A stretch of DNA of 64,000 nt from Chryseobacterium sp. LJ668 (GTDB lineage Bacteria; Bacteroidota; Bacteroidia; Flavobacteriales; Weeksellaceae): positions 1 through 64,000 of the forward strand of contig NZ_CP080443.1 in assembly GCF_019613955.1 (NCBI RefSeq). The letters run 5' to 3'. Numbering within the stretch: position 1 is the stretch's first letter; each line of letters starts with the position of its first letter. Position numbers and translations under genes: made by a program. Below, in pieces: positions 1 through 64,000 of this stretch. The notes under the pieces are model-generated. The model worked only from the letters and a program-made list of their open reading frames with translations. It did not search any database and was not told the DNA's origin.

Positions 1-51
1 ATTAAAACTGAATTAGAATTAAAGTATTTTTCAGCTGACAAAATTAAATAA
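1..51 (+). CDS. C-terminal end of an unidentified protein (partial, enters from the left)
   Basis: Frame 1 is open from the first base to a TAA at 49-51 and encodes 16 residues ending in SADKIK. A symmetric hairpin terminator follows two bases later and dnaA converges from the other side, which fits the tail of a plus-strand gene. The piece is too short to identify, and chance openness cannot be excluded. Confidence 0.45.
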   Translation: MKTELELKYFSADKIK

Positions 52-52
52 A

Positions 53-80
53 AAAATGGAGAACAATTATTCTCCATTTT
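53..80. terminator. Bidirectional intrinsic terminator downstream of dnaA
   Basis: An 11-bp perfect stem (AAAATGGAGAA at 53-63 with its complement at 70-80) and a 6-base loop are flanked by A-runs and T-runs, so it can end transcription in both directions. It sits between the dnaA stop and the end of the partial plus-strand gene. Confidence 0.8.
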
Positions 81-100
81 TCTATTATTTTAGCTACAGA

Positions 101-1555
101 TTAATGCTTGATTTTCTCTGTAAGCTCCTTTACGTATTTTTTTACTTCTTTATCGATCTTCGAAACATCTTTTATCGTATCGCAGGCGTACATTACCGTT
201 GAGTGATCTTTACCGCCCATTTCTTCACCAATTTTGGTAAAAGTGGCATTGGTAAATTCTTTAGCAAAATACATGGCCAGTTGTCTTGGCAAAGCGATTT
301 CTCTTTTTCTGGTTTTCGATAAAAGCTGTTCTCTTTTTATTCCGAAATATTCACAAACGACATCCTGAATATAAGGGATATTGATGATTTTTTTCTGATT
401 GGCAGCAATCTTATTGATGGTTTCTTTTAATAATTCAAGGCTCAATTCAGATTTATAAATCGTGGAATAAGCAATTACCGAATTGATAACCCCGATCAGC
501 TCTCTTACGTTTGTTTTGGCTTCTGCAGCAAGGAAGTCTAACATATCTTCTGTTAAAACAATCCCATCTCTGCTCAATTTATCAACGATAATTCTTTTAC
601 GGGTATCCAAATCCGGAGATTTGATTTCTGCAGAAAGCCCCCATTTAAAACGGGAAACAATTCTGTCCTGAATATCCATAATATCCACAGGAGCTTTATC
701 TGAAGTCAGGATAATCTGCTTGCCGTTTTGATGCAAATAATCAAAAATATGGAAGAAACTGTCTTGTGTTGCTGATTTACCTGATAAAAACTGAATATCA
801 TCAATAATCAAAACATCTACCATCTGGTAAAAGTTGGCAAATTCTGTTTGTTTATGCGCTTTAGCAGATGAAATAAACTGCTGGATAAATTTTTCTGAAG
901 AGAGATAAAGTACAACTTTATCCGGGAACTGGCTTTTTACCTCCAGACCAACTGCCTGTCCGAGATGGGTTTTTCCTACACCATAACCTCCATATAAAAA
1001 CAATGGGTTAAAGGCTGTAGAACCAGGCCTTTTAGCAATGGATCTTGCTACTGTGGAAGCAAATTTATTACTTTCACCTTCCACATAATTATCAAAAGAA
1101 AAATCTGCTTTCAGATTAGAATCAATATTTACTTTTTTAATTCCGGGAACTACAAACGGATTCACAATATTGGATGAAAAACCCTGAGGCATGGTTTCCT
1201 GCATTTTTGGTGTAGGTACCGTCTTACCTTTCATATTCATGGTAACGGGTTTTTCTAAACCGCTGGGTTTATTTTCCATTACAGAATACCAAAGTTTTAC
1301 ACCTTTACCAATATTTTTCTTCAGGGCAGCAGAAAGCAATGATAAATAGTTATCTTCAATATATTCTTTATAAAAATCACTCGGCACCATCAATGTAAGA
1401 TTATTATCAACCAAAGAAATCGGCTGTACTTTATCAAACAGTAAGTCGAACGATTTTTCGAGCTTTTTAAGATCAGAATTGTCTTCAGCTGCGTTTAGAT
1501 TGTCCCGCATAAACTGAAGGCATCTCTGCCATATCATCATTAAATTTTCATCCAT
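101..1555 (-). CDS. dnaA: Chromosomal replication initiator protein DnaA
   Basis: DnaA binds DnaA boxes at oriC, oligomerises with ATP and opens the origin. At 484 residues it has normal length. Domain I covers about residues 1-90 and is followed by a low-complexity linker. The AAA+ domain has Walker A GGYGVGKTH at 189-197 and Walker B LIIDD near 249-253. The C-terminal DNA-binding domain carries the DnaA signature GGKDHST around 447-453. The gene stands alone: dnaN, recF and gyrB are not beside it, although gyrB lies 33 kb away. The flanking intergenic DNA shows no DnaA-box cluster, so the origin is probably elsewhere, as is common in Bacteroidota. Confidence 0.98.
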   Translation of the reverse strand: MDENLMMIWQRCLQFMRDNLNAAEDNSDLKKLEKSFDLLFDKVQPISLVDNNLTLMVPSDFYKEYIEDNYLSLLSAALKKNIGKGVKLWYSVMENKPSGLEKPVTMNMKGKTVPTPKMQETMPQGFSSNIVNPFVVPGIKKVNIDSNLKADFSFDNYVEGESNKFASTVARSIAKRPGSTAFNPLFLYGGYGVGKTHLGQAVGLEVKSQFPDKVVLYLSSEKFIQQFISSAKAHKQTEFANFYQMVDVLIIDDIQFLSGKSATQDSFFHIFDYLHQNGKQIILTSDKAPVDIMDIQDRIVSRFKWGLSAEIKSPDLDTRKRIIVDKLSRDGIVLTEDMLDFLAAEAKTNVRELIGVINSVIAYSTIYKSELSLELLKETINKIAANQKKIINIPYIQDVVCEYFGIKREQLLSKTRKREIALPRQLAMYFAKEFTNATFTKIGEEMGGKDHSTVMYACDTIKDVSKIDKEVKKYVKELTEKIKH

Positions 1556-1637
1556 TTTTTATGCCCTGGTTTATTGTGAGGTTAGTAGTTTTTATTAGGA
1601 AGACAAAGGTGTCATTTTTTAATTATAAAAAAAAATA

Positions 1638-1669
1638 TTGCAGGTATTGATTATTAAAAAATATATTTG
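1638..1669 (+). promoter_or_regulatory. Bacteroidota-type promoter of the thioesterase gene
   Basis: TTG at 1638-1640 and TATATTTG at 1662-1669 are separated by 21 bases, matching the -33/-7 consensus of Bacteroidota (TTG, 19-21 bases, TAnnTTTG). It lies about 22 bases before the ATG at 1692 and argues against the upstream in-frame TTG at 1638 as the start. Confidence 0.7.
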
Positions 1670-1691
1670 TATGTATAAATTAAAATTTAAG

Positions 1692-2120
1692 ATGATACAC
1701 ACAACTCACACAATACGAGTGCGTTACGCAGAAACAGACCCTATGAAATACGTTTATTACGGCAACTACGCTGCATATTTTGAGTTGGGGAGAGTCGAGC
1801 TTTTCAGAAGCATAGGTATATCATATGACGAGATAGAAAAGCTGGGAATCTGGCTTCCCGTTTCTGATTACAATATTAAGTATTTAAAACCAGCTTTGTA
1901 CGATCAAAAATTAGAAATTCACACTTATGTAAAAAAAATTCCGGGAGTACGGATAGAATTTGAATATGAAATTTATAACGAAGAAAAAATAAAAATTACG
2001 GAAGCCCGAACAACGCTTTTCTTTTTGGATGCTGCGACCAATAAAGTAATAAAGTGCCCTGACTTTTTAATGAAACTAATTGAGGAAAATTGGAAAGAAG
2101 ATCAAGTAAAAATCAGTTGA
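1692..2120 (+). CDS. Acyl-CoA thioesterase, YbgC/4-hydroxybenzoyl-CoA thioesterase family
   Basis: A single hotdog domain of 142 residues hydrolyses acyl-CoA or acyl-ACP thioesters. The family active-site segment RYAETDPM is at about residues 11-18; the Asp (D16) is the catalytic residue known for YbgC-type enzymes. The usual following His is replaced here (YVYYGNY rather than V.HH..Y), so substrate preference cannot be predicted. I start at ATG 1692 because the promoter box ends at 1669. Longer forms beginning at 1638 or 1671 would place the start inside or next to the promoter. It is divergent from dnaA and probably monocistronic. Confidence 0.85.
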   Translation: MIHTTHTIRVRYAETDPMKYVYYGNYAAYFELGRVELFRSIGISYDEIEKLGIWLPVSDYNIKYLKPALYDQKLEIHTYVKKIPGVRIEFEYEIYNEEKIKITEARTTLFFLDAATNKVIKCPDFLMKLIEENWKEDQVKIS

Positions 2121-2157
2121 TGTAATTTGCGTAATGTATTAATACTTCTCAAATTCC

Positions 2158-2165
2158 TATATTTG
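2158..2165 (+). promoter_or_regulatory. -7 box (TATATTTG) of the DUF2339 gene
   Basis: Exact TAnnTTTG match 16 bases before the ATG at 2182. I see no well-spaced -33 TTG; the nearest TTTG (2126-2129) is about 28 bases upstream. Confidence 0.5.
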
Positions 2166-2181
2166 AAAATAAATCTGATCT

Positions 2182-4389
2182 ATGAGTTCTGTTTTTGCTA
2201 TTGTTGTCGTATTGATGGTGCTTCTTATACTCGTTTATCATAAACTCAGCAGAAGAATCGATCTATTAGAAAAGCAGATTTCTGATTTGTCTAAGAAAGC
2301 GGTTCCTAAACATCAAGAAACACCGGAACAAAAAATAGCCAATCAATCTATTGAAGCATCTGATCCAGAAATTCAATCTCAAAATGTAAAGACACCAATA
2401 CAAAATTTTGAAGAATCTGAGCCTCAGAAAGATTGGCTGACTCCGGTTTTTGATTTCCTTCGGCAGAACGCTTTGGCTATAATGGGTATTTTTACACTTG
2501 TTCTGGGTATTGGTTATTTTGTAAAATATGCCATTGATAAAAACTGGATCGGAGAAACATCACGCGCGGGAATCGGGTTTATTGCTGCAGCACTTATTAT
2601 CGTAACCGGGCATTTTCTGAGAAAAAATTACACCGTCTTCTCCTCTATTATTACAGGTGGCGGCATTGCAGTTTTGTATTTTACGACAACGATTGCATTT
2701 CGGGAATATCAGATTTTTTCGCAAAATTCTGCGTTTCTGATTACTTGTCTGATTACTTTTCTTTCGATTGCACTTTCTTATCATTATAAAAGTGAGATTT
2801 TAATCATTTTTTCTCTGTTCGGTGGATTTTTAGCACCTTTAATGATCAGTACCGGACAAAGCAATTTTCTTTTTTTATTTACTTATTTATCTGTTTTGAA
2901 TGCAGGAATGCTAATTGTTGCCTACCTAAGACAATGGAAAAGCATCGGCTGGATTTCATTTATATTCACATCTATTTACCTATTTTTCTGGACGATGGAA
3001 AAAGCAGAAATAACTGCCATTCCATTTTACGGGATTACGTATCTTATTTTTTATGCGTTTGCACTTCAGAACTATTTCAAAAAAAATATTTTAGAACACC
3101 TTGACATCTTAATGCTTGTTTTAATTAATTTCTCAAGCGTTGCAGGACTGGTTTTTATATTTAAAGAATTACAGATTTTCCCGGCTTCTTTATTTCCGGT
3201 TGTTTTTACGTTCATCAATGCAGTTGGCTGGTATAGAGAATATCAGAAGAAAAATTTCGGTACCAATTATTCAGTTTTTACAAGCATCATCATCAGTCTG
3301 ATCACCTTTGCATTTGCGCTCGAACTGAAGACCCACCTCATTACAAGTCTTTGGGCCATTGAATCGAGCCTGCTATTATACATATGGAAAAAAACCAATC
3401 ACAAAATTTTCAAAATTTTCTTTTACGTGCTGTTTCCAATGGTCATATTGTCTCAGATGGTGACCTGGGCAAGATATCTTGATTCGGGCTCTATGAATGT
3501 GATTTTCAATCCGGTTTTCATTACAAGTATGGTGTTGATTGGAAGCTGTTTTATGAATTTGTTCTTGCTTAAAAAGGATGCTGATGAAGAAAAGTCGGAA
3601 TTAGAATTTTATGAAAATATATTTAAAATCTTATGCATTTCGGTGATTTATTTTTCGGTTTTATTCGAAATTATTTATCATATTTCAGATGAAAGTCTAG
3701 TTTTTATCTTTATAATTGGTTTTTTATTTACCATTTATTATTTATTCATATTAATTCTTTTCGGCAAAAAACTCAGCTTCAGCAAAGACTTCCAGATAGG
3801 ATTGATTTATGTATTTTTATTATTGCTTTTTGGACATATTTTAACTTCACAAGTTGCTAAAGAAATTATCAGCAATAAAATAGATTACGGTTTTTTCTTT
3901 GTTCACTTACTGTATATTCCTGTGTTTATTTATTTAATTTTAAAAATACTTCCAAAGTCAGAATTTATTAAAATTAACATTTCGTATTGGGTAATTTCTT
4001 TGATTATTATTTTGGTTTTCAGTTTTGAATTGTATCGCTCTTATGTATTAATAAATGCTGATAAAACTGATGAGATTTATACGCTTGAAAAGCATTTTAA
4101 TATGTTGTATCTACCTATAATTTGGGCAGTTTTGGCGTGCCTTTTTATTTATTTTGGCTTGAAAAAAACTATTTCGGAATTCAACAAAATCGGTTTCAGT
4201 TTATTTGGTATAATGATTTTAAAACTTTACGCTTACGATGTATGGCAAATGGATAATGTTTCAAGAATTATTGCATTTATTATTTTGGGAATTATTTTAC
4301 TGCTCAGTTCGTTTATGTTTCAGCGCCTGAAAAATATCATAACCAATCTTGTTGAAAAGAAAGATGATCCTGCTAATAAAAATCTGTAA
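2182..4389 (+). CDS. DUF2339 polytopic membrane protein
   Basis: This is a 735-residue integral membrane protein. A signal-anchor-like N-terminal helix (about residues 1-20) is followed by a polar, Gln/Glu-rich linker with heptad character to about residue 85. Beyond that come some twenty hydrophobic segments to the C-terminus. A soluble N-terminal coil followed by a very long membrane region is the architecture of DUF2339, a family of unknown function that is widespread in Gram-negative bacteria. The C-terminal 20 residues are charged and probably cytoplasmic. Nothing in the neighbourhood indicates its role. Confidence 0.85.
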   Translation: MSSVFAIVVVLMVLLILVYHKLSRRIDLLEKQISDLSKKAVPKHQETPEQKIANQSIEASDPEIQSQNVKTPIQNFEESEPQKDWLTPVFDFLRQNALAIMGIFTLVLGIGYFVKYAIDKNWIGETSRAGIGFIAAALIIVTGHFLRKNYTVFSSIITGGGIAVLYFTTTIAFREYQIFSQNSAFLITCLITFLSIALSYHYKSEILIIFSLFGGFLAPLMISTGQSNFLFLFTYLSVLNAGMLIVAYLRQWKSIGWISFIFTSIYLFFWTMEKAEITAIPFYGITYLIFYAFALQNYFKKNILEHLDILMLVLINFSSVAGLVFIFKELQIFPASLFPVVFTFINAVGWYREYQKKNFGTNYSVFTSIIISLITFAFALELKTHLITSLWAIESSLLLYIWKKTNHKIFKIFFYVLFPMVILSQMVTWARYLDSGSMNVIFNPVFITSMVLIGSCFMNLFLLKKDADEEKSELEFYENIFKILCISVIYFSVLFEIIYHISDESLVFIFIIGFLFTIYYLFILILFGKKLSFSKDFQIGLIYVFLLLLFGHILTSQVAKEIISNKIDYGFFFVHLLYIPVFIYLILKILPKSEFIKINISYWVISLIIILVFSFELYRSYVLINADKTDEIYTLEKHFNMLYLPIIWAVLACLFIYFGLKKTISEFNKIGFSLFGIMILKLYAYDVWQMDNVSRIIAFIILGIILLLSSFMFQRLKNIITNLVEKKDDPANKNL

Positions 4390-4580
4390 ACACATGATTA
4401 AATCAATTATTTGTACTTATTTTTAAATTATTTTAATTTTTTACTGACTATTTGTAAAAAATAAGTATATTTATCACGTTTTTAGCAATGATGTTTCAAG
4501 TAAAAATCAAAGTTAAGATGATTGTAACTTACTTAGCAGAATATTGCAGTAAATAGTCAACATAAAAATAATATCTACAT

Positions 4581-5018
4581 ATGAAAAAAGCTCTCTACTC
4601 TTTATTAATATTTGCTTCAGCAACATTATTTGCGCAAAAAAACCCGACTGTAAAATTTGCCATCTCTAACGATGCTGTGGGTACAGTTGCCATGTTTGAT
4701 GCGAAAAAAGAATATGTTCAAAGCGTGAATGTTTTTAAAACAAAAGCAAATCTCCCACAAAATCTTAAGAAATTTGATTATCTGGCTGATAACGGATTGG
4801 CTGAAGTAAAATTCAAAAAAGACTTCGGAACTTTAGATTACATGTCTCTTGCAAATTTCAACGCGCAGTATGGTCTTCCAAAAGACACACCTGTCTTCAT
4901 CGAAGGCTATGAATTCAAAAATACAGACACCAACATTTTTGCAGACATGATTGCAGATATGAAAGTTGCAACCGTGGAAGGTAAAAAAGCTTTGGTTATT
5001 ACTACAGTTAAAAAATAA
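4581..5018 (+). CDS. Small secreted protein of unknown function
   Basis: The 145-residue protein has a clear Sec signal peptide (MKKALYSLLIFASATLFAQ) with predicted cleavage after about residue 19. The mature 126-residue part is soluble, Lys- and Asp-rich, and has no cysteines or motif I recognise. It stands alone between two terminators with 190 bases of very AT-rich upstream DNA in which I find no exact TAnnTTTG box. Periplasmic or surface location is inferred from the signal peptide only. Confidence 0.8.
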   Translation: MKKALYSLLIFASATLFAQKNPTVKFAISNDAVGTVAMFDAKKEYVQSVNVFKTKANLPQNLKKFDYLADNGLAEVKFKKDFGTLDYMSLANFNAQYGLPKDTPVFIEGYEFKNTDTNIFADMIADMKVATVEGKKALVITTVKK

Positions 5019-5038
5019 TATTTAGAATTATATTTTTC

Positions 5039-5074
5039 AAAACGGATATTCATACTTGATTATCCGTTTTTTTA
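5039..5074. terminator. Bidirectional terminator between convergent genes
   Basis: AAAACGGATA (5039-5048) pairs with TATCCGTTTT (5061-5070) and a T-run follows. It lies between the stop of the secreted-protein gene and the stop of rarA on the other strand, and just touches the rarA stop codon. Confidence 0.8.
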
Positions 5075-6349
5075 GTATTTATTGGTCCATTTTTTCTTAA
5101 GTTCTTCGTAGATCTTTTTTTCAGTGGCATTGTTTCCTGGCTCATAAAATTTAACATCCTTTATTTCTTCCGGCAAAAAATCCTGATCTACAAAATTACC
5201 TTCATATGAATGGGCATATTTATATTCTTTTCCGTAATCAAGATCTTTCATCAGTTTGGTCGGAGCATTCCTTAAATGTAACGGAACCGGTAGATTTCCC
5301 GTCTTTTTCACAAAAGCCAAAGCATCATTGATTGCCGCGTACGCAGAATTACTTTTAGGTGAAACCGCCAGATAAATCGCCGTTTCGCTTAATAAAATCC
5401 TGGCTTCAGGATTTCCGATAACGTTGATCGCCTGAAAACAATTATTGGCGATGATCAAAGCATTTGGATTGGCCAGACCTACATCTTCCGAAGCCAGAAT
5501 CAGCATTCTTCGTGCGATAAATTTAATATCTTCTCCTCCTGCAATCATTCTTGCGAGCCAATATACTGCTCCATTGGGATCGCTTCCGCGCATTGATTTG
5601 ATGAAAGCAGAAATGATATCATAATGCTGCTCTCCATTTTTATCATAAAGCGCCATCGTTTCCTGCAACACTCCCATGACATCATCATTAGTGATCTCTT
5701 TTGTATCAGAATTAATAAACTGGCTCAAGACCAGTTCTACAGAATTGATCAATTTCCTGCCATCACCACCAGAATATTGAATGAAAGCCTGTTTCTCCTT
5801 AATTTTGAAATCAGTTTTTTCATCTGTATTAAATCTCTCCAAAGCAACATCTATAAGCTCTTCGAGTTTTTCATGGCTTAAAGCTCTTAAAATATACACC
5901 TGACTTCTTGAAAGTAAAGCCGAAACCACTTCAAAACTCGGGTTTTCTGTAGTCGCACCGATGAGAACAATCCATCCTTTTTCCACGGCATGAAGCAATG
6001 AATCCTGCTGAGATTTATTAAAACGGTGAATTTCATCAATAAAAAGAATAGGAGATTTTCCGGAAAATAAATTCTGCTTTTTAGCATCCTCAATGACATC
6101 ACGCACATCTTTTACACCTGATGATACTGCAGAAAGCTTAAAAAATTTTCGCCCGGATTTTTCTGAAATGATCTCTGCCAAAGTAGTTTTCCCCGTTCCC
6201 GGAGGTCCCCAAAGAATAAGAGAATTCAGCGCATCATTCTCCAGCATCTTCCGGATGGTTCCTTTTTCGCCGGTCAGATGTTCCTGCCCCAAGACTTCAT
6301 CTAAGGTTTTAGGTCGCATTCTTTCGGCTAATGGAGTATTCTGACTCAA
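5072..6349 (-). CDS. rarA: Replication-associated recombination protein RarA (MgsA)
   Basis: This AAA+ ATPase related to clamp loaders and RuvB acts at stalled replication forks. In the 425-residue protein the Walker A motif GPPGTGKT is at 48-55 and the Walker B motif LFIDEIHRF at about 102-110. A sensor I region (IGATTENPSF) and the C-terminal tetramerisation region with the conserved MRGSDPNGAVYWLARM segment follow. Length is typical for the family (about 420-450). The start is the ATG at 6349; no exact promoter box is visible upstream. It is divergent from yidD. Confidence 0.95.
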   Translation of the reverse strand: MSQNTPLAERMRPKTLDEVLGQEHLTGEKGTIRKMLENDALNSLILWGPPGTGKTTLAEIISEKSGRKFFKLSAVSSGVKDVRDVIEDAKKQNLFSGKSPILFIDEIHRFNKSQQDSLLHAVEKGWIVLIGATTENPSFEVVSALLSRSQVYILRALSHEKLEELIDVALERFNTDEKTDFKIKEKQAFIQYSGGDGRKLINSVELVLSQFINSDTKEITNDDVMGVLQETMALYDKNGEQHYDIISAFIKSMRGSDPNGAVYWLARMIAGGEDIKFIARRMLILASEDVGLANPNALIIANNCFQAINVIGNPEARILLSETAIYLAVSPKSNSAYAAINDALAFVKKTGNLPVPLHLRNAPTKLMKDLDYGKEYKYAHSYEGNFVDQDFLPEEIKDVKFYEPGNNATEKKIYEELKKKWTNKY

Positions 6350-6513
6350 AATTTTATGATTTGATTAAATGAAATTTATTTAATGTTCAGATTTTAAATT
6401 AATGATCGATTAATGGTCAAAATAAAAATAGAAACGCATTATTGCGACGATAAACACTTATTTATGACTCTGAAACTTCTAACAAATTTAAACTAATTTT
6501 GAAATTTTTAGCC

Positions 6514-6521
6514 TATTTTTG
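6514..6521 (+). promoter_or_regulatory. -7 box (TATTTTTG) before yidD
   Basis: Exact TAnnTTTG match ending 7 bases before the proposed TTG start at 6529. If used, the 5' leader of yidD would be only a few bases long. The box lies inside the longer reading frame that could begin at TTG 6499, which argues against that longer start. Confidence 0.55.
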
Positions 6522-6528
6522 CATTGTT

Positions 6529-6801
6529 TTGAAACTTACATTCAATAAAATCATTACATCACCTTTGGTAATTTTAATAAGATTTTACCAGTGGTTTATC
6601 TCGCCTTTACTTCCGAAAAACTGCCGATATGAGCCAACCTGTTCGCATTATATGGTAGAATCTCTACAGGTTCACGGTATTTTCAAAGGATTTTGGCTAG
6701 GTGCAAAAAGGATTTCTAAGTGTCATCCTTGGGGAGGAAGTGGTCACGATCCTGTTCCACCAAAAAAAATAAATAACATTCAAACGAACTATAAAAAATA
6801 G
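6529..6801 (+). CDS. yidD: Membrane protein insertion efficiency factor YidD
   Basis: YidD assists YidC-dependent insertion of inner-membrane proteins and is peripheral through an amphipathic N-terminus. The protein shows the family core: [16 protein letters not shown], the three conserved cysteines ([11 protein letters not shown] and KCHPWGGSG) and the GGSGHDPVP ending. Start choice: there is no in-frame ATG before the core, and the open frame begins with TTG at 6499 or TTG at 6529. I prefer 6529 (90 residues, MKLTFNKI) because a promoter box occupies 6514-6521. It lies 2 bases before lgt, so the two lipoprotein/membrane biogenesis genes are co-transcribed. Confidence 0.9.
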
Positions 6802-6803
6802 AA

Positions 6804-8072
6804 ATGAGCAATATTTTTTTCAGAATTTACCTTTTCATCTTTGCGATTACAACGCAGTGTTTTTTTGCACAAAACAATTCGGTTGGCTTGTCTGAGGGAA
6901 CTTTAAAAGTAAATTCCACAGAAATTCCTGTTAAAATTTTTTCAACTTCAGAACTTCCTGAACTTGATTCATTTGCTAACCTGAAAACTACTCAAAATAC
7001 ATTGGTGATTTTTAACAAATCAAATCTGGAAGTATCGCACTTCATGAATAGCTCAATGATTTTAGATAAATTTAAAACAAACAATTATCAATTTTTCGAT
7101 AAAGACTTTAGAGTTGTTGAAAATATTACAGTGACTGAAGATAATATTGAAACTCTTAAATATGCTGTTAAATCTCCCGCTCTAATCAAATCTACTGATA
7201 ATGTTGAGCTAAAAACTCCTTTCAAAATTTGGGATCCTTCAACGGGAATCCATTTAGGACCAATCACTCTGCATTTTTACAGTTTAATGTTCATTTTTGC
7301 TTTCGGAATTGGATATTTTCTAATGACAAAAATGTACTCTATTGACGGAGTTGACACAAAATATGTAGAGCCATTCTTCACTTGGACTTTGATTGGAACA
7401 ATCCTGGGAGCAAGATTGGGTCACGTTATTTTTTATCAGCCGGAATTATTTAAAGAAGATTTCTGGAGTGTATTTTTGCCGATCAGCACTAAAAACGGAT
7501 TAAAATTTACAGGATTTGCAGGATTGGCAAGTCATGGAGCAACGCTCGCAGTCATTGTGACAACTCTTTATTACTCATATAAAATCGTTAAAAAAAATCC
7601 GCTTTGGGTATTTGACAGATTGGGTATCGTAGTAGCAATTGGAGGGGCATTTGTGAGAATGGGTAATTTTTTCAATTCTGAAATCATTGGCAAACCTGTT
7701 GATCCTACATCGCCATTTGCATTATTTTTTCCGCAACAAAGCGGCGAATACGGAGTAACTGTAACACGCTATCCTACCCAATTGTTTGAAGCTGCAGGTT
7801 ATGTGTCACTATTTATTCTTTTATGGGTTTTATACAGAAAAACAGACAAAAAATATCAGCAGGGATGGCTGTTCGGGTTGTTCTTTTTCCTTCTTTGGGC
7901 CATCAGATTTTTCGTAGAATTCCTGAAAATGCCACAAGGTGACGAGGTTATTTCATTCGGCGGATTAAATACAGGACAGATCTTATCAATACCCTTTATG
8001 ATTGCCGGATTGGTGATTATGGTTTATTCTAAAAATAATAAAATCGCTCCTGAAACAAAAAAAACTGTTTAA
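6804..8072 (+). CDS. lgt: Prolipoprotein diacylglyceryl transferase Lgt with an N-terminal extension
   Basis: Lgt transfers diacylglycerol from phosphatidylglycerol to the lipobox cysteine of prelipoproteins. The catalytic domain begins near residue 145 (WDPSTGIHLG) and contains the GARLGHVIFY segment, the conserved His (SHGAT), the Arg-Asn pair of the Lgt signature (RMGNFFNSEIIGKP), YPTQLFEA, and seven or so membrane helices. At 422 residues it is about 140 longer than usual. The extra N-terminus has a signal peptide ending near FFAQ (about residue 22) followed by about 120 polar residues. With the N-terminus of Lgt facing the periplasm, this adds a periplasmic domain of unknown role. The start ATG at 6804 is immediately after yidD. 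Confidence 0.92.
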   Translation: MSNIFFRIYLFIFAITTQCFFAQNNSVGLSEGTLKVNSTEIPVKIFSTSELPELDSFANLKTTQNTLVIFNKSNLEVSHFMNSSMILDKFKTNNYQFFDKDFRVVENITVTEDNIETLKYAVKSPALIKSTDNVELKTPFKIWDPSTGIHLGPITLHFYSLMFIFAFGIGYFLMTKMYSIDGVDTKYVEPFFTWTLIGTILGARLGHVIFYQPELFKEDFWSVFLPISTKNGLKFTGFAGLASHGATLAVIVTTLYYSYKIVKKNPLWVFDRLGIVVAIGGAFVRMGNFFNSEIIGKPVDPTSPFALFFPQQSGEYGVTVTRYPTQLFEAAGYVSLFILLWVLYRKTDKKYQQGWLFGLFFFLLWAIRFFVEFLKMPQGDEVISFGGLNTGQILSIPFMIAGLVIMVYSKNNKIAPETKKTV

Positions 8073-8095
8073 AGAAAAATTAAAATAAATAATTG

Positions 8096-8122
8096 AAAGT
8101 CACAACTGAGTTGTGGCTTTTT
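8096..8122. terminator. Terminator for lgt that overlaps the 3' end of nnr
   Basis: AAAGTCACAAC (8096-8106) pairs with GTTGTGGCTTT (8110-8120) around a TGA loop, followed by T's. The convergent nnr gene ends at 8100, so its last codons (KKATTQL, stop) are encoded by the hairpin itself. Confidence 0.75.
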
Positions 8123-9617
8123 TATTGAGCATCAAAAATACATTTCCAAGCTCATCAATAACATCAGTCGGAAGCATAGACTCTTTAGAAAATTTGTCAG
8201 CAGCAAAATCTGCCGCTTTACCATGAAGCCAGACTCCGAAAATACATGCATTTTCCGGAGAATATTTTTGAGCCAAAAGCGACGTGATTATACCTGTCAA
8301 AATATCACCGCTGCCTCCTTTGGCCAATCCTGAATTTCCGGTAGTGTTATAAAACACTTTTCCTTCGGGAGTAATGATTTGCGTGTGATGATCTTTTAAA
8401 ACAATAAAAATCTGCAATTCTTTTGCTTTTGTCCTGGCTAACTCCAGTCGCTCAAAAGAATTTTCAGTGGGACCAAAAAGCCTTTCAAATTCTTTGGGAT
8501 GCGGAGTTATGATTGAGTTTCCCGGTATCAGCTGGATGCTTTTTTTATTATTTGAGATGAGATTTAAAGCGTCTGCATCTAGTAAAAGATGATTTTCTGT
8601 TTGTTTTAAAAATTTTAATAGTGCCTTCTCTGTCAAAGAATTAGTACTTAATCCCGGACCGATGCCATACACTGCATTTTGCTGAATATCAATTTCTTCT
8701 GTAAATTTTTCTCCGCCGGAAATAAACATGGCTTCAGGACAGCTGGTTTGCAGAATTTCGTAACCACAGTTTGGTGCGATCGTAAATGTGAGTCCTGCGC
8801 CGGTTTTTAAAGCCGATTTTGTTGCTAGAACTGCCGCACCGATCTTTCCATAACTTCCCGCGACGATGATTGCTTTACCATAAGATCCTTTGTGGGCAAA
8901 TTCGTTTCTCGGCCAGAAGATTGATTCAATCATTTGATCATCGATAACAAAATAGTCACTTGCTGACTTTTCTATAAAATCTTTGCTTAAATTAATATCT
9001 AAAACAATAACCTCTCCTGTAAATTTTCCTGTTTCGGGATGAAGAAAAGTCTGTTTCCAAAGCTGAAAGGTCAATGTGTAGTCTGCTTTAAAAACAGTCT
9101 GACTTTCTTCTAAAATTTTGTCAGAAAATAGTCCGGACGGAACATCAATTGAAATCTTAATTTGCTTTAGTGTATTGAGCTTACTAATGATTTCAGCGTA
9201 ACTTCCTTGCAACTTTCTGGATAATCCGGTACCGAAAAGCGCATCGATAATAATGGTTTTCTGATCAAACTCAATACCGGCAATTTCTTTAAAGTCACGA
9301 ATAGAAATTCCTGAAATCTCTTTTAATTTTTGATAATTAATTTGGGCATCTTCAGAAAACTTTTTATTTGATTCATCGATAAAAACATCCACATCAAAAC
9401 CTTTCAGGTAAAGCAATCTTGAAATAGCAAAACCGTCCCCGCCATTATTTCCTTTTCCGCAAAAAACTGCAAATTTTGTGTGATTCTTACCATTTTCAAA
9501 AATCCATCTTGCACAAGTAGCAGCAGCTCTTTCCATTAATAAAATAGAAGCGATGGGTTCGTTTTTAATCGTAAATTGATCTGCAGATTTTATGGTTTCT
9601 GCTGTGAGAATTTTCAT
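8100..9617 (-). CDS. nnr: Bifunctional NAD(P)H-hydrate repair enzyme (epimerase + ADP-dependent dehydratase)
   Basis: The protein repairs hydrated NAD(P)H (NADHX/NADPHX), first by epimerisation and then by ADP-dependent dehydration. The N-terminal YjeF_N domain (about 1-215) has the GKGNNGGDG loop at about 55-62. The C-terminal ribokinase-like NnrD domain (about 230-500) has the GGSGD phosphate-binding and catalytic signature at about 434-438. The fused 505-residue architecture is the normal bacterial form. It is convergent with lgt and its 3' end is part of the shared terminator. The start ATG at 9617 is used; no exact TAnnTTTG box lies upstream. Confidence 0.95.
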   Translation of the reverse strand: MKILTAETIKSADQFTIKNEPIASILLMERAAATCARWIFENGKNHTKFAVFCGKGNNGGDGFAISRLLYLKGFDVDVFIDESNKKFSEDAQINYQKLKEISGISIRDFKEIAGIEFDQKTIIIDALFGTGLSRKLQGSYAEIISKLNTLKQIKISIDVPSGLFSDKILEESQTVFKADYTLTFQLWKQTFLHPETGKFTGEVIVLDINLSKDFIEKSASDYFVIDDQMIESIFWPRNEFAHKGSYGKAIIVAGSYGKIGAAVLATKSALKTGAGLTFTIAPNCGYEILQTSCPEAMFISGGEKFTEEIDIQQNAVYGIGPGLSTNSLTEKALLKFLKQTENHLLLDADALNLISNNKKSIQLIPGNSIITPHPKEFERLFGPTENSFERLELARTKAKELQIFIVLKDHHTQIITPEGKVFYNTTGNSGLAKGGSGDILTGIITSLLAQKYSPENACIFGVWLHGKAADFAADKFSKESMLPTDVIDELGNVFLMLNKKATTQL

Positions 9618-9719
9618 TGAAAAATGTTTTAACTAAATTTAATGATTATAATTTATAAATAAATAGAATATGATCTCAAAAACAGTACTTATTTTTACAC
9701 GATTACTATTTTTAAATTA

Positions 9720-9727
9720 TAATTTTG
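9720..9727 (+). promoter_or_regulatory. -7 box (TAATTTTG) of mscL
   Basis: Exact TAnnTTTG match 25 bases upstream of the mscL ATG at 9753. I see no convincing -33 element. Confidence 0.5.
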
Positions 9728-9752
9728 TGTTAAACATTAAAAAATATAAATT

Positions 9753-10139
9753 ATGGGATTTGTGAAAGAATTTAAAGCATTTGCCTTTAAAGGCAACGTT
9801 GTAGACTTAGCAGTCGGTGTAATCATTGGTGCAGCATTCAGCGCAATCGTAAAATCATTTGTAGATGACATCATTACTCCCCTGCTGCTTAATCCTGCTT
9901 TGGAAAAAGCCAATGTAAAAAATATCGCTGAACTTTCCTGGAACGGCGTAAAATACGGTAACTTTTTATCTTCTATCATAAGCTTTCTGATTGTGGCTTT
10001 TGTACTATTCATGATGATCAAAGGAATTAACAGGCTAAGTAGAAAAGAGGAAGAAATACCTGCTCCCGCAGGACCTACTGAAGATCAAAAATTATTGATG
10101 GAAATCAGAGATCTGCTAAAAAGCAAAAACAATATATAA
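9753..10139 (+). CDS. mscL: Large-conductance mechanosensitive channel MscL
   Basis: MscL is a pentameric inner-membrane channel that opens under membrane tension to release solutes after osmotic downshock. The 128-residue protein has the N-terminal amphipathic helix, the TM1 signature GNVVDLAVGVIIGAAF with the pore-lining small residues (about 15-30), a periplasmic loop, TM2 (about 70-92) and a charged C-terminal helical bundle. Length and features are typical. It is monocistronic: a -7 box lies upstream and a very strong hairpin directly downstream. Confidence 0.97.
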   Translation: MGFVKEFKAFAFKGNVVDLAVGVIIGAAFSAIVKSFVDDIITPLLLNPALEKANVKNIAELSWNGVKYGNFLSSIISFLIVAFVLFMMIKGINRLSRKEEEIPAPAGPTEDQKLLMEIRDLLKSKNNI

Positions 10140-10179
10140 AATAAACCCGCCGCAAATAAATTTGCGGCGGGTTTATTTT
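10138..10179. terminator. Strong bidirectional terminator between mscL and the serA-like gene
   Basis: A 19-bp perfect stem with a GC-rich core (ACCCGCCGCAAA and its complement), a TAAA loop, and A- and T-flanks. It begins at the mscL stop codon and serves both convergent genes. Confidence 0.92.
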
Positions 10180-10194
10180 ATTTGAGAAATTTCC

Positions 10195-11154
10195 CTAATG
10201 AATCTGTAAAATACTTGAAATCTGTTCGGCTAAAGAAAGCCCGATTCTATCCTGTGCTTCTAAAGTTGAAGCACCAGTATGTGGGGTTAATGAAATTTTA
10301 GAATGATTCAGAATTTCTTTTGATGGAGTTGGCTCGTTGATGAAAACATCAAGACCTGCAAACTTTACTTTTCCCGAATCTAAAGCTTCGATCAAAGCAG
10401 TTTCATCAATCACACCGCCTCTTGAGCAATTTACAATTGCCACACCATTTTTCATGATTTCGAATTCGTTTTTACCAATCATAAAACCTTCTTTCTGAGC
10501 CGGAACATGAAGGGTAATAAAATCTGAATGTTTCAGAACTTCCTGTAACGGTTCGGTTTCTATATCAACATTGATAAACTGATTGTTGTAAAATTTTACT
10601 TTTATACTTGCTTTTCCAACATTATTATCTGCTGCGACGACTCTCATTCCCAAACCTAAAGCGATTCTCGCTACTTCCTGCCCAATTCTTCCCATCCCTA
10701 CAATTCCGATGGTTTTTCCTCTCAGTTCGATCCCTGCAGCATAAGCTTTTTTAAGACCCGCAAATTCAGTATCGCCGACAAGTGGCATTTTTCGGTTTGA
10801 ATCCTGTAAAAACCTTGAACCTGAAAAAAGATGTGCAAAAACTAGCTCAGCAACAGATTCTGACGATGCTGAAGGAGTATTGATCACATGAATACCTTTT
10901 TCTCTTGCATAATCTACATCGATATTATCCATTCCTACTCCACCTCTTCCAATGATTTCGATGGACGGACAGTTATCGATAATATCTTTTCTTACTTGTG
11001 TCGCACTTCTTACCAAAATTGTCCGGATTTTATGCTCATTGATATAGTCAACCAAAAATTCCTGCGGAACTTTTTTGGTAATCACTTCAAAACCTTTTTC
11101 TGTCAGTGCATCAATACCAGATTGATCTAAACCGTCGTTTGCTAAAACTTTCAT
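10195..11154 (-). CDS. serA: D-2-hydroxyacid dehydrogenase, probable phosphoglycerate dehydrogenase
   Basis: NAD-dependent 2-hydroxyacid dehydrogenase, probably oxidising 3-phosphoglycerate in serine synthesis. In 319 residues it has the Rossmann motif IVGMGRIGQ (151-159) and the catalytic triad residues of the family: Arg in NCSRGG (R244), Glu in INEP (E273) and His in TPHTGAST (H291). There is no C-terminal ACT domain, so it would be the short, non-serine-regulated form. The substrate is inferred from overall similarity; serC is not adjacent. The gene is 32 bases downstream of the HAD gene on the same strand, a likely two-gene operon. Confidence 0.85.
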   Translation of the reverse strand: MKVLANDGLDQSGIDALTEKGFEVITKKVPQEFLVDYINEHKIRTILVRSATQVRKDIIDNCPSIEIIGRGGVGMDNIDVDYAREKGIHVINTPSASSESVAELVFAHLFSGSRFLQDSNRKMPLVGDTEFAGLKKAYAAGIELRGKTIGIVGMGRIGQEVARIALGLGMRVVAADNNVGKASIKVKFYNNQFINVDIETEPLQEVLKHSDFITLHVPAQKEGFMIGKNEFEIMKNGVAIVNCSRGGVIDETALIEALDSGKVKFAGLDVFINEPTPSKEILNHSKISLTPHTGASTLEAQDRIGLSLAEQISSILQIH

Positions 11155-11186
11155 AAAATATAGTTTATTTAAAAATTTGAAAGATT

Positions 11187-11588
11187 TTAATCTTCAAAAA
11201 CTTCAATGGTTACCTGTTTCTCGATCATATCTGTGAACTTACCTTTATATCTCGTCGCTTTTACCAAGTGGTTATCAATCCAGTGATAGTTTCCTCCCCT
11301 CGGTTTTCCGCATAGTACGCTGTGGTATTTGAAGCCATGCTTATCCAACCAGTCGATTGTTATCTGCTTAAGATTTTCTGTTCTTGAAGTGAAGAAACAA
11401 ATCTGGTGACCATCATCATACCATCTATTTACAGTTTCCAAAGCATCGGGATAAGGTTCACAAGTAACCATTCTTTCCGGCTCTTCATTGGGAACATCAT
11501 CAGTAATTGTTCCGTCGATATCTATCAGATAATTCTTTACTCCATCCTTAAGGATCGGGCTTATATGCTCAATATATTCTAATTCCAT
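11187..11588 (-). CDS. HAD-superfamily hydrolase-like protein
   Basis: A short HAD-fold protein of 133 residues. HAD motif I, DIDGTITDD (nucleophile Asp plus general acid Asp), lies near residues 23-31, and motif II is FFTSRT (about 64-69). A conserved GKPRGGNYHWIDNH segment follows instead of a classic motif III/IV. Such small HAD proteins in Bacteroidota are often labelled phosphoheptose isomerase, which the sequence does not support; the substrate is unknown. The start is ATG 11588, not the preceding in-frame TTG at 11591, with a -7 box (TAACTTTG) 19 bases upstream. Confidence 0.75.
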   Translation of the reverse strand: MELEYIEHISPILKDGVKNYLIDIDGTITDDVPNEEPERMVTCEPYPDALETVNRWYDDGHQICFFTSRTENLKQITIDWLDKHGFKYHSVLCGKPRGGNYHWIDNHLVKATRYKGKFTDMIEKQVTIEVFED

Positions 11589-11606
11589 CAATCAAATTTT
11601 AAATTG

Positions 11607-11614
11607 CAAAGTTA
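11607..11614 (-). promoter_or_regulatory. -7 box (TAACTTTG) of the HAD-serA operon
   Basis: Exact TAnnTTTG match on the minus strand, 18 bases upstream of the HAD start codon. Confidence 0.5.
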
Positions 11615-11813
11615 CATTTTATCATTCAAATAGCTGTATTAATGTTCGTTTATGTTAAAATTTTAACTAAAAAATTAACTTTAAATAAATAAAATATCTA
11701 CAAACCTTGCAGAATTCATAAATAACCTTTATTTTTTTCACTTTTAAAAATTATAAATCTGCACAAATATTAAAAATTATAAACAATTATTTTATGAAAT
11801 CATGATTTAAACT

Positions 11814-11821
11814 TAAATTTG
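11814..11821 (+). promoter_or_regulatory. -7 box (TAAATTTG) abutting the idi start
   Basis: Exact TAnnTTTG match ending 5 bases before the idi ATG (11827), which implies a leaderless or near-leaderless mRNA. The 235-base gap upstream (11592-11826) is otherwise plain AT-rich DNA with the divergent HAD promoter at its other end. Confidence 0.55.
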
Positions 11822-11826
11822 TAGGA

Positions 11827-12336
11827 ATGGAAGAATATGTAGTTTTAGTAAATCCTGAAGATGAAGTTTTGGGTTTGATGGAAAAGCAGCAGGCTCATAT
11901 CAATGGTTTGCTACATCGTGCATTTTCTGTTTTTTTATTCAACGATAAGGGTGAAATGCTGTTGCAAAAGCGTGCGTCAGAAAAATATCATTCTCCAAAC
12001 CAATGGACCAATGCGGTTTGCTCGCACCCACGCTATGGTGAATCTTATCTTGAAGGGGCAAAAAGAAGAGTAAAAGAAGAGCTGGGAATTGAAACAGACC
12101 TTTCAGAAAAATTCAATTTTATCTATAAAGCAGATGTTGGCGGCGGACTTTGGGAGCATGAACTTGACTATGTTTTTACCGGAACTTATAATGAAGATTT
12201 TAAATTAAATCAAAATGAAGTGGAAGAAGTTCGATATACTTCCCTACAGGATCTGGATCAGGAGATTGCCGATCATCCTGAAAGATTTACAGAATGGTTT
12301 AAGATCATTTTAGAAGAATACAAACACAATTTTTAG
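11827..12336 (+). CDS. idi: Isopentenyl-diphosphate delta-isomerase, type 1
   Basis: Interconverts IPP and DMAPP for isoprenoid (menaquinone, carotenoid) synthesis. This Nudix-fold enzyme of 169 residues has the conserved catalytic Cys in TNAVCSHPRYGE, the Nudix-like helix with RRVKEELGI, and the catalytic Glu in WEHELDY. Length is typical for type 1 Idi (about 170-180). The next gene begins 8 bases after its stop and gcvT 8 bases after that, so the three are probably co-transcribed. Confidence 0.95.
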   Translation: MEEYVVLVNPEDEVLGLMEKQQAHINGLLHRAFSVFLFNDKGEMLLQKRASEKYHSPNQWTNAVCSHPRYGESYLEGAKRRVKEELGIETDLSEKFNFIYKADVGGGLWEHELDYVFTGTYNEDFKLNQNEVEEVRYTSLQDLDQEIADHPERFTEWFKIILEEYKHNF

Positions 12337-12344
12337 CACTCATA

Positions 12345-12821
12345 ATGAAAAAAACAGCATTTATTTTTGCTCTTCTGGTATCACTAAGTGTTTTCGCACA
12401 AGTAAAAGACACCGAGGTAATAGAAAGCGAAAATTACTCAATCACAATACCCAACACCTGGAAAACAACCAATGATGATGGTATTGTCAACATTTTCCCG
12501 ACTAATCAAATCGGTGCAATTACGATCTCAGAATACCACGATCTGGAACTTCCAAAAACGGAAACCAAAAAATTTATTCTTGCGCTCTACAATTCTGCAG
12601 AGGACGAGAAAAATATAAAAAGCGGAAGCGGCAAAAAAGGTTTTACAGAGTATTTGTATGAATATTTTGACGAAAAAGAGAATCTTTTCTGGATCACTAA
12701 AGTATTTCAAAAAAATAAAGACCTATACATCATCAGCATCAATTGCCAGAAAAAATACTGGAATGGTAATTATATGAAAGTTTTTAACGAAACGTTTGAC
12801 AGTTTTAAAATAAAGAAATAA
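12345..12821 (+). CDS. Secreted protein of unknown function (possibly PsbP/DUF1795-like)
   Basis: The 158-residue protein has a Sec signal peptide (about residues 1-19, ending VFAQ). The mature part begins with a SITIPNTWK strand typical of single-domain secreted proteins resembling PsbP/DUF1795, and has alternating strands with aromatic residues near the end. The family link is tentative and no catalytic motif is visible. It lies 8 bases after idi and 8 bases before gcvT; the spacing suggests co-expression, with no clear functional tie. Confidence 0.75.
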   Translation: MKKTAFIFALLVSLSVFAQVKDTEVIESENYSITIPNTWKTTNDDGIVNIFPTNQIGAITISEYHDLELPKTETKKFILALYNSAEDEKNIKSGSGKKGFTEYLYEYFDEKENLFWITKVFQKNKDLYIISINCQKKYWNGNYMKVFNETFDSFKIKK

Positions 12822-12829
12822 AAATAAAT

Positions 12830-13909
12830 ATGAACAAAACAGCCTTATACGATAAGCACGTTTCTTTGGGAGCGAAAATAGTACCTTTTGCAGGATTTGA
12901 TATGCCTGTACAATATTCCGGAGTGACGGAAGAACATTTTGCAGTAAGAGAAAAAGCGGGATTATTCGATGTATCTCACATGGGACAGTTTTTCATTGAA
13001 GGTGCAGGTTCTAAAGAGCTTTTGCAATATGTTACCACCAATAATGTAGATGCTCTTGAGAACGGAAAAGCACAATATTCTTGCCTTCCCAACGAAAATG
13101 GAGGAATTGTGGATGACCTTATCGTTTACAAAATGGAAGATGACAAATATTTTGTAGTTGTGAATGCTTCAAATATTGAAAAAGACTGGAATCATATATC
13201 AAAATACAATACTTTCGGGGCAAAAATGACGAATGCCTCAGACGAAATGTCTCTTTTGGCGGTTCAGGGCCCGAAAGCAACTGAAATTCTTCAGAAATTA
13301 ACTGAAACAAATCTTTTTGAAATTCCTTACTATCACTTTACGGTTGGAACTGTAGCTGGAGTAAGTGATGTGATTATTTCAAATACGGGCTATACCGGAA
13401 GCGGTGGTTTTGAGATTTATTTTAAAAATAAAAATGCAGAACAGCTTTGGGATGAAATTCTGAAAGCAGGAGAAAGCGAAGGAATGATTCCTTGTGGATT
13501 AGCTGCAAGAGATACTTTAAGACTTGAAAAAGGTTTCTGCTTATACGGAATGGACATTGATGACACCACCTCGCCTATCGAAGCCGGATTGGGCTGGATT
13601 ACCAAGTTTGACAAAGATTTTATTTCAAAAGAAACATTTGCAAAACAGAAAGAAGAAGGTGTAACCAGAAAATTGGTTGGTTTTGAACTTCAGGACAAGG
13701 GAGTTCCGAGACATGATTATCCTGTAGTAGATGCCGAAGGAAATGTAATTGGTAAAGTAACTTCCGGGACGCAGTCTCCGATGAAGAAAATCGGTTTAGG
13801 GATCGCTTATGTAGATAAGCCGCATTTCAAACTGGGTTCTGATATTTTTATTCAGGTTAGAAATAAGAATATTCCTGCGAAAGTAGTAAAGATGCCTTTC
13901 GTACAATAA
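12830..13909 (+). CDS. gcvT: Aminomethyltransferase, glycine cleavage system T protein
   Basis: GcvT takes the aminomethyl group from lipoyl-H protein, releases ammonia and forms 5,10-methylene-tetrahydrofolate. The 359-residue protein has the N-terminal HVSLGAKIVPFAGFDMPVQY segment, the GLFDVSHMGQ motif, the conserved acidic cluster GGIVDDLIVY that includes the catalytic Asp, the SNTGYTGSGGFEIY loop and the C-terminal GCV_T barrel domain. gcvH and gcvP are not in the window. A terminator follows. I see no glycine riboswitch upstream; the gene is instead inside a short operon. Confidence 0.96.
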   Translation: MNKTALYDKHVSLGAKIVPFAGFDMPVQYSGVTEEHFAVREKAGLFDVSHMGQFFIEGAGSKELLQYVTTNNVDALENGKAQYSCLPNENGGIVDDLIVYKMEDDKYFVVVNASNIEKDWNHISKYNTFGAKMTNASDEMSLLAVQGPKATEILQKLTETNLFEIPYYHFTVGTVAGVSDVIISNTGYTGSGGFEIYFKNKNAEQLWDEILKAGESEGMIPCGLAARDTLRLEKGFCLYGMDIDDTTSPIEAGLGWITKFDKDFISKETFAKQKEEGVTRKLVGFELQDKGVPRHDYPVVDAEGNVIGKVTSGTQSPMKKIGLGIAYVDKPHFKLGSDIFIQVRNKNIPAKVVKMPFVQ

Positions 13910-13956
13910 GATAATCAATGGTGATAAGCTTTGCTTGCTCCGTACTTTTTAAACAT

Positions 13957-13990
13957 AAAAACCACAGATCAATCTGTGGTTTCGTTTTTT
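13957..13990. terminator. Terminator between convergent gcvT and arsC-like genes
   Basis: AACCACAGA pairs with TCTGTGGTT around a TCAA loop (13960-13981) and is followed by a T-rich tract; A-rich sequence on the other side allows bidirectional use. Confidence 0.75.
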
Positions 13991-14005
13991 AAGAGAAATC
14001 AGGAA

Positions 14006-14359
14006 TTAATTCCCGTTGAAATGAGCTCTCAGGTTTTCAATGTTTTTCTTATCATTTCCGATAAAAATCTCTGTATCTGTAAGGAAAACAGGTCGCTTTA
14101 AGAACGTATAATGATCTAATAACAACTCTTTAAAGTCATCTTCACCCATTGTTTTCAAATCAAGCTCTCTCAACTTTATCTGTGTAGATTTTTTACTAAA
14201 CAAATCCTCGTAAGAATTGGTAACTTTAAACATTGCTTCCACTTCTTCTTTTGTGATGGGCTCTTTTTTTATTTCACGCATCTCCCAGTCTCTCAGATCA
14301 AATTTTGCTAAAATTTTTCTGCATGTGTCGCAACTATTAAGATAAAATACTTTTTTCAT
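14006..14359 (-). CDS. ArsC/Spx-family thioredoxin-fold protein
   Basis: The 117-residue protein has a thioredoxin-like fold with CDTC near residues 10-13. Members of the ArsC/Spx/YffB family act as arsenate reductases, as RNA polymerase-binding regulators (Spx), or have unknown roles. The CxxC here resembles Spx, but the downstream Arg pattern (RPVFLTD near 92-98) is generic, so reductase and regulator cannot be told apart. It is convergent with gcvT and divergent from the next thioesterase, with no ars genes nearby. Confidence 0.8.
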   Translation of the reverse strand: MKKVFYLNSCDTCRKILAKFDLRDWEMREIKKEPITKEEVEAMFKVTNSYEDLFSKKSTQIKLRELDLKTMGEDDFKELLLDHYTFLKRPVFLTDTEIFIGNDKKNIENLRAHFNGN

Positions 14360-14501
14360 CTATATTATAATTTATTATTTTTTTAAATATTAAAGTTCAA
14401 AATTGAACATTTTGACAATATAACACTTTAATACCTTAAAACACGAATAAAATCTGACCTTTTTGAAAATAATTAAATATCTTTAGTAAATATTATAAAA
14501 A

Positions 14502-14969
14502 ATGGATAACAAACCTGTTACTTTTCAGTTTATTTCAGAGCCTTCAGATGTCAATTACGGAGGAAATGTGCATGGCGGAAGCGTTATGAAGTGGATTGAC
14601 CAGGCAGGATATGCCTGTGCTACAACCTGGAGCGGAAATTATTCGGTGACGGTTTATGTAGGCGGTATCCGTTTTTATGAACCGATTAAAATCGGTGAAA
14701 TTGTAAAGGTTGAAGCACAGGTAATTTACACAGGTTCTTCAAGTATGCATATCTCTATCAACGTTTTCTCCAGAAATCTAAAACAGCCGATTTTTGATAA
14801 GAAAACACACTGCATCATCGTCTTTGTGGCGGTAGATGAAAACGGTAAAAAACTTCCTGTGCCAAAATGGATACCAGAAACTAATGAGGAAAAGCAGCAG
14901 GAAATGTACGCCAAACGGCTAATGGATCTGAGAAAACAGATTGAAGATGAAATGAAACCTTTTCTTTAA
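14502..14969 (+). CDS. Acyl-CoA thioesterase (hotdog, YciA/ACOT type)
   Basis: The 155-residue hotdog thioesterase has the family core NYGGNVHGGSVMKWIDQAGY (about 17-36), in which the Asn/His-Gly-Gly segment and the Asp of the long helix form the active-site region. The C-terminal part (WIPETNEEKQ) is charged. Broad acyl-CoA hydrolysis is typical of this family; the substrate is not predictable. The next gene starts 8 bases downstream, so the two are likely co-transcribed. Confidence 0.88.
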   Translation: MDNKPVTFQFISEPSDVNYGGNVHGGSVMKWIDQAGYACATTWSGNYSVTVYVGGIRFYEPIKIGEIVKVEAQVIYTGSSSMHISINVFSRNLKQPIFDKKTHCIIVFVAVDENGKKLPVPKWIPETNEEKQQEMYAKRLMDLRKQIEDEMKPFL

Positions 14970-14977
14970 AATAACTT

Positions 14978-15850
14978 ATGAAGAGAATTGATTTTTTAAA
15001 GCTATCATCGCTAGGTTTACTAGGATTGTATTCCTTCGAAATTGCAAATTCATTCAATAAGAATAAACGTTTAGCTATACAACTGTATACCATACGAGAT
15101 GCGATTTCTCAAAATCTTGAAAAAGCTTTAGAAAAAATTGCTGCTTTAGGTTATACAGATTTGGAAATTTATGGCTATAACGGAACATTTTTCGGGAAAA
15201 ATAGAATTGAATTTTTATCTGTCTTAAATAATACAGGTTTAAAAGTAATCAGTTCGCATCACCAGACCGGAGTTCTAAAAAAGGAAAAAGGAACGTTATC
15301 TCATCATTGGGAACAATCTGTTGAAGATCTTAGTTTCATCGGTTCGAAATATATCGTATGTTCTTATCTGAATCCTGAAGAGAGGACTTCGGAACATTAT
15401 AGAAAACTTCCTGAGCTATTAGATAAATCTGCAGAAACTTCTAAGCAGTACAAAATTCAGTTTGCATATCATAATCATGATTTTGAATTTGAAAAGATGG
15501 ATGAGGAACAGCTTATCTACGACTTCATCTTAAAAAATACATCAGCAGATTTAGTCAAAATGGAGCTTGATTTATATTGGATAACAAAAGCCGATTTTGA
15601 TCCTTTAGATTATTTTGAAAAATATCCCGGAAGATTTCCTTTGTGGCATGTAAAAGATATGCATAATGAAACCAAAAATTTCGCAGAAGTCGGCAGCGGA
15701 ACTATTGATTTTAAAAGAATATTTGAAGCGAGAAAAAAAGCAGGTTTAGATTACTGGTTTGTCGAGCAGGACTCCAGCAACAGGGATATTTTTGAGAGTA
15801 TCTTGATGAGTAAAAAATACATTGACGAGAATGATTTTTTCTTTAAGTAA
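14978..15850 (+). CDS. Sugar phosphate isomerase/epimerase family protein (AP endonuclease 2-like TIM barrel), exported
   Basis: The 290-residue protein belongs to the xylose-isomerase-like TIM-barrel superfamily. The N-terminus (MKRIDFLKLSSLGLLGLYSF) resembles a signal sequence with a KR rather than RR pair, so periplasmic location is likely but the export route is uncertain. Barrel landmarks include the AIQLYTIRD strand, YHNHDFEF, a metal-ligand-like ELDLYWI and WHVKDMH, and a C-terminal EQDSS, all giving the acidic/His metal site of the family. The substrate is unknown. Confidence 0.82.
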   Translation: MKRIDFLKLSSLGLLGLYSFEIANSFNKNKRLAIQLYTIRDAISQNLEKALEKIAALGYTDLEIYGYNGTFFGKNRIEFLSVLNNTGLKVISSHHQTGVLKKEKGTLSHHWEQSVEDLSFIGSKYIVCSYLNPEERTSEHYRKLPELLDKSAETSKQYKIQFAYHNHDFEFEKMDEEQLIYDFILKNTSADLVKMELDLYWITKADFDPLDYFEKYPGRFPLWHVKDMHNETKNFAEVGSGTIDFKRIFEARKKAGLDYWFVEQDSSNRDIFESILMSKKYIDENDFFFK

Positions 15851-15864
15851 TCATTTGCAAAACA

Positions 15865-15889
15865 AAAGTCTCCCATCAAGGAAGACTTT
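15865..15889. terminator. Terminator shared by the isomerase-like gene and the GG-peptide unit
   Basis: AAAGTCTCCC (15865-15874) pairs along all 10 positions (one wobble) with GGAAGACTTT (15880-15889) around a 5-base loop. On the minus strand it is followed by TTGTTTT, closing the peptide operon. Confidence 0.75.
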
Positions 15890-15911
15890 ACTATTTATAA
15901 ATTTAATAATT

Positions 15912-16097
15912 TTAACAAGTAATTACTTGTGGACAACCGATGTACAGGCTGCAATACTTAGGTCCTGTAACGGCTCCCGTGCAGCTGCATCCGCATAGTG
16001 ACAAATCCGGAGTACCAATTTTTCCTACACCTCCAACGATGTTTTTAAGATCAGCACTGTTTAATTTTTTAGCGTTTTTTAAATTTTGATTTAACAT
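15912..16097 (-). CDS. Bacteriocin-like precursor peptide with double-glycine leader (copy 2)
   Basis: The 61-residue peptide has a charged leader (residues 1-23, LKNAKKLNSADLKNIVGG) ending in the Gly-Gly typical of substrates of C39-peptidase exporters. The 38-residue core begins with a Gly/Val stretch and has six cysteines at 35, 37, 39, 49, 55 and 61 (CGCSC, YC, GC, TC). It is the downstream copy of a tandem pair. Leaders of this exact style are known from Chryseobacterium peptides named bacteriocin-like, whose function is not established. No modifying enzyme or exporter is in the window. Confidence 0.85.
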   Translation of the reverse strand: MLNQNLKNAKKLNSADLKNIVGGVGKIGTPDLSLCGCSCTGAVTGPKYCSLYIGCPQVITC

Positions 16098-16135
16098 AAT
16101 GATTTGGTTTTAAGTTGAAAAATAAAGGATATTAA

Positions 16136-16330
16136 TTACACTGCAAAGTCATCGCAAGTGTAGACTTGTGGACAAGCAATATAAGTTGGGCAGTATTTCG
16201 GTCCCGTAACAGCACCTGAACAACTGCATCCGCAAAGCGATAAGTCTGGCGTACCACTAGCACCACCAACGATGTTTCTCAGATCAGCACTTTTTAATTT
16301 CTTAGCGTTTTTTAAAATTTCGTTTAACAT
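16136..16330 (-). CDS. Bacteriocin-like precursor peptide with double-glycine leader (copy 1)
   Basis: The 64-residue peptide is the paralogue of the 15912 gene: same leader with Gly-Gly at 22-23 and the same core (GTPDLSLCGCSC, GAVTGPKYC, CPQV, TC). Six cysteines lie at 33, 35, 37, 47, 53 and 59, and a five-residue acidic/hydrophobic tail (DDFAV) is absent from the other copy. Spacing between all six cysteines is conserved between copies, while several residues between them differ (SL to PT, G to A, I to Y), which suggests selection on the cysteine framework. A promoter box lies 25 bases upstream. Confidence 0.85.
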   Translation of the reverse strand: MLNEILKNAKKLKSADLRNIVGGASGTPDLSLCGCSCSGAVTGPKYCPTYIACPQVYTCDDFAV

Positions 16331-16355
16331 AATGATTTGGTTTTAAGTTGTTATT

Positions 16356-16384
16356 CAAATTTAAACATTATTACGATATCACAA
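16356..16384 (-). promoter_or_regulatory. Promoter of the GG-peptide operon
   Basis: On the minus strand TTG (16384-16382) and TAAATTTG (16363-16356) are separated by 18 bases, close to the Bacteroidota consensus. It precedes the first peptide gene by 25 bases. Confidence 0.6.
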
Positions 16385-16471
16385 TAAAAAATTTACATTA
16401 TTACAAAATAACGTTTTATTTAAGCGAATCGTATTTTAATAATGAAGGAAGATGAATTATTTAATAAACTA

Positions 16472-16505
16472 AAAATCCCTCCAAATTTCTTTGAAGGGAT
16501 TTTAT
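16472..16505 (-). terminator. Terminator downstream of rny
   Basis: AAAATCCCT and AGGGATTTT (16472-16480 and 16495-16503) form a stem extended by CAAA/TTTG, with a T-run on the minus strand. Confidence 0.75.
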
Positions 16506-16527
16506 TTTATAAATTTTTAAACTGAAA

Positions 16528-18099
16528 TTATCTCGCAATATTTACAGCTCTTGTTTCTCTGATTACGGTTACTCTTACTTGCCCAGGATAAGTCAGTTCA
16601 TTCTGAATTTTCTCTGAAATGTCGTAAGAGAGCTGAGATGCGATTTCGTCGTTCACTTTTCCGCTTTCTACCATTACCCTCAATTCTCTGCCCGCCTGAA
16701 TTGCATAAGCACTAGAAACTCCTTCAAAGCTTAAAGCCGCAGCTTCAAGATCCTTCAATCTTTGAATATAAGATTCTAAAACCTGACGTCTTGCTCCCGG
16801 TCTTGCTCCTGAAATTGCATCGGCAACCTGAATGATTGGAGATAATAATGAAGTCATTTCAACCTCGTCGTGGTGAGCTCCAATAGCATTGATTACTTCA
16901 GGATTTTCCCCGTATTTCTCTGCCCATTGCATTCCTAACAAAGCGTGAGGAAGTTCAGATTCCTGTTCAGGAACTTTACCGATATCGTGTAAAAGACCTG
17001 CTCTTTTGGCCATTTTCACATTTAGTCCTAATTCTGCAGCCATCGTTGCAGCAATATTTGCTACTTCTCTTGAGTGCTGTAATAGGTTTTGCCCATAAGA
17101 TGAACGGTATTTCATTCTACCAACAATTTTCACCAACTCTGGGTGTAATCCATGGATTCCCAGGTCGATAATGGTTCTTTTACCTACTTCTATGATTTCG
17201 TCTTCAATCATTTTTTTGGTTTTTTCTACTACCTCTTCAATTCTCGCCGGGTGAATTCTACCGTCTGTAACCAATCTGTGAAGTGATAATCTTGCAATCT
17301 CTCTTCTTACAGGATCAAAACATGAAAGAAGAATAGCTTCCGGAGTATCATCGACGATAATTTCTACACCTGTCATTGCTTCCAGTGCCCTGATGTTTCT
17401 ACCCTCTCTACCGATAATTCTACCTTTTACTTCATCAGATTCTATATTAAAAACAGACACCGAATTTTCAATTGCCTGCTCAGTACCGATTCTCTGAATA
17501 GTCTGAATAACTATTTTTCTTGCTTCGCTTTTAGCATTCAGCTGGGCTTCTTCCATAATGCTCTGAACATGTGCTTGAGCTCTGGTCTTAGCTTCAGCCT
17601 TCATTGTTTCTACTAATTCAGCTTTGGCTTCTTCACCGGTATAGTTTGAGATTCTTTCAAGCATTTCTACTTTCTTCGCGGTTGCCGAATCTAGCTCTTG
17701 CTGTTTTTTCTCTAAAATTTCTGTTTTCTTAGCATAATCAGCAATCTGTCTGTCGAGATCTTTCTCTAATTTCCCTGCTTTACTAAGCTCATCATTCAGC
17801 TTATTTTCTTTGTCTTTGATCCTTTTTTCGCCCTCCTGCATTTTTCTTTCGCGAGATTGAATGTCTGCATCATGCTGAGATTTTAGCTCAAGAAATTTTT
17901 CTTTCGCCTGAAGATTTTTTTCTTTCTTTATTGATTCGGCTTGTACAGTAGCTTTTTCTATAAGATTTTCGGCATTTTTTGTTGCATCGTCTATAATAAA
18001 TTTGCCTTTAGCATTAAGGGAGCTTTTAGAAAATACCATTCCTAAAACAGCGCCTACTATCAAACAAATAACGCCTATAATAATAGCGGTTGTTGTCAT
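16528..18099 (-). CDS. rny: Ribonuclease Y
   Basis: RNase Y is a membrane-anchored endoribonuclease that initiates mRNA decay. The start is placed at ATG 18099 (523 residues, [20 protein letters not shown]), which restores the canonical N-terminal membrane anchor; a longer frame up to 18234 would run through the 6S RNA candidate. After the anchor (about 1-25) come a long charged coiled coil (about 35-200), a KH domain ([19 protein letters not shown]), the HD domain with LLHDIGK, and the C-terminal RNY domain ending in [15 protein letters not shown]. Length is normal (about 515-525). Confidence 0.97.
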
Positions 18100-18130
18100 A
18101 TATATATTGAGTTTTAATTGTCTAAATTTA

Positions 18131-18302
18131 AAAATAAAAAACCTACAATAATTCAGTGATTTAGAGTAAACTCCCGATCTCCACGATTTGATCTGATTTC
18201 TTCTCTCTGTAATCTGCGTAAAGCAGCACGCCATTGAAAAGACTTTCGAACATTAATTGTTTAGTGTTGAGTTTACCTTAATGTGTTAGAATTACTGTAG
18301 GC
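18131..18302 (-). ncRNA. ssrS: 6S RNA candidate (6S-Flavo type) between zapA and rny
   Basis: The 200-base gap folds on the minus strand into a rod. A 12-bp closing stem joins CTACAGTAATTC (18300-18289) and GAATTATTGTAG (18154-18143) with one G-U. An asymmetric internal loop follows, then an 8-bp stem GTAAACTC/GAGTTTAC (18276-18269 with 18173-18166), then an apical region with a CTGC/GCAG hairpin near 18211-18223. A T-rich stretch (TTTTTTATTTTT) follows the closing stem as a terminator. Size (about 170 nt), rod shape and position next to zapA match 6S RNA, which binds the RNA polymerase housekeeping holoenzyme. I could not run a covariance model, so the assignment is structural and syntenic. 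Confidence 0.72.
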
Positions 18303-18316
18303 AGCTTTTCGGAAAA

Positions 18317-18604
18317 TTATTTTCCCGCTTCATTCAACGTCTGATTAATTTTGGTTAATCGTTCGTTGGCCGAATGTATATTTTTTTCGTAGTTGAGAGA
18401 TACAACTTCTGCATTGGTTCCCAATTTGAGGGCACACATTGCTAAAGCATCCTGTTTATCTCTTACATCGAAATTCTGTTCAAAATCTTTAATCATATTT
18501 TCAATTTGCTTCCCCACTTTACGGAGTGTCTCTTCCTCTGCTGCCGGAACATTCAGTGGATATACCCTTCCTGCGATGTTGATGGTTATTCTCCTTACAT
18601 CCAT
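18317..18604 (-). CDS. zapA: Cell division protein ZapA
   Basis: ZapA bundles FtsZ protofilaments at the septum. The 95-residue protein (start ATG 18604) opens with the family strand RRITINIAGRVYPL and contains the hydrophobic/charged pattern RKVGKQIENMIKDFE and the coiled-coil dimerisation helix. A longer frame to 18637 lacks an ATG and is not used. The start overlaps the stop of the upstream coiled-coil gene by one base (TAATG), indicating translational coupling. The stop codon is the loop of a small GGAAAA/TTTTCC hairpin just before the 6S RNA candidate. Confidence 0.92.
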   Translation of the reverse strand: MDVRRITINIAGRVYPLNVPAAEEETLRKVGKQIENMIKDFEQNFDVRDKQDALAMCALKLGTNAEVVSLNYEKNIHSANERLTKINQTLNEAGK

Positions 18605-18906
18605 TATAATCCGCTGTTTTGAAGCTGTGCAATACAAAAGTCTACTTCTTTTACCAATCTGTTGATATGGTTTTTCATGAGTCTGTTGTGTTCAGGATTT
18701 CCTGATATTGCCGAATACAATTTTATATTTTTCTGTTCTTCTGCTAATACCTGATTTTTCTTCCGCTCTTCATCATATTTCTTCTTCAAGTCTTCATGCT
18801 CTTTATTCAATTCTGATAACCTTTCAGAAAGATTTTGATGACTTTTATGAAGATTCAAAATCTTTTTTTCCAGTTCTGAAAAATTGTTTTCTAATTCTTG
18901 AAGCAT
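18604..18906 (-). CDS. Small coiled-coil protein co-operonic with zapA
   Basis: The 100-residue protein is almost entirely a charged coiled coil (heptads of Leu with Glu/Lys through about residue 65), followed by a short conserved-looking tail (EHNRLMKNHINRLVKEVDFCIAQL). Coiled-coil partners encoded directly before zapA occur widely in Bacteroidota. A ZapB-like role in Z-ring organisation is plausible from the context but is not shown by the sequence. It overlaps zapA by one base and has a -7 box 30 bases upstream. Confidence 0.8.
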   Translation of the reverse strand: MLQELENNFSELEKKILNLHKSHQNLSERLSELNKEHEDLKKKYDEERKKNQVLAEEQKNIKLYSAISGNPEHNRLMKNHINRLVKEVDFCIAQLQNSGL

Positions 18907-18935
18907 TTCAGGTTTCTAAATATTCTAACTAATAG

Positions 18936-18943
18936 CAAAAATA
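18936..18943 (-). promoter_or_regulatory. -7 box (TATTTTTG) of the coiled-coil/zapA operon
   Basis: Exact TAnnTTTG match on the minus strand, 29 bases upstream of the start codon at 18906. Confidence 0.5.
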
Positions 18944-18995
18944 TGAAAATAAAAAGACTAACAAAAATAAATATCTCTATATTTTGGCTAAAAAC

Positions 18996-19023
18996 AAAAA
19001 GGAGATGCCAAAGCACCTCCTTT
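18996..19023 (-). terminator. Terminator of the porT operon
   Basis: GGAGATGC (19001-19008) and GCACCTCC (19013-19020) pair with one mismatch and are flanked by AAAAA/TTT. On the minus strand the hairpin is followed by TTTTTG, 22 bases after the porT stop. Confidence 0.75.
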
Positions 19024-19044
19024 ATATATTAAGTTTTTGTTATA

Positions 19045-19827
19045 TTATTCAAATTTCAATACAAACATAATAGCTCTTGTTTGTAAAGTAGAAACTGCTG
19101 CAGACCAATAAGGTGGCGTAGTAGCATTATCAGCAACCATTTCGTTGTTCATAAAGAATGTTCCTCTTACAGCCGGAGTCAGTTTAAATTTATTAAAATA
19201 AAACTGAATTCCCATCTCTGCAGACCATGCAAAGTTGTGTGTTGTAGATCTGAAAACCTGCTGTTGGTTATCGTCTTCTGAGTCTGAATTTGACTGTAAA
19301 TTAACAATATAATTCACACCCGCAGCAAAATAAGGTCTTGAGTTATACCATCTTTCTCCATGAAATTCAAGCAATACAGGAACATCCACCAAAGTTGATT
19401 TAATTTCTCTTACCTTGTCTTTTTCAGTTAAAAAAATAGGTGTAAATGGAGCATTTGTTAAGCTTCCATTTTGATAAATATCGTTAGATTGTGTGTTGAA
19501 GATCAACTGTCTTTGAGCAAACTGCAAACCTGGTTCTAATCTTACGTCTAGGTAATCATTTAATCTGAATTTTGCGATCAGACCTGCCCCAAAGCTGGTA
19601 CTTGCTTTAGACGTTACAAGATTCTGATTCTCACTCATACCATATCTTGGATTAAGCACGATACGGTAATCCAGTATGTTGCCATTCAGATAAAACCCCC
19701 AGCTGAATTTTTGCTGGTCAAAATCTTCCAGCTTATCCATCCTGTTACGAGTTCTAAATTGAGCATCTGCAAAAGTTGCTATACTAACTGAGGCTAAAAC
19801 CAGAGCTTTTAATAGAAATTTATTCAT
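19045..19827 (-). CDS. porT: T9SS outer-membrane protein PorT (SprT)
   Basis: PorT is an outer-membrane beta-barrel needed for type IX secretion. The 260-residue protein has a signal peptide (about 1-22, ending ADAQ) followed by a KFSWGFYLNGNILDYRI strand and alternating amphipathic strands ending in an aromatic C-terminus (LKFE), as in an eight-stranded barrel. The assignment rests on this pattern and on the position 3 bases downstream of ubiE, an arrangement I recall from other Flavobacteriia. A generic outer-membrane beta-barrel (PorT family) is the cautious alternative. Confidence 0.78.
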   Translation of the reverse strand: MNKFLLKALVLASVSIATFADAQFRTRNRMDKLEDFDQQKFSWGFYLNGNILDYRIVLNPRYGMSENQNLVTSKASTSFGAGLIAKFRLNDYLDVRLEPGLQFAQRQLIFNTQSNDIYQNGSLTNAPFTPIFLTEKDKVREIKSTLVDVPVLLEFHGERWYNSRPYFAAGVNYIVNLQSNSDSEDDNQQQVFRSTTHNFAWSAEMGIQFYFNKFKLTPAVRGTFFMNNEMVADNATTPPYWSAAVSTLQTRAIMFVLKFE

Positions 19828-19830
19828 AGG

Positions 19831-20562
19831 TTATTTTGTTGCTTTATAAATTGTGGCTATACCTAAACTTAATTTTTTATATTCTACTTTTTTAAATCCT
19901 GTGTCTAACAGTATTTGTCTCATTTTCTCTCCAAACGGGAAAGCATTCACAGAATCCGGCAGATAAGTATACGCCCTGTCGTCTTTAGAAATCAATCTTC
20001 CGATTGCCGGCAATATATTTTTAAAATAAAACATATAAAACGGTCCTAAAAAACCCTCTACTTTTGAAAACTCAAGAATGTACACACTTTTGTTTTCCTT
20101 CACTACTCTTTTCAGCTCTGCCAAACCTTTTGTAAGGTTTTCAAAGTTCCTTACTCCAAATGCAACGGAAACAGCATCAAATCTATTGTCCTCGAAAGGT
20201 AAATTTTCTGCATCACCTTTCTGCATAGAAATTTTGCCGTCTAATTTAAGTTTTTTTATTTTAATAACGCCAACATTTAACATTTGTTGCGATAAATCTA
20301 AACCAACGACTTTCGCACCCGTTCCTTTTTCTACAGCAATTGCCAGATCCCCTGTTCCGGTAGCCACGTCAAGAACTTCCTTAGGCGTGTCTTCCTTCAT
20401 CATGCGAACGAGCTTATTCCTCCATAGAACATCTATTTTCATAGACAACGCATGGTTCAGCAAATCATACTTCGGCGCAATATTGTCGAACATATCCTCT
20501 ACCTGGCTTTTTTTCGTAGCCTCAGAATTGTAAGGAGTAACTTTGTTGATATCGTTTGTCAA
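19831..20562 (-). CDS. ubiE: Demethylmenaquinone methyltransferase
   Basis: The last step of menaquinone synthesis: SAM-dependent C-methylation of demethylmenaquinone. In 243 residues it has the class I SAM motif VLDVATGTGDLA (about 62-73) and the UbiE/COQ5 signatures YDLLNHALSMKIDVLWRNK near the N-terminus and GVRNFENLTKGL. Bacteroidota use menaquinone, so MenG/UbiE activity toward demethylmenaquinone is expected. Its start overlaps the stop of the upstream membrane-anchored gene by 4 bases (ATGA). Confidence 0.95.
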   Translation of the reverse strand: MTNDINKVTPYNSEATKKSQVEDMFDNIAPKYDLLNHALSMKIDVLWRNKLVRMMKEDTPKEVLDVATGTGDLAIAVEKGTGAKVVGLDLSQQMLNVGVIKIKKLKLDGKISMQKGDAENLPFEDNRFDAVSVAFGVRNFENLTKGLAELKRVVKENKSVYILEFSKVEGFLGPFYMFYFKNILPAIGRLISKDDRAYTYLPDSVNAFPFGEKMRQILLDTGFKKVEYKKLSLGIATIYKATK

Positions 20563-21128
20563 AACTTGTAATATTCTTTATAATAATTAAGGTAATCTTG
20601 TTTTCTGAAGATCTTTGAGCGGGATTCTACTTTATCAATATTCTTTATCAGCTTATCATAATCTTCATCTACATTGTAATAAAAGTCTTCTGTATAAAGC
20701 TTATTGAAGCGTTTTGCGCCTCCAAAATATGCCTTACCGTCTATAATCGTTTTATCCAACGCCAAAAGTAATGAATCTTTTTTAAGATTGTACCCATAAA
20801 ATTGACGATTAACATAATAATCCTGATGAGCAATGTTTATAAGCCCTCTGATTTTATTTACCTCAAATGCAGAATCGTACAACAATTTCTTATTCTGATC
20901 AAAAACTTTTATTGAATTTTTGCCCTGTTTAAGGTTTACATTCACGTATTGCCCTGCCGAAATGATTCCTTCAGAACCGTTATTAATTTTGTAGTAGTAA
21001 GTATAAGGAGTAGGATTATCTACCAGGTAATAATTTTTTTTGGCTAAAAAAAAGAAATATACCCCAAAGGCAAATACAAAAACTGCAATTGCAATAAGTA
21101 ACCCCTTCATTGACGGATTGTTTTTCAT
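20559..21128 (-). CDS. Membrane-anchored protein of unknown function upstream of ubiE
   Basis: The 189-residue protein has one N-terminal transmembrane segment (about 8-27, LLIAIAVFVFAFGVYFFFLA) and a soluble C-terminal part rich in Tyr and Lys (YYYKINNG, YNVDEDYDKL, YLNYYKEYYKF). I do not recognise the family. It leads the operon with ubiE and porT, overlapping ubiE by 4 bases. A role in envelope or T9SS function is possible from context only. A -7 box is 23 bases upstream. Confidence 0.78.
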   Translation of the reverse strand: MKNNPSMKGLLIAIAVFVFAFGVYFFFLAKKNYYLVDNPTPYTYYYKINNGSEGIISAGQYVNVNLKQGKNSIKVFDQNKKLLYDSAFEVNKIRGLINIAHQDYYVNRQFYGYNLKKDSLLLALDKTIIDGKAYFGGAKRFNKLYTEDFYYNVDEDYDKLIKNIDKVESRSKIFRKQDYLNYYKEYYKF

Positions 21129-21150
21129 AGATTGTTGTGAACAATTTTTG

Positions 21151-21158
21151 CAAATTTA
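21151..21158 (-). promoter_or_regulatory. -7 box (TAAATTTG) of the ubiE-porT operon
   Basis: Exact TAnnTTTG match on the minus strand 22 bases upstream of the start at 21128. It is divergent from the promoter at 21196. Confidence 0.5.
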
Positions 21159-21195
21159 ATAATATTTTTAATTCTTTCTTATTAATATTAATTAT

Positions 21196-21203
21196 TAACT
21201 TTG
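21196..21203 (+). promoter_or_regulatory. -7 box (TAACTTTG) of the KAS III-like gene
   Basis: Exact TAnnTTTG match 24 bases upstream of ATG 21228. It overlaps the alternative TTG start at 21201, arguing for the ATG. Confidence 0.55.
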
Positions 21204-21227
21204 CATCTTTATAAATCATTTAAACGA

Positions 21228-22295
21228 ATGCCGAATACGATCATTATTGGTTCTGGATCTTACATTCCTAGCAGAGTTATTGGTAGAGATTTTTTTCTAA
21301 ATTCTGAATTCTATACCGATGAAGGCGAAAAAATAGACAAGCCAAACGAAGAAATCATCTCAAAATTTGTAGAAATTACAGAAATTGAAAACAGAAGATA
21401 TATTGGGGACGACACTTCAAACTCAAAAATAGGTTACGAAGCTGCGAAAGTAGCTCTTGAAGACGCAAAAGTAGACGGCGAAGATTTAGATTATATAATT
21501 TACGCCAGTAATTTTGGCGAAGTAGGCACTGACGGTGTTGCGAACTTTATGCCGAATATGGCAGCAAGAGTAAAGAATCATTTAGGAATTAAAAACAGAA
21601 AATGTATCACCTATGATATGATTTTTGGTTGTCCGGGCTGGGTTGAAGCAATGATTCTGGCAGATACCTTTATCAAAGCCGGTGTTGCTAAAACGATTCT
21701 TGTAGTGGGTGCAGAAACTTTAAGCCGCGTTACCGATCCTTACGACAGAAATAAAATGATTTTTGCTGACGGAGCCGGTGCAGTCGTCGTAAAAGCAACC
21801 GATGAAGAAAATGTGGGCATTATTTCTCATAATACCATCTGCGATAATGGCCCCGAACTGGAGTATTTAAGAAACGGAGGTTCTATCAACAAGGAATTCA
21901 ACGATAAAAAGCTTTACATCAGAATGATGGGGAGAAAAATCTATGAGTACGCTCTTAAAAACGTTCCCACAGCCATTAAGGAAACTATAGACAGTGCCGG
22001 GCTTTCTATAAAAGATATTGATAAAATTCTGATTCATCAGGCTAATGCCAAAATGGATTATGCGATGATCGAAAGACTTCACAAGCTTTATGATGTCAAA
22101 GATTACGACCACGCCGTTTCCCCGATGACAATTCAGGATTTTGGAAATTCTTCTGTGGCAACCATTCCTACGATGTTTGATTTAATCATTAAAGGTAAAA
22201 TGGAGGGTCATACGTTTAAAGATAAAGGGAACATTGTGATGACTTCGGTAGGTGCCGGAATGAACATTAATGCGATCGTTTATAAATTTCCTTAA
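21228..22295 (+). CDS. 3-oxoacyl-ACP synthase III family protein (FabH-like ketosynthase)
   Basis: Thiolase-fold enzyme of 355 residues from ATG 21228. It has the complete KAS III triad: Cys in FGCPGW (C135), His in LIHQANAK (H270) and Asn in FGNSSVAT (N307). KAS III enzymes condense acyl-CoA with malonyl-ACP. The protein is longer and more divergent than housekeeping FabH (about 320-330), for example a long N-terminal insert around residues 25-45. It may be a specialised ketosynthase rather than the fatty-acid initiation enzyme. No acyl carrier protein or other fab gene is adjacent. Confidence 0.88.
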   Translation: MPNTIIIGSGSYIPSRVIGRDFFLNSEFYTDEGEKIDKPNEEIISKFVEITEIENRRYIGDDTSNSKIGYEAAKVALEDAKVDGEDLDYIIYASNFGEVGTDGVANFMPNMAARVKNHLGIKNRKCITYDMIFGCPGWVEAMILADTFIKAGVAKTILVVGAETLSRVTDPYDRNKMIFADGAGAVVVKATDEENVGIISHNTICDNGPELEYLRNGGSINKEFNDKKLYIRMMGRKIYEYALKNVPTAIKETIDSAGLSIKDIDKILIHQANAKMDYAMIERLHKLYDVKDYDHAVSPMTIQDFGNSSVATIPTMFDLIIKGKMEGHTFKDKGNIVMTSVGAGMNINAIVYKFP

Positions 22296-22319
22296 GATAT
22301 TTAAATAATTTAAAATATT

Positions 22320-22352
22320 AAAAGCACAGAGGAATTTCTTTTGTGCTTTTTT
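22320..22352 (+). terminator. Terminator after the KAS III-like gene
   Basis: AAAAGCACA (22320-22328) pairs with TGTGCTTTT (22342-22350), with an additional GAA/TTC inner pairing, then T's. The next gene starts 12 bases further on. Confidence 0.75.
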
Positions 22353-22363
22353 AAAACTCGTTT

Positions 22364-23569
22364 ATGCAAAGAAACTTTTTATTTATAGCTGCTATCTTCT
22401 TATTTCTGGAAGTTTATATCTATCAGGCAATTAAAACTTTAACAGATAACTTATGGATTAAGGCAGGATATTGCATTTTGTCTTTAGCTGTTTACGGATT
22501 CTTTGCTTATGAAGTTTCTCATTTCCAAAGATCAGACAGAAGCACAATGAGAGCACAGATCATGATCTCATTATTTTTAGTCTTTATTTTACCAAAAATT
22601 TTTATCGTCTTATTTTTATTAATTGACGATATTTTCAGAACAGGAGGTTACTTAATCGGCTTAACCAAATCTACAGAAAACTTTTTTCCGGAAAGGAGAA
22701 AGTTTCTTAGTATTATGGGTCTTGGTCTGGGCGGTGTGCTCTCCGCATTATTTATTGACGGAATTACCTTCGGAAAATATAGGCATACGGTAAGAAGAGT
22801 AAAAGTTAAGATTAAAAATCTTCCTCTAAGCTTTAAAGGATACAAAATCATTCAGATTTCAGATGTTCACAGCGGAAGTTTTTCTGACCCGAGCAAACTG
22901 GAACACGCCATCGAGTTGATCAACGAACAAAACGCAGATTTAGTTTTATTTACCGGAGACATGGTGAATAACGTTTCTGAAGAATTCAAACCTTTCATTC
23001 CTCTTTTTTCTAAAATTAAAGCGAAAGACGGCAAGTTTGCAGTGTTGGGAAATCACGATTATGGCGATTATGTGACCTGGGAATCTCCTAATGCAAAAAA
23101 AGTAAATCTCGATCAATTAATCGAATACGAAAGACAGGCAGGTTTTGAAATGTTGATGAATGAAAACCGTGCCATCGACAGAAACGGAGAAAAATTATAC
23201 ATTTTAGGAGTAGAAAACTGGGGATTAAAGCCTTTTCCACAATTTGGAAAAATAGACAAAGCTTTAGAAAACGTCCCACAAAACGCTGCGAAAATATTAA
23301 TGAGTCATGACCCTACTCATTTCGATTACGTGGTTAAAAAACACCCTGCAGATATTAGTTTAACACTTTCAGGTCACACCCACGGAATGCAGTTTGGTTT
23401 AGATTTAAAAAATATCAAATGGTCGCCTGTACAATACCGTTATCCAAAATGGGCAGACTTATACGAAAGTGAAGGAAAACTGTTGTATGTAAACCGTGGC
23501 TTTGGCGTTTTAGGATATCCCGGAAGAGTTGGGGTGTTGCCTGAGATTACCCTTTTGGAATTATCTTAA
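22364..23569 (+). CDS. Membrane-anchored metallophosphoesterase (YkuE/Icc-like)
   Basis: The 401-residue protein has three N-terminal membrane helices (about 1-95). A Tat-like segment follows (ERRKFLSIMGLGLGG, about 105-119), then a calcineurin-like phosphoesterase domain. All metal motifs are present: DVHSGSF, GDMVNN, GNHDYG, SHDPTHFD and GHTHGMQ, giving a di-metal active site facing the periplasm if the RR segment marks translocation. Hydrolysis of a phosphoester is predicted; the substrate (YkuE relatives have been linked to lipid or cell-wall phosphates) is unknown. Confidence 0.88.
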   Translation: MQRNFLFIAAIFLFLEVYIYQAIKTLTDNLWIKAGYCILSLAVYGFFAYEVSHFQRSDRSTMRAQIMISLFLVFILPKIFIVLFLLIDDIFRTGGYLIGLTKSTENFFPERRKFLSIMGLGLGGVLSALFIDGITFGKYRHTVRRVKVKIKNLPLSFKGYKIIQISDVHSGSFSDPSKLEHAIELINEQNADLVLFTGDMVNNVSEEFKPFIPLFSKIKAKDGKFAVLGNHDYGDYVTWESPNAKKVNLDQLIEYERQAGFEMLMNENRAIDRNGEKLYILGVENWGLKPFPQFGKIDKALENVPQNAAKILMSHDPTHFDYVVKKHPADISLTLSGHTHGMQFGLDLKNIKWSPVQYRYPKWADLYESEGKLLYVNRGFGVLGYPGRVGVLPEITLLELS

Positions 23570-23578
23570 TGATCTTTT

Positions 23579-24331
23579 TTAAAATATATAATCCTTCATC
23601 CTAGAAGTTGCCAATTCTTTTTCATTAATCCACGAGAGAAACGCTTCCAGTTTATCCTCCATCTTTTTACCGGAATTATATCTTCTGTAAAACGGAACTT
23701 TAAACTGATATTTTGCTACGTCTGTGAATTGCCATGAATCAAGATAGATTAACACAAAGTCGTCGTTTTTCAGAGTCTCAAAAACCATATTCTGATAATA
23801 TTTCATTGGTAAAGCCTGAAACACAAAATCATTGTATGGAAGCTGACTGTAAGGAGAAATGCTTTCCGGAATGATACTGATTCCATTCTCTTCAGTGATC
23901 TCAGAATCTCTTTTCAGACGCTTAAAAGGAAACAGAATATCGGCGTTATCAATATTTGAAATATAGCTAAATCCCATTAATTTTAAATCCGCGTCTGCAA
24001 TTTTAAATTCTTTTTGACGAATGCCTTTGATTTGTTTTTCTAAAAAATCTTCAGCAAACTTTTTGGCTTCTTCTATTTGTGAAGCAGAAGAGTTTTTATT
24101 GTAAAAAGCAATTTCATGCCCTTGAGCAGAAATTGCTTTTATTAAATTTTTAAGTTTTTCGATAAGAGAAATCTCGATAAAAAAGCTCGCTTTTATTTCA
24201 TGAATATCTAAAATTCTAAGAATCGATTTAGTATTCGCCTCTGTGATTGATAACCTTTCATCATCAAAAATCTGAACATCATTTTTAGTCTCAGATTCAA
24301 TATTCATCAAATTAAAGGTCAGTAAAATCAT
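23579..24331 (-). CDS. Polysaccharide deacetylase-like protein, probably degenerate
   Basis: A NodB-fold protein of 250 residues. The barrel outline is recognisable (LTFN at the start, HEIKASFFIEISL near 44-56, GHEIAFYNK near 91-99, KGIRQKEF near 120-127). The metal-binding residues of the family are missing: the TFDD catalytic Asp pair of strand 1 reads TFN, and the H...H site reads GHEIAFYNKN with only one His. A catalytic deacetylase is therefore doubtful; it may be a binding or scaffold protein. It converges on the metallophosphoesterase gene with only 9 bases between stops. Confidence 0.7.
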   Translation of the reverse strand: MILLTFNLMNIESETKNDVQIFDDERLSITEANTKSILRILDIHEIKASFFIEISLIEKLKNLIKAISAQGHEIAFYNKNSSASQIEEAKKFAEDFLEKQIKGIRQKEFKIADADLKLMGFSYISNIDNADILFPFKRLKRDSEITEENGISIIPESISPYSQLPYNDFVFQALPMKYYQNMVFETLKNDDFVLIYLDSWQFTDVAKYQFKVPFYRRYNSGKKMEDKLEAFLSWINEKELATSRMKDYIF

Positions 24332-24417
24332 TTAAACTTAAATTTATATAAAAATTATAAAATGCTATTAATCAATAGTTAAATAACATTTTAATTAAAG
24401 TAAAACTTATCTTAAAT

Positions 24418-25380
24418 TTATTTTGATAATTTAACTTTTAGATTTTTAATCATGTCTTTAGACATTTCAGAAATTCCAAAATCATAAGAAAGATTCCAAT
24501 CTTTTTTGGCAATAGAATCATCAATTGACGATGGCCAAGAATCTGCAATTGCCTGTCTGAAATCCGGTTTATAATCAATTTCAAATTCAGGAATTTCTTT
24601 CTTAATTTCGTCTGCCAATTCTTTTGGCGTAAAAGACATTCCGCCCAAATTATAAGAAGAACGAACCGTTAAACTTTCTTTCGGAGCTTCCATCAATTTT
24701 AAAGTAGCGTTGATCGCATCATCCATATACAACATCGGCATTGCAGTATCTTCGGAGATGAAGCTCGTATACTTCCCCTCTTCCACTGCTTCGTAGAAAA
24801 TCTCCACAGCGTAATCAGTCGTTCCTCCACCTGCAGGAGTTTTCCATGAAATCAACCCCGGATATCTGATGCTTCTGACATCAACTCCATATTTATCAAA
24901 ATAATATTCACACCATTTTTCGCCTGCCATTTTTGAAATACCATAAACGGTCGTCGGATTTAAGACTACATCCTGACCAACATTATGTTTAGGAATTCCT
25001 TTTCCAAATACAGCAATAGAACTAGGCCAGAAGATCTTGTGAAGCAATCCCTCTTTCGCCATTTCACAAAAATGAAGAAGTGGTTCAAGATTCAGTTTCC
25101 ATGCAAAGATCGGTTGTTTTTCAGAAGTTCCTGATAATAAAGAAGCCAAATGATAGACGGTAGTAATATCGTAATCTTTGATGATCTGTCTCACCAATTG
25201 TGTATTGGTAACATCCATTCTTTCATAATATCCTGCAGAGGTAATGCCTTTTTGCCATCTGTCTAACCCTGAAGCTACTACATTTTCAGCTCCGTGAATT
25301 TCTACAAGTCTGTTGGTAAGCTCTGTGCCTATTTGACCTAAAGCTCCTGTAATGAGAATTTTTTCCGTGAAGGATTCCAT
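24418..25380 (-). CDS. tdh: L-threonine 3-dehydrogenase, short-chain (epimerase-like) type
   Basis: Oxidises L-threonine to 2-amino-3-ketobutyrate with NAD. It belongs to the extended SDR group resembling UDP-galactose epimerase, as known from Flavobacterium. The 320-residue protein has the GxxGxxG motif ITGALGQIG (about 10-18), the catalytic Tyr-Lys in YGISK, and the ThrDH-specific substrate loop YPGLISWKTPAGGGTTDYA, which separates it from sugar epimerases. kbl is not adjacent. A -7 box lies 28 bases upstream. Confidence 0.9.
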   Translation of the reverse strand: MESFTEKILITGALGQIGTELTNRLVEIHGAENVVASGLDRWQKGITSAGYYERMDVTNTQLVRQIIKDYDITTVYHLASLLSGTSEKQPIFAWKLNLEPLLHFCEMAKEGLLHKIFWPSSIAVFGKGIPKHNVGQDVVLNPTTVYGISKMAGEKWCEYYFDKYGVDVRSIRYPGLISWKTPAGGGTTDYAVEIFYEAVEEGKYTSFISEDTAMPMLYMDDAINATLKLMEAPKESLTVRSSYNLGGMSFTPKELADEIKKEIPEFEIDYKPDFRQAIADSWPSSIDDSIAKKDWNLSYDFGISEMSKDMIKNLKVKLSK

Positions 25381-25407
25381 TTTTATATTTTATTAGATGA
25401 GTAAAAG

Positions 25408-25415
25408 CAAAAATA
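25408..25415 (-). promoter_or_regulatory. -7 box (TATTTTTG) of tdh
   Basis: Exact TAnnTTTG match on the minus strand; a TTTTG lies about 24 bases further upstream, slightly beyond the usual -33 spacing. Confidence 0.5.
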
Positions 25416-25539
25416 GAGATTTTGAGTACTATAAGAAAACAAAATTGTAAATTCGGATATATTTTTTGTCACGGAAAATTTGACAGATGCATTAAAACCA
25501 ACTCAGATAGATTCATAACTAATATTTCAAAAAATCAAA

Positions 25540-27225
25540 ATGAAAAAAATACTATTCACTATTCTCCTCGCTTCATCGTTTATTAGCGCGCAATATACCG
25601 ACATCAATATTGTAAAAGAAGTTAAGGTGAAAAATAAAGGAGTTGTTGTATCTGCTCACCCATTAGCAAGTGAGGCAGGCGCAAAAGTTCTTAAATCAGG
25701 AGGAAATGCTTATGATGCTATAATAGCAACACAATACGCTTTAGCAGTAGTCTATCCTCAGGCAGGAAATATTGGTGGTGGCGGATTTTTGGTCGGAGTG
25801 AAAAATAATGGTGAAAAATTTACGATCGATTATCGTGAGACAGCCCCAAAAAAGGCTTCACGAGATATGTATCTTGACAAAAAAGGCAATGCAAACACAG
25901 ATTTATCACAAAATGGAAGATTATCAGTTGGGATTCCGGGAAGTGTGGCCGGATTTTTTGCAACTTCTAAATACTCTAAGCTTCCGATGGAAAAACTGAT
26001 TCAGCCAGCCATTGATTTAGCTGAAAAAGGCTTTGCAATTACCGATCAGGAAGCCAATTTATTGAATGCAAGCAAAGAATATTTCCAAAAACATAATAAA
26101 ACTTCAAATGCTTTTGTGAAAAATGAAGCATGGAAATCCGGAGATATTTTGATCCAGAAAGAATTGGCAGAAACTTTAAGATTAATCCAAAAATTTGGTT
26201 TAAAAGGATTTTATCAAGGTAAAACAGCAGAGCTTTTAATTGCCGAAATGAGAAAAGACAATGGAATTATTACTCTGGACGACCTAAAAAATTACAAGGT
26301 CGCCGAAAGAAAAGTTTTGGAATTTGAATATAAGGGAAATATTGTGGTCTCAATGCCGCTGCCTTCCAGCGGCGGAATACTTTTGGCGCAAATGCTGAAA
26401 ATGTCTGGTTATGAAAATTTAGAGAAATATCAGCATAACTCAACTAAGGCAGTTCAGATTATGGTGGAAGCCGAAAGAAGGGCTTTTGCTGACAGAGCCG
26501 AATATATGGGAGACCCTGATTTTATTCATGATAAAACCTTGTATCTGATTTCTGATGAATATCTAAAAAACAGGTGGAAAAATTTCAGCTTTACTCAAGC
26601 AACTCCAAGTTCTGATGTCGGAAAAATCATTAAGCAACCGAAAGAATCAACGGAAACTACCCATATTTCGGTGATTGATAAAGATGGAAATGCAGCAGCA
26701 GTTACCACAACGTTAAATGGCCTATACGGAAGTAAAGTTGTGGTTTCCGGAGCCGGTTTCTTTTTAAATAACGAGATGGATGATTTTTCTGTAAAACCAG
26801 GGGTTCCCAATATGTTTGGAGCCGTTGGTGGTGAAGCAAATTCAATTCAGCCCAACAAAAGAATGTTGTCATCGATGACTCCAACGATTGTACTGAAAAA
26901 CGGAAAGCCCTTTATGATTGTCGGAACTCCCGGTGGAACTACCATTCCGACATCTGTTTATCAGTCTATCGTAAATGCTATTGACTTTAAACTGAATCCT
27001 AATATTTCTGTCAATTCTCCGAAATTTCACCATCAGTGGCTCCCCGAAACAGTCGCATTTGAAAAAAACTTCCCTGAAAATACAATCAGTAATTTAGAAA
27101 AAATAGGTTACAAAGCAGAGCGATGGGGACAGCTTGGGAGAACAGAAATGATTTTAATTGATGACAGTGGAAATATCCATGCCGTTGCAGATGGCCGCGG
27201 CGATGATTCTGTGGCGGTAGAATGA
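25540..27225 (+). CDS. ggt: Gamma-glutamyltranspeptidase, periplasmic
   Basis: Cleaves and transfers gamma-glutamyl groups (for example from glutathione). The 561-residue proenzyme has a signal peptide (about 1-18, ending ISAQ). The autocatalytic processing site and nucleophile is the first Thr of TTHISVIDKDG (T373), so the large subunit is about residues 19-372 and the small subunit 373-561. Other signatures are GNIGGGGFLVG near 77-87, PLPSSGGILLAQML near 274-287 and the SSMTPTIV/GTPGG segment of the small subunit. It is monocistronic, with a strong hairpin terminator downstream. Confidence 0.95.
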   Translation: MKKILFTILLASSFISAQYTDINIVKEVKVKNKGVVVSAHPLASEAGAKVLKSGGNAYDAIIATQYALAVVYPQAGNIGGGGFLVGVKNNGEKFTIDYRETAPKKASRDMYLDKKGNANTDLSQNGRLSVGIPGSVAGFFATSKYSKLPMEKLIQPAIDLAEKGFAITDQEANLLNASKEYFQKHNKTSNAFVKNEAWKSGDILIQKELAETLRLIQKFGLKGFYQGKTAELLIAEMRKDNGIITLDDLKNYKVAERKVLEFEYKGNIVVSMPLPSSGGILLAQMLKMSGYENLEKYQHNSTKAVQIMVEAERRAFADRAEYMGDPDFIHDKTLYLISDEYLKNRWKNFSFTQATPSSDVGKIIKQPKESTETTHISVIDKDGNAAAVTTTLNGLYGSKVVVSGAGFFLNNEMDDFSVKPGVPNMFGAVGGEANSIQPNKRMLSSMTPTIVLKNGKPFMIVGTPGGTTIPTSVYQSIVNAIDFKLNPNISVNSPKFHHQWLPETVAFEKNFPENTISNLEKIGYKAERWGQLGRTEMILIDDSGNIHAVADGRGDDSVAVE

Positions 27226-27237
27226 TGAATTTTTTTC

Positions 27238-27304
27238 TCATTCTGAATCAGTTGAATGTAATCAAGAATAGTAATGCTTTGAGATACTTCCTTCGTCAGA
27301 ATGA
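27238..27304. repeat. Degenerate intergenic inverted-repeat element
   Basis: TCATTCTGA (27238-27246) and its exact complement TCAGAATGA (27296-27304) bracket a 49-base segment containing TTGAGATACTTCCTTCG. This resembles the GTCATTCTGA...TCAGAATGAC elements that I recall in intergenic DNA of many Bacteroidota, though only one copy occurs here. Confidence 0.5.
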
Positions 27305-27320
27305 CAATTAAAATAATATT

Positions 27321-27360
27321 AATTTTCGGCGGGGGCTTTCAGCCCCCGCCGAAAATTTTC
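27321..27360 (+). terminator. Very strong intrinsic terminator after ggt
   Basis: A perfect 17-bp stem with a GGCGGGGGCT core (27321-27337 and 27341-27357) and a 3-base loop, followed by TTCTC. Its GC-rich core stands out in an AT-rich genome. Confidence 0.85.
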
Positions 27361-27425
27361 TCACATACCATTCAATCATCAGAGTTATTTTTCTTATTTT
27401 TCATATTGAATTTAAATTTATTATT

Positions 27426-28706
27426 TTGAAAGCAAACAAAATATATCAGCAGCTTTACTTTCAGGTCATTGTTGCGATCATTGCAGGGATACTTTTCGGT
27501 AAATTTTACCCAGACCCAGAGATCGGTGAAAAGATGAAACCTTTGGGTGACGGCTTTATCAAACTTGTTAAGATGATTATTGCTCCTGTAATTTTCATTA
27601 CGCTTACGTTAGGAATCGCTCATATGACCGATCTGAAAAAAGTCGGAAGAATTGCTGTAAAAGCAATGATTTATTTTTTCACATTCTCAACATTAGCACT
27701 CATCATCGGGCTTATTGTAGGAAATATTTTACGACCGGGATCAGGTTTAAACATTGATCCTGCAAGTCTTTCGGGAGATGTTTCCCAATATCAGCAAAAA
27801 GCCCATGATACTACGCTAACCGGATTTATAATCAATATTATTCCTGAGACATTATTCAGCCCGTTGGTAGGTGACAATATTCTTCAGGTGCTTTTGGTTG
27901 CAATCTTAATGGGAATCGCATTGGTTTTAACGAAAGAAAAAAGCCAGAAAATTACAGATTTCTTGCAGGATTTAGCTGCGCCTGTTTTCAAAATTGTTCA
28001 TATGCTGATGAAACTTGCACCCATTGGTGCTTTTGGAGCAATGGCTTTTACAATAGGAAAATACGGTTTAGCGTCGGTTTTAAATTTAATTTTCCTTGTA
28101 GGAACTTTTTATATTACTTCAATTTTATTTGTTGTGTTGGTATTGGGATCGGTTGCTTTGTACAATGGTTTCAGTATTTTCAGATTGATGTATTATCTGA
28201 AAGAAGAACTGCTTTTGGTATTAGGCACAAGCTCTTCAGAATCTGCGCTTCCGGGGATCATGGAGAAACTGGAGAAAGCCGGCTGTTCAAAGGCGATTGT
28301 AGGATTAGTAGTACCTACAGGATATTCTTTCAATCTAGACGGGACAAATATTTATATGACACTGGCTTCACTTTTCATTGCGCAGGCCCTGAATATTGAT
28401 CTGTCTCTGGAAAAACAAATGATTCTTCTTTTGGTTGCAATGTTGAGCTCAAAGGGCGCGGCAGGAGTAACGGGTGCAGGATTTATTACATTGGCTGCAA
28501 CTCTGGCCGTAGTTCCCGAAATTCCAATCGCGGGAATGACGTTAATTTTAGGAATTGATAAATTTATGAGCGAATGCCGTGCTTTGACTAATGTCGTGGG
28601 AAATTCTGTAGCAACGGTAGTAGTTGCAAATTGGGAAAAACAACTCAATAGACAACAATTGCATTTTTGTCTGAATAACCCTAATAAACTAGAAAATGAA
28701 TTATAG
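27426..28706 (+). CDS. Dicarboxylate/amino acid:cation symporter (DAACS family)
   Basis: The 426-residue protein has eight or so membrane helices and the re-entrant loops of the GltP/DctA family: the Ser-rich loop [17 protein letters not shown] (about 270-286), the [12 protein letters not shown] motif (about 301-312) and the C-terminal GDKF-like [17 protein letters not shown]. It imports glutamate, aspartate or C4-dicarboxylates with Na+ or H+. The frame has no ATG before the first helix, so TTG 27426 (MKANKIYQQ) is the probable start. A near-consensus TTATTTTG overlaps this codon, so the start is slightly uncertain. Confidence 0.9.
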
Positions 28707-28797
28707 TTTGATCCTACAGCTACCCTGGAATTGAATTTTTAATAAAAATTTTTCATCAATATGATCTAGAACATAAAGAAATTAAATCTAGTTTTCT

Positions 28798-28839
28798 TAA
28801 ATTTGTAGAACATTATCATGTAAGAATGATAATTTTTTT
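28798..28839 (+). ncRNA. Candidate short transcript: promoter box followed at once by a hairpin and T-run
   Basis: TAAATTTG at 28798-28805 is followed after 6 bases by the perfect inverted repeat ATTATCAT/ATGATAAT (28812-28819, 28826-28833) and seven T's. A second terminator (28856-28880) follows without an ORF between. It may be a very short RNA, or just the terminator pair of the symporter gene. Low confidence. Confidence 0.3.
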
Positions 28840-28855
28840 CATCATTTGTGTTTTT

Positions 28856-28880
28856 AAGCCTTCTTATTGAAGGCTTTTTT
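28856..28880 (+). terminator. Intrinsic terminator after the symporter gene
   Basis: AAGCCTTC (28856-28863) pairs with GAAGGCTT (28869-28876) around TTATT and is followed by T's. Confidence 0.8.
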
Positions 28881-28949
28881 GTTTATATGGTTTAGAGAAC
28901 TAAATTAAGCATTAGAGAATTTGAAAACCCTATTTTTAAACTATCTAAT

Positions 28950-29801
28950 CTAAATTAAGATTGTAAGACTTGCCGGCTGTACTTTAATATTGATGGGCGA
29001 TTTTATCCTGTTGAACTCACCATCAAGATGCCAGTTTTTCGTATTGACTTTGAATTCAACCTCTGAAACAGGTAAGTAAGTCAGATAATCATCTTCTTTA
29101 AGCTTTTTTGTAAACATTCTGAATGCAAATAAAGGTGAATAAGTCAGAGGAAATTTTTTAACCAAAACCATATCGACCAATCCGTCACTTTTACTTGCCA
29201 TCGGAGCAATATAAGCGTGATTGCCAAACTGTCGGGTGTTTGCAATATTTACCATCAGATATTTGCCATTATATTGTTGATATTTTTCATCGAAAAATTT
29301 TAATTTAATCGGTTTGTAGCTGAAAAATGTCTTTAAAGAAACTTTTATATAATTTTTGAAACCACGGTTTGTTTTTTCAAACTCTTTCACAACTTTTCCA
29401 TCGAATCCCGTACCTGAAACATTAATGGAAAGCCTGTCGTTAACAGTAAATGTATCAATCTTTCTTGATTTCTTTTGCCTTAATTTTTCTATTAATTCAT
29501 CTAAATTTTTGCTGAACTGTGTCTCATTAGAAAAGCCATTTCCCGACCCTGCAGGAAAAATAGCCAATATCTTATCTGTATTGATCAGATTTTTTGCAAC
29601 TGTCGATATCGTTCCGTCACCCCCTATTGCTACAAAAATATCTGTAGTTGAAAAATGCTTTTGAATAAACTCATCGGTACCAAGTATTGATTCTGAAATG
29701 TAATATAACGGATTGTTTAGTTTACTTTTAAGCGCATTAAGAAATGGCTGGTAATTCTTTTTCGCCGAAAAAGGATTGATGATAAAAGCTACATTTTCCA
29801 T
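28950..29801 (-). CDS. Diacylglycerol kinase-family lipid kinase
   Basis: The 283-residue protein starts at ATG 29801 (MENVAFIINPFSAKK). Motifs of the DAGK catalytic domain are present: INPFSAKK at about 7-14, the nucleotide-binding GGDGTISTV (about 62-70), FPAGSGNGFS (about 83-92), and GFDGKVVKEFEK in the C-terminal lobe. It phosphorylates a lipid such as diacylglycerol, undecaprenol or a sphingoid base; Bacteroidota make sphingolipids, but the substrate cannot be told from sequence. A promoter box ends only 5 bases before the start, so the mRNA may be leaderless. Confidence 0.88.
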   Translation of the reverse strand: MENVAFIINPFSAKKNYQPFLNALKSKLNNPLYYISESILGTDEFIQKHFSTTDIFVAIGGDGTISTVAKNLINTDKILAIFPAGSGNGFSNETQFSKNLDELIEKLRQKKSRKIDTFTVNDRLSINVSGTGFDGKVVKEFEKTNRGFKNYIKVSLKTFFSYKPIKLKFFDEKYQQYNGKYLMVNIANTRQFGNHAYIAPMASKSDGLVDMVLVKKFPLTYSPLFAFRMFTKKLKEDDYLTYLPVSEVEFKVNTKNWHLDGEFNRIKSPINIKVQPASLTILI

Positions 29802-29806
29802 TATCA

Positions 29807-29814
29807 CAAAAGTA
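29807..29814 (-). promoter_or_regulatory. -7 box (TACTTTTG) abutting the lipid kinase start
   Basis: Exact TAnnTTTG match ending 5 bases upstream of ATG 29801. It directly follows the terminator hairpin of the upstream gene (29818-29841). Confidence 0.55.
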
Positions 29815-29817
29815 GAA

Positions 29818-29841
29818 AATGCTTCCTGATTTGGAAGCATT
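29818..29841 (-). terminator. Terminator of the DUF3298 gene
   Basis: AATGCTTCC (29818-29826) pairs with GGAAGCATT (29833-29841) around a 6-base loop; minus-strand T's follow. Confidence 0.75.
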
Positions 29842-29845
29842 AATA

Positions 29846-30670
29846 TTAGTTAATTTTCATTCTTTCTTTGAATTCAGATGTCAGTGTACCTTTAAGCTCA
29901 TCCCACGAAACAGGAATCGTAATGTCTCCTGCTGCGAAAGCTGCAATCTCATACGGACTGTAGTGAAAATACAGATTTTTATCATCAAAATAAAAATTTT
30001 CGTTAGCCGGGATAACTTCCAACAAAAGCATATCTGAATTTTTAACTGCTCCTTGTGAATCTGTTGTTCCGCTGGGAATAGTATTAATGTTCTTGAATAA
30101 TAGTTGTTCTAATCTGGCTTTTGGCATTGTAGTAATATCCTTCAGCTGTAGTTTTTTATTGGTTTTCAAATCAAAAATTCGCTCTGAAAAACCGTAATTA
30201 CCATGCGCTCCACCTTCATAAGAAGAATATAGGTATTGGATCTGAAGAAAATCTTTGATGTGTGATCTTAGTTTCATAAAAGCTCCGGAATTCCAAGTTT
30301 GCGGATACGCTATATCTGAAGTCCAGTCGTTGTTTTTGTCTTTTACAGAAGAAAAATATTCCGTTTTATCTTTATTTAGAAAATTCTGCAACCCTTGTTT
30401 TGAAAAATCAGTAATACCTTTTCTTTCATAATAAATACTGTCTAATAGAGCCTGATCTGTGATTGTAGGAAAAACCAACATTGTAGATTCATATTTAAGC
30501 GTCAGTTTTTCACTTACTTTAATTGAGTCTGTAATTTTTACAGAATCAATCTTGAATTCCGGAACCGCTTTGGTTTCGGCTTTAGTCTCAGTATTTTTAG
30601 AATCTGCCTTTCTGCAGGCTGATAAAATAAAAAGTGTCGCTAATAAAACAGCTTTGATCGTATTTTTCAT
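29846..30670 (-). CDS. DUF3298/DUF4163 (RsiV-like) lipoprotein
   Basis: The 274-residue protein starts at ATG 30670. A lipoprotein signal ends in ILSAC (Cys about 20). After a Lys/Glu/Thr-rich linker come a DUF4163-like segment and a DUF3298 domain: a YSSYEGGAHGNYG loop (about 168-180), LKDITTMPKARLE and a YFHYSPYEIAAFAAG ending. The same fold is found in the lysozyme-sensing anti-sigma factor RsiV and in peptidoglycan deacetylase accessory domains. Here there is no membrane-spanning anti-sigma part, so a periplasmic or outer-membrane lipoprotein of unknown function is the safe call. Confidence 0.82.
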   Translation of the reverse strand: MKNTIKAVLLATLFILSACRKADSKNTETKAETKAVPEFKIDSVKITDSIKVSEKLTLKYESTMLVFPTITDQALLDSIYYERKGITDFSKQGLQNFLNKDKTEYFSSVKDKNNDWTSDIAYPQTWNSGAFMKLRSHIKDFLQIQYLYSSYEGGAHGNYGFSERIFDLKTNKKLQLKDITTMPKARLEQLLFKNINTIPSGTTDSQGAVKNSDMLLLEVIPANENFYFDDKNLYFHYSPYEIAAFAAGDITIPVSWDELKGTLTSEFKERMKIN

Positions 30671-30695
30671 AATTACAATTTTTCGTACCAATGCA

Positions 30696-30724
30696 AAAAC
30701 CATTCAAATGATGAATGGTTTTTT
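30696..30724 (-). terminator. Terminator of the DUF3857 operon
   Basis: AAAACCATTC (30696-30705) pairs with GAATGGTTTT (30713-30722) around a 7-base loop, 25 bases after the stop of the downstream DUF3857 gene. Confidence 0.75.
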
Positions 30725-30750
30725 AAATATTTTAATCAATAAATATGAAT

Positions 30751-32688
30751 TTATTTTTTGATCAAGCTCATAACCTGATTTTCACTGTCTGAAATAACCT
30801 TCCAGATTTGTTTAAAAGCCGGATAATATTCTTTAGGATAATCTGCACTTGCAATTTGAAATTCCGAGATCGTAAGGATCTTATTACCCTTTCTTTCTAC
30901 TGTATAAGAATAACTGATTTCTTTGTCATCTGTAATTATTTTTTTACTTTTAGGCAATTCTGCAATTTCATAACCTTCAGGTATTTCTATTTCTACAATT
31001 TTTGTTTTGCTGATGGGTGAAATAAAATCGATCATATATTTTCTTTCTTCCTGCTGATCAAAATCGTTACTGGTCTGATGCAAAAACAATAAAGGATTTA
31101 TAATTTTTCTCTTTCCTAGATTATCAATCATATTATTAGATGTAAATCTCATTGTAGATCTAAATTCTCCATCATCCAAAACTCTTGAATTAATATCAGA
31201 AAAATCTACTGAAAAATTTTCTTTATACTGTTTTGTATATTTCTCAGGATTTTCGTCAAAGTCTTCTTTAGCATTTAAAGCCAATAAACCTTCATCCTGA
31301 TCTTGATATTCGCCGGTTACTGTACCGTCATCATGAATCTTAGCTTTTGTAGTGTGAGAAGAATAGCTTGGTTTGATATTGTTTAAAGAAATAACTTCCG
31401 CCTTATCATCTCTTAACAAAAGTCCGTTACTGTTCCAAACTCTACCAGGAAGTATACCTTCTTTTGACTGTTTAGAAGTTGCGTCAAACAGGTAGATATT
31501 CTTGCCTAATTCTGCTGCTGCAATCACATAATCAAAGTTTCCGATGTTGGGAAATGTAAGGTTCACCATACCGTTTTTAACGGTTGAAATTAAAATTGGA
31601 TAAGCTTTTATTCCTTGACTTCTTAACATGTTAATCAACATCAGATTTAGATCTCCTGTATTTCCTGTTTTGGTTTTAGCAAGTTCTTTTATACCATTTT
31701 CTGTGTAGAACCCAGTAGTATTGTTCCAAGTATATGAAGTTTTTACGAAATCAAAAATCAAATTTGCTTTTTTCAGTTCATCTTTTTCTTCCAATATACT
31801 TTTCGGCAACATATCTTTTGCAAGCTTGTCTTTTTTGTACTGCATACCAAACTCATCATGCTCCCAAAGGGTTTTCCTGATATCTTCCCAAGTAGAAGTA
31901 TATGTCTTCAAACCATTGTTAAAAAAAGTAGAATGCAGCTCTGCTCTGATTTTGGTTCTGTAATTATCGTTATTTTTTACAAATTTTTCAGATTTGAATG
32001 CCTTTAAATTTTCGAATGCGAATCTGTATGTCTTAGCATCTGCACCATATAAAAAGTCTTCACCAACTTTTTGGTGTTTCGGTGTTAAGCTGCCGGTAAA
32101 ATCGATATGATATGACATATTGGTAGGTGAATCCAGCACATATTCAGTATATATTGAAGGTGTATCCAATTCTACATAAATAATTGGTAGCTCATACATA
32201 AAAGGTGATGAGACTTCATATTGGTACTCAATTACAGATCCATTTTTAATATTAGGAAATGCAAATTTATTAATCGTCACATACTTATTTTCTTTAGATT
32301 TAAATTTAGAGCTTTTGTCTACTTTAGTTTCAGCTATTTTACCTTCTTCAAGATTATAGACATTGGCTTTAACTGAAGTTAATGTTTCGCGGCTGCCAGA
32401 TTTATTTTCTTGTAAATGAATATCAAGATTTAGCCAGTCTTCAGATTTATCTTTATCGTAAATTTTTATTCGGTACGCATATTTTTTTATCAGTTGACCA
32501 TTGTAAGGATCAACTCGGTAATGTATTGATCTATAAAGGATTTCTGCAGGTGCTTTCTCATCGATTGCTGACTTTGCTTTATTTAAATCATCAATACTGA
32601 ATTTTGGCATTTTAAGAAACTCATGTTTCTGTGCATTGAAAATCTGGCACATCAGGCAAAGACAAAAAACTAAAAGTATTTTTCTCAT
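30751..32688 (-). CDS. DUF3857 protein with a transglutaminase-like domain lacking catalytic residues
   Basis: The 645-residue secreted protein (signal peptide about 1-19, ending NAQ) has an N-terminal DUF3857 beta-sandwich (about 60-230), a transglutaminase-like core (about 270-410) and a C-terminal DUF3858-like beta domain. In the core the position of the catalytic Cys reads TGNTGDLNLML and the His position reads GNFDYVIA, so two of the three catalytic residues are absent; only the Asp (LFDAT) remains. It is therefore probably non-enzymatic. It is the downstream gene of a tandem pair, starting 1 base after its paralogue ends. Confidence 0.85.
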   Translation of the reverse strand: MRKILLVFCLCLMCQIFNAQKHEFLKMPKFSIDDLNKAKSAIDEKAPAEILYRSIHYRVDPYNGQLIKKYAYRIKIYDKDKSEDWLNLDIHLQENKSGSRETLTSVKANVYNLEEGKIAETKVDKSSKFKSKENKYVTINKFAFPNIKNGSVIEYQYEVSSPFMYELPIIYVELDTPSIYTEYVLDSPTNMSYHIDFTGSLTPKHQKVGEDFLYGADAKTYRFAFENLKAFKSEKFVKNNDNYRTKIRAELHSTFFNNGLKTYTSTWEDIRKTLWEHDEFGMQYKKDKLAKDMLPKSILEEKDELKKANLIFDFVKTSYTWNNTTGFYTENGIKELAKTKTGNTGDLNLMLINMLRSQGIKAYPILISTVKNGMVNLTFPNIGNFDYVIAAAELGKNIYLFDATSKQSKEGILPGRVWNSNGLLLRDDKAEVISLNNIKPSYSSHTTKAKIHDDGTVTGEYQDQDEGLLALNAKEDFDENPEKYTKQYKENFSVDFSDINSRVLDDGEFRSTMRFTSNNMIDNLGKRKIINPLLFLHQTSNDFDQQEERKYMIDFISPISKTKIVEIEIPEGYEIAELPKSKKIITDDKEISYSYTVERKGNKILTISEFQIASADYPKEYYPAFKQIWKVISDSENQVMSLIKK

Positions 32689-32689
32689 G

Positions 32690-34585
32690 TTACGATTTTT
32701 TGGATATTAGGATTTTTGAGTTATCAGCATTCATTATTTTTTTTCGGAAATTGACGTAATCGTTATATTTTTCTTTAGAATAAATCCCCTTCTTCATATT
32801 GATGGTTCTTTTTACAACAAGCTGATCCTGTTTTTTCTCAAATGTGATCATGTAAGTACCGAAATCTGAAGTGACAAGCCCGTTTTGCGGCATTTCTTCG
32901 ATTACATAATTGGCAGGAAGCTGAAAAACGATTTCATAATCATCTTCATATGAAAATCTGTTTTCAAACGGCAGCTGACGATTTTCATCTGTATGATAAA
33001 ACCCTGAGGAATAAATAGGAACTGCTCTGAATATAAAACTGTCACCCATCATTTTTGAGTAATTCGAAGCTTTAAAATTCAAGTCAAAATCTATCGAAGC
33101 CAAATCTTTATTGTTCACGAAATTATTCATCTCTACATTTTCAAAATTCAGGCTCGAAAATTTAGATTTCATTGCCTCATTTTTATCTTTCTGAGAAAGT
33201 GAAATGTAAGATAAGTTAAAATCATACTGATTTCCTGTATACGAAAATTTACCTTTTCCGGAAATGGTTTTGTCAGGATTTATCTGAATATTTAAAATCT
33301 GATTCTCCTTGCTTTGCTGGGATGTATAGCTGGGAGTTTCCATGATATCAATTCCAGTAGATTTTACAGCCAGCACATTTCTATCTGTGGTTTTGTAACT
33401 CATATGATTAAATGCAATATCCTGAGATGTATTTTCTAACCAAATATTTCCTTTATCTGTAGGAATTACCAAAATAACATGATTACCACCCATTTTTGGA
33501 AACTCGACATCAAAACTTACAGGGGAAGAATTGGCATTAATGATTGCATAATAAGAGGGAATTCCTGCCTCGTCAAGAAGTGTCTTCATATAATTGGTCA
33601 AACCTTTACAGTCACCATATCCCTTTTTCTGTACCTCATCCGGCATCATCGGCTGCCATCCGCCAATACCCAGAGCCACAAAAATATATCTTGTTTTGCT
33701 TTGCATGTACTGAAATATTTTTTTCACTTTCTCTTCAGTACTTCCTGATAAGTTGAGCGCAGCAATTTCTGATTTGATCTGTGGTGTAGAGACAGATACT
33801 GGTGTCAACAGATTATTGTAATACCACAAACCGAAATCTTTCCATGAAGTGATGTTTCCTTTTTTTCCTACTAAACTAAACTGATCTAAAGAAAAACTTA
33901 CTTTCGGTAAAATTTTCTGTGGATTAGGAACCAATTCTGCCTCATCGATTGCAGCAACATTTTGATAAGTATACAATTTTTCGTTTCCATTATCCTGAAC
34001 ATCGACAGCTGCATACTTAAATGGTGAGTCGTATGTTTTTGTACGAAGATTGATCCCTGATTTATTGAGTATTTTAAAACTGCTTTTTTCTAAAGAAATG
34101 TTGTGAGAATAAAATGGCGTAAAATCCGGGATAAAAACTGTATTCTGATCTTTCTGATCATAACTAAACTCTACTGTATATGGAAATGAAGTTGGTGTAT
34201 ATGAAAGAACCATCACTCTATTGTCTGAATAAAATGTTCCCTGAGAATTTGCTGCCATATCCGAAAAATCACTTTTAGAATAACTCTTCAATTTCCCGCC
34301 TTTTTCGTCATAAACAGTAACCTTCACATTTGAGATCACATCACCTTTTTCGTAATAAATTTTTGGGATAGAATAGCTTATCGCATCTTTATTCAAAATT
34401 GTAACTGCAGACAGATTTCTGTAAACAATTTCATCGATTTTATTTATTTCGACAACTGTATTTTCATTACGTATAACAGCGCTCGCATTTTTCTTTAGGC
34501 TTTCACTAATTTCAGAAACGGGGTAATTTTGTGCATAGTATAAAGATGCTATAGAAAAAGCACCTAAACAAAAAAGTTTCATCAT
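32690..34585 (-). CDS. DUF3857 protein with an intact transglutaminase-like Cys and His
   Basis: The 631-residue secreted paralogue has the same order: signal peptide (about 1-18, YYAQ), DUF3857, transglutaminase-like core, C-terminal beta domain. The core keeps Cys in YGDCKGLTN and His in GGNHVILVI, while the third position reads WLENTS where Asp is usual. An isopeptidase/transglutaminase-like or protease-like role is possible but untested. The start may be either of two adjacent ATGs (34585 or 34582). It leads the two-gene operon; a -7 box lies 16 bases upstream. Confidence 0.85.
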   Translation of the reverse strand: MMKLFCLGAFSIASLYYAQNYPVSEISESLKKNASAVIRNENTVVEINKIDEIVYRNLSAVTILNKDAISYSIPKIYYEKGDVISNVKVTVYDEKGGKLKSYSKSDFSDMAANSQGTFYSDNRVMVLSYTPTSFPYTVEFSYDQKDQNTVFIPDFTPFYSHNISLEKSSFKILNKSGINLRTKTYDSPFKYAAVDVQDNGNEKLYTYQNVAAIDEAELVPNPQKILPKVSFSLDQFSLVGKKGNITSWKDFGLWYYNNLLTPVSVSTPQIKSEIAALNLSGSTEEKVKKIFQYMQSKTRYIFVALGIGGWQPMMPDEVQKKGYGDCKGLTNYMKTLLDEAGIPSYYAIINANSSPVSFDVEFPKMGGNHVILVIPTDKGNIWLENTSQDIAFNHMSYKTTDRNVLAVKSTGIDIMETPSYTSQQSKENQILNIQINPDKTISGKGKFSYTGNQYDFNLSYISLSQKDKNEAMKSKFSSLNFENVEMNNFVNNKDLASIDFDLNFKASNYSKMMGDSFIFRAVPIYSSGFYHTDENRQLPFENRFSYEDDYEIVFQLPANYVIEEMPQNGLVTSDFGTYMITFEKKQDQLVVKRTINMKKGIYSKEKYNDYVNFRKKIMNADNSKILISKKS

Positions 34586-34601
34586 CGTTATTTAATTTCC
34601 G

Positions 34602-34609
34602 CAAAAATA
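34602..34609 (-). promoter_or_regulatory. -7 box (TATTTTTG) of the DUF3857 operon
   Basis: Exact TAnnTTTG match on the minus strand, 16 bases upstream of 34585. Confidence 0.5.
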
Positions 34610-34666
34610 TAAAAAATCTTAATAAAATGTTAAAAAAATGTATTTTTTTTAAAAATAGTTTAAAAA

Positions 34667-34695
34667 AAAAGACTCCATTTAAAATGAAGTCTTTT
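34667..34695 (-). terminator. Terminator of gyrB
   Basis: AAAAGACT...CATTT pairs with AAATG...AGTCTTTT (one internal mismatch), followed on the minus strand by nine T's, 22 bases after the gyrB stop. Confidence 0.8.
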
Positions 34696-34716
34696 AAGAT
34701 ATTATAATACAGCTAA

Positions 34717-36657
<1,941 letters not shown>

Positions 36658-36794
36658 TTAAAGTTTTTGCCTAATGCAAAGACCTACAAATATCGTGATT
36701 TTTTTCGAGATATGAAAATTAAAAAGGATCAAAAAAGCATTAACGCTAACTAGAAAACAGTCTAAAATCTACTAGATTTCTTTAAAACAAATAC

Positions 36795-38111
36795 TTATTT
36801 TTTAATGAATTTTTTATTGTAAATATTTTTATTAGAAATCACTTCTAATATATAATTTCCTAATGGTAAATTTTCTACATGTATCTCATTCGTATCGCCT
36901 GAAATTAGTAGTTTTCCGTCTATTGAATAGACTTTTGTTTCTTTTATTTTATCTTTAGTTTTTATCAGCAAAACATCAGAAACAGGATTAGGGAATATTT
37001 GTATATCTGAATTAATATTTTCTGTTTCAACAATACCCAATACATTTTGTGTTCTCAAATACTTTGCCGTTCCGTAAACGGTACTATTCAAGCTAACTCT
37101 GGTACTTGTAAGACATATGAATGTATAATCATCCAGCAATAAAACATCTGTAATCATACCAGTACCAGAATTAGAGTATAAATAACTGCCATTATTAAAA
37201 GTGTTATCTAATATTCCGGTACTTTCTAAACGAAATATCGCTGTTAAATTAGAACCATATCCTTGATTACCACCAAAAAATAATACTTTATTATTAGAAT
37301 CAGAAACAACTTTATTTACAGATGGAAAAACGTTATTAACCGTTCCTGCAATTCCAAAATTAGTATCAATAATTCCTGAAGCAGTATATTTAGTTAGCTG
37401 ATTATTTCCTTTAAGATAAAACTCACCATTTTTTTCATTGAGAATGAGATTATCTGTGAACGAAATACTTCCTGAATTTCCAAAATTCATATCTTTCGTA
37501 CCATCCAGACTGTATTTACTCATTGTTATGACGTTAGGATTCGTTGATGAATCTGTGTAAGTCGCATAAATTTGATTTAGATCTGTTTTATAGAAGTCTT
37601 TTACGTTATTTATTTCAAAAGCATTACTAATACCACCATTCGGAAGTATTTTATTAATTTTATATGTGTTTGATAGCATTACAAACAATGAAGAATCATT
37701 ATCAATAATCATTTTCCAAACCCCTAACGATAATGTTAAAAAACCGGCATTTCCGAATGTAGTATCAATAACACCATTAATATTGTATTTTGCAATCTTT
37801 TTGTTACAATATAAAAATATATTCTGATCATTAACAGCTATTAATGTTTGTGATTCACTAACATTGGTCATTGGTGGGATATTAGTAACCACACCATTTG
37901 ATCCGAAGCTTGTATCTATTGCTCCATTAACATTTATTTTTGTTAGACTATTTGCTGCATAGATATAAATACTTCCGTCTTTAGCAATAGCCTTCGATGC
38001 ATTATTTAAATAATGATTATCTTGAGAAGGATATGACGGTAATTTCCCTATATAATATTGACAGTAAGAAAATAACGGCAATAAAAAGAGTAAGAATAAT
38101 ATTTTTTTCAT
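36795..38111 (-). CDS. T9SS type A sorting domain protein with delta-60-type repeats
   Basis: The 438-residue secreted protein has a signal peptide (about 1-18, ending SYCQ). It contains several repeats of the form NGxIDTxFGxxG (for example IDTSFGSNG, IDTTFGNAG, IDTNFGIAG), matching the delta-60 repeat and probably forming a beta-propeller-like structure. A C-terminal T9SS type A domain (about 365-438) has IFPNPVSDVLLIKT, VYSIDGKLL and a Lys-rich end. It should be exported through the T9SS and anchored or released at the surface. Its ligand or function is unknown. Confidence 0.88.
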   Translation of the reverse strand: MKKILFLLFLLPLFSYCQYYIGKLPSYPSQDNHYLNNASKAIAKDGSIYIYAANSLTKINVNGAIDTSFGSNGVVTNIPPMTNVSESQTLIAVNDQNIFLYCNKKIAKYNINGVIDTTFGNAGFLTLSLGVWKMIIDNDSSLFVMLSNTYKINKILPNGGISNAFEINNVKDFYKTDLNQIYATYTDSSTNPNVITMSKYSLDGTKDMNFGNSGSISFTDNLILNEKNGEFYLKGNNQLTKYTASGIIDTNFGIAGTVNNVFPSVNKVVSDSNNKVLFFGGNQGYGSNLTAIFRLESTGILDNTFNNGSYLYSNSGTGMITDVLLLDDYTFICLTSTRVSLNSTVYGTAKYLRTQNVLGIVETENINSDIQIFPNPVSDVLLIKTKDKIKETKVYSIDGKLLISGDTNEIHVENLPLGNYILEVISNKNIYNKKFIKK

Positions 38112-38255
38112 AGAAAATTATTTATGTAAAAATAAGTTTTTTTCTCAAAAGTTTTACTGATACATAAAATAAAATATAGGTTAACATTTCCTGTCTTAAG
38201 TCATGTTTAGTCTCTCTAATATATTCATTACCTTTAGTACACAAAATTGTTATTT

Positions 38256-39599
38256 ATGGACGACTTTCTTGCAGCTCGCGCACAAATGGCCCTATCCCTC
38301 GGTTTTCATATCATTTTTGCCTGTGTCGGAATGGTAATGCCTTTTCTCATGGCGTTCGCACACTGGAAGTATCTTAAAACAGGCAACAAAATGTACAAAG
38401 GTCTCACAAAAGCCTGGAGTAAAGGTGTTGCTATTCTTTTCGCCACAGGAGCTGTTTCCGGAACAATGCTTTCTTTTGAATTAGGACTTCTCTGGCCCGG
38501 CTTTATGAAACACGCAGGACCTATTTTTGGAATGCCGTTTTCTCTTGAAGGAACTGCCTTTTTTATTGAAGCCATCGCCATAGGTTTTTTTCTTTACGGT
38601 TGGGATAAATTTAATAAATGGTTCCACTGGTTTTGCGGATTTTTGGTTGGCTTAAGCGGACTGGCCTCAGGAATTCTGGTTGTTGCCGCTAATGCATGGA
38701 TGAATTCTCCTGCTGGATTTGATTATATCAACGGAAAGTATCTTAATATTGATCCTATGAAAGCAATGTTTAATGAAGCATGGTTTCCGCAGGCATTACA
38801 CATGACCGTGGCTGCATTTTGTGCGACAGGGTTTGCCGTTGCAGGAGTTCATGCCTTTTTAATTATGAAAAAGAAGAATGTAGAATTTCATACCAAAGCG
38901 TTTAGAATTGCCGCCGCTTTTGCTCTTGTTGGAGCTTTTGGCGCTCCTTTAAGCGGTGATGTTGCTGCAAAATCTGTTGCCAAGCGACAGCCCATCAAAT
39001 TAGCAGCAATGGAAGCGCATTTTGAAACTGAGAAAGGTGCAGCCTTCGTTATTGGAGGAATTCCTGATGAAGAAAAAGGTGAAATTAATTACGCTCTAAA
39101 AATCCCTAAAGTTTTAAGTTTTTTGGCAACCAATGATTTTAATGCAGAAGTAAAAGGTCTGAATAATTTCCCCAAAGATGAATGGCCGCCGGTTGCAGTC
39201 GTGCACTATGCCTTTCAGATCATGATTTTCTTTGGAGTTGTGATGATCTCTATTGGAAGCCTGTATTTGTATGCGTTCTTCTTTAAAAAACATTGGCTGA
39301 ATAAAAACTGGCTGCTGAAAACATTTCTTTTCGCTACACCATTCGGATATATTGCTCTGGAAGCAGGCTGGACAGTCACTGAAGTTGGTAGACAGCCATG
39401 GATTATTTATGGAATCATGAGAACGGCTGATGCGGTAACTCCGATGCCGGGAATTCAATATTCATTTTACTTCTTTACTGCTATTTTTATTTCATTATCA
39501 TTAATTATTATTTTCCTTTTGAGAAGACAGATACAAATGGTTCCAAGACTATATGATCCCACCGATCCACAGTTTAACCTTAAAAACAAAAAATCATGA
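38256..39599 (+). CDS. cydA: Cytochrome bd ubiquinol oxidase subunit I (short Q-loop type)
   Basis: Quinol-oxidising subunit of the high-affinity bd-type terminal oxidase. The protein (447 residues from ATG 38256; the TTG at 38247 is not used) has the haem b595 ligand region RAQMALSLGFHIIF near the N-terminus, the FPQALHMTVAAF His ligand, and the C-terminal GRQPWIIYGIMRTADAVTP motif. The length corresponds to the subfamily with a short Q-loop rather than the about 520-residue enterobacterial form. It overlaps cydB by 4 bases. Confidence 0.93.
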   Translation: MDDFLAARAQMALSLGFHIIFACVGMVMPFLMAFAHWKYLKTGNKMYKGLTKAWSKGVAILFATGAVSGTMLSFELGLLWPGFMKHAGPIFGMPFSLEGTAFFIEAIAIGFFLYGWDKFNKWFHWFCGFLVGLSGLASGILVVAANAWMNSPAGFDYINGKYLNIDPMKAMFNEAWFPQALHMTVAAFCATGFAVAGVHAFLIMKKKNVEFHTKAFRIAAAFALVGAFGAPLSGDVAAKSVAKRQPIKLAAMEAHFETEKGAAFVIGGIPDEEKGEINYALKIPKVLSFLATNDFNAEVKGLNNFPKDEWPPVAVVHYAFQIMIFFGVVMISIGSLYLYAFFFKKHWLNKNWLLKTFLFATPFGYIALEAGWTVTEVGRQPWIIYGIMRTADAVTPMPGIQYSFYFFTAIFISLSLIIIFLLRRQIQMVPRLYDPTDPQFNLKNKKS

Positions 39600-40606
39600 T
39601 TTACGTTGTAATAGGTTTTCTATGGCTTTCGGTTTGTCTGTACTTGATTTTAGGAGGTGCTGATTTCGGTGCCGGAATTGTGGAACTCATGTCTAAAAAG
39701 AAGACGAGGAAATACGCTGAAAAAATAATGTATGAATCGATCGCACCAGTTTGGGAAGCCAATCATATGTGGCTGATTATAGCGATTGTAATTCTCTTCG
39801 TTGGTTTTCCCGAAATTTATACAACGCTGTCAACTTATCTTCACATCCCTTTGGTTTTGATGCTTATAGGAATTATTGCAAGAGGAACAGCATTTACTTT
39901 CAGACATTATGACGCAGTGATTGACGAGTGGCAACAGGTTTATACCCAAATATTTTATTTTTCAAGTCTATTGACGCCATTTTTCTTAGGATTAATTGCA
40001 GCTGCCACTGTTTCACAATCAATCAATCCGGACGCTACTACCTTTTTTGATTTGTACATTTTTAGTTGGCTCAATTGGTTTGGTGTTGCTGTAGGATTAT
40101 TTGTAGTCTCACTATGTGCATATTTAGCATCTATTTTCTCTTTAAGAGAAACAACGGACCGATTAGAGCTTGATTTAATGATCAGAAAATCATATCAAAC
40201 CATAATATTTGTAGTTATTACAGGATTATTGGTGTTTTTAACTGCTTATCTTTCCGGAATTCCTTTGGTAAAATGGGTGTTTTCAAAACCACTGGGTATC
40301 ATGGCAATCACTTTTGCAACTATAGCTTTAGGTTTGATCTTAAGAGCAATGAACAATAAAAAATTACTTGCGGTAAGGGTCTTGGCAGGTTTTCAGATGA
40401 TTATGATTCTGGTAGCGGCAACGTATCAGCACAACCCGAATATCATTTTGTTTGCCAACGGAGAGCATCTTTCCCTGCTGGAACATATTGCGGCTCCGAA
40501 AACAATTTCCGCGTTGGCATGGGCACTGATAATGGGCTCTGTTTTTATTCTGCCTTTTTTATTTTATCTGATGTTTTCCTTTACAAAAGCAAGGAGGCAA
40601 TCTTAA
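39596..40606 (+). CDS. cydB: Cytochrome bd ubiquinol oxidase subunit II
   Basis: The second membrane subunit of the bd oxidase, 336 residues with about eight to nine helices. The N-terminal LGGADFGAGIVELM and the APVWEANHMWLIIA segment are the family signatures. It starts within the cydA stop (ATGA overlap), so synthesis is coupled. No cydX-like small ORF follows; instead the next gene converges with only 3 bases between stops. Confidence 0.93.
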   Translation: MIYVVIGFLWLSVCLYLILGGADFGAGIVELMSKKKTRKYAEKIMYESIAPVWEANHMWLIIAIVILFVGFPEIYTTLSTYLHIPLVLMLIGIIARGTAFTFRHYDAVIDEWQQVYTQIFYFSSLLTPFFLGLIAAATVSQSINPDATTFFDLYIFSWLNWFGVAVGLFVVSLCAYLASIFSLRETTDRLELDLMIRKSYQTIIFVVITGLLVFLTAYLSGIPLVKWVFSKPLGIMAITFATIALGLILRAMNNKKLLAVRVLAGFQMIMILVAATYQHNPNIILFANGEHLSLLEHIAAPKTISALAWALIMGSVFILPFLFYLMFSFTKARRQS

Positions 40607-40609
40607 GGT

Positions 40610-41434
40610 TTATTTTTTAATTAAAACCAACTCTACTCTTCTGTTTTTAATGCGGTCGGCTTCGGTGATTTCTGGATAGATGACGGGATTGAGATGCCCC
40701 ATTCCTGTGGCTTTTATTCTATTGATATCGATTCCCTGTTTTGCAAGGAATTCTTTGATGGCATTGGCTCTTGTCCACGATAGGTTAAATGTTTTCAGAT
40801 CCAAGTCTTCACCATCAAAATTATCATAATCACAGCAGATGTGACCTTGCAACTCCACTTGCAGTGTCGGATTTTCTTTTAAGATATTTGACAGCCTTGT
40901 TAGATTTAGTTGTCCGCCTGGAAGCCACGCATGACGGCCACCAAAGAAACTTACATCCGGAAGAGAAAAAGTATCTTTCACTTTCATCATTGAAATTTTA
41001 GTACTCAAAAAATTTGGATACACTTTCCTTGAAATTTTCTCACCAGGAGCAAACGTTTTATCGATTAATACATCAACTCTTCTGTTTTTAGTGCGCAAAT
41101 CTTCTGTACTGTTATCGTTGATCTGTTTTTCAATTCCTAACCCAACCGAACTTTTCAATTTGATATTGTTACCAATTCTGTTTTTTAAATATACATAAAC
41201 AGCATCAGCACGGTTTTCTGATAATTTTCTATTCAATTCTATATTTCCTGATGGATCACAATTGCCAAAAATTCTGAATGTTAAATTACTTTTTAGTTGA
41301 GCCACACTGTCGAGTTTTGTTTTTGATTCTTGACTGAGTTCATAACTATTGTTTTTAAAGTAAACAGAATTCACCATCTGTGCATTTATTTTAATAGAAA
41401 TAAAAGACAATAGAATAACTACAAAGGTTTTCAT
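40610..41434 (-). CDS. OmpA-family protein with two OmpA-like domains
   Basis: The 274-residue protein has a signal peptide (about 1-18, INAQ) and two peptidoglycan-binding OmpA-like halves. The first (about 25-125) carries the NRKLSENRADAVYVYL and KNRRVDVLI segments. The second (about 165-274) carries LNLTRLS, LSWTRANAIKEFL, GMGHLNPV and IKNRRVELVL, the usual end of the domain. Loss of obvious beta-barrel strands suggests a periplasmic protein that links to the cell wall. The tandem duplication of the domain is unusual. It converges on cydB. Confidence 0.82.
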   Translation of the reverse strand: MKTFVVILLSFISIKINAQMVNSVYFKNNSYELSQESKTKLDSVAQLKSNLTFRIFGNCDPSGNIELNRKLSENRADAVYVYLKNRIGNNIKLKSSVGLGIEKQINDNSTEDLRTKNRRVDVLIDKTFAPGEKISRKVYPNFLSTKISMMKVKDTFSLPDVSFFGGRHAWLPGGQLNLTRLSNILKENPTLQVELQGHICCDYDNFDGEDLDLKTFNLSWTRANAIKEFLAKQGIDINRIKATGMGHLNPVIYPEITEADRIKNRRVELVLIKK

Positions 41435-41486
41435 CGGTTTTTTCTTAAGAACGAGAAATAATTATTTATAGTTTATGCAAAACAAA

Positions 41487-41512
41487 AAATCCTGAAAAAA
41501 TTTCAGGATTTT
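41487..41512 (-). terminator. Terminator of lysS
   Basis: AAAATCCTGAAA (41487-41498) pairs with TTTCAGGATTTT (41501-41512); minus-strand T's follow, 21 bases after the lysS stop. Confidence 0.8.
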
Positions 41513-41532
41513 CTTTTTATTTATTTATTATT

Positions 41533-43233
41533 TTAGACCAATTTCATCAACACCTGCTCATCAATTTTCTCCACCTTTACCAAATTGTGTTTCGTTAACG
41601 TTTTTGAAGCCTTATCCCATTTTTTTCCGGAAAGCTGACTTCTTTCTTTAACTTCGGCTAAAGAAAATGGCTCTTCCTGAGAATTTAAAATCTCCAGAAT
41701 CACTTTTTCATCTTCTCCCAATTCGATTTGAGGAACTGTTTTTTCAGGTCTCATTTGTGGGAAGAACAATACTTCCTGAATCGACGGATTATTGGTTAAA
41801 AACATGATTAATCTATCCATTCCGATTCCTAAACCTGAAGTAGGAGGCATTCCGTATTCTAAAGCTCTCAGGAAATCCTCGTCAATAAATCCTGTTGCTT
41901 CATCGTCCCCTTTTTCTGCTAATTTCAATTGATCTTCGAAACGTTCTCTCTGATCAATCGGATCATTTAATTCAGAATATGCGTTTGCAATTTCTTTTCC
42001 GCAAACCATTAATTCAAAACGCTCTGTAAGACCTTCTTTGCTTCTGTGTTTCTTGGTTAAAGGTGACATTTCTATCGGATAATCTGTAATGAAAGTCGGT
42101 TGAATAAAGTTTCCTTCACATTTTTCACCGAAAATTTCATCGATTAATTTTCCTTTACCCATTGTTTGGTTCACATCAATCCCGATAGATTTGGCAAAAT
42201 CGAACAATTCCTGCTCGGTTTTTCCGGTAATATCAAAACCAGTATATTTTATAATAGCATCGGTCATTGAAACTCTCGGATATGGTGCTTCCCAGCTGAT
42301 GGTATGTTCGCCAAAAGTAGATTCTGAACTTCCGTTGACAGAAGTTGCACAGAATTCCAGCAATTTCTCTGTGAAATCCATCATCCAGTTGTAGTCTTTA
42401 TAAGCTACGTAAATTTCCATTGCGGTAAATTCCGGGTTGTGGGTTCTGTCCATTCCTTCATTTCTGAAATTTTTTGAGAATTCGTAAACACCGTCAAAAC
42501 CACCAACGATCAATCTTTTCAGATACAATTCGTTGGCAATTCTTAAATATAAAGGAATGTCTAAAGCATTGTGATGTGTGATAAAAGGTCTTGCCGCCGC
42601 TCCACCGGGAATCGACTGTAAAATTGGAGTTTCTACCTCAAAATATCCCGCGTCATTGAAAAAAGTTCTCATCGCATTGAACAATTTTGTTCTTTTCACA
42701 AAGATTTCTTTCACCTGCGGATTCACCGTTAAATCTACGTAACGCTGTCTGTATCTCATTTCCGGATCGTTGAACGCGTCGTGCACCACTCCATTTTCAT
42801 CTGTTTTTGCTTGCGGAAGCGGACGTAATGCTTTGGTAAGCAGCGTAAAATTTTTCACCAAAACCGTTTTTTCACCAACCTGAGTGGTAAACAGCGCTCC
42901 TTCAATACCGATGATATCACCGATGTCTAAAAGATGTTTGTAAACATCATTGTATAAAGTCTTATCTTCTCCCGTACAGATTTCGTCTCTGTTGAAATAT
43001 ACCTGAATTTTACCTGTAGAATCCTGCAATTCAGCAAAAGAAGCCTTCCCCTGAATCCTGCGTGACATTAATCTTCCTGCAATCTTCACCTGTTTACTTT
43101 CAGAAAAATCATGTTTTATAGATTCTGTAGTATCTGTAACAACGTATTCTTCTGCAGGGAATGCGTTGATTCCCATTTCAACAAGCTTATTCAGCTTTTC
43201 TCTTCTAATGATTTCCTGTTCTGATAATTGCAT
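41533..43233 (-). CDS. lysS: Lysyl-tRNA synthetase, class II, with C-terminal extension
   Basis: Charges tRNA(Lys). The 566-residue protein has the N-terminal OB-fold anticodon domain (VKIAGRLMSRRIQGKASFAELQD within about 50-75) and class II motifs: motif 1 FNAMRTFFNDAGYFEVETP, motif 2 KNFRNEGMDRTHNPEF, and motif 3 PPTSGLGIGMDRLIM. After the usual end (FFPQMRPE) there are about 65 more residues (KTVPQIELGEDEKVILEIL...) that look like a small winged-helix-type domain. Most LysS proteins stop near 500 residues. The promoter box is 23 bases upstream. Confidence 0.95.
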   Translation of the reverse strand: MQLSEQEIIRREKLNKLVEMGINAFPAEEYVVTDTTESIKHDFSESKQVKIAGRLMSRRIQGKASFAELQDSTGKIQVYFNRDEICTGEDKTLYNDVYKHLLDIGDIIGIEGALFTTQVGEKTVLVKNFTLLTKALRPLPQAKTDENGVVHDAFNDPEMRYRQRYVDLTVNPQVKEIFVKRTKLFNAMRTFFNDAGYFEVETPILQSIPGGAAARPFITHHNALDIPLYLRIANELYLKRLIVGGFDGVYEFSKNFRNEGMDRTHNPEFTAMEIYVAYKDYNWMMDFTEKLLEFCATSVNGSSESTFGEHTISWEAPYPRVSMTDAIIKYTGFDITGKTEQELFDFAKSIGIDVNQTMGKGKLIDEIFGEKCEGNFIQPTFITDYPIEMSPLTKKHRSKEGLTERFELMVCGKEIANAYSELNDPIDQRERFEDQLKLAEKGDDEATGFIDEDFLRALEYGMPPTSGLGIGMDRLIMFLTNNPSIQEVLFFPQMRPEKTVPQIELGEDEKVILEILNSQEEPFSLAEVKERSQLSGKKWDKASKTLTKHNLVKVEKIDEQVLMKLV

Positions 43234-43256
43234 TATAATTCGATTTTTTCGAACTG

Positions 43257-43264
43257 CAAAAATA
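43257..43264 (-). promoter_or_regulatory. -7 box (TATTTTTG) of lysS
   Basis: Exact TAnnTTTG match on the minus strand upstream of ATG 43233. Confidence 0.5.
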
Positions 43265-43378
43265 GTGAATTTTAAGTGTTTATGAAACTTGAATTTTATT
43301 TAAACTGCAAATCTTAACATTCTTAATAATCTTTTGAATTTTCAAAACCTATCCAAAAGAGAACTTTTGACATTGAAT

Positions 43379-43475
43379 CGCTCGCAGCCCGGCCTGAGTG
43401 GAGGTCTTTTTGCGAAACGAAGTATAGCAAAAAAGCGGGAACGGCGGACATAGATGAGATATATAGGAGTTTACG
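43379..43475 (+). repeat. Dispersed intergenic repeat, copy A
   Basis: This GC-richer block in the 299-base lysS-rlmF gap starts CGCAGCCCGGCCTGAGTGGA, continues TCTTTTTGCGAA, an 11-base insertion, GCAAAA, and AGCGGGAACGG. It matches, base by base with a few substitutions, the reverse complement of the block at 48407-48487. The element includes an imperfect hairpin (TTTTTGC/GCAAAAA). The gap otherwise contains the lysS promoter and AT-rich filler, with no gene. Confidence 0.65.
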
Positions 43476-43532
43476 AACGAAGTTCAAAGCTGCCCAAACC
43501 TGACAAAGTGGTTCGACATAGTAAATAAAAAA

Positions 43533-44459
43533 TCAGAACCACTTCTTACGGTCATTTTCCGAAATGAAAGTCCAAGCCAAAATTCTGCTTGCTTTCTGAC
43601 CTTGGGTCATTTTAATAGTTTTGACGTCAATGGATTTTACTTTCTTTAAAAGCGAATTAAATTTAAATAAATTTTCTTTTTTGGAAACCAAACACGTGAA
43701 CCATAAGATATGTGAAGAATATTTGGAACTTTCTTCAATCATTTTTGAGATGAAAGCCAGCTCGCCACCTTCGCACCACAATTCGGATTGCTGCCCTCCG
43801 AAATTAAGATTTGGTTTTTGAATGTTTGATTTTTTAAGGTTTTTTGTTTTTCTGAGATTTCCTTTCATAGCAGCTTCTTCAGAATCATGAAAAGGCGGAT
43901 TGCATAAAGAGAAGGTGAATTTATCCTCAGAATGAAGAATATTTCTGAATATGAAATTGGAATCCGGTTGCAATTTCAACTGAATATTTTGAGACATTTC
44001 AGGGTTTTCATCTAAAATTTTTCGAGCATTTTCTAATGATTTTTTATTGATATCTGTTCCCAACATTTCCCAGCCATACGTTTGATGAGCAATCAGCGGA
44101 TACACCAGATTGGCTCCGGTTCCGATATCTAAACCTTTTATAGATGAACCTTTTGGAATTTCAACTAAATTTTCAGCTAATAAATCTGCAATATAATGAA
44201 TATAATCAGCTCGTCCCGGAATAGGCGGACAAAGATTTTCATCAGGAATATCCCAGCCTTTCACGTCATAAAAAAGCTGCAAAAGAGCTTTATTAAGTAG
44301 TTTTACGGCCTTAGGAATGCTGAAATTGATGGTTAAATTTCCGTAAGCATTTTTAAAAACATAGTGTTTCAGTTCCGGCACACAAGAAATCAGTTTTTCG
44401 AAATCGTAAGAATTCCGATGGAGATTTCTTGTGTGCAGTCCTGATTTTTCGGTGGTCAT
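43533..44459 (-). CDS. rlmF: 23S rRNA (adenine(1618)-N6)-methyltransferase
   Basis: SAM-dependent N6 methylation of A1618 in 23S rRNA. The 308-residue protein has the SAM-binding segment LDIGTGANLVYPLI (about 106-119), the N6-adenine catalytic NPPFHDSEEAA (about 188-198), and the RlmF-specific N-terminal FEKLISCVPELKHYV and WDIPDENLCPPIPGRADYIHY segments. It is 3 bases downstream of the cytochrome gene, so it is the last gene of a three-gene operon. Confidence 0.93.
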   Translation of the reverse strand: MTTEKSGLHTRNLHRNSYDFEKLISCVPELKHYVFKNAYGNLTINFSIPKAVKLLNKALLQLFYDVKGWDIPDENLCPPIPGRADYIHYIADLLAENLVEIPKGSSIKGLDIGTGANLVYPLIAHQTYGWEMLGTDINKKSLENARKILDENPEMSQNIQLKLQPDSNFIFRNILHSEDKFTFSLCNPPFHDSEEAAMKGNLRKTKNLKKSNIQKPNLNFGGQQSELWCEGGELAFISKMIEESSKYSSHILWFTCLVSKKENLFKFNSLLKKVKSIDVKTIKMTQGQKASRILAWTFISENDRKKWF

Positions 44460-44462
44460 GAA

Positions 44463-44822
44463 TTATTTTTTCTGACGTAAAATATATTCTACCATTTTTT
44501 TTGCATCCTCTTTAGAGATCTGTGGGTGAGGCTGCATCAGAACATTTCCCCAGACTCCGCTTCCGCCTTCGATTATTTTTGAAGCGAGCATTTCCATATC
44601 CTTTTCAGAATATTTTGCGGCAATTTCTTTGTATGAAGGTCCTATCAAACGTTCATCTGCATTATGACACGACATACAATCAGATGCTTCTATCAAATTC
44701 TGTCCCGAAACATTGCTTGTAACAGGCGTAGAAACAGCTGAAGATTGTATTTCAGAATTTTCTTTTTTAGAACACGAAATAATAAGCAAGCTTATGATTC
44801 CTGTCACAAACAGTTTTTTCAT
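44463..44822 (-). CDS. Small c-type cytochrome lipoprotein
   Basis: The 119-residue protein has a lipoprotein signal (IISCSKKE, Cys near 17), a Ser/Val linker (about 25-45) and a single class I cytochrome c domain. The haem-binding motif CMSCH (about 53-57) and the axial Met in VLMQPHPQ (about 97-104) are visible. The protein probably sits on the periplasmic face as an electron carrier. Its start overlaps the upstream lipoprotein stop by one base (TAATG). cydAB 4 kb away is an oxidase for quinol, not cytochrome c, so no redox partner is apparent. Confidence 0.88.
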   Translation of the reverse strand: MKKLFVTGIISLLIISCSKKENSEIQSSAVSTPVTSNVSGQNLIEASDCMSCHNADERLIGPSYKEIAAKYSEKDMEMLASKIIEGGSGVWGNVLMQPHPQISKEDAKKMVEYILRQKK

Positions 44823-45028
44823 TATTTTGTTGCCGTAGAATCTGTAGAAGGTGACGGTGCAGGAATTGCGGCTGGTGTACTGTCAACTTTAGCAGTAGAA
44901 TCCGTAACTGTAGGAGCAGCAGGCTCTTCCAGCATAATGTTGCTATCTTGTGTAGACTTTTCTTCTTTCTTTGAGCAGCTTACTGCGAATAAACTTCCGA
45001 TAAATGCGATTGCTAGTACTTTTTTCAT
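44822..45028 (-). CDS. Very small lipoprotein, Pro/Thr/Ser/Ala-rich
   Basis: The 68-residue protein has a lipobox (FAVSCSKKEEK, Cys near 18) and a disordered, low-complexity tail of Thr, Asp, Ser, Ala and Pro (for example PAPSPSTDSTATK). There is no fold to recognise. It may be a lipoprotein spacer or a decayed paralogue of the following cytochrome, whose signal peptide and SKKE start are similar (CSKKEE against CSKKEN). It overlaps the cytochrome gene by one base. Confidence 0.75.
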   Translation of the reverse strand: MKKVLAIAFIGSLFAVSCSKKEEKSTQDSNIMLEEPAAPTVTDSTAKVDSTPAAIPAPSPSTDSTATK

Positions 45029-45093
45029 ATGTTCAACTTTTATTTAAGATCGTGAAACCCTACTTTTTAGTATAAAGAGTTTTTATTTGAAGG

Positions 45094-45101
45094 CAAAAAT
45101 A
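45094..45101 (-). promoter_or_regulatory. -7 box (TATTTTTG) of the lipoprotein/cytochrome/rlmF operon
   Basis: Exact TAnnTTTG match on the minus strand, about 65 bases upstream of the start codon at 45028. Confidence 0.45.
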
Positions 45102-45168
45102 TAAAAATTAACTTTTAAATGAGACGGTTCAGGACTTTTTTAAATCACATTTAAATTTTCTTTTATTT

Positions 45169-45202
45169 TTTGTTTCATATATTAAAAAATTATTTACATT
45201 TG
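45169..45202 (+). promoter_or_regulatory. Promoter of the trp operon
   Basis: TTTG at 45169-45172 and TACATTTG at 45195-45202, separated by 22 bases, match the Bacteroidota consensus. The -7 box ends 4 bases before the leader-peptide ATG (45207), so the leader mRNA is close to leaderless. Confidence 0.75.
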
Positions 45203-45206
45203 TCTA

Positions 45207-45284
45207 ATGTTTAATACAAGCAACAATTTTTGGTGGTGGCACTCAAACTCTTCGTCGGGTCTGAAGCTATTATCTTGTTGCTAA
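45207..45284 (+). CDS. trpL: trp operon leader peptide (attenuator-coding)
   Basis: A 25-residue ORF has Trp codons in tandem at residues 9, 10 and 11 (TGGTGGTGG, 45231-45239), then a Ser/Gly stretch, and ends at TAA 45282-45284. It is too short to be a functional protein, and in a genome where Trp is rare, three consecutive Trp codons ahead of trpE are diagnostic of ribosome-mediated attenuation. Ribosome stalling at these codons under Trp-tRNA shortage would leave the segment 45253-45262 free. The ORF is followed by a terminator 30 bases later and trpE 86 bases later. Confidence 0.88.
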   Translation: MFNTSNNFWWWHSNSSSGLKLLSCC

Positions 45285-45314
45285 TTCACAGCAAGAATAT
45301 TATAGAAAATATAT

Positions 45315-45347
45315 AGACTTTGACGATTTCGTTGAAGTCTTTTTTTT
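45315..45347 (+). promoter_or_regulatory. trp attenuator: intrinsic terminator with a competing antiterminator
   Basis: Terminator: the 11-bp stem AGACTTTGACG (45315-45325) and CGTTGAAGTCT (45330-45340) includes two G-U pairs and an ATTT loop, and is followed by eight T's. Antiterminator: CGTCGGGTCT (45253-45262), inside the leader-peptide Ser/Gly codons, can pair with the same 5' arm of the terminator (CGTC/GACG, two wobble pairs, a bulge, GTCT/AGAC). Stalling at Trp codons uncovers it; translation through to the stop covers it. Confidence 0.82.
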
Positions 45348-45370
45348 GTCAACTATTTAAAATAAATTAA

Positions 45371-46795
45371 ATGTTTACCAACAAAATCCACATAAAAACC
45401 ACATCCAGAAAATCATTGGGTGACCTTCAAACCCCGATGAATATTTATCTTCAGATCAGAGATAAGTTCAGAGACACTATTCTATTGGAAAGTTCGGATA
45501 TTAAAAGTACAGACAGTAACTTTTCGTTTATTGCGATTAATGCGATTGCAGGAATTGAGATCAAAAATCATCATGAATTTGAAATAAAATTCCCCAATGC
45601 AAACCCTGAAAAAAAGTCTTTGGAAAATATCAAAGTGACTGATCTGCTCAATGATTTTTCGAAAGTTTTTGTCTGTGAAAAAACAAACCAAAAAATTGAG
45701 GAGACGGCTCAGAGTCTTTTTGGTTACACAAGTTTTGATGCCGTTCCCCTTTTTGAGAAAATCGATTTTAAACCACAAAGTGAAGAAGTTGAAATCCCGA
45801 TTCTCCGTTACAGACTTTATCAATATGTGATTGCGATCAATCATTACAATGACGAAATGCATTTAATTGAAAATCAAATCGATGGTGTAAAATCTGAAGC
45901 ATATACTTTAGAAAATTTTATTAAAAATAAAAATTCGGTTGCTTTTCCTTTTGAAAAAATAGATGATGAGACATCAAATCTTACCGATGAAGAATATCTT
46001 GATTTAGTAGACCTTGCACAAAAACACTGCCAACGAGGCGATGTTTTCCAGCTGGTTTTAAGCAGAAGATTCCAGCAGAAATTTAGAGGTGACGAGTTCA
46101 ATGTTTATCGTGCTTTGCGAAATATCAATCCTTCGCCTTATCTTTTCTTTTTTGATTATGGAAATTACAAATTATTCGGATCTAGTCCTGAAAGCCAGCT
46201 GATTATTAAAAACAACAAAGCCATCATTCATCCTATTGCCGGAACGTTTAAAAGAACAGGAAATTTTGAGGAAGATCTGCAGTCTGTAGAAAATTTGAAA
46301 AATGATGCAAAGGAAAATGCAGAACATACGATGTTGGTTGATTTGGCCCGAAATGATCTTGGAAAAATGGGGAAAAATGTGACCGTGACTAAGCTTAAAG
46401 AAATTCAGCTTTTCTCTCATGTTATTCATATGGTGAGCGAGGTTACTGCTGATTTAGAGGAAAATATCAATCCTTTTGAAGTCGTTTCTGCCACCTTTCC
46501 ACAAGGAACCTTAAGCGGAGCCCCGAAATATAAAGCTCTTGAGCTCATCAACGAATATGAAAAGGATTCCCGTGGTTATTATGGCGGATGTATCGGGATG
46601 ATTGGTCTTAATGGCGACTGCAATCAGGCGATTATGATCAGAACTTTTTTAAGCAAAAACAACACTTTATATTATCAGGCCGGAGCCGGATTGGTAGCAA
46701 AATCTACTCCTCAAAACGAATTGGAAGAAGTCAACAACAAGCTGAATGCTTTGAAAAAAGCGGTTGAGAAGGCTGAAAGATTGGGTTCTTATTAA
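45371..46795 (+). CDS. trpE: Anthranilate synthase component I
   Basis: Converts chorismate to anthranilate with ammonia from TrpG. The 474-residue protein begins shortly after the attenuator. The chorismate-binding domain carries CQRGDVFQLVLSRRF, GSSPESQLII, IHPIAGTFKRTG, the DLARNDLGKM catalytic segment and FPQGTLSGAPKYKALELI. The N-terminal region is the regulatory part that normally binds tryptophan. The sequence is closer to TrpE than to PabB by its context with trpG and the rest of the operon. Start ATG 45371. Confidence 0.96.
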   Translation: MFTNKIHIKTTSRKSLGDLQTPMNIYLQIRDKFRDTILLESSDIKSTDSNFSFIAINAIAGIEIKNHHEFEIKFPNANPEKKSLENIKVTDLLNDFSKVFVCEKTNQKIEETAQSLFGYTSFDAVPLFEKIDFKPQSEEVEIPILRYRLYQYVIAINHYNDEMHLIENQIDGVKSEAYTLENFIKNKNSVAFPFEKIDDETSNLTDEEYLDLVDLAQKHCQRGDVFQLVLSRRFQQKFRGDEFNVYRALRNINPSPYLFFFDYGNYKLFGSSPESQLIIKNNKAIIHPIAGTFKRTGNFEEDLQSVENLKNDAKENAEHTMLVDLARNDLGKMGKNVTVTKLKEIQLFSHVIHMVSEVTADLEENINPFEVVSATFPQGTLSGAPKYKALELINEYEKDSRGYYGGCIGMIGLNGDCNQAIMIRTFLSKNNTLYYQAGAGLVAKSTPQNELEEVNNKLNALKKAVEKAERLGSY

Positions 46796-46811
46796 TTATT
46801 AAAAAAATAAA

Positions 46812-47402
46812 ATGACAAATACTATAAAACCACTTAAAATTCTCGTCTTTGATAATTACGACAGTTTCACTTACAATCTTGTACAGATGATCGAAAAAAT
46901 CATGGGTGAAAAAGTTGATGTATACCGAAATGACGAAATTTCACTGGAAGAAATTGAAAAATATGACAAAATCATTCTTTCACCAGGTCCGGGAATTCCA
47001 GAAGAAGCCGGAATTTTATTGGATTTAATAAAAAAATATGCTCCAACAAAAAGTATTCTCGGGGTCTGCCTTGGTCAACAGGCGATTGCAGAAGCTTTTG
47101 GCGGAAATCTGATTAATCTTTCAGAAATTTTTCATGGTGTTGCAACAACGTCAAAAACGATAAAAGAGGATGTAAAACTTTTCAAAAACTTACCAGAAGA
47201 AATCGAGGTTGGAAGATATCATAGTTGGGCTGTAAATAATGAGAACTTTCCTGAAGAATTAGAAATAACCGCAATTGACTTTGATGGAATGATCATGGCT
47301 TTGCAGCATAAAAAGTATGATGTGCACGGCGTTCAGTTTCACCCGGAAAGTATTCTAACATCTGATGGTGAACAAATTATCAGAAATTTTCTCTTAAATT
47401 AA
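46812..47402 (+). CDS. trpG: Anthranilate synthase component II (glutamine amidotransferase)
   Basis: Supplies ammonia from glutamine to TrpE. The 196-residue class I amidotransferase has the SPGPGIPEEAG oxyanion region, the nucleophile Cys in LGVCLGQQAIAEAFGG, and the His/Glu of the triad in VQFHPESILT. The start ATG 46812 gives an N-terminus MTNTIKPLKILVFDNYDSF. It lies 16 bases after trpE and 3 bases before trpD. Confidence 0.96.
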   Translation: MTNTIKPLKILVFDNYDSFTYNLVQMIEKIMGEKVDVYRNDEISLEEIEKYDKIILSPGPGIPEEAGILLDLIKKYAPTKSILGVCLGQQAIAEAFGGNLINLSEIFHGVATTSKTIKEDVKLFKNLPEEIEVGRYHSWAVNNENFPEELEITAIDFDGMIMALQHKKYDVHGVQFHPESILTSDGEQIIRNFLLN

Positions 47403-47405
47403 TTA

Positions 47406-48398
47406 ATGATCATGAAAGAAATCCTAGAATATCTCTTCACCCACCACACTTTGTCAAAATCTGAGGCAAAGGCAATTATGATTGAGATTGCTCAAAATAA
47501 ATTCAATACCGCAGAAGTGACTTCATTTATCAGTGTTTTTCTGATGCGAAATATTACTTTGAATGAACTTGATGGTTTCAGACAAGCCTTGCTGAAAATG
47601 GCCGTTCCCATTGAAATTGATGCAAGTGATGCTCTGGATATCGTAGGAACTGGTGGTGACGGTAAAAATACCATCAATATATCGACTTTAGCAGCTTTTG
47701 TCATCGCAGGAGCCGGACAAAAAGTAACGAAGCACGGCAATTACGGAGCATCTACTATTACCGGATCTTCAAATGTCCTGGAAGAACTTGGTTATCAGTT
47801 TCATAATGATTCAAACAGTCTCAATCAAGATTTAGAAAAAGCCAATATATGTTTTTTACATGCGCCTTATTTTCATCCTGCTTTGCAATCTGTCGGGGCT
47901 TTAAGAAAATCGCTGGGCCTGCGTACTTTTTTTAATCTTCTCGGTCCTTTGGTAAATCCAGCAAGGCCTCAATTCTCGGTAATCGGAGTTTATAATCTTG
48001 AGATCGCAAGAATTTATCAGTATTTATTGCAAAAAGACAATCGTGAATTCACAATTGTGCATGGTTTAGATGGGTATGACGAGATCAGTCTGACCAGTGA
48101 CAGCAAAATCATTACAAAAAACAGTGAAGAAATTTATACCACAAAAGATCTTGGGTTTAACAGTTTAGATCCGCTAAGTATCGTAGCTGGAGGAAGTCCT
48201 TATGAATCAGCGAAAATCTTTAGGAATATTTTGGAAGGAAACGGAACCTTTGAACAGAATGCTGTTGTCACGGCAAATGCAGCAGTTGCACTCCAACACA
48301 CCAATAAATTTGGAAATTACACCAATTGCCTTTTGTTGGCTCAAGAGAGTCTGATGAGTGGAAAAGCATTGAGAAGCTTAAATAATTTGATTCATTAA
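47406..48398 (+). CDS. trpD: Anthranilate phosphoribosyltransferase
   Basis: Transfers the phosphoribosyl group from PRPP to anthranilate. The 330-residue protein (start 47406, or the in-frame ATG at 47412) has the glycine-rich PRPP motif DIVGTGGDGKNTINIST, KHGNYGASTITGSSNVLEELG and the PLVNPARP segment. The C-terminal part contains GGSPYESAKIFRNIL, normal for TrpD. A 162-base gap with a dispersed repeat separates it from trpC. Confidence 0.95.
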   Translation: MIMKEILEYLFTHHTLSKSEAKAIMIEIAQNKFNTAEVTSFISVFLMRNITLNELDGFRQALLKMAVPIEIDASDALDIVGTGGDGKNTINISTLAAFVIAGAGQKVTKHGNYGASTITGSSNVLEELGYQFHNDSNSLNQDLEKANICFLHAPYFHPALQSVGALRKSLGLRTFFNLLGPLVNPARPQFSVIGVYNLEIARIYQYLLQKDNREFTIVHGLDGYDEISLTSDSKIITKNSEEIYTTKDLGFNSLDPLSIVAGGSPYESAKIFRNILEGNGTFEQNAVVTANAAVALQHTNKFGNYTNCLLLAQESLMSGKALRSLNNLIH

Positions 48399-48406
48399 AG
48401 TTTTTA

Positions 48407-48487
48407 GGGCGACAATTTCCGTCTACCACTCCCACTCTTTTGCTTCGCAAAAGGAGTTCCGTTCAAGCCGGGTCGCAATTTCGTCAT
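48407..48487 (-). repeat. Dispersed intergenic repeat, copy B, inside the trp operon
   Basis: On the minus strand this block reads GCGACCCGGCTTGAACGGAA, CTCCTTTTGCGAAGCAAAAG and AGTGGGAGTGG, matching copy A (43379-43475) in the same order without the 11-base insertion. CTTTTGC/GCAAAAG (48437-48443 and 48447-48453) is a perfect 7-bp hairpin. It lies in the trpD-trpC gap and would be transcribed with the operon. Downstream, 48511-48523 (GTCCCGAAGGCAC) and AGGAT/ATCCT near 48534-48551 add further small hairpins. Confidence 0.65.
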
Positions 48488-48560
48488 CAAAAAAAAATTT
48501 AGTTTTCAAAGTCCCGAAGGCACGACCTAATAAAGGATAGTATAAAATCCTATTAACTTC

Positions 48561-49352
48561 ATGATAAAGAAAATGAACATCTTACAAACAATAATAGCCA
48601 GAAAAAAACAGGAAATTGAAGATTCAAAATCAAGTATTTCTGTACAGCAATTGAAAGATTCAGAATTTTTCGGCAGGATAACCTTATCGTTAAAAGAAAC
48701 CCTGCAGTCGAGATCAGGTATTATTGCTGAATTTAAAAGACGATCGCCATCAAAAGGAATAATTAATGACAAAATTTCTCCTTTGAAAGCTGTTGCTGAT
48801 TACGAAAAATACGGAGCGAGCGCAGTTTCCATTTTGACCGATACAAATTTTTTCGGGGGTAGTTTTAAAGACATTTTAAAAGTAAGAAATCATATCAATA
48901 TTCCGATTTTGAGAAAAGATTTTATGATCGATGAATATCAGTTTTATGAAGCAAAAAGTATCGGAGCGGATGTTATTTTATTGATTGCTTCCTGTCTTTC
49001 TCCAGCTCAGGTTTCAGAGTTTACCGAATTATCTCACGATTTGGGTCTTGAAGTTTTGTTGGAAATTCATACAGAAGAAGAACTTCAACATATTAATAAG
49101 AATATAGATTTCGTAGGAATTAACAACAGAAATTTAAAAGATTTTAAGGTTGATTTACAACATTCCGTTAATCTGAAAAATCAGCTTCCAAAAGATGTTT
49201 TATCAATTGCCGAAAGCGGAATTTATAATATTGAAGATTTTAATTATCTAAAAGAAAAAGGCTTTGACGGATTTTTGATGGGAGAATATTTCATGAAAAA
49301 TACAAATCCCGGAAAAGCTTTTGAAGAATTTATTTCCAATATAATGATGTAA
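48561..49352 (+). CDS. trpC: Indole-3-glycerol phosphate synthase
   Basis: Closes the indole ring from CdRP. The TIM-barrel protein of 263 residues (or 259 if it starts at the second in-frame ATG, 48573) has the catalytic EFKRRSPSKG (Lys of KxSPS), FFGGSFKDI, PILRKDFMIDEYQ (second catalytic Lys), VGINNRNLKDF and ESGIYN/GFLMGEYFM phosphate-site segments. It is separated from trpD by the repeat-containing gap and followed by trpF after 18 bases. Confidence 0.95.
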   Translation: MIKKMNILQTIIARKKQEIEDSKSSISVQQLKDSEFFGRITLSLKETLQSRSGIIAEFKRRSPSKGIINDKISPLKAVADYEKYGASAVSILTDTNFFGGSFKDILKVRNHINIPILRKDFMIDEYQFYEAKSIGADVILLIASCLSPAQVSEFTELSHDLGLEVLLEIHTEEELQHINKNIDFVGINNRNLKDFKVDLQHSVNLKNQLPKDVLSIAESGIYNIEDFNYLKEKGFDGFLMGEYFMKNTNPGKAFEEFISNIMM

Positions 49353-49370
49353 GAGTTAGTAAATTTACCA

Positions 49371-50051
49371 ATGACTGAAACCCAACAACAATCAACCGAA
49401 AACCATCAAGCAAAAATAAAAGTTTGCGGCTTAACAAAATTGGATCAGATTCAGGAATTAATTTCTATGAATGTAGATTTTCTGGGCTTTATTTTTTATG
49501 AAAAATCACCACGATATGTTTTGAATCATTTAACTGTAGAAGAAATTTCAGAAATAAATCATTCTGAAAAAGTTGGAGTTTTTGTGAATGAAAATCTAGA
49601 TAGTATAATTGAGATTGCAGAAAAGGCTGATTTAAATTTAGTCCAGCTTCATGGTGACGAAAACGAAGAATTTATTTCTGATTTAAGAAAAAAACTGAAC
49701 AAAAAAACTGAAATTATTAAAGTAATCAGAGTCGGAAATCAATCTTCTGATGAGTTGCAAGAAACCATCAACAGCCAACCGTCAACCATCAACTATTTAC
49801 TTTTCGACACCGATTCAAAAACTTACGGCGGAACCGGAGAAACATTTGATCGGAACATTATAAATGAAATTGAAACTCCTATTCCTTATTTTTTAAGCGG
49901 CGGAATTTCTTTAGAAAATATCGAAAACATTGAACTCTTAAATCTAAAACCTTTTGCATTAGACATCAATTCAAAATTTGAAATCGAACCAGGAAATAAA
50001 GATGTAGAGAAAATAAAAAAATTACAAATCAATGAAAAACCACCACTATAA
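49371..50051 (+). CDS. trpF: Phosphoribosylanthranilate isomerase with repeat-derived insertions
   Basis: Isomerises PRA to CdRP. The 226-residue TIM barrel has the catalytic Cys in KVCGLTKLDQ and Asp in LLFDTDSKTYGGTG, and the LSGGISLENI phosphate loop. It is about 15 residues longer at the N-terminus than usual (a Gln/Thr/Asn-rich stretch before IKVCG). A similar Asn/Gln/Ser/Thr stretch (TINSQPSTIN) precedes the LLFDTDS strand. Both regions are made of CAAC/CATC-type simple repeats at DNA level. Start ATG 49371; the frame ends 20 bases inside the next gene. Confidence 0.9.
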   Translation: MTETQQQSTENHQAKIKVCGLTKLDQIQELISMNVDFLGFIFYEKSPRYVLNHLTVEEISEINHSEKVGVFVNENLDSIIEIAEKADLNLVQLHGDENEEFISDLRKKLNKKTEIIKVIRVGNQSSDELQETINSQPSTINYLLFDTDSKTYGGTGETFDRNIINEIETPIPYFLSGGISLENIENIELLNLKPFALDINSKFEIEPGNKDVEKIKKLQINEKPPL

Positions 50052-50505
50052 ATCTAAAATTGATTGGACCGGAAACACCGGAGAATCGACAAAAAACTAC
50101 CGCTCCTACGAAAGAAGTTATACTATTTGCGTTGATGGGAAAGCTGAAATAAGTGGTTCTTCTGATCCTGCATTTTTAGGAAATCCAAAGTTTCATAATC
50201 CTGAAGATTTATTGTTGGCTTCAGTTTCATCCTGTCATCTCTTATGGTATCTGCATTTTTGTTCGGTCAATAAAATTTTGGTTTTAGAATATGTAGATTT
50301 CGCAGAAGGAACAATGCTTGAGGAGGAAAACGGTAGCGGAAAATTTACAGAAATAGTTCTTAAACCTAAAATTATAGTCGCAGAAAAAAATATGATTAAA
50401 AAAGCAATCGAGCTGCATCAAAAAGCAAATGAATATTGCTTCATTGCCAACTCACTGAATTTTGAAGTGAAACATCAACCTGAAATTACTTGTAAAAATG
50501 ATTAA
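50032..50505 (+). CDS. OsmC-family peroxiredoxin inside the trp operon
   Basis: The 157-residue protein of the OsmC/Ohr family reduces organic hydroperoxides with two active-site cysteines; both are present: C68 in [10 protein letters not shown] and C136 in [10 protein letters not shown]. Its reading frame overlaps trpF by 20 bases at one end and trpB by 8 at the other, so it is not a separate insertion with its own promoter. Nothing in its sequence ties it to tryptophan synthesis. The family also includes YhfA-like and other members without known substrates. Confidence 0.88.
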
Positions 50506-51691
50506 ATCAAATTATAAAAACCCAGACGAAAACGGATATTACGGAGAATTTGGAGGAGCTTTCGTTCCGGAAATGCTTTATCCAAATGTGGAAGAACTTC
50601 AAAATAATTATTTAAAAATCATTGAATCTGAAGATTTTCAAACTGAATATCAGGATTTATTGAAAAACTATGTCGGTCGTGCTACTCCACTCTATTTTGC
50701 GAAAAATTTAAGTAAAAAATACAATACAAAGATTTATCTGAAAAGAGAAGATCTCAATCATACAGGAGCTCACAAAATCAACAATGCTTTAGGACAGGTT
50801 TTACTGGCGAAACGTCTTGGAAAGCAAAGAATTATCGCAGAAACAGGAGCCGGACAACATGGAGTTGCAACCGCAACAGCTTGTGCATTATTGGGTTTGG
50901 AATGTATCGTTTACATGGGCGAAGTTGATATTGCAAGGCAGGCTCCGAATGTTGGAAGAATGAAAATGTTGGGAGCAACCGTAATTCCTGCAACTTCCGG
51001 TTCAAAAACGTTGAAAGATGCTGTCAATGAAGCTTTACGAGATTGGATTAACAACTCAACCACAACACATTATGTTATCGGAAGTGTTGTAGGGCCACAT
51101 CCTTTTCCGGATTTGGTGGCAAGATTTCAATCTGTGATTTCCAAGGAAATTAAAGAGCAACTTTTTGAACAAATCGGAAGAGAAAATCCTGATTATGTGA
51201 TTGCCTGTGTTGGTGGCGGAAGTAATGCAGCAGGAACTTTCTATCATTTTGTGGATGAAGAAAATGTGAAAATCATTGCCGCTGAAGCTGGAGGTTTTGG
51301 CGTTGAATCTGGGAAGTCGGCTGCAACAACATTTCTCGGAACTTTAGGTGTTTTGCACGGAAGCAAAAGTTTGGTTATGCAGACAAAAGACGGACAGGTT
51401 ATTGAGCCTCATTCGATTTCCGCTGGTTTGGATTATCCGGGAATTGGTCCATTTCACGCCAATTTATTTCAGGAAAACCGTGCAGAATTTTTCAGCATTA
51501 ATGATGATGATGCGTTGAAATCTGCGTTTGAACTGACAAAACTGGAAGGAATTATTCCTGCTTTGGAAAGCGCTCATGCTTTGGCAGTTTTAAATAAGAA
51601 AAAGTTTAACGAAAATGATATTGTTGTCATCTGTTTAAGCGGCCGCGGTGATAAGGATATGGAAACGTATTTAAAAGAAATTAGAATTTAG
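50498..51691 (+). CDS. trpB: Tryptophan synthase beta subunit
   Basis: Condenses indole with serine using pyridoxal phosphate. The 397-residue protein has the PLP lysine in [14 protein letters not shown], the GGGSNAAG phosphate-binding loop, the [12 protein letters not shown] segment and a C-terminal LSGRGDKDM. It partners TrpA to channel indole. Its start (ATG 50498) overlaps the OsmC gene by 8 bases. Confidence 0.97.
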
Positions 51692-51725
51692 ATACTAGAA
51701 ATTAGTATTTAACCGCATAAAAACT

Positions 51726-51767
51726 AACTTCTAACTTCTAACTTCTAATTTCTAACCTCTAAATTCT
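51726..51767. repeat. Heptanucleotide tandem repeat (about 6 units) between trpB and trpA
   Basis: Six consecutive units of AACTTCT and its variants (AATTTCT, AACCTCT, AAATTCT) lie in 51726-51767, ending in an A-run before the trpA start. The adjacent ATACTA/TAGTAT hairpin near 51695-51711 and the repeat make up the 91-base gap. Such TTAGAA-type microsatellites recur in flavobacterial intergenic DNA and are prone to length changes. Confidence 0.8.
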
Positions 51768-51782
51768 AAAAAAAGTGAAAAA

Positions 51783-52517
51783 ATGAAAAAACTCAATATA
51801 TATTTTACAGCAGGAATTCCACAACTGGAAGACACTGCCGAAATCATACAACTCATTCAGGATTCCGGAGCCGATATGATGGAAATCGGAATGCCTTATT
51901 CTGATCCTGTTGCTGACGGACCAATTATTCAAAAAGCACACGAATTAGCTTTGAAAAACGGAATGACGATTGAAAAACTATTTTCTCAGTTGAAATCAAT
52001 TAAAAACGAAATTAGAATTCCGATTATTTTGATGGGTTATATCAATCCGGTTTTAAGTTTCGGGTTTGAAAATTTTTGCAGAGAATGTTCGGAAAGTGGT
52101 GTTTCGGGATTAATTATTCCTGATCTTCCGCCTATCGAATTTGAGAGAAATTATCAGAAAATTTTAGAAAAATATAATCTGAATTTTACATTTTTAATAA
52201 CTCCGGAAACTTCGGATGAAAGAATTTTGTATTTAGATTCTTTAAGTTCAGGATTTTTGTACGCGGTAAGTTCATCATCCACTACAGGAAATGAAAACGC
52301 AGTTTTAAAAAATGAAGACTACCTTTCCAGGGTAGCTTCTCTTTCATTAAAAAATCCAGTCATGATCGGTTTTGGAATTAAATCTAAAGAAGATTTTGAA
52401 AACGTCACCGAAAAAGCAGACGGCGGAATCATCGGAACAGCTTTCGTCAATATTTTGCTGAACGATAAAGATTGGAAGATAAAGGCTATAGATTTTATTC
52501 ATTCAATAAAAAATTAA
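51783..52517 (+). CDS. trpA: Tryptophan synthase alpha subunit
   Basis: Cleaves indole-3-glycerol phosphate to indole and glyceraldehyde-3-phosphate. The 244-residue TIM barrel has the catalytic Glu in MMEIGMPYSDPVADGP and Asp in the same segment, the IPDLPPIEFE loop, and the FGIKSKEDF and GGIIGTAFV segments. It ends the operon; I see no clear hairpin terminator after it, and lipB follows within 31 bases, so some read-through is likely. Confidence 0.96.
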   Translation: MKKLNIYFTAGIPQLEDTAEIIQLIQDSGADMMEIGMPYSDPVADGPIIQKAHELALKNGMTIEKLFSQLKSIKNEIRIPIILMGYINPVLSFGFENFCRECSESGVSGLIIPDLPPIEFERNYQKILEKYNLNFTFLITPETSDERILYLDSLSSGFLYAVSSSSTTGNENAVLKNEDYLSRVASLSLKNPVMIGFGIKSKEDFENVTEKADGGIIGTAFVNILLNDKDWKIKAIDFIHSIKN

Positions 52518-52548
52518 AAATCACTAAATTTGTCTGTTAATAAAAGGC

Positions 52549-53277
52549 ATGAACATACATCAAAATAAAGTCGTAGCATTTGAAGATTTAGGAGTAAAAG
52601 ATTATCAGTCTTCCTGGGATTATCAGGAAAAACTGATGAAAGAAATCATTGACACTAAAATCAAAAACCGCGACTTGCCGACAGAAGAACGTCTTACCAC
52701 TTCCAACCATTTTCTTTTGGTAGAGCATCCTCATGTTTACACTTTGGGGAAAAGCGGTCATGAAGAAAATATGTTAGCTGGAATCGATAAATTAAAGGAA
52801 ATCGAAGCCACTTTTGTAAAAGTAAATCGTGGCGGAGACATTACCTATCACGGTTTCGGACAAATTGTTGGTTATCCGATTTTAGATCTAGAAAATTTCT
52901 TCACCGATATTCATTTATATATGCGTAATCTTGAAGAGGTGATTATCAGAACAATGGCTGAATTTGGTTTAAAAGGTGAACGTTCACCGGGAGAAACCGG
53001 AGTTTGGCTGGATGTCGGAAAACCTTACGCCAGAAAAATCTGTGCAATGGGCGTGAAAGCTTCACGATGGGTAACTTTGCACGGTTTTGCGTTCAATGTC
53101 AACACAGATATGCGATATTTTGAATACATTGTTCCTTGTGGAATTAAAGATAAACAAGTGACTTCTTTGAAAAGAGAACTGGAAAGAGATTTGACTCCCG
53201 AAGAAATGGAAGATATTAAGGCGAAGATCAGAAAGCATTTTGCAGATGTTTTTGAGGCGGAATTGGTGAGTGAATAA
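52549..53277 (+). CDS. lipB: Octanoyltransferase LipB
   Basis: Transfers octanoate from acyl carrier protein to lipoyl domains (including GcvH), the first step of lipoate synthesis. The 242-residue protein has RGGDITYHGFGQIVGYP, the catalytic Lys in GVKASRWVTLHGFA and the catalytic Cys in VPCGIKDK. Length is typical. It lies directly downstream of trpA. lipA is not in the window; gcvT is, 40 kb away. Confidence 0.95.
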   Translation: MNIHQNKVVAFEDLGVKDYQSSWDYQEKLMKEIIDTKIKNRDLPTEERLTTSNHFLLVEHPHVYTLGKSGHEENMLAGIDKLKEIEATFVKVNRGGDITYHGFGQIVGYPILDLENFFTDIHLYMRNLEEVIIRTMAEFGLKGERSPGETGVWLDVGKPYARKICAMGVKASRWVTLHGFAFNVNTDMRYFEYIVPCGIKDKQVTSLKRELERDLTPEEMEDIKAKIRKHFADVFEAELVSE

Positions 53278-53289
53278 TTATATAAAATT

Positions 53290-53655
53290 ATGAGTTACGG
53301 GCAAATACAATTTGAGCCAGGAATAGAAAGAAAAATCAAAATATCTGTAGCCATTTTTTTAATTGTGATTATCGGCTTTTTATATATTCGTGAATCTATT
53401 TATGGAGATGAAATTACAAAAGATATCTTATTAAACATAGAAAGACATACATCAGTAATCGATATTTACAATAATATAGAACAACACAATGCCCCTTATG
53501 TCAAATATTCAAATGGCACTAGTGAGATTTTAGAATTTTCATACAAAATAGGAGATTCAATATCAAAAGACAAAGGGGATTCCATAGAATATATATTCAG
53601 AGACAAAGAAATTATCAAAAATAATTTGCTTGAAAATTATCGGAACAACAATTAA
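53290..53655 (+). CDS. Small single-pass membrane protein of unknown function
   Basis: The 121-residue protein has one membrane helix near residues 17-36 (ISVAIFLIVIIGFLYIRE) and a short hydrophilic C-terminus without cysteines or a known motif. It begins 12 bases after lipB, so it may be co-transcribed. I do not recognise the family. The codon pattern looks coding and the start ATG 53290 is the only good candidate. Confidence 0.65.
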   Translation: MSYGQIQFEPGIERKIKISVAIFLIVIIGFLYIRESIYGDEITKDILLNIERHTSVIDIYNNIEQHNAPYVKYSNGTSEILEFSYKIGDSISKDKGDSIEYIFRDKEIIKNNLLENYRNNN

Positions 53656-53736
53656 TTCTATCTAAAATTTCGTCATATTTTTTTCCATGATTCTAATTAA
53701 ATAGATTTCATCTAAAATACATTTCTCAAAATTAAA

Positions 53737-53767
53737 TTGCACACAATTTAATTGTTAACTACCTTTG
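53737..53767 (+). promoter_or_regulatory. Promoter of the nitroreductase gene
   Basis: TTG (53737-53739), 20 bases, TACCTTTG (53760-53767) is a near-ideal Bacteroidota -33/-7 pair. The predicted 5' leader to ATG 53835 is about 65 bases, AT-rich, without an obvious structure. Confidence 0.72.
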
Positions 53768-53834
53768 CTTTGTTAATTTGATCAAACAAAATTCGAATCA
53801 AAAAAATTTTAAACAATTAAAAAATAACAAAACA

Positions 53835-54467
53835 ATGTCGTTAATAGAAGATTTAAACTGGAGACACGCTGTAAAAGCTTACGATTCAACAAAAAAAGTA
53901 TCACAAGAAGATTTAAATAAAATTTTAGAAGCTGCAAGATTAGCTCCAACTTCATCCGGACTACAACCTTTCAGACTGATCGTTGTAGAAAATCAGGAAT
54001 TGAAAGAGAAAATGGTGAGCGGAGCATTTAACCCTGAAGTGATGAGAGATTCTTCTCATGTTTTGGTTTTTGCAGCCTGGGACAGCTATTCTAATGAAAA
54101 AATCGATAAAGTGTACGATCATCATACCGATGTGAGAGACTTGCCACAAGGACGTTTCAGCAGTTATACCGATCTGATCAAAGATCTATACAATGCTCAG
54201 ACTCCCGACCAGCATTTTGCACATACTGCAAGACAAACCTATATCGCATTAGGTTTGGCAATGGCTCAGGCGGCGGAACTGAAAATCGATTCTACTCCAG
54301 CAGAAGGTTTTAATAATGAAATTGTTGACGATATTCTTGAATTGAAAGAATTGGGTCTGAAAAGTGTAATCCTTTTATACCTTGGTTACAGAGACACCGA
54401 AAACGACTGGCTTTCTCACATGAAAAAAGTAAGAATCCCGATGGAGGAATTTATCATCAGAAAATAG
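53835..54467 (+). CDS. NAD(P)H-dependent oxidoreductase, nitroreductase family
   Basis: FMN-dependent nitroreductase-fold enzyme of 210 residues from ATG 53835 (MSLIEDLNWRHAVKAYD). The FMN-binding N-terminus (WRHAVKAYDSTKK) and the APTSSGLQPFRLIVV segment (about 38-52) are typical of NfsB/YdjA-like proteins. The C-terminal GLKSVILLYLGYRDTENDW supports FMN and dimer contacts. It could reduce quinones or nitro compounds. A longer frame to 53778 extends into the 5' leader and is not used. An OhrR-type regulator gene follows 29 bases later. Confidence 0.9.
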   Translation: MSLIEDLNWRHAVKAYDSTKKVSQEDLNKILEAARLAPTSSGLQPFRLIVVENQELKEKMVSGAFNPEVMRDSSHVLVFAAWDSYSNEKIDKVYDHHTDVRDLPQGRFSSYTDLIKDLYNAQTPDQHFAHTARQTYIALGLAMAQAAELKIDSTPAEGFNNEIVDDILELKELGLKSVILLYLGYRDTENDWLSHMKKVRIPMEEFIIRK

Positions 54468-54496
54468 TATTTTCGTGTTGCATTCATCATTGAATT

Positions 54497-54931
54497 ATGA
54501 AAAATCACGACTCTCCCAAATTAGGAAATCAGCTTTGTTTTCCGTTTTATGTTATCGCAAAGGAAATTACCGGACTTTACCGTCCGTTTCTTGACGAATT
54601 GGGCATAACCTATTCGCAATATCTTGTGATGATGATACTTTGGGAAAAAGACGGATTGACAGTGAATCAAATCGGTGAAAAGCTGTATCTCGACAGCGGA
54701 ACATTGACGCCGCTTCTCAAAAGACTTGAATCAAAAGGCTTTATCATCCGAAAAAGAAAAAAAGAAGATGAACGAGTGGTAGAAATTTTTTTGGATGACG
54801 CGGGCAGAAATTTACAGCAAAAAGCCTGTCAGATTCCGGCAAAAATGCAGGAAAAACTGAACCTTACTGATAAAGATCTTTTGGAACTGAAAGAAACCGT
54901 TCAACAAATTTTAAATAAAATTCAAAAATAA
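54497..54931 (+). CDS. ohrR: MarR-family redox regulator of OhrR type
   Basis: The 144-residue winged-helix repressor closely follows Bacillus OhrR in its N-terminal half: NQLCFPFY with the peroxide-sensing Cys (C14), YRPFLDELGITYSQY with the partner Tyr residues, LWEKDGLTV, LYLDSGTLTPLLKRLE and KKEDERVVEIFL. OhrR releases DNA when its Cys is oxidised by organic hydroperoxides and usually controls ohr. Here no ohr is adjacent: the upstream neighbour is a nitroreductase and the nearest OsmC/Ohr-family gene is 4 kb away in the trp operon. Confidence 0.88.
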   Translation: MKNHDSPKLGNQLCFPFYVIAKEITGLYRPFLDELGITYSQYLVMMILWEKDGLTVNQIGEKLYLDSGTLTPLLKRLESKGFIIRKRKKEDERVVEIFLDDAGRNLQQKACQIPAKMQEKLNLTDKDLLELKETVQQILNKIQK

Positions 54932-54967
54932 ATGAAAACATTGATCACCATTTTGGATGACAAATAA
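54932..54967 (+). other. Tiny coupled ORF (11 codons) directly after ohrR
   Basis: ATG at 54932 follows the ohrR TAA with no gap and opens an 11-codon frame (MKTLITILDDK) ending at TAA 54965-54967. It is too short to judge, and could be a coupled leader-type peptide, a relic or chance. Its first residues (MKTL.T) resemble the N-terminus common in Ohr proteins, but nothing further matches. Confidence 0.25.
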
Positions 54968-54984
54968 GTTTTTTGATTGTAATA

Positions 54985-55018
54985 AATCTGCTTCCTTCCT
55001 CTGGAGGCGGATTTTTTG
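54985..55018 (+). terminator. Terminator after ohrR
   Basis: AATCTGCTTCC (54985-54995) and GGAGGCGGATT (55003-55013) pair along all 11 positions (three wobbles) and are followed by TTTTT. Confidence 0.8.
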
Positions 55019-55064
55019 TTTGCAGTTTTGAAAATTAAATTAGTATTTTTATAAAAAAACATTC

Positions 55065-55616
55065 ATGAAGTTATACTTTCAAATTCTAGTTATTTTTTCA
55101 GTAATTAATTGTAAACCGAAAGATAATTTTGAGAGAGTAAGAATTCAAGATACATCTATAGAACTTAAACAAATAAAATTCTCAGACATTTCTAAAATTG
55201 AGAATAAAAATAATGGAATTGAATACACAAAACCGTTCAATATTGGACTTTCAAAAGAATATTTTCCGGAAATTGAAAAGTATAAGTTTGAACAACCAAA
55301 GATTTATCGTAGAGACACCACTAATTTAAATACTCAAATTTCATATTTTTTCACTAAAAACGACAGTATTGTTCGCTTGATCGAATATAGCTGGAATCAG
55401 GATGATTTAAAAGAACATTTTATTGATAATCTTTACAAGTCAAATAAAGATATGATTTCAAAAAGGTTATCTCAAAAAGGTATTGAGAAATTTGAAAAAA
55501 TTGATTATTGGTGGCAAAAAATTGTAAGATGGGATAATGACTCAACTCATATTTATAGTTTCATCTTCGGAATTGACGAAGGTCAAAGAACTAGAATAAT
55601 TGTAAGATTCAAATAA
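55065..55616 (+). CDS. Putative lipoprotein of unknown function
   Basis: The 183-residue protein has a signal with a lipobox-like SVINC (Cys near 17). The mature part is rich in Lys, Asn, Ile and aromatic residues and ends in a strand (GQRTRIIVRFK). I do not recognise a domain. It stands between an intrinsic terminator upstream and the convergent deformylase-like gene 52 bases downstream. No exact TAnnTTTG box is visible upstream. Confidence 0.65.
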   Translation: MKLYFQILVIFSVINCKPKDNFERVRIQDTSIELKQIKFSDISKIENKNNGIEYTKPFNIGLSKEYFPEIEKYKFEQPKIYRRDTTNLNTQISYFFTKNDSIVRLIEYSWNQDDLKEHFIDNLYKSNKDMISKRLSQKGIEKFEKIDYWWQKIVRWDNDSTHIYSFIFGIDEGQRTRIIVRFK

Positions 55617-55668
55617 CTAAAATTTATTAAGATTCTTTAATGGATTTTTAAAATGATGTAGAAAAACT

Positions 55669-56298
55669 TTACCTCGTTACAGAATCACTTCTCTTATAAG
55701 CATCTACTTTTAAATACTCATCATTCAGTTCTTTTTCTTTTTTATCTGAAATTAATATTCCAAAAAGATGGTCGATTTCGTGCTGGAAAATAACTGCAGT
55801 AAAACCTTCGACAATTTCCGAATATTTCTGACCTTTCAGATCAAAATATTCTAATTGAATTACTTTGCTTCTGTAAAACTGTCCGCGGAATTCAGGGATT
55901 GACAAGTCGCCTTCCGGACCGAGATTTTGAAGTTCAGATTTCCATGTGATGACAGGATTGATAAAATATTCCAACGGCTCCCCTTCTTTGTCAAAACGCT
56001 GAACCCAAATTATTTTTCTGTTGATTCCGACTTGTGGTGCGGCGATTCCTACTCCACCGTCGGTTGACAGAAGAGATTCTTTCATTCTTGCAACCAAAAT
56101 TGCGGTATTCGGATCGGTAGGATCAATTTCTTTTGACTGATCTAATAAGATAGTGTGTTGATGAGAATCTGTGGTTTGAAAAATGGGTAATAATGTTTTA
56201 ATATCACCTTGATTGATTATTGAAATTTCGGATGAAGTCAGTTTTTGTGCGTTGATAAAACTGATGAAAAATATAAGGAGCAAAGCGAGTCTTTTCAT
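55669..56298 (-). CDS. Exported peptide deformylase-like protein with a Cys-to-Asp change at the metal site
   Basis: The 209-residue protein starts at ATG 56298. It has a signal peptide (about 1-18, FINAQ), unlike normal cytoplasmic PDF. Deformylase motif 1 is intact (GGVGIAAPQVGI, about 81-92) and motif 3 is intact (QHEIDH, about 172-177). In motif 2 the metal-binding Cys of EGCLS is replaced by Asp (EGDLS, D131). A true Fe/Zn deformylase normally needs Cys plus the two His. The protein may bind metal differently, or act on something else in the periplasm. It is not simply truncated. Confidence 0.8.
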   Translation of the reverse strand: MKRLALLLIFFISFINAQKLTSSEISIINQGDIKTLLPIFQTTDSHQHTILLDQSKEIDPTDPNTAILVARMKESLLSTDGGVGIAAPQVGINRKIIWVQRFDKEGEPLEYFINPVITWKSELQNLGPEGDLSIPEFRGQFYRSKVIQLEYFDLKGQKYSEIVEGFTAVIFQHEIDHLFGILISDKKEKELNDEYLKVDAYKRSDSVTR

Positions 56299-56314
56299 TT
56301 TTTGGAATATCGAA

Positions 56315-56322
56315 CAAATATA
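56315..56322 (-). promoter_or_regulatory. -7 box (TATATTTG) of the deformylase-like gene
   Basis: Exact TAnnTTTG match on the minus strand, 16 bases upstream of ATG 56298; it supports that start over the longer frame to 56352. Confidence 0.55.
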
Positions 56323-56368
56323 AAGATGTTTTATGTTTTGGGCTAAAGACAATTGAACTTATTTTCAT

Positions 56369-56391
56369 TAAAAAACGGGATAAGGCCCGTC
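56369..56391 (-). terminator. Terminator after the ChaN-like gene
   Basis: ACGGG and CCCGT (56375-56379 and 56386-56390) form a short GC stem followed on the minus strand by TTTTTT. It is about 110 bases beyond the ChaN-like stop. Confidence 0.55.
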
Positions 56392-56497
56392 CCTATTGAT
56401 TTATACTTGATCTGTTATTTTATTATTGCTCTTGCTGATTTTGTTGATTGAGCAGATTATATTCAAATTATCATCTGTGAAAATCTGCGGAGTAACT

Positions 56498-57370
56498 TTA
56501 ATATGTTTTCGTCATATCTGCAGGAATAATCAGATTAAAATCTGTTGGAATATACTCTTTTTCAGGAACTTTCAATTCAGAATCTTCAGATTCAAAAACA
56601 GAGATGACCGCCATTCTCAGATTCGGATTTTTCTGTTTGATGTACCAATATATTCCTCCAAATTCTTTACTGTGAAAGTTTCCGTTGTAGTGAATGAATG
56701 TTTTTCCGGATTCAAAATTTTTCAGGATAGACTCAGCCATCGTAGCGTCTTTTACTGCCTGCGCAGAAATAAAGTTCATCACTTTGGTTCCTTCCGCATG
56801 TTCTCCCATCATAGTTTTCATTTCTGGATAACCGGGAGTCTCTAATGTTACTTTTATTGGCAGCTGGGCGATGTATGATTTCTCTTTTTCGCTTAATTTG
56901 TTTAATGATTCCAAACCTTCTTTTGCAGTCTGCGAAGCATACTTTCTGGGAATATTTGTGGCAATGAACTTCAGTTTTTTATCTTTAGCAAAATCCAGCA
57001 AAGGTTTGTAATCGGTAGTGAAATTATTCCAGAGACGAGCCGAATCCTTAAAAGTTTTAGCGTCAATTTTCCCTTCTAAATATTGATTTAATTGAGACTG
57101 ATTATCTCTTTCAAACATTTCGGCACCTAAAATAATCTGTCCGTTCTTTTTTTCAAATAAGGCTTGAGCGATTTTCAGCTGAAGCCAGTGATTAATTGAG
57201 CTGTTATGATTTTCACCAAAGAAAACCACATCATATTCCGCCAACTCTTTGACTAGTTTCTCAGTTGTTACCGCGTTTCCTTTTTGATTGTAAAACTGAA
57301 ACGATTTTAGGTTTTGTGCATTTACCATACTACAAATGATCAGCAGCATGGCGATGAAAATATTTTTCAT
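56498..57370 (-). CDS. ChaN-family protein (haem-associated)
   Basis: The 290-residue protein starts at ATG 57370 with a signal peptide (about 1-18, VNAQ). It matches the ChaN/DUF399 family: FFGENHNSSINHWLQ (about 46-60), GAEMFERDNQ and the GKTFIHYNGNFHSKEFGG region (about 220-237). ChaN of Campylobacter binds haem as a lipoprotein; here the signal lacks a clear lipobox Cys. It lies 178 bases downstream of hmuS, separated by a terminator, so it may be separately regulated while belonging to the same haem-use cluster. No Fur box was recognised. Confidence 0.82.
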   Translation of the reverse strand: MKNIFIAMLLIICSMVNAQNLKSFQFYNQKGNAVTTEKLVKELAEYDVVFFGENHNSSINHWLQLKIAQALFEKKNGQIILGAEMFERDNQSQLNQYLEGKIDAKTFKDSARLWNNFTTDYKPLLDFAKDKKLKFIATNIPRKYASQTAKEGLESLNKLSEKEKSYIAQLPIKVTLETPGYPEMKTMMGEHAEGTKVMNFISAQAVKDATMAESILKNFESGKTFIHYNGNFHSKEFGGIYWYIKQKNPNLRMAVISVFESEDSELKVPEKEYIPTDFNLIIPADMTKTY

Positions 57371-57493
57371 TTTTAAAATTATATAAAACACGAATGTCAC
57401 GAATTATTTCACAAATATCACAAATTATTACTGAAATTGAATTTAAAAAATTGTACTTATTAGAACAGAATATTGCTCAACTCGTGTTTAGAT

Positions 57494-57531
57494 AAAAAAG
57501 ACCGCTTTGAGTTATAAACAAAACGGCCTTC
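57494..57531 (-). terminator. Terminator after hmuS
   Basis: AAGACCGCTTTG and CAAAACGGCCTT (57498-57509 and 57519-57530) form a 12-position stem with two mismatches; minus-strand T-run follows, 18 bases beyond the hmuS stop. Confidence 0.6.
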
Positions 57532-57548
57532 TTCAAATCAATTATCAA

Positions 57549-58577
57549 TTATTTTTCTAAATCTGCTACAAGATCTTTCCACTCCTGCAATTCCGGAATT
57601 CCAGGTTTTCTTTTTCCGAAAATCTGTACGATGAAATCACCTTCTTTGTTGAATACCTCTATGGCGGTTACTTCTCCGTCGTCAGTCGGTTTTTTCACGA
57701 TCCAGGCTTCGGCAATTTTTGTCACATCCAAATGCAGGTTAAAATCAGGATCCATCACATTGAACCAGTGTTGATGCCACAATGTTTTATTTACCTCCCC
57801 TGTATGAATCTGGATAATCCCTCGGTTTCCCACGAAAATCATGATCGGAAGATTTTTTTCAGAAGCATCTTCAAGTATGTTCACGACTTTTGAAGGTTCT
57901 ATTTTTTTCGCATATCCTTCGGGAGCCAATCTCAACGCCTGCGTTCTTGAAACGCCGAATTTTCTGGTCATCATGAAGAAATCGTGGGTATCTTTCAATT
58001 CCGTCCATGCTTTTTTGAAACCTTCGGTATCAATTTCAGAATCGTCTTTTTCAGGAGCTTTTGGTGTAACTGCTTCAAATTCAAAAGTTTCAGTTTGGTT
58101 TTCAGCTTTAAAGAGCGTAACAATCGCATCAAACGCTTCTTGGTTGCTGTCTTTCGTCAAATATATTTTATGAAGCGCCAAACCGTCTTTACCGAAAAAC
58201 TGAAGACTCTTTTTATCTCCTTCTGCCACGGCAAAAGCGAACTTCCAGTGATTCATAAAAATCCGCAGATCAATGTCTTCTCCTACGAAAAGCTGAGCAT
58301 GAGGACTGCTGAAATCACCATTCAGATAGGTTCCTTTTCGTTCGTGAACGCATTCTTCATTTCTCGTTAATGCCATCACTTTTCCTAATTTTTCAGCCTC
58401 TGTTAAGATATTTGCAAATTCAGGTTTCAGAATCGTTACTTCTTCGCCTGTGTTGGTCAATAACAATTCAGCTTCGCTTACACCTAGTTGTGCTGCTGCA
58501 TTTCTTATTCTCAAATGTGGGTTTTCTGCTTTCAGAGTTTCCCATTTTTCTTTCAGTTCGTTAACTAATGTGTTCAT
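57549..58577 (-). CDS. hmuS: Haemin-degrading/haem-trafficking protein HmuS (HemS family)
   Basis: Cytoplasmic protein that receives haem after import and degrades or shuttles it. The 342-residue protein has the two-repeat architecture of HemS/ChuS: an N-terminal HAAQLGVSEAELL-like start (RIRNAAAQLGVSEAELL about 23-39), FMNHWKFAFAVAE in repeat 1 and the matching WHQHWFNVMDPDFNLHLD in repeat 2, each in the haem-binding region. Size agrees with the family (about 340-350). It is the last gene of the haem operon before a terminator. Confidence 0.92.
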   Translation of the reverse strand: MNTLVNELKEKWETLKAENPHLRIRNAAAQLGVSEAELLLTNTGEEVTILKPEFANILTEAEKLGKVMALTRNEECVHERKGTYLNGDFSSPHAQLFVGEDIDLRIFMNHWKFAFAVAEGDKKSLQFFGKDGLALHKIYLTKDSNQEAFDAIVTLFKAENQTETFEFEAVTPKAPEKDDSEIDTEGFKKAWTELKDTHDFFMMTRKFGVSRTQALRLAPEGYAKKIEPSKVVNILEDASEKNLPIMIFVGNRGIIQIHTGEVNKTLWHQHWFNVMDPDFNLHLDVTKIAEAWIVKKPTDDGEVTAIEVFNKEGDFIVQIFGKRKPGIPELQEWKDLVADLEK

Positions 58578-58581
58578 TATT

Positions 58582-59232
58582 TTATTTTTTTATGGTTAAA
58601 ACTGTATATATTCTTTTAATGATCTCATCTCCGGATTTGCTTTTTATCTCTTCTTCTTTCTCGGAAATTTTCATTCTTTTAAAATGGCTTTTGGAGATCA
58701 ATTCCTCCATTTCGTCATTGTTGTATAGCTTAAAATTATATTTGGTGAAAGGCAATTTTTCCATAAAATGTCTTTGCCCGAATGTGAGAACAAAAGTTCC
58801 ATTATCTTTCAGTAACCGGTAAATTTCATTTAAATATTCTAAAGGGTTTTTCCAGAAATAAACAGTATTTACTGTAAATATTTTATCGAAAGCTTCATTT
58901 TTAAAAGGAAGTTTATTGCCTTCATACAATACAAAATCAGCCCGATCTGTAAATTCTGAATTTAATTTCTTAGCTTCATTGTACATTGTTTCTGAGATAT
59001 CAATTCCCGTATAATGCAGGTTTTTTGCTTTATTAAGAAGACTTTTCAGATGACCGGCATTTCCGTGGCCAATCTCAAGAATCTGCTCGTTATCTTCTAT
59101 CAGTAAAGCATGAATACTTTCCATCGTCATTCCGATGTTGTTTTCATTCATCATTTTGCCGATTTCAATGCCTTTCTCACCTTGCGGATTGGCTAAATTC
59201 TGGGCTAGTATTTTTAAATCTTTCTCTTCCAT
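58582..59232 (-). CDS. Class I SAM-dependent methyltransferase in the haem operon
   Basis: The 216-residue protein has a Rossmann SAM-binding motif ILEIGHGNAGHL (about 50-61), an acidic residue in YTGIDISETM (about 75-84) and a post-motif LPFKNEAFDKIFTVN region, as in UbiE/Methyltransf_11 enzymes. It follows hmuV with no gap (TAA then ATG) and precedes hmuS by 4 bases, so it is translated together with the haem genes. Its substrate is unknown; a small molecule related to haem or iron is only a guess. Confidence 0.88.
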   Translation of the reverse strand: MEEKDLKILAQNLANPQGEKGIEIGKMMNENNIGMTMESIHALLIEDNEQILEIGHGNAGHLKSLLNKAKNLHYTGIDISETMYNEAKKLNSEFTDRADFVLYEGNKLPFKNEAFDKIFTVNTVYFWKNPLEYLNEIYRLLKDNGTFVLTFGQRHFMEKLPFTKYNFKLYNNDEMEELISKSHFKRMKISEKEEEIKSKSGDEIIKRIYTVLTIKK

Positions 59233-60006
59233 TTATCCAAAAATAATCATTGGGTTGGCGTTGACAGGATGTTCACAAATTGTACATGGGAAATTATATG
59301 CACTACTGATATTTTCAGCGGTAAAAACTTCTTCAGGTGTTCCGTAAGCCGCTACTCTACCGGCCTTCATCAATAAAATTTTGTCGGCAAACTGTGCTGC
59401 CAAATTCAGATCGTGTAAAACGACAATCGCACTGTTTTCTTTGTGCGTAAATTTTCTGATGATTTCCAAAGCTTTGTATTGATGCTTTACATCCAAATTA
59501 TTCAAAGGTTCGTCGAGAAAGACCAGTTTATGATCAATTGCATTATCCAGCTGAGCCATTACTCTCGAAAGGTGTACACGCTGCTTTTCACCTCCAGATA
59601 AGGTATTATAATCCCTGTCTTTTAAGTGATAAATATCTGTTTCGTACATCATTGTATTCATCGCTTCGTGATCTTCCTGTTTCGGCTGAGATTCAAAATA
59701 CGGATAACGCCCCATCATCACAACATCTTTTACCTGCAAAGGAATCTCGTTAGAATTGTGCTGGGAAAATTTAGATTTATGCATCGAAAGTTCTCTCACA
59801 TTCCATTCAGAAATCTGTTTATGTTTAAATAAAATTTTCTGTTTTCCCTGTTTTACCTCATTCGCCAAAACACTCAGCAGACTCGATTTTCCAGCTCCGT
59901 TCGGGCCCACAATCGCAAGAAATTCACCATTTTCCAAAGAAACATCAACCTCATCAAGGATAGAAAATTCTCTGTGCTTATAATTGATCTGATGCGCTTT
60001 TATCAT
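59233..60006 (-). CDS. hmuV: Haem ABC transporter ATP-binding protein HmuV
   Basis: The ATPase of the inner-membrane haem importer. The 257-residue protein has the Walker A motif GPNGAGKSSLL (about 34-44), the ABC signature LSGGEKQRV, Walker B LVFLDEP and a switch His, in the order usual for FecE/HmuV-type subunits. The Q-loop KFSQHNS and a conserved PLQVKDVVMMGRYP segment are typical of siderophore/haem importers. Its start shares one base with the hmuU stop (TAATG). Confidence 0.94.
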   Translation of the reverse strand: MIKAHQINYKHREFSILDEVDVSLENGEFLAIVGPNGAGKSSLLSVLANEVKQGKQKILFKHKQISEWNVRELSMHKSKFSQHNSNEIPLQVKDVVMMGRYPYFESQPKQEDHEAMNTMMYETDIYHLKDRDYNTLSGGEKQRVHLSRVMAQLDNAIDHKLVFLDEPLNNLDVKHQYKALEIIRKFTHKENSAIVVLHDLNLAAQFADKILLMKAGRVAAYGTPEEVFTAENISSAYNFPCTICEHPVNANPMIIFG

Positions 60007-61046
60007 TACAGTGACTTTTTAAATTTGATTAAAATTGCAATAAAAATCGGTCCTCCCATTAAAGCTGTCAAAATACCAATCGGCAGTTCGGATGGTGCAA
60101 CGATACTTCTGCTTACCGTATCTGCCGTCAAAAGCAAAATGCTCCCAAAAACGGCTGACAGAGGTAATATGTAGGAATAATTTGATTTAAATAAAAGTCT
60201 TAAAATATACGGTACGATAAGGCCAACAAAACCAATGGTCCCAGAAAATGCGACACACGTTCCTACCATTAAAGCAACAATCACAATGATCTGCTTTTTC
60301 AGTCTTTCAACATTGATTCCTAAATGCTGTGCATCTTTTTCGCCCAGCATCATTGCATTTAAAGCTTTTCCTTTTGGGAGCAAAACCATATATGAAATGA
60401 CTAAGACAGTGGCTAAAGCAATATTTTTCGTCCAGGTTGCTGCGGCAAGACTTCCCATATTCCAGAAGGTCAGATCTCTCAACTGCTCGTCTTTTGAGAT
60501 GTAAATCAAAAAACCCGTAATTGAAAAACCTATTGCCGTAATGGCAACACCACTTAGAAGCATCATTACAACGTTGGTTTTTCCTCCGCTAGTAGAAATT
60601 TTGTAAACGAGCATCATTGCCAATAAAGCCCCTACAAAAGCTGAAATACCGACCAGTGAAAACTGTACCGCTTCTGGAAGAAATTCTTTGAATTGCCCTC
60701 CTAAAACAATTGCAATTGCAGCCATTAAGGTTGCTCCCGAAGTTAACCCTATAAGATCACCTGTAGCCAACGGATTTTTAAATAATCCCTGTAAACCTGT
60801 ACCTGAAACTCCTAGCATACTTCCTACCAAAATGGCCATGATAATCCGTGCTGTGCGTACATCCCAAATGACATATTTATCACTTAATGCTAAATTTGCA
60901 TCACTTGTTAAAAATTGTTTTAAAACCGTAAATGGCGAAACCGCATTAAAGTCGTAAACTCCAATATAAAGCGCCCCAATTGCCAGAAAAATCAGTAAAA
61001 GAGCACTTATGGTTAAATAAATATATAATTTACTTGGTGTTTTCAA
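60006..61046 (-). CDS. hmuU: Haem ABC transporter permease HmuU (FecCD family)
   Basis: The 346-residue permease has nine to ten membrane helices of the FecCD/BtuC type. Conserved segments include DVRTARIIMAILVGSMLGVSGTGLQG (about 53-78), GLTSGATLMAAIAI, LGEKDAQHLGI (coupling-helix region facing HmuV) and a C-terminal FVGLIVPYILRLLF...GILTALMGGPIFI. It moves haem or a siderophore-like ligand with HmuV and HmuT. The hmuT frame overlaps its start by 17 bases. Confidence 0.94.
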   Translation of the reverse strand: MKTPSKLYIYLTISALLLIFLAIGALYIGVYDFNAVSPFTVLKQFLTSDANLALSDKYVIWDVRTARIIMAILVGSMLGVSGTGLQGLFKNPLATGDLIGLTSGATLMAAIAIVLGGQFKEFLPEAVQFSLVGISAFVGALLAMMLVYKISTSGGKTNVVMMLLSGVAITAIGFSITGFLIYISKDEQLRDLTFWNMGSLAAATWTKNIALATVLVISYMVLLPKGKALNAMMLGEKDAQHLGINVERLKKQIIVIVALMVGTCVAFSGTIGFVGLIVPYILRLLFKSNYSYILPLSAVFGSILLLTADTVSRSIVAPSELPIGILTALMGGPIFIAILIKFKKSL

Positions 61047-61908
61047 TTAAAAGTTTGTTTAATGTAACTGCAGCTTCACCTAATCTTGGACCGAAACCTG
61101 AGACTAACCCTCCGTCCATAGCAATAATCTTCTTGTTTTTACCTGCATTAGTCTGAGAAACACCCGGCATTTTTAGTACACCGTTATTACCTCCAGATCC
61201 CTGTAGACCGCTTAAGAAGAAGAATAACACATCCGGATTAGCTTTTAAAACAGCTTCGGGAGTTAAAGGTTTGAAATCTTCAAAGTCGGTGATTGCATTT
61301 TCACCTCCTGCAAGCTCGATCAAGGCTGCCATCGGAGTATTTTTACCTGAAACCATCATCATGTTTCCTCTTGCGTAGATGAATAATACTTTTGGTTTTT
61401 TATCAATCGGCTGAACCTGCTTTAAATCAGTATCAATTTTGTCGATTAATTTTTGATAATCAGTATTTCCGACAGCTTTGGCAACGTCAACGATTAATTT
61501 TTTGGTTCCGGCAACTGTAAATTCTTGTTTAAATAATTCAGTTTTGATTCCTGAAGCTTCTATTTTCCTTAACAGATCAGGATTAATGTCTTTATCTGAA
61601 GCTAAAATCAAGGTTGGTTTTACAGCCATAATCGGCTCAATGGTCATTGATTTTACGTGTCCTAAATCTTTGGCAGTCGCTTTCAAAGTTTCAGGATAAG
61701 TGCTTGTAACGTCTGTGGCAACGATTTCCCTGTCGTGACCTAAAGCGCTTACAATCTCTGTTATTCCACCGCTCAGTGAAACAATCTTGTTGTTTGTTTT
61801 CGGAGTTTCTGAAGATATATCCGTTTTGTTTTCTGTTGGCTTTGAAGTTTCTTTTTTGCACGAGTATACTGCGGCAAGCACAGAAACAGCGAGAATGATT
61901 TTTTTCAT
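61030..61908 (-). CDS. hmuT: Haem-binding periplasmic lipoprotein HmuT
   Basis: The substrate-binding protein of the importer. The 292-residue protein has a lipoprotein signal (LAAVYSCKKE, Cys near 17), a short linker and a class III binding-protein fold: IVSLSGGITEIVSALGHDREIVATDVTS (about 41-69), the helical linker region, and GVLKMPGVSQTNAG near the C-terminus. Haem rather than siderophore as ligand is inferred from the neighbours (hmuS, hmuY, TonB receptor). Confidence 0.9.
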   Translation of the reverse strand: MKKIILAVSVLAAVYSCKKETSKPTENKTDISSETPKTNNKIVSLSGGITEIVSALGHDREIVATDVTSTYPETLKATAKDLGHVKSMTIEPIMAVKPTLILASDKDINPDLLRKIEASGIKTELFKQEFTVAGTKKLIVDVAKAVGNTDYQKLIDKIDTDLKQVQPIDKKPKVLFIYARGNMMMVSGKNTPMAALIELAGGENAITDFEDFKPLTPEAVLKANPDVLFFFLSGLQGSGGNNGVLKMPGVSQTNAGKNKKIIAMDGGLVSGFGPRLGEAAVTLNKLLIENTK

Positions 61909-61934
61909 ACTTTACTTATTTATTTTAATAGTAT

Positions 61935-63035
61935 CTATAAAGGTTTATATTCGAATTGAGGTCTTCCGCGCTCACCTTCAAGACTTGTGAGTCTCATGAA
62001 TTTCAATTTAAAATAATATCCGTTCGGATCTTTTATCACGTAAAAGACGCTTGTATTTACAGAAGATCCGGAAGGGCCTGCTGTACGCCAATTTCCGCCA
62101 ATTGTTCTCTGGTCGTCATACACAAACTTAGACTGGTCAATATCTGATGCCTTAAAATTGTTATACGCTTCGACACCCGTCAACGGAGCATCAACTTTTA
62201 CTTCATACACACCTGCACCTCCGGAAATATTGTGAGTAACAAAATCAGCATATACATAACTTCCTGCGCCATCAATGAGATTGGTAAATACTGTAAAACT
62301 AATATCCCATTTCTTTTTTTCGGGCTGAATGGCAACTTCTGCATTATTTTTTAAACTTAAAAACTTAAAGTTATAGGCATTGTTTTTTGTGATTACAGCT
62401 TCCTTTACAGTGTTAGAATTAAGTTCTGCATATTTGATTTTATAACCTTCACCATACCTTACAATCTGAATTTTCATCCAGCCGCGATTGTCACCGCCAG
62501 TGAGCGCAGAGCCTGTAGGCACGGTGCCATTATAAATATCTTTACCCATATTGATCAGATAGATGCCATTTTCCGCATCATTGGTCTTGATTTCTCCTAT
62601 TGCTGTACTGCCTGTCGGAAAGTTTCCTCTTACATCATCAATATAAACTGTATTAGCCGGATTGAAGTTGGCCACCTGAATCTGATTCATTAACGTTGCA
62701 GCATTCGCTTCTGTAACCTGAGTCAGACTGGTAGCATTATCCACTTTTCCTGCTGCCATAGCAATTGAAGAATTTAAGACTACTCTGAATTCGTTTCCGG
62801 AATAAAAAGCGAGATCCCAATCTGTTCTGCGGTTAAAAGTCTGCAGAGGATTTCCTTTTTCATCAACTTCACTCAGGTCTATCCAAACCTGGTTGGGCTG
62901 TGCACCGCCTCCTACAGACGGCTCGACTGTTTTCCCTTCGATGGGAGGAACGGCAATGGGATCATCATTATCATTGAGACAAGACTGAGAAATAAAAGAA
63001 GTACCTATCAAAAGGCAGAATAGTAGTTTTTTCAT
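61935..63035 (-). CDS. hmuY: HmuY-family haem-binding lipoprotein
   Basis: The 366-residue protein has a lipoprotein signal (SFISQSCLND, Cys near 19), a Pro/Gly-rich linker, and an HmuY-type domain: WIDLSEVDEKGNPLQTFNRRTDWDLAFYSGNEFRVVLNSS in pieces over about 50-95, and a KKWDISFTVFTN motif near 240-251. HmuY family members take haem from host haemoproteins at the outer surface and hand it to the TonB receptor HmuR, encoded just upstream. Transfer by T9SS is not indicated, since no CTD is present. Confidence 0.88.
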   Translation of the reverse strand: MKKLLFCLLIGTSFISQSCLNDNDDPIAVPPIEGKTVEPSVGGGAQPNQVWIDLSEVDEKGNPLQTFNRRTDWDLAFYSGNEFRVVLNSSIAMAAGKVDNATSLTQVTEANAATLMNQIQVANFNPANTVYIDDVRGNFPTGSTAIGEIKTNDAENGIYLINMGKDIYNGTVPTGSALTGGDNRGWMKIQIVRYGEGYKIKYAELNSNTVKEAVITKNNAYNFKFLSLKNNAEVAIQPEKKKWDISFTVFTNLIDGAGSYVYADFVTHNISGGAGVYEVKVDAPLTGVEAYNNFKASDIDQSKFVYDDQRTIGGNWRTAGPSGSSVNTSVFYVIKDPNGYYFKLKFMRLTSLEGERGRPQFEYKPL

Positions 63036-63044
63036 TTAATTTAT

Positions 63045-64000
63045 TTAAAAATTATAGTTTAATCTTACGAAATAGCTTCTTCCATAGAATAGATTCTGAT
63101 TATTGTCAGCCGCGGAATGCCCGTCTCCCGAGAGCACCGTATTTCTGATTGTGGATACGTCAAAAATATTCTTCACACCCGCACTCACTTCAAAATGATT
63201 GTTAAAGAAAGGCTGACTGACTGTAAAATTCATCATACTATACCCATCAATCTCGCCCAAAATATATTCACCGGGGTCAACTGCGGGATTAACAGAAGCT
63301 TTATGGGTAAACTGTTTTCTTTTTCCTGTGTATTTGTAATAAAGTGCAAAGAGTGTTTTGGTTTTATCTAGGGTATAATTTGCTCCTAAATTTGCCTCTG
63401 CATAATAATTAAAATCATTGGGTGAAGTTATTTGCCCAGTGCTTAAAATCTGAGAAATCCCCATGAGCGAAACTCCTGTGTTTAATGAAAATTGATTTTT
63501 CCTTAAGTTAATTCCTCCTCCAAATAGTACAGATTTGTAATGGTCTACATTGAGGTATGTGAATTTTAGAGGTTGATTATTAACAATCACACTTTCAATT
63601 CTGTCTTTTATATCTAAATACATTGCCGAAAGGCTGAAATTAATTACCCAATTTTTGGATGATAGGGTATTGTAATCCCAAAACAAACCTGCAGAGTATC
63701 CAGTTTCCGGATTCAGGTTTTCATTACCTCTTATATCGTGGTTGTTGTCTACAACGTAGGTATATAATTCGTCATAAGTTGGGAATCGGTTTGCAGAACC
63801 AAAAACTGCACGCACATCAGACTTTTGAGAAGTATTGTATTTAGCTGTTAAAGAATAATTGTATTGCGAATCGAATTTATCACTCAACGCCAATCTCAAA
63901 CCGGGACGCACTGAAAATTGATCATTAATTCTCCATTCTGCAGACAAGAAATTTGCATAATTAAAAATTGTACGTTCGATATTGTTTCCGTTATTATTCG
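63045..64000 (-). CDS. hmuR: TonB-dependent haem receptor, C-terminal part (runs off the window)
   Basis: The reading frame is open without a stop to base 64000 on the minus strand, so this is the C-terminal about 318 residues of a larger outer-membrane receptor; an apparent start at 63947 is an internal TTG. It shows the barrel strands of TonB-dependent receptors (YNYSLTAKYNTS, FPTYDELYT, NLNPETGYSAG), the extracellular loops and the terminal aromatic F of outer-membrane barrels (YFVRLNYNF). Haem as ligand is inferred from the adjacent hmuY and hmuTUV. Confidence 0.88.
   Translation of the reverse strand, partial: NNNGNNIERTIFNYANFLSAEWRINDQFSVRPGLRLALSDKFDSQYNYSLTAKYNTSQKSDVRAVFGSANRFPTYDELYTYVVDNNHDIRGNENLNPETGYSAGLFWDYNTLSSKNWVINFSLSAMYLDIKDRIESVIVNNQPLKFTYLNVDHYKSVLFGGGINLRKNQFSLNTGVSLMGISQILSTGQITSPNDFNYYAEANLGANYTLDKTKTLFALYYKYTGKRKQFTHKASVNPAVDPGEYILGEIDGYSMMNFTVSQPFFNNHFEVSAGVKNIFDVSTIRNTVLSGDGHSAADNNQNLFYGRSYFVRLNYNF

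Follow-up and report, generated by a model that had tools for sequence, protein, structure and literature searches.

A probable ribosome-mediated attenuator before the trp operon of Chryseobacterium sp. LJ668 and its predicted leaderless leader peptide

The stretch of DNA considered here, which is referred to as the window, comprises 64,000 nucleotides from Chryseobacterium sp. LJ668, and all coordinates are those of its forward strand. Throughout, the genus is Chryseobacterium and the family is the Weeksellaceae. The window contains the genes for tryptophan biosynthesis, preceded by a short leader region (Table 1). The best NCBIfam match of trpE stays under the cut-off, as does that of trpF (163.5 versus 215), whereas trpG, trpD, trpC, trpB and trpA each reach theirs. 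Among the named species genomes, the TrpE proteins closest to that of the window are those of C. edaphi and of a Chryseobacterium MAG, each 93% identical. Placed between trpF and trpB, and overlapping both, is an ORF (50032–50505) which we take to be OsmC-like; it matches the SACOL1771 peroxiredoxin family with 38.6 bits, where the cut-off is 166. The genes from trpE to trpA are probably co-transcribed, with trpE being the first gene controlled, and 23 nt separate it from the T tract of the leader.

Table 1. Positions of the leader elements and trp genes in the window
Feature	Position	Strand	Remarks
Bacteroidota sigma-A −7 box, TACATTTG (TAnnTTTG)	45195–45202	+	Exact match; 69/69 distinct genus leaders
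Predicted transcription start, A of leader ATG	45207	+	From box-to-start spacing
Leader peptide ORF, 25 codons and TAA, MFNTSNNFWWWHSNSSSGLKLLSCC	45207–45284	+	Stop codon 45282–45284; WWWxSxSSSGL motif genus-wide
Closing helix 1, 5′ strand	45219–45225	+	Partner 45276–45282; 96.4% of cells pair
Control codons, three tandem Trp, TGGTGGTGG	45231–45239	+	69/69 genus leaders
Helix 2, 5′ strand (Trp codons)	45231–45238	+	Partner 45268–45275; 96.7% of cells pair, no double change
Inner protector hairpin	45243–45264	+	45243–45250 with 45257–45264; 100% of cells pair
Segment 2, antiterminator 5′ strand	45253–45262	+	Pairs with 45315–45325
Segment 3	45315–45325	+	Part of terminator stem; partner of segment 2
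Intrinsic terminator, 11-bp stem (segments 3 and 4)	45315–45340	+	Terminator scan; 99.7% of cells pair
Terminator T tract	45340–45347	+	From sequence; first five T columns invariant in genus alignment
trpE (anthranilate synthase component I)	45371–46795	+	Best NCBIfam match TIGR00564, 416 bits, cut-off 517.7
trpG, trpD, trpC, trpF, OsmC-like ORF, trpB, trpA	46812–52517	+	NCBIfam matches

A first-pass annotation of this DNA described a 25-codon ORF with three tandem TGG codons, an 11-bp stem with a T tract 30 nt after the ORF, and a leader segment able to pair with the 5′ arm of that stem. Each of these elements was found again at the positions in Table 1, and the pairing of segment 2 with segment 3 comprises 10 pairs and a one-base bulge. 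In the leader frame, the ATG at 45207 is the only ATG, GTG or TTG ahead of the Trp codons. The 141-nt leader folds with −36.6 kcal/mol (z −3.8), an energy that none of 200 shuffles reached. The scan for terminators returned a single site in 1,300 bases and is weak evidence alone, because 0.7 sites are expected from shuffled sequence.

The same annotation had called the promoter a consensus one. This holds for the Bacteroidota box TAnnTTTG and not for sigma-70, since a sigma-70 scan of positions 44701–46000 gave no plus-strand site; that scan was set aside because the Bacteroidota box differs from sigma-70. According to the description in PMC9723704, the sigma-A box TAnnTTTG of F. psychrophilum occupies −12 to −5, which would put +1 of the window leader at 45207. 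The trp leader transcript is thus predicted to have the A of its start codon as first base, that is, to be leaderless. Among the 69 distinct genus leaders, box and start codon are separated by 4 nt in 68 and by 5 nt in the remaining one, and this spacing is kept across 17 different spacer sequences; the start codon is ATG in 68 and GTG in one. A near-leaderless start had been proposed previously. The fixed spacing, kept despite the varied letters of the spacer, supports it and the start is probably exactly leaderless.

Outside the genus, 60 family leaders were picked from the listed matches to a covariance model described below. The box lies 4–6 nt before the start codon in 42, 19–54 nt before it in 11, and is not found within 62 nt in 7, so that TAnnTTTG is absent from the 20 nt before the start in 18 of the 60. 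This counts against a leaderless start, as do the GTG start codons of 3 of these leaders and of the one in the genus, for GTG is disfavored by leaderless initiation in E. coli. The same attenuator could have a short 5′ UTR, if transcription began some bases further upstream or from a second promoter and ribosomes loaded by the ordinary route that does not depend on a Shine-Dalgarno sequence. Such a reading draws on the 11 distant boxes, on 45207 being a predicted start, on the low frequency of leaderless mRNAs reported for F. psychrophilum (5.5%; PMC9723704), and on B. thetaiotaomicron, where about 3.7% of 5′ UTRs are shorter than 10 nt; in addition, the box of the hisG leader in the same genome is 18 nt from its ATG, as read by eye. 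It is considered unlikely, since the box is an exact consensus match and the close spacing persists both in the genus and in most of the sampled family relatives.

The hisG leader itself has the sequence MKPNFLTVHHYHHLC and is followed by a terminator-like hairpin, both upstream of hisG (L202; G000:C1, 3089630–3090094, minus strand), and it looks like a His attenuator. With TACATTTG at that distance its 5′ UTR would be about 14 nt, so the leader is not leaderless. A branched-chain leader in the same genome was considered and dropped, as there was no ilvD family match. Within the window, 15 of the 61 ORFs of at least 100 aa have TAnnTTTG within 120 nt, mostly at 16–29 nt, with two at 5 nt and one at 1 nt. 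Three longer ORFs, at 11827 (+), 29801 (−) and 59232 (−), begin 4–5 nt after such a box and may also be leaderless because the box is so close. A close box is therefore uncommon, yet not unique to the trp leader. In one family member (L148), the box is 52 nt before the trp leader; a small ORF starts 5 nt after the box and its end overlaps the trp leader ATG, as read by eye, which suggests that the two are translationally coupled.

Conservation of the leader was assessed within the genus. From the genomes of named species, searched with TrpE, 80 loci were retained, and the genus sample consists of 75 usable loci, namely the named-species loci of the genus, 11 genus-mates and the window, some of the genus-mates being the same genomes as named ones; one locus (L067) was excluded, as its contig begins 171 nt before trpE. 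The leader pattern is present in 75 of 75 loci, which provide the 69 distinct leaders. The tandem Trp codons are kept in every one. Comparison across Chryseobacterium genomes had been proposed as a check on the first-pass annotation, and here the Trp codons (69/69) and the stems are conserved with compensatory double changes in the stems, so this check did not refute the annotation. The distance from stop codon to terminator varies from 31 to 41 nt.

The block TCAAACTCTTCGTCGGGTCTG is nearly frozen in the genus, including its synonymous sites. Here, the four successive Ser codons of the paired segment are TCA in 69 leaders; TCT in 68 and TCC in one; TCG in 69; and TCG in 69. A later Ser codon is TCA in 39, TCG in 17, TCT in 7 and TCC in 3, with the remaining 3 leaders having a non-Ser codon. 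The frozen synonymous sites of the paired block point to selection on the RNA. This bears on the idea that the conserved peptide acts in trans, in the manner of peTrpL. That idea would explain the conservation of WWWxSNSSSGLxxLSCC within the genus, and there is a precedent in S. meliloti, as described in PMC7298713. It does not account for synonymous sites being frozen, and across the family the residues following the Trp run differ widely (HSNSFRV, PQNFQSLEHCSFV, HLYSTLSLR) while the RNA pairing is kept. An effect of the peptide in trans is quite improbable.

The pairings were evaluated on the alignment of genus leaders. Segments 2 and 3 pair in 689 of 690 cells (69 leaders), and in 33–50% when the strands are slid. 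These antiterminator pairs are almost invariant among the genus leaders; there is no double change, and since all 500 shuffles reach every measure, the shuffles are uninformative for this helix. For the 1:2 helices and the terminator taken together, 98.4% of cells pair, and at most 52.4% when slid. Two pairs have double changes: one in closing helix 1 (GC/AU in 16 of the 69 sequences) and one in the terminator stem (AU/GC in 25 of the 69). None of 500 shuffles reaches the percentage paired, the number of double-change cells or the covariation score. Counting against this, as many pairs with double changes are seen in 157 of the 500 shuffles, and as many pair types in all 500. Counts of this sort are inflated by the relatedness of the sequences.

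Between genera both antiterminator strands change. In the window, TCGTCGGGTCT pairs with AGACTTTGACG; in two other family members ACGCTGAGTCT pairs with AAGACTTCAGCG (L155) and AGCAGGGTCT with AAGACTTCTGCG (L181). A first permutation of cognate and non-cognate strands was set aside, as the strands had been chosen for pairing, and was replaced by a test in which the interval following the Trp codons was fixed, run on 20 thinned sequences from across the family. Here, cognate strands have a mean energy of −10.92 kcal/mol and swapped strands −7.95 kcal/mol, and 0 of 50,000 permutations were as low. The antiterminator strands coevolve across the family. When leaders are shuffled singly, 95% of shuffles are beaten by 47 of 69 genus leaders and 46 of 60 family leaders.

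A covariance model was built from the 69 distinct genus leaders, because Rfam gave no route to an identity. Of 197 family genomes, 156 contain a match to it with an E value of 0.1 or better, and TrpE is found at E 1e-100 or better in 165 of the 197. In all 50 Chryseobacterium genomes among the matches listed for both the model and TrpE, the model match is 25–41 nt before trpE on the same strand, part of these sequences having trained the model. Outside the genus, two or three consecutive Trp codons are present in a leader before trpE at 16 of 16 named loci (L088, L092–L106). Pairing of segments 2 and 3 was sought beyond the family in 20 leaders at 18 loci, and in L088 (Elizabethkingia), which lies within the family. 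L092 has a z score of −5.3, L094 and L095 have −2.0 and −1.5, and the rest range from −1.2 to 1.2; in L093 and L102 this search found no terminator. As most of these scores are unremarkable, no antiterminator is claimed for other families. At two loci, L015 (G012) and L101 (a Flammeovirgaceae MAG), trpE is preceded by two tandem WWW leader ORFs, each with a terminator-like hairpin.

In other bacteria trp genes are controlled by TrpR, TRAP or a T-box, and such control would make the short ORF incidental. The genome has no match to the TrpR family, for which the E. coli genome served as positive control, or to the TRAP family, and the window has no T-box match in Rfam at gathering; with the tandem Trp codons invariant in 69 of 69 leaders, this explanation is largely refuted. 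A plain intergenic terminator next to a chance ORF with Trp codons, which the weak terminator scan would permit, is refuted by the conservation of ORF, codons and pairing in the 69 genus leaders, and the promoter box directly before the ORF also argues against it.

Known systems were compared next to this element. RF01692, or Bacteroid-trp, was described by Weinberg et al. 2010 (PMC2864571) and is listed in Rfam as a tryptophan peptide leader of Bacteroidota that carries Trp codons. Searched at gathering, the whole window matched no Rfam family. RF01692 reached neither its gathering cut-off of 49 bits in the window nor a match in the leader up to E 10, where Rfam returned chance-level matches only, and membership of the window leader in RF01692 was rejected on that cut-off. 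In one genus-mate (G002) there is a weak match at the same site, with 23.2 bits. RF01692 is over the cut-off in 2 of 59 sampled relatives, and at gathering it was found in none of 20 chosen loci, 16 of them outside the genus. Two genomes (G012 and G051) each have two adjoining RF01692 matches, all four under the cut-off. The likeness is still apparent: in G013 the RF01692 element is positioned before trpE like the window leader, and the genus model detects the leaders L014 and L021 (37.4 and 36.8 bits), whose genomes are over the Rfam cut-off. This reciprocal matching of models suggests that RF01692 and the Chryseobacterium leader are kin. They differ in that the member L014 has TATATTTG 18 nt before its first leader ATG, from which, by the same box rule, its 5′ UTR is approximately 14 nt.

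Leaders of related design occur elsewhere. The trp leader of E. coli has a Shine-Dalgarno site, and E. coli has TrpR, unlike the genome of the window with its lack of a TrpR match and a leader stop codon 19 nt past segment 2. What the two share, following PMC6414381, is a Trp-rich short peptide and alternative structures for termination and antitermination. A further likeness is to trpL/rnTrpL of S. meliloti, as characterized in PMC7298713: a leaderless Trp attenuator RNA that has the start codon of the leader ORF at its very 5′ end, encodes a 14-aa peptide, and can form two structures that exclude each other, stalling taking place at Trp codons. S. meliloti is an alphaproteobacterium and its RNA and peptide are reported to act in trans; the comparison is by description. 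In mycobacteria, leaderless short ORFs with poly-cysteine attenuate translation of downstream genes (Canestrari et al. 2020, as covered in PMC9031893). Here too a run of one codon in a leaderless short ORF tunes downstream genes, in another phylum, with another amino acid and at the level of translation. For F. psychrophilum, of the same phylum, PMC9723704 and PMC6414381 report strong clues for leader peptide attenuation of amino-acid operons and note Bacteroid-trp upstream of the trp operon, and the passages concerned do not term that leader leaderless. A search of titles, abstract openings and selected passages, largely of papers available without subscription, found no leaderless trp leader described in Bacteroidota.

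Taken together, the locus is most probably a ribosome-mediated transcription attenuator of the trp operon, with its leader peptide read from a leaderless transcript, and we place the probability of this reading at roughly 0.9. Sequence comparison and folding bear out the elements and how well they are conserved, the pairings that compete, and the coevolution of the strands; the start site, the loading and stalling of the ribosome, the order of folding and the response to tryptophan are what we infer. RNA polymerase with sigma-A would start at the A of the leader ATG, and a ribosome would load on the 5′-terminal AUG without a Shine-Dalgarno sequence. When Trp-tRNA is low, the ribosome would halt on UGG-UGG-UGG with its front near the start of segment 2, breaking the 1:2 hairpins and leaving segment 2 free to pair with newly transcribed segment 3. 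This would keep the terminator from forming, and transcription would proceed into trpE and beyond. With ample Trp-tRNA, or without translation, the 1:2 hairpins would precede segment 3 and transcription would stop at about 45347.

The spacing of the leader is consistent with this mechanism. A ribosome stalled at the Trp codons is expected to have its front edge approximately where segment 2 begins; the distance from the last Trp codon to segment 2 is 11–12 nt in 69 of 69 genus leaders and 10–13 nt in 49 of 60 family relatives. In simulated folds, a ribosome placed on the Trp codons gives the 2:3 pairing in 68–69 of 69 leaders. With no ribosome on it, the complete leader adopts the terminator fold in all 69. 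When the transcript is truncated ahead of segment 3, all 69 fold into the 1:2 hairpin, with a mean energy of −21.3 kcal/mol. The inner protector hairpin, which covers part of the antiterminator strand and has 5 of 7 pairs invariant, is present in the folds of 69 of 69 partial transcripts. Another result counts against the scheme: for ribosome-free RNA that ends ahead of segment 4, 2:3 is the fold of lowest energy for 46 of the 69 leaders. As 2:3 is favored before segment 4 emerges, termination must rest on the order of folding and not on stability.

In the E. coli-like design, a ribosome that has reached the stop codon of the leader covers the antiterminator strand. Such masking is not seen in simulated folds of the Chryseobacterium leaders, in 67 of 69 of which the antiterminator strand is followed by the stop codon at a distance of 19 nt. 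With a ribosome on the stop codon, 2:3 persists in 52–68 of the 69 for assumed upstream edges of 14–24 nt, and in only 2 of 69 for an edge of 26 nt. Since the stop-codon ribosome leaves segment 2 open, termination in the genus at plentiful Trp must rely on the 1:2 hairpin re-forming. The first-pass annotation had equated the arrangement with attenuation as in enteric trp operons; the Trp codons and stems support the class, and an exact copy is not supported, given a stop codon that leaves the antiterminator unblocked in the simulated folds. In 20 of the 60 family leaders (L166, L172 and 18 others) the stop codon overlaps segment 2, which is a more E. coli-like solution.

We tentatively suggest, at a strength well below that of the attenuator itself, that leaderless initiation is a selected, working core of the trp attenuator in the family, with two shut-off designs that differ by lineage. 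The 5′-terminal AUG leaves the polymerase first and, without the use of a Shine-Dalgarno site, a ribosome could load at once and keep step with the polymerase. In the first design, found in those 20 family relatives, the stop codon on the antiterminator strand would provide the shut-off; in the second, that of Chryseobacterium, the ORF extends past the antiterminator strand and the protector hairpin would take this part. The kind of attenuator is already known, from Bacteroid-trp in relatives and from the leaderless trp leader of Sinorhizobium meliloti. What would be new is a leaderless start conserved in one family of Bacteroidota, predicted from its promoter spacing, together with the two stop-codon designs.

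The current Rfam model misses the trp leaders of Chryseobacterium. The nearly fixed distance from box to AUG, set in a sequence that drifts, makes these leaders a small, naturally occurring system for testing leaderless initiation in Bacteroidota, in which tryptophan is the input and readthrough is the output. Bacteroidota make no ordinary use of Shine-Dalgarno sites, yet they appear able to use ribosome-mediated attenuation of the classical type on a transcript that is predicted to start at its AUG.
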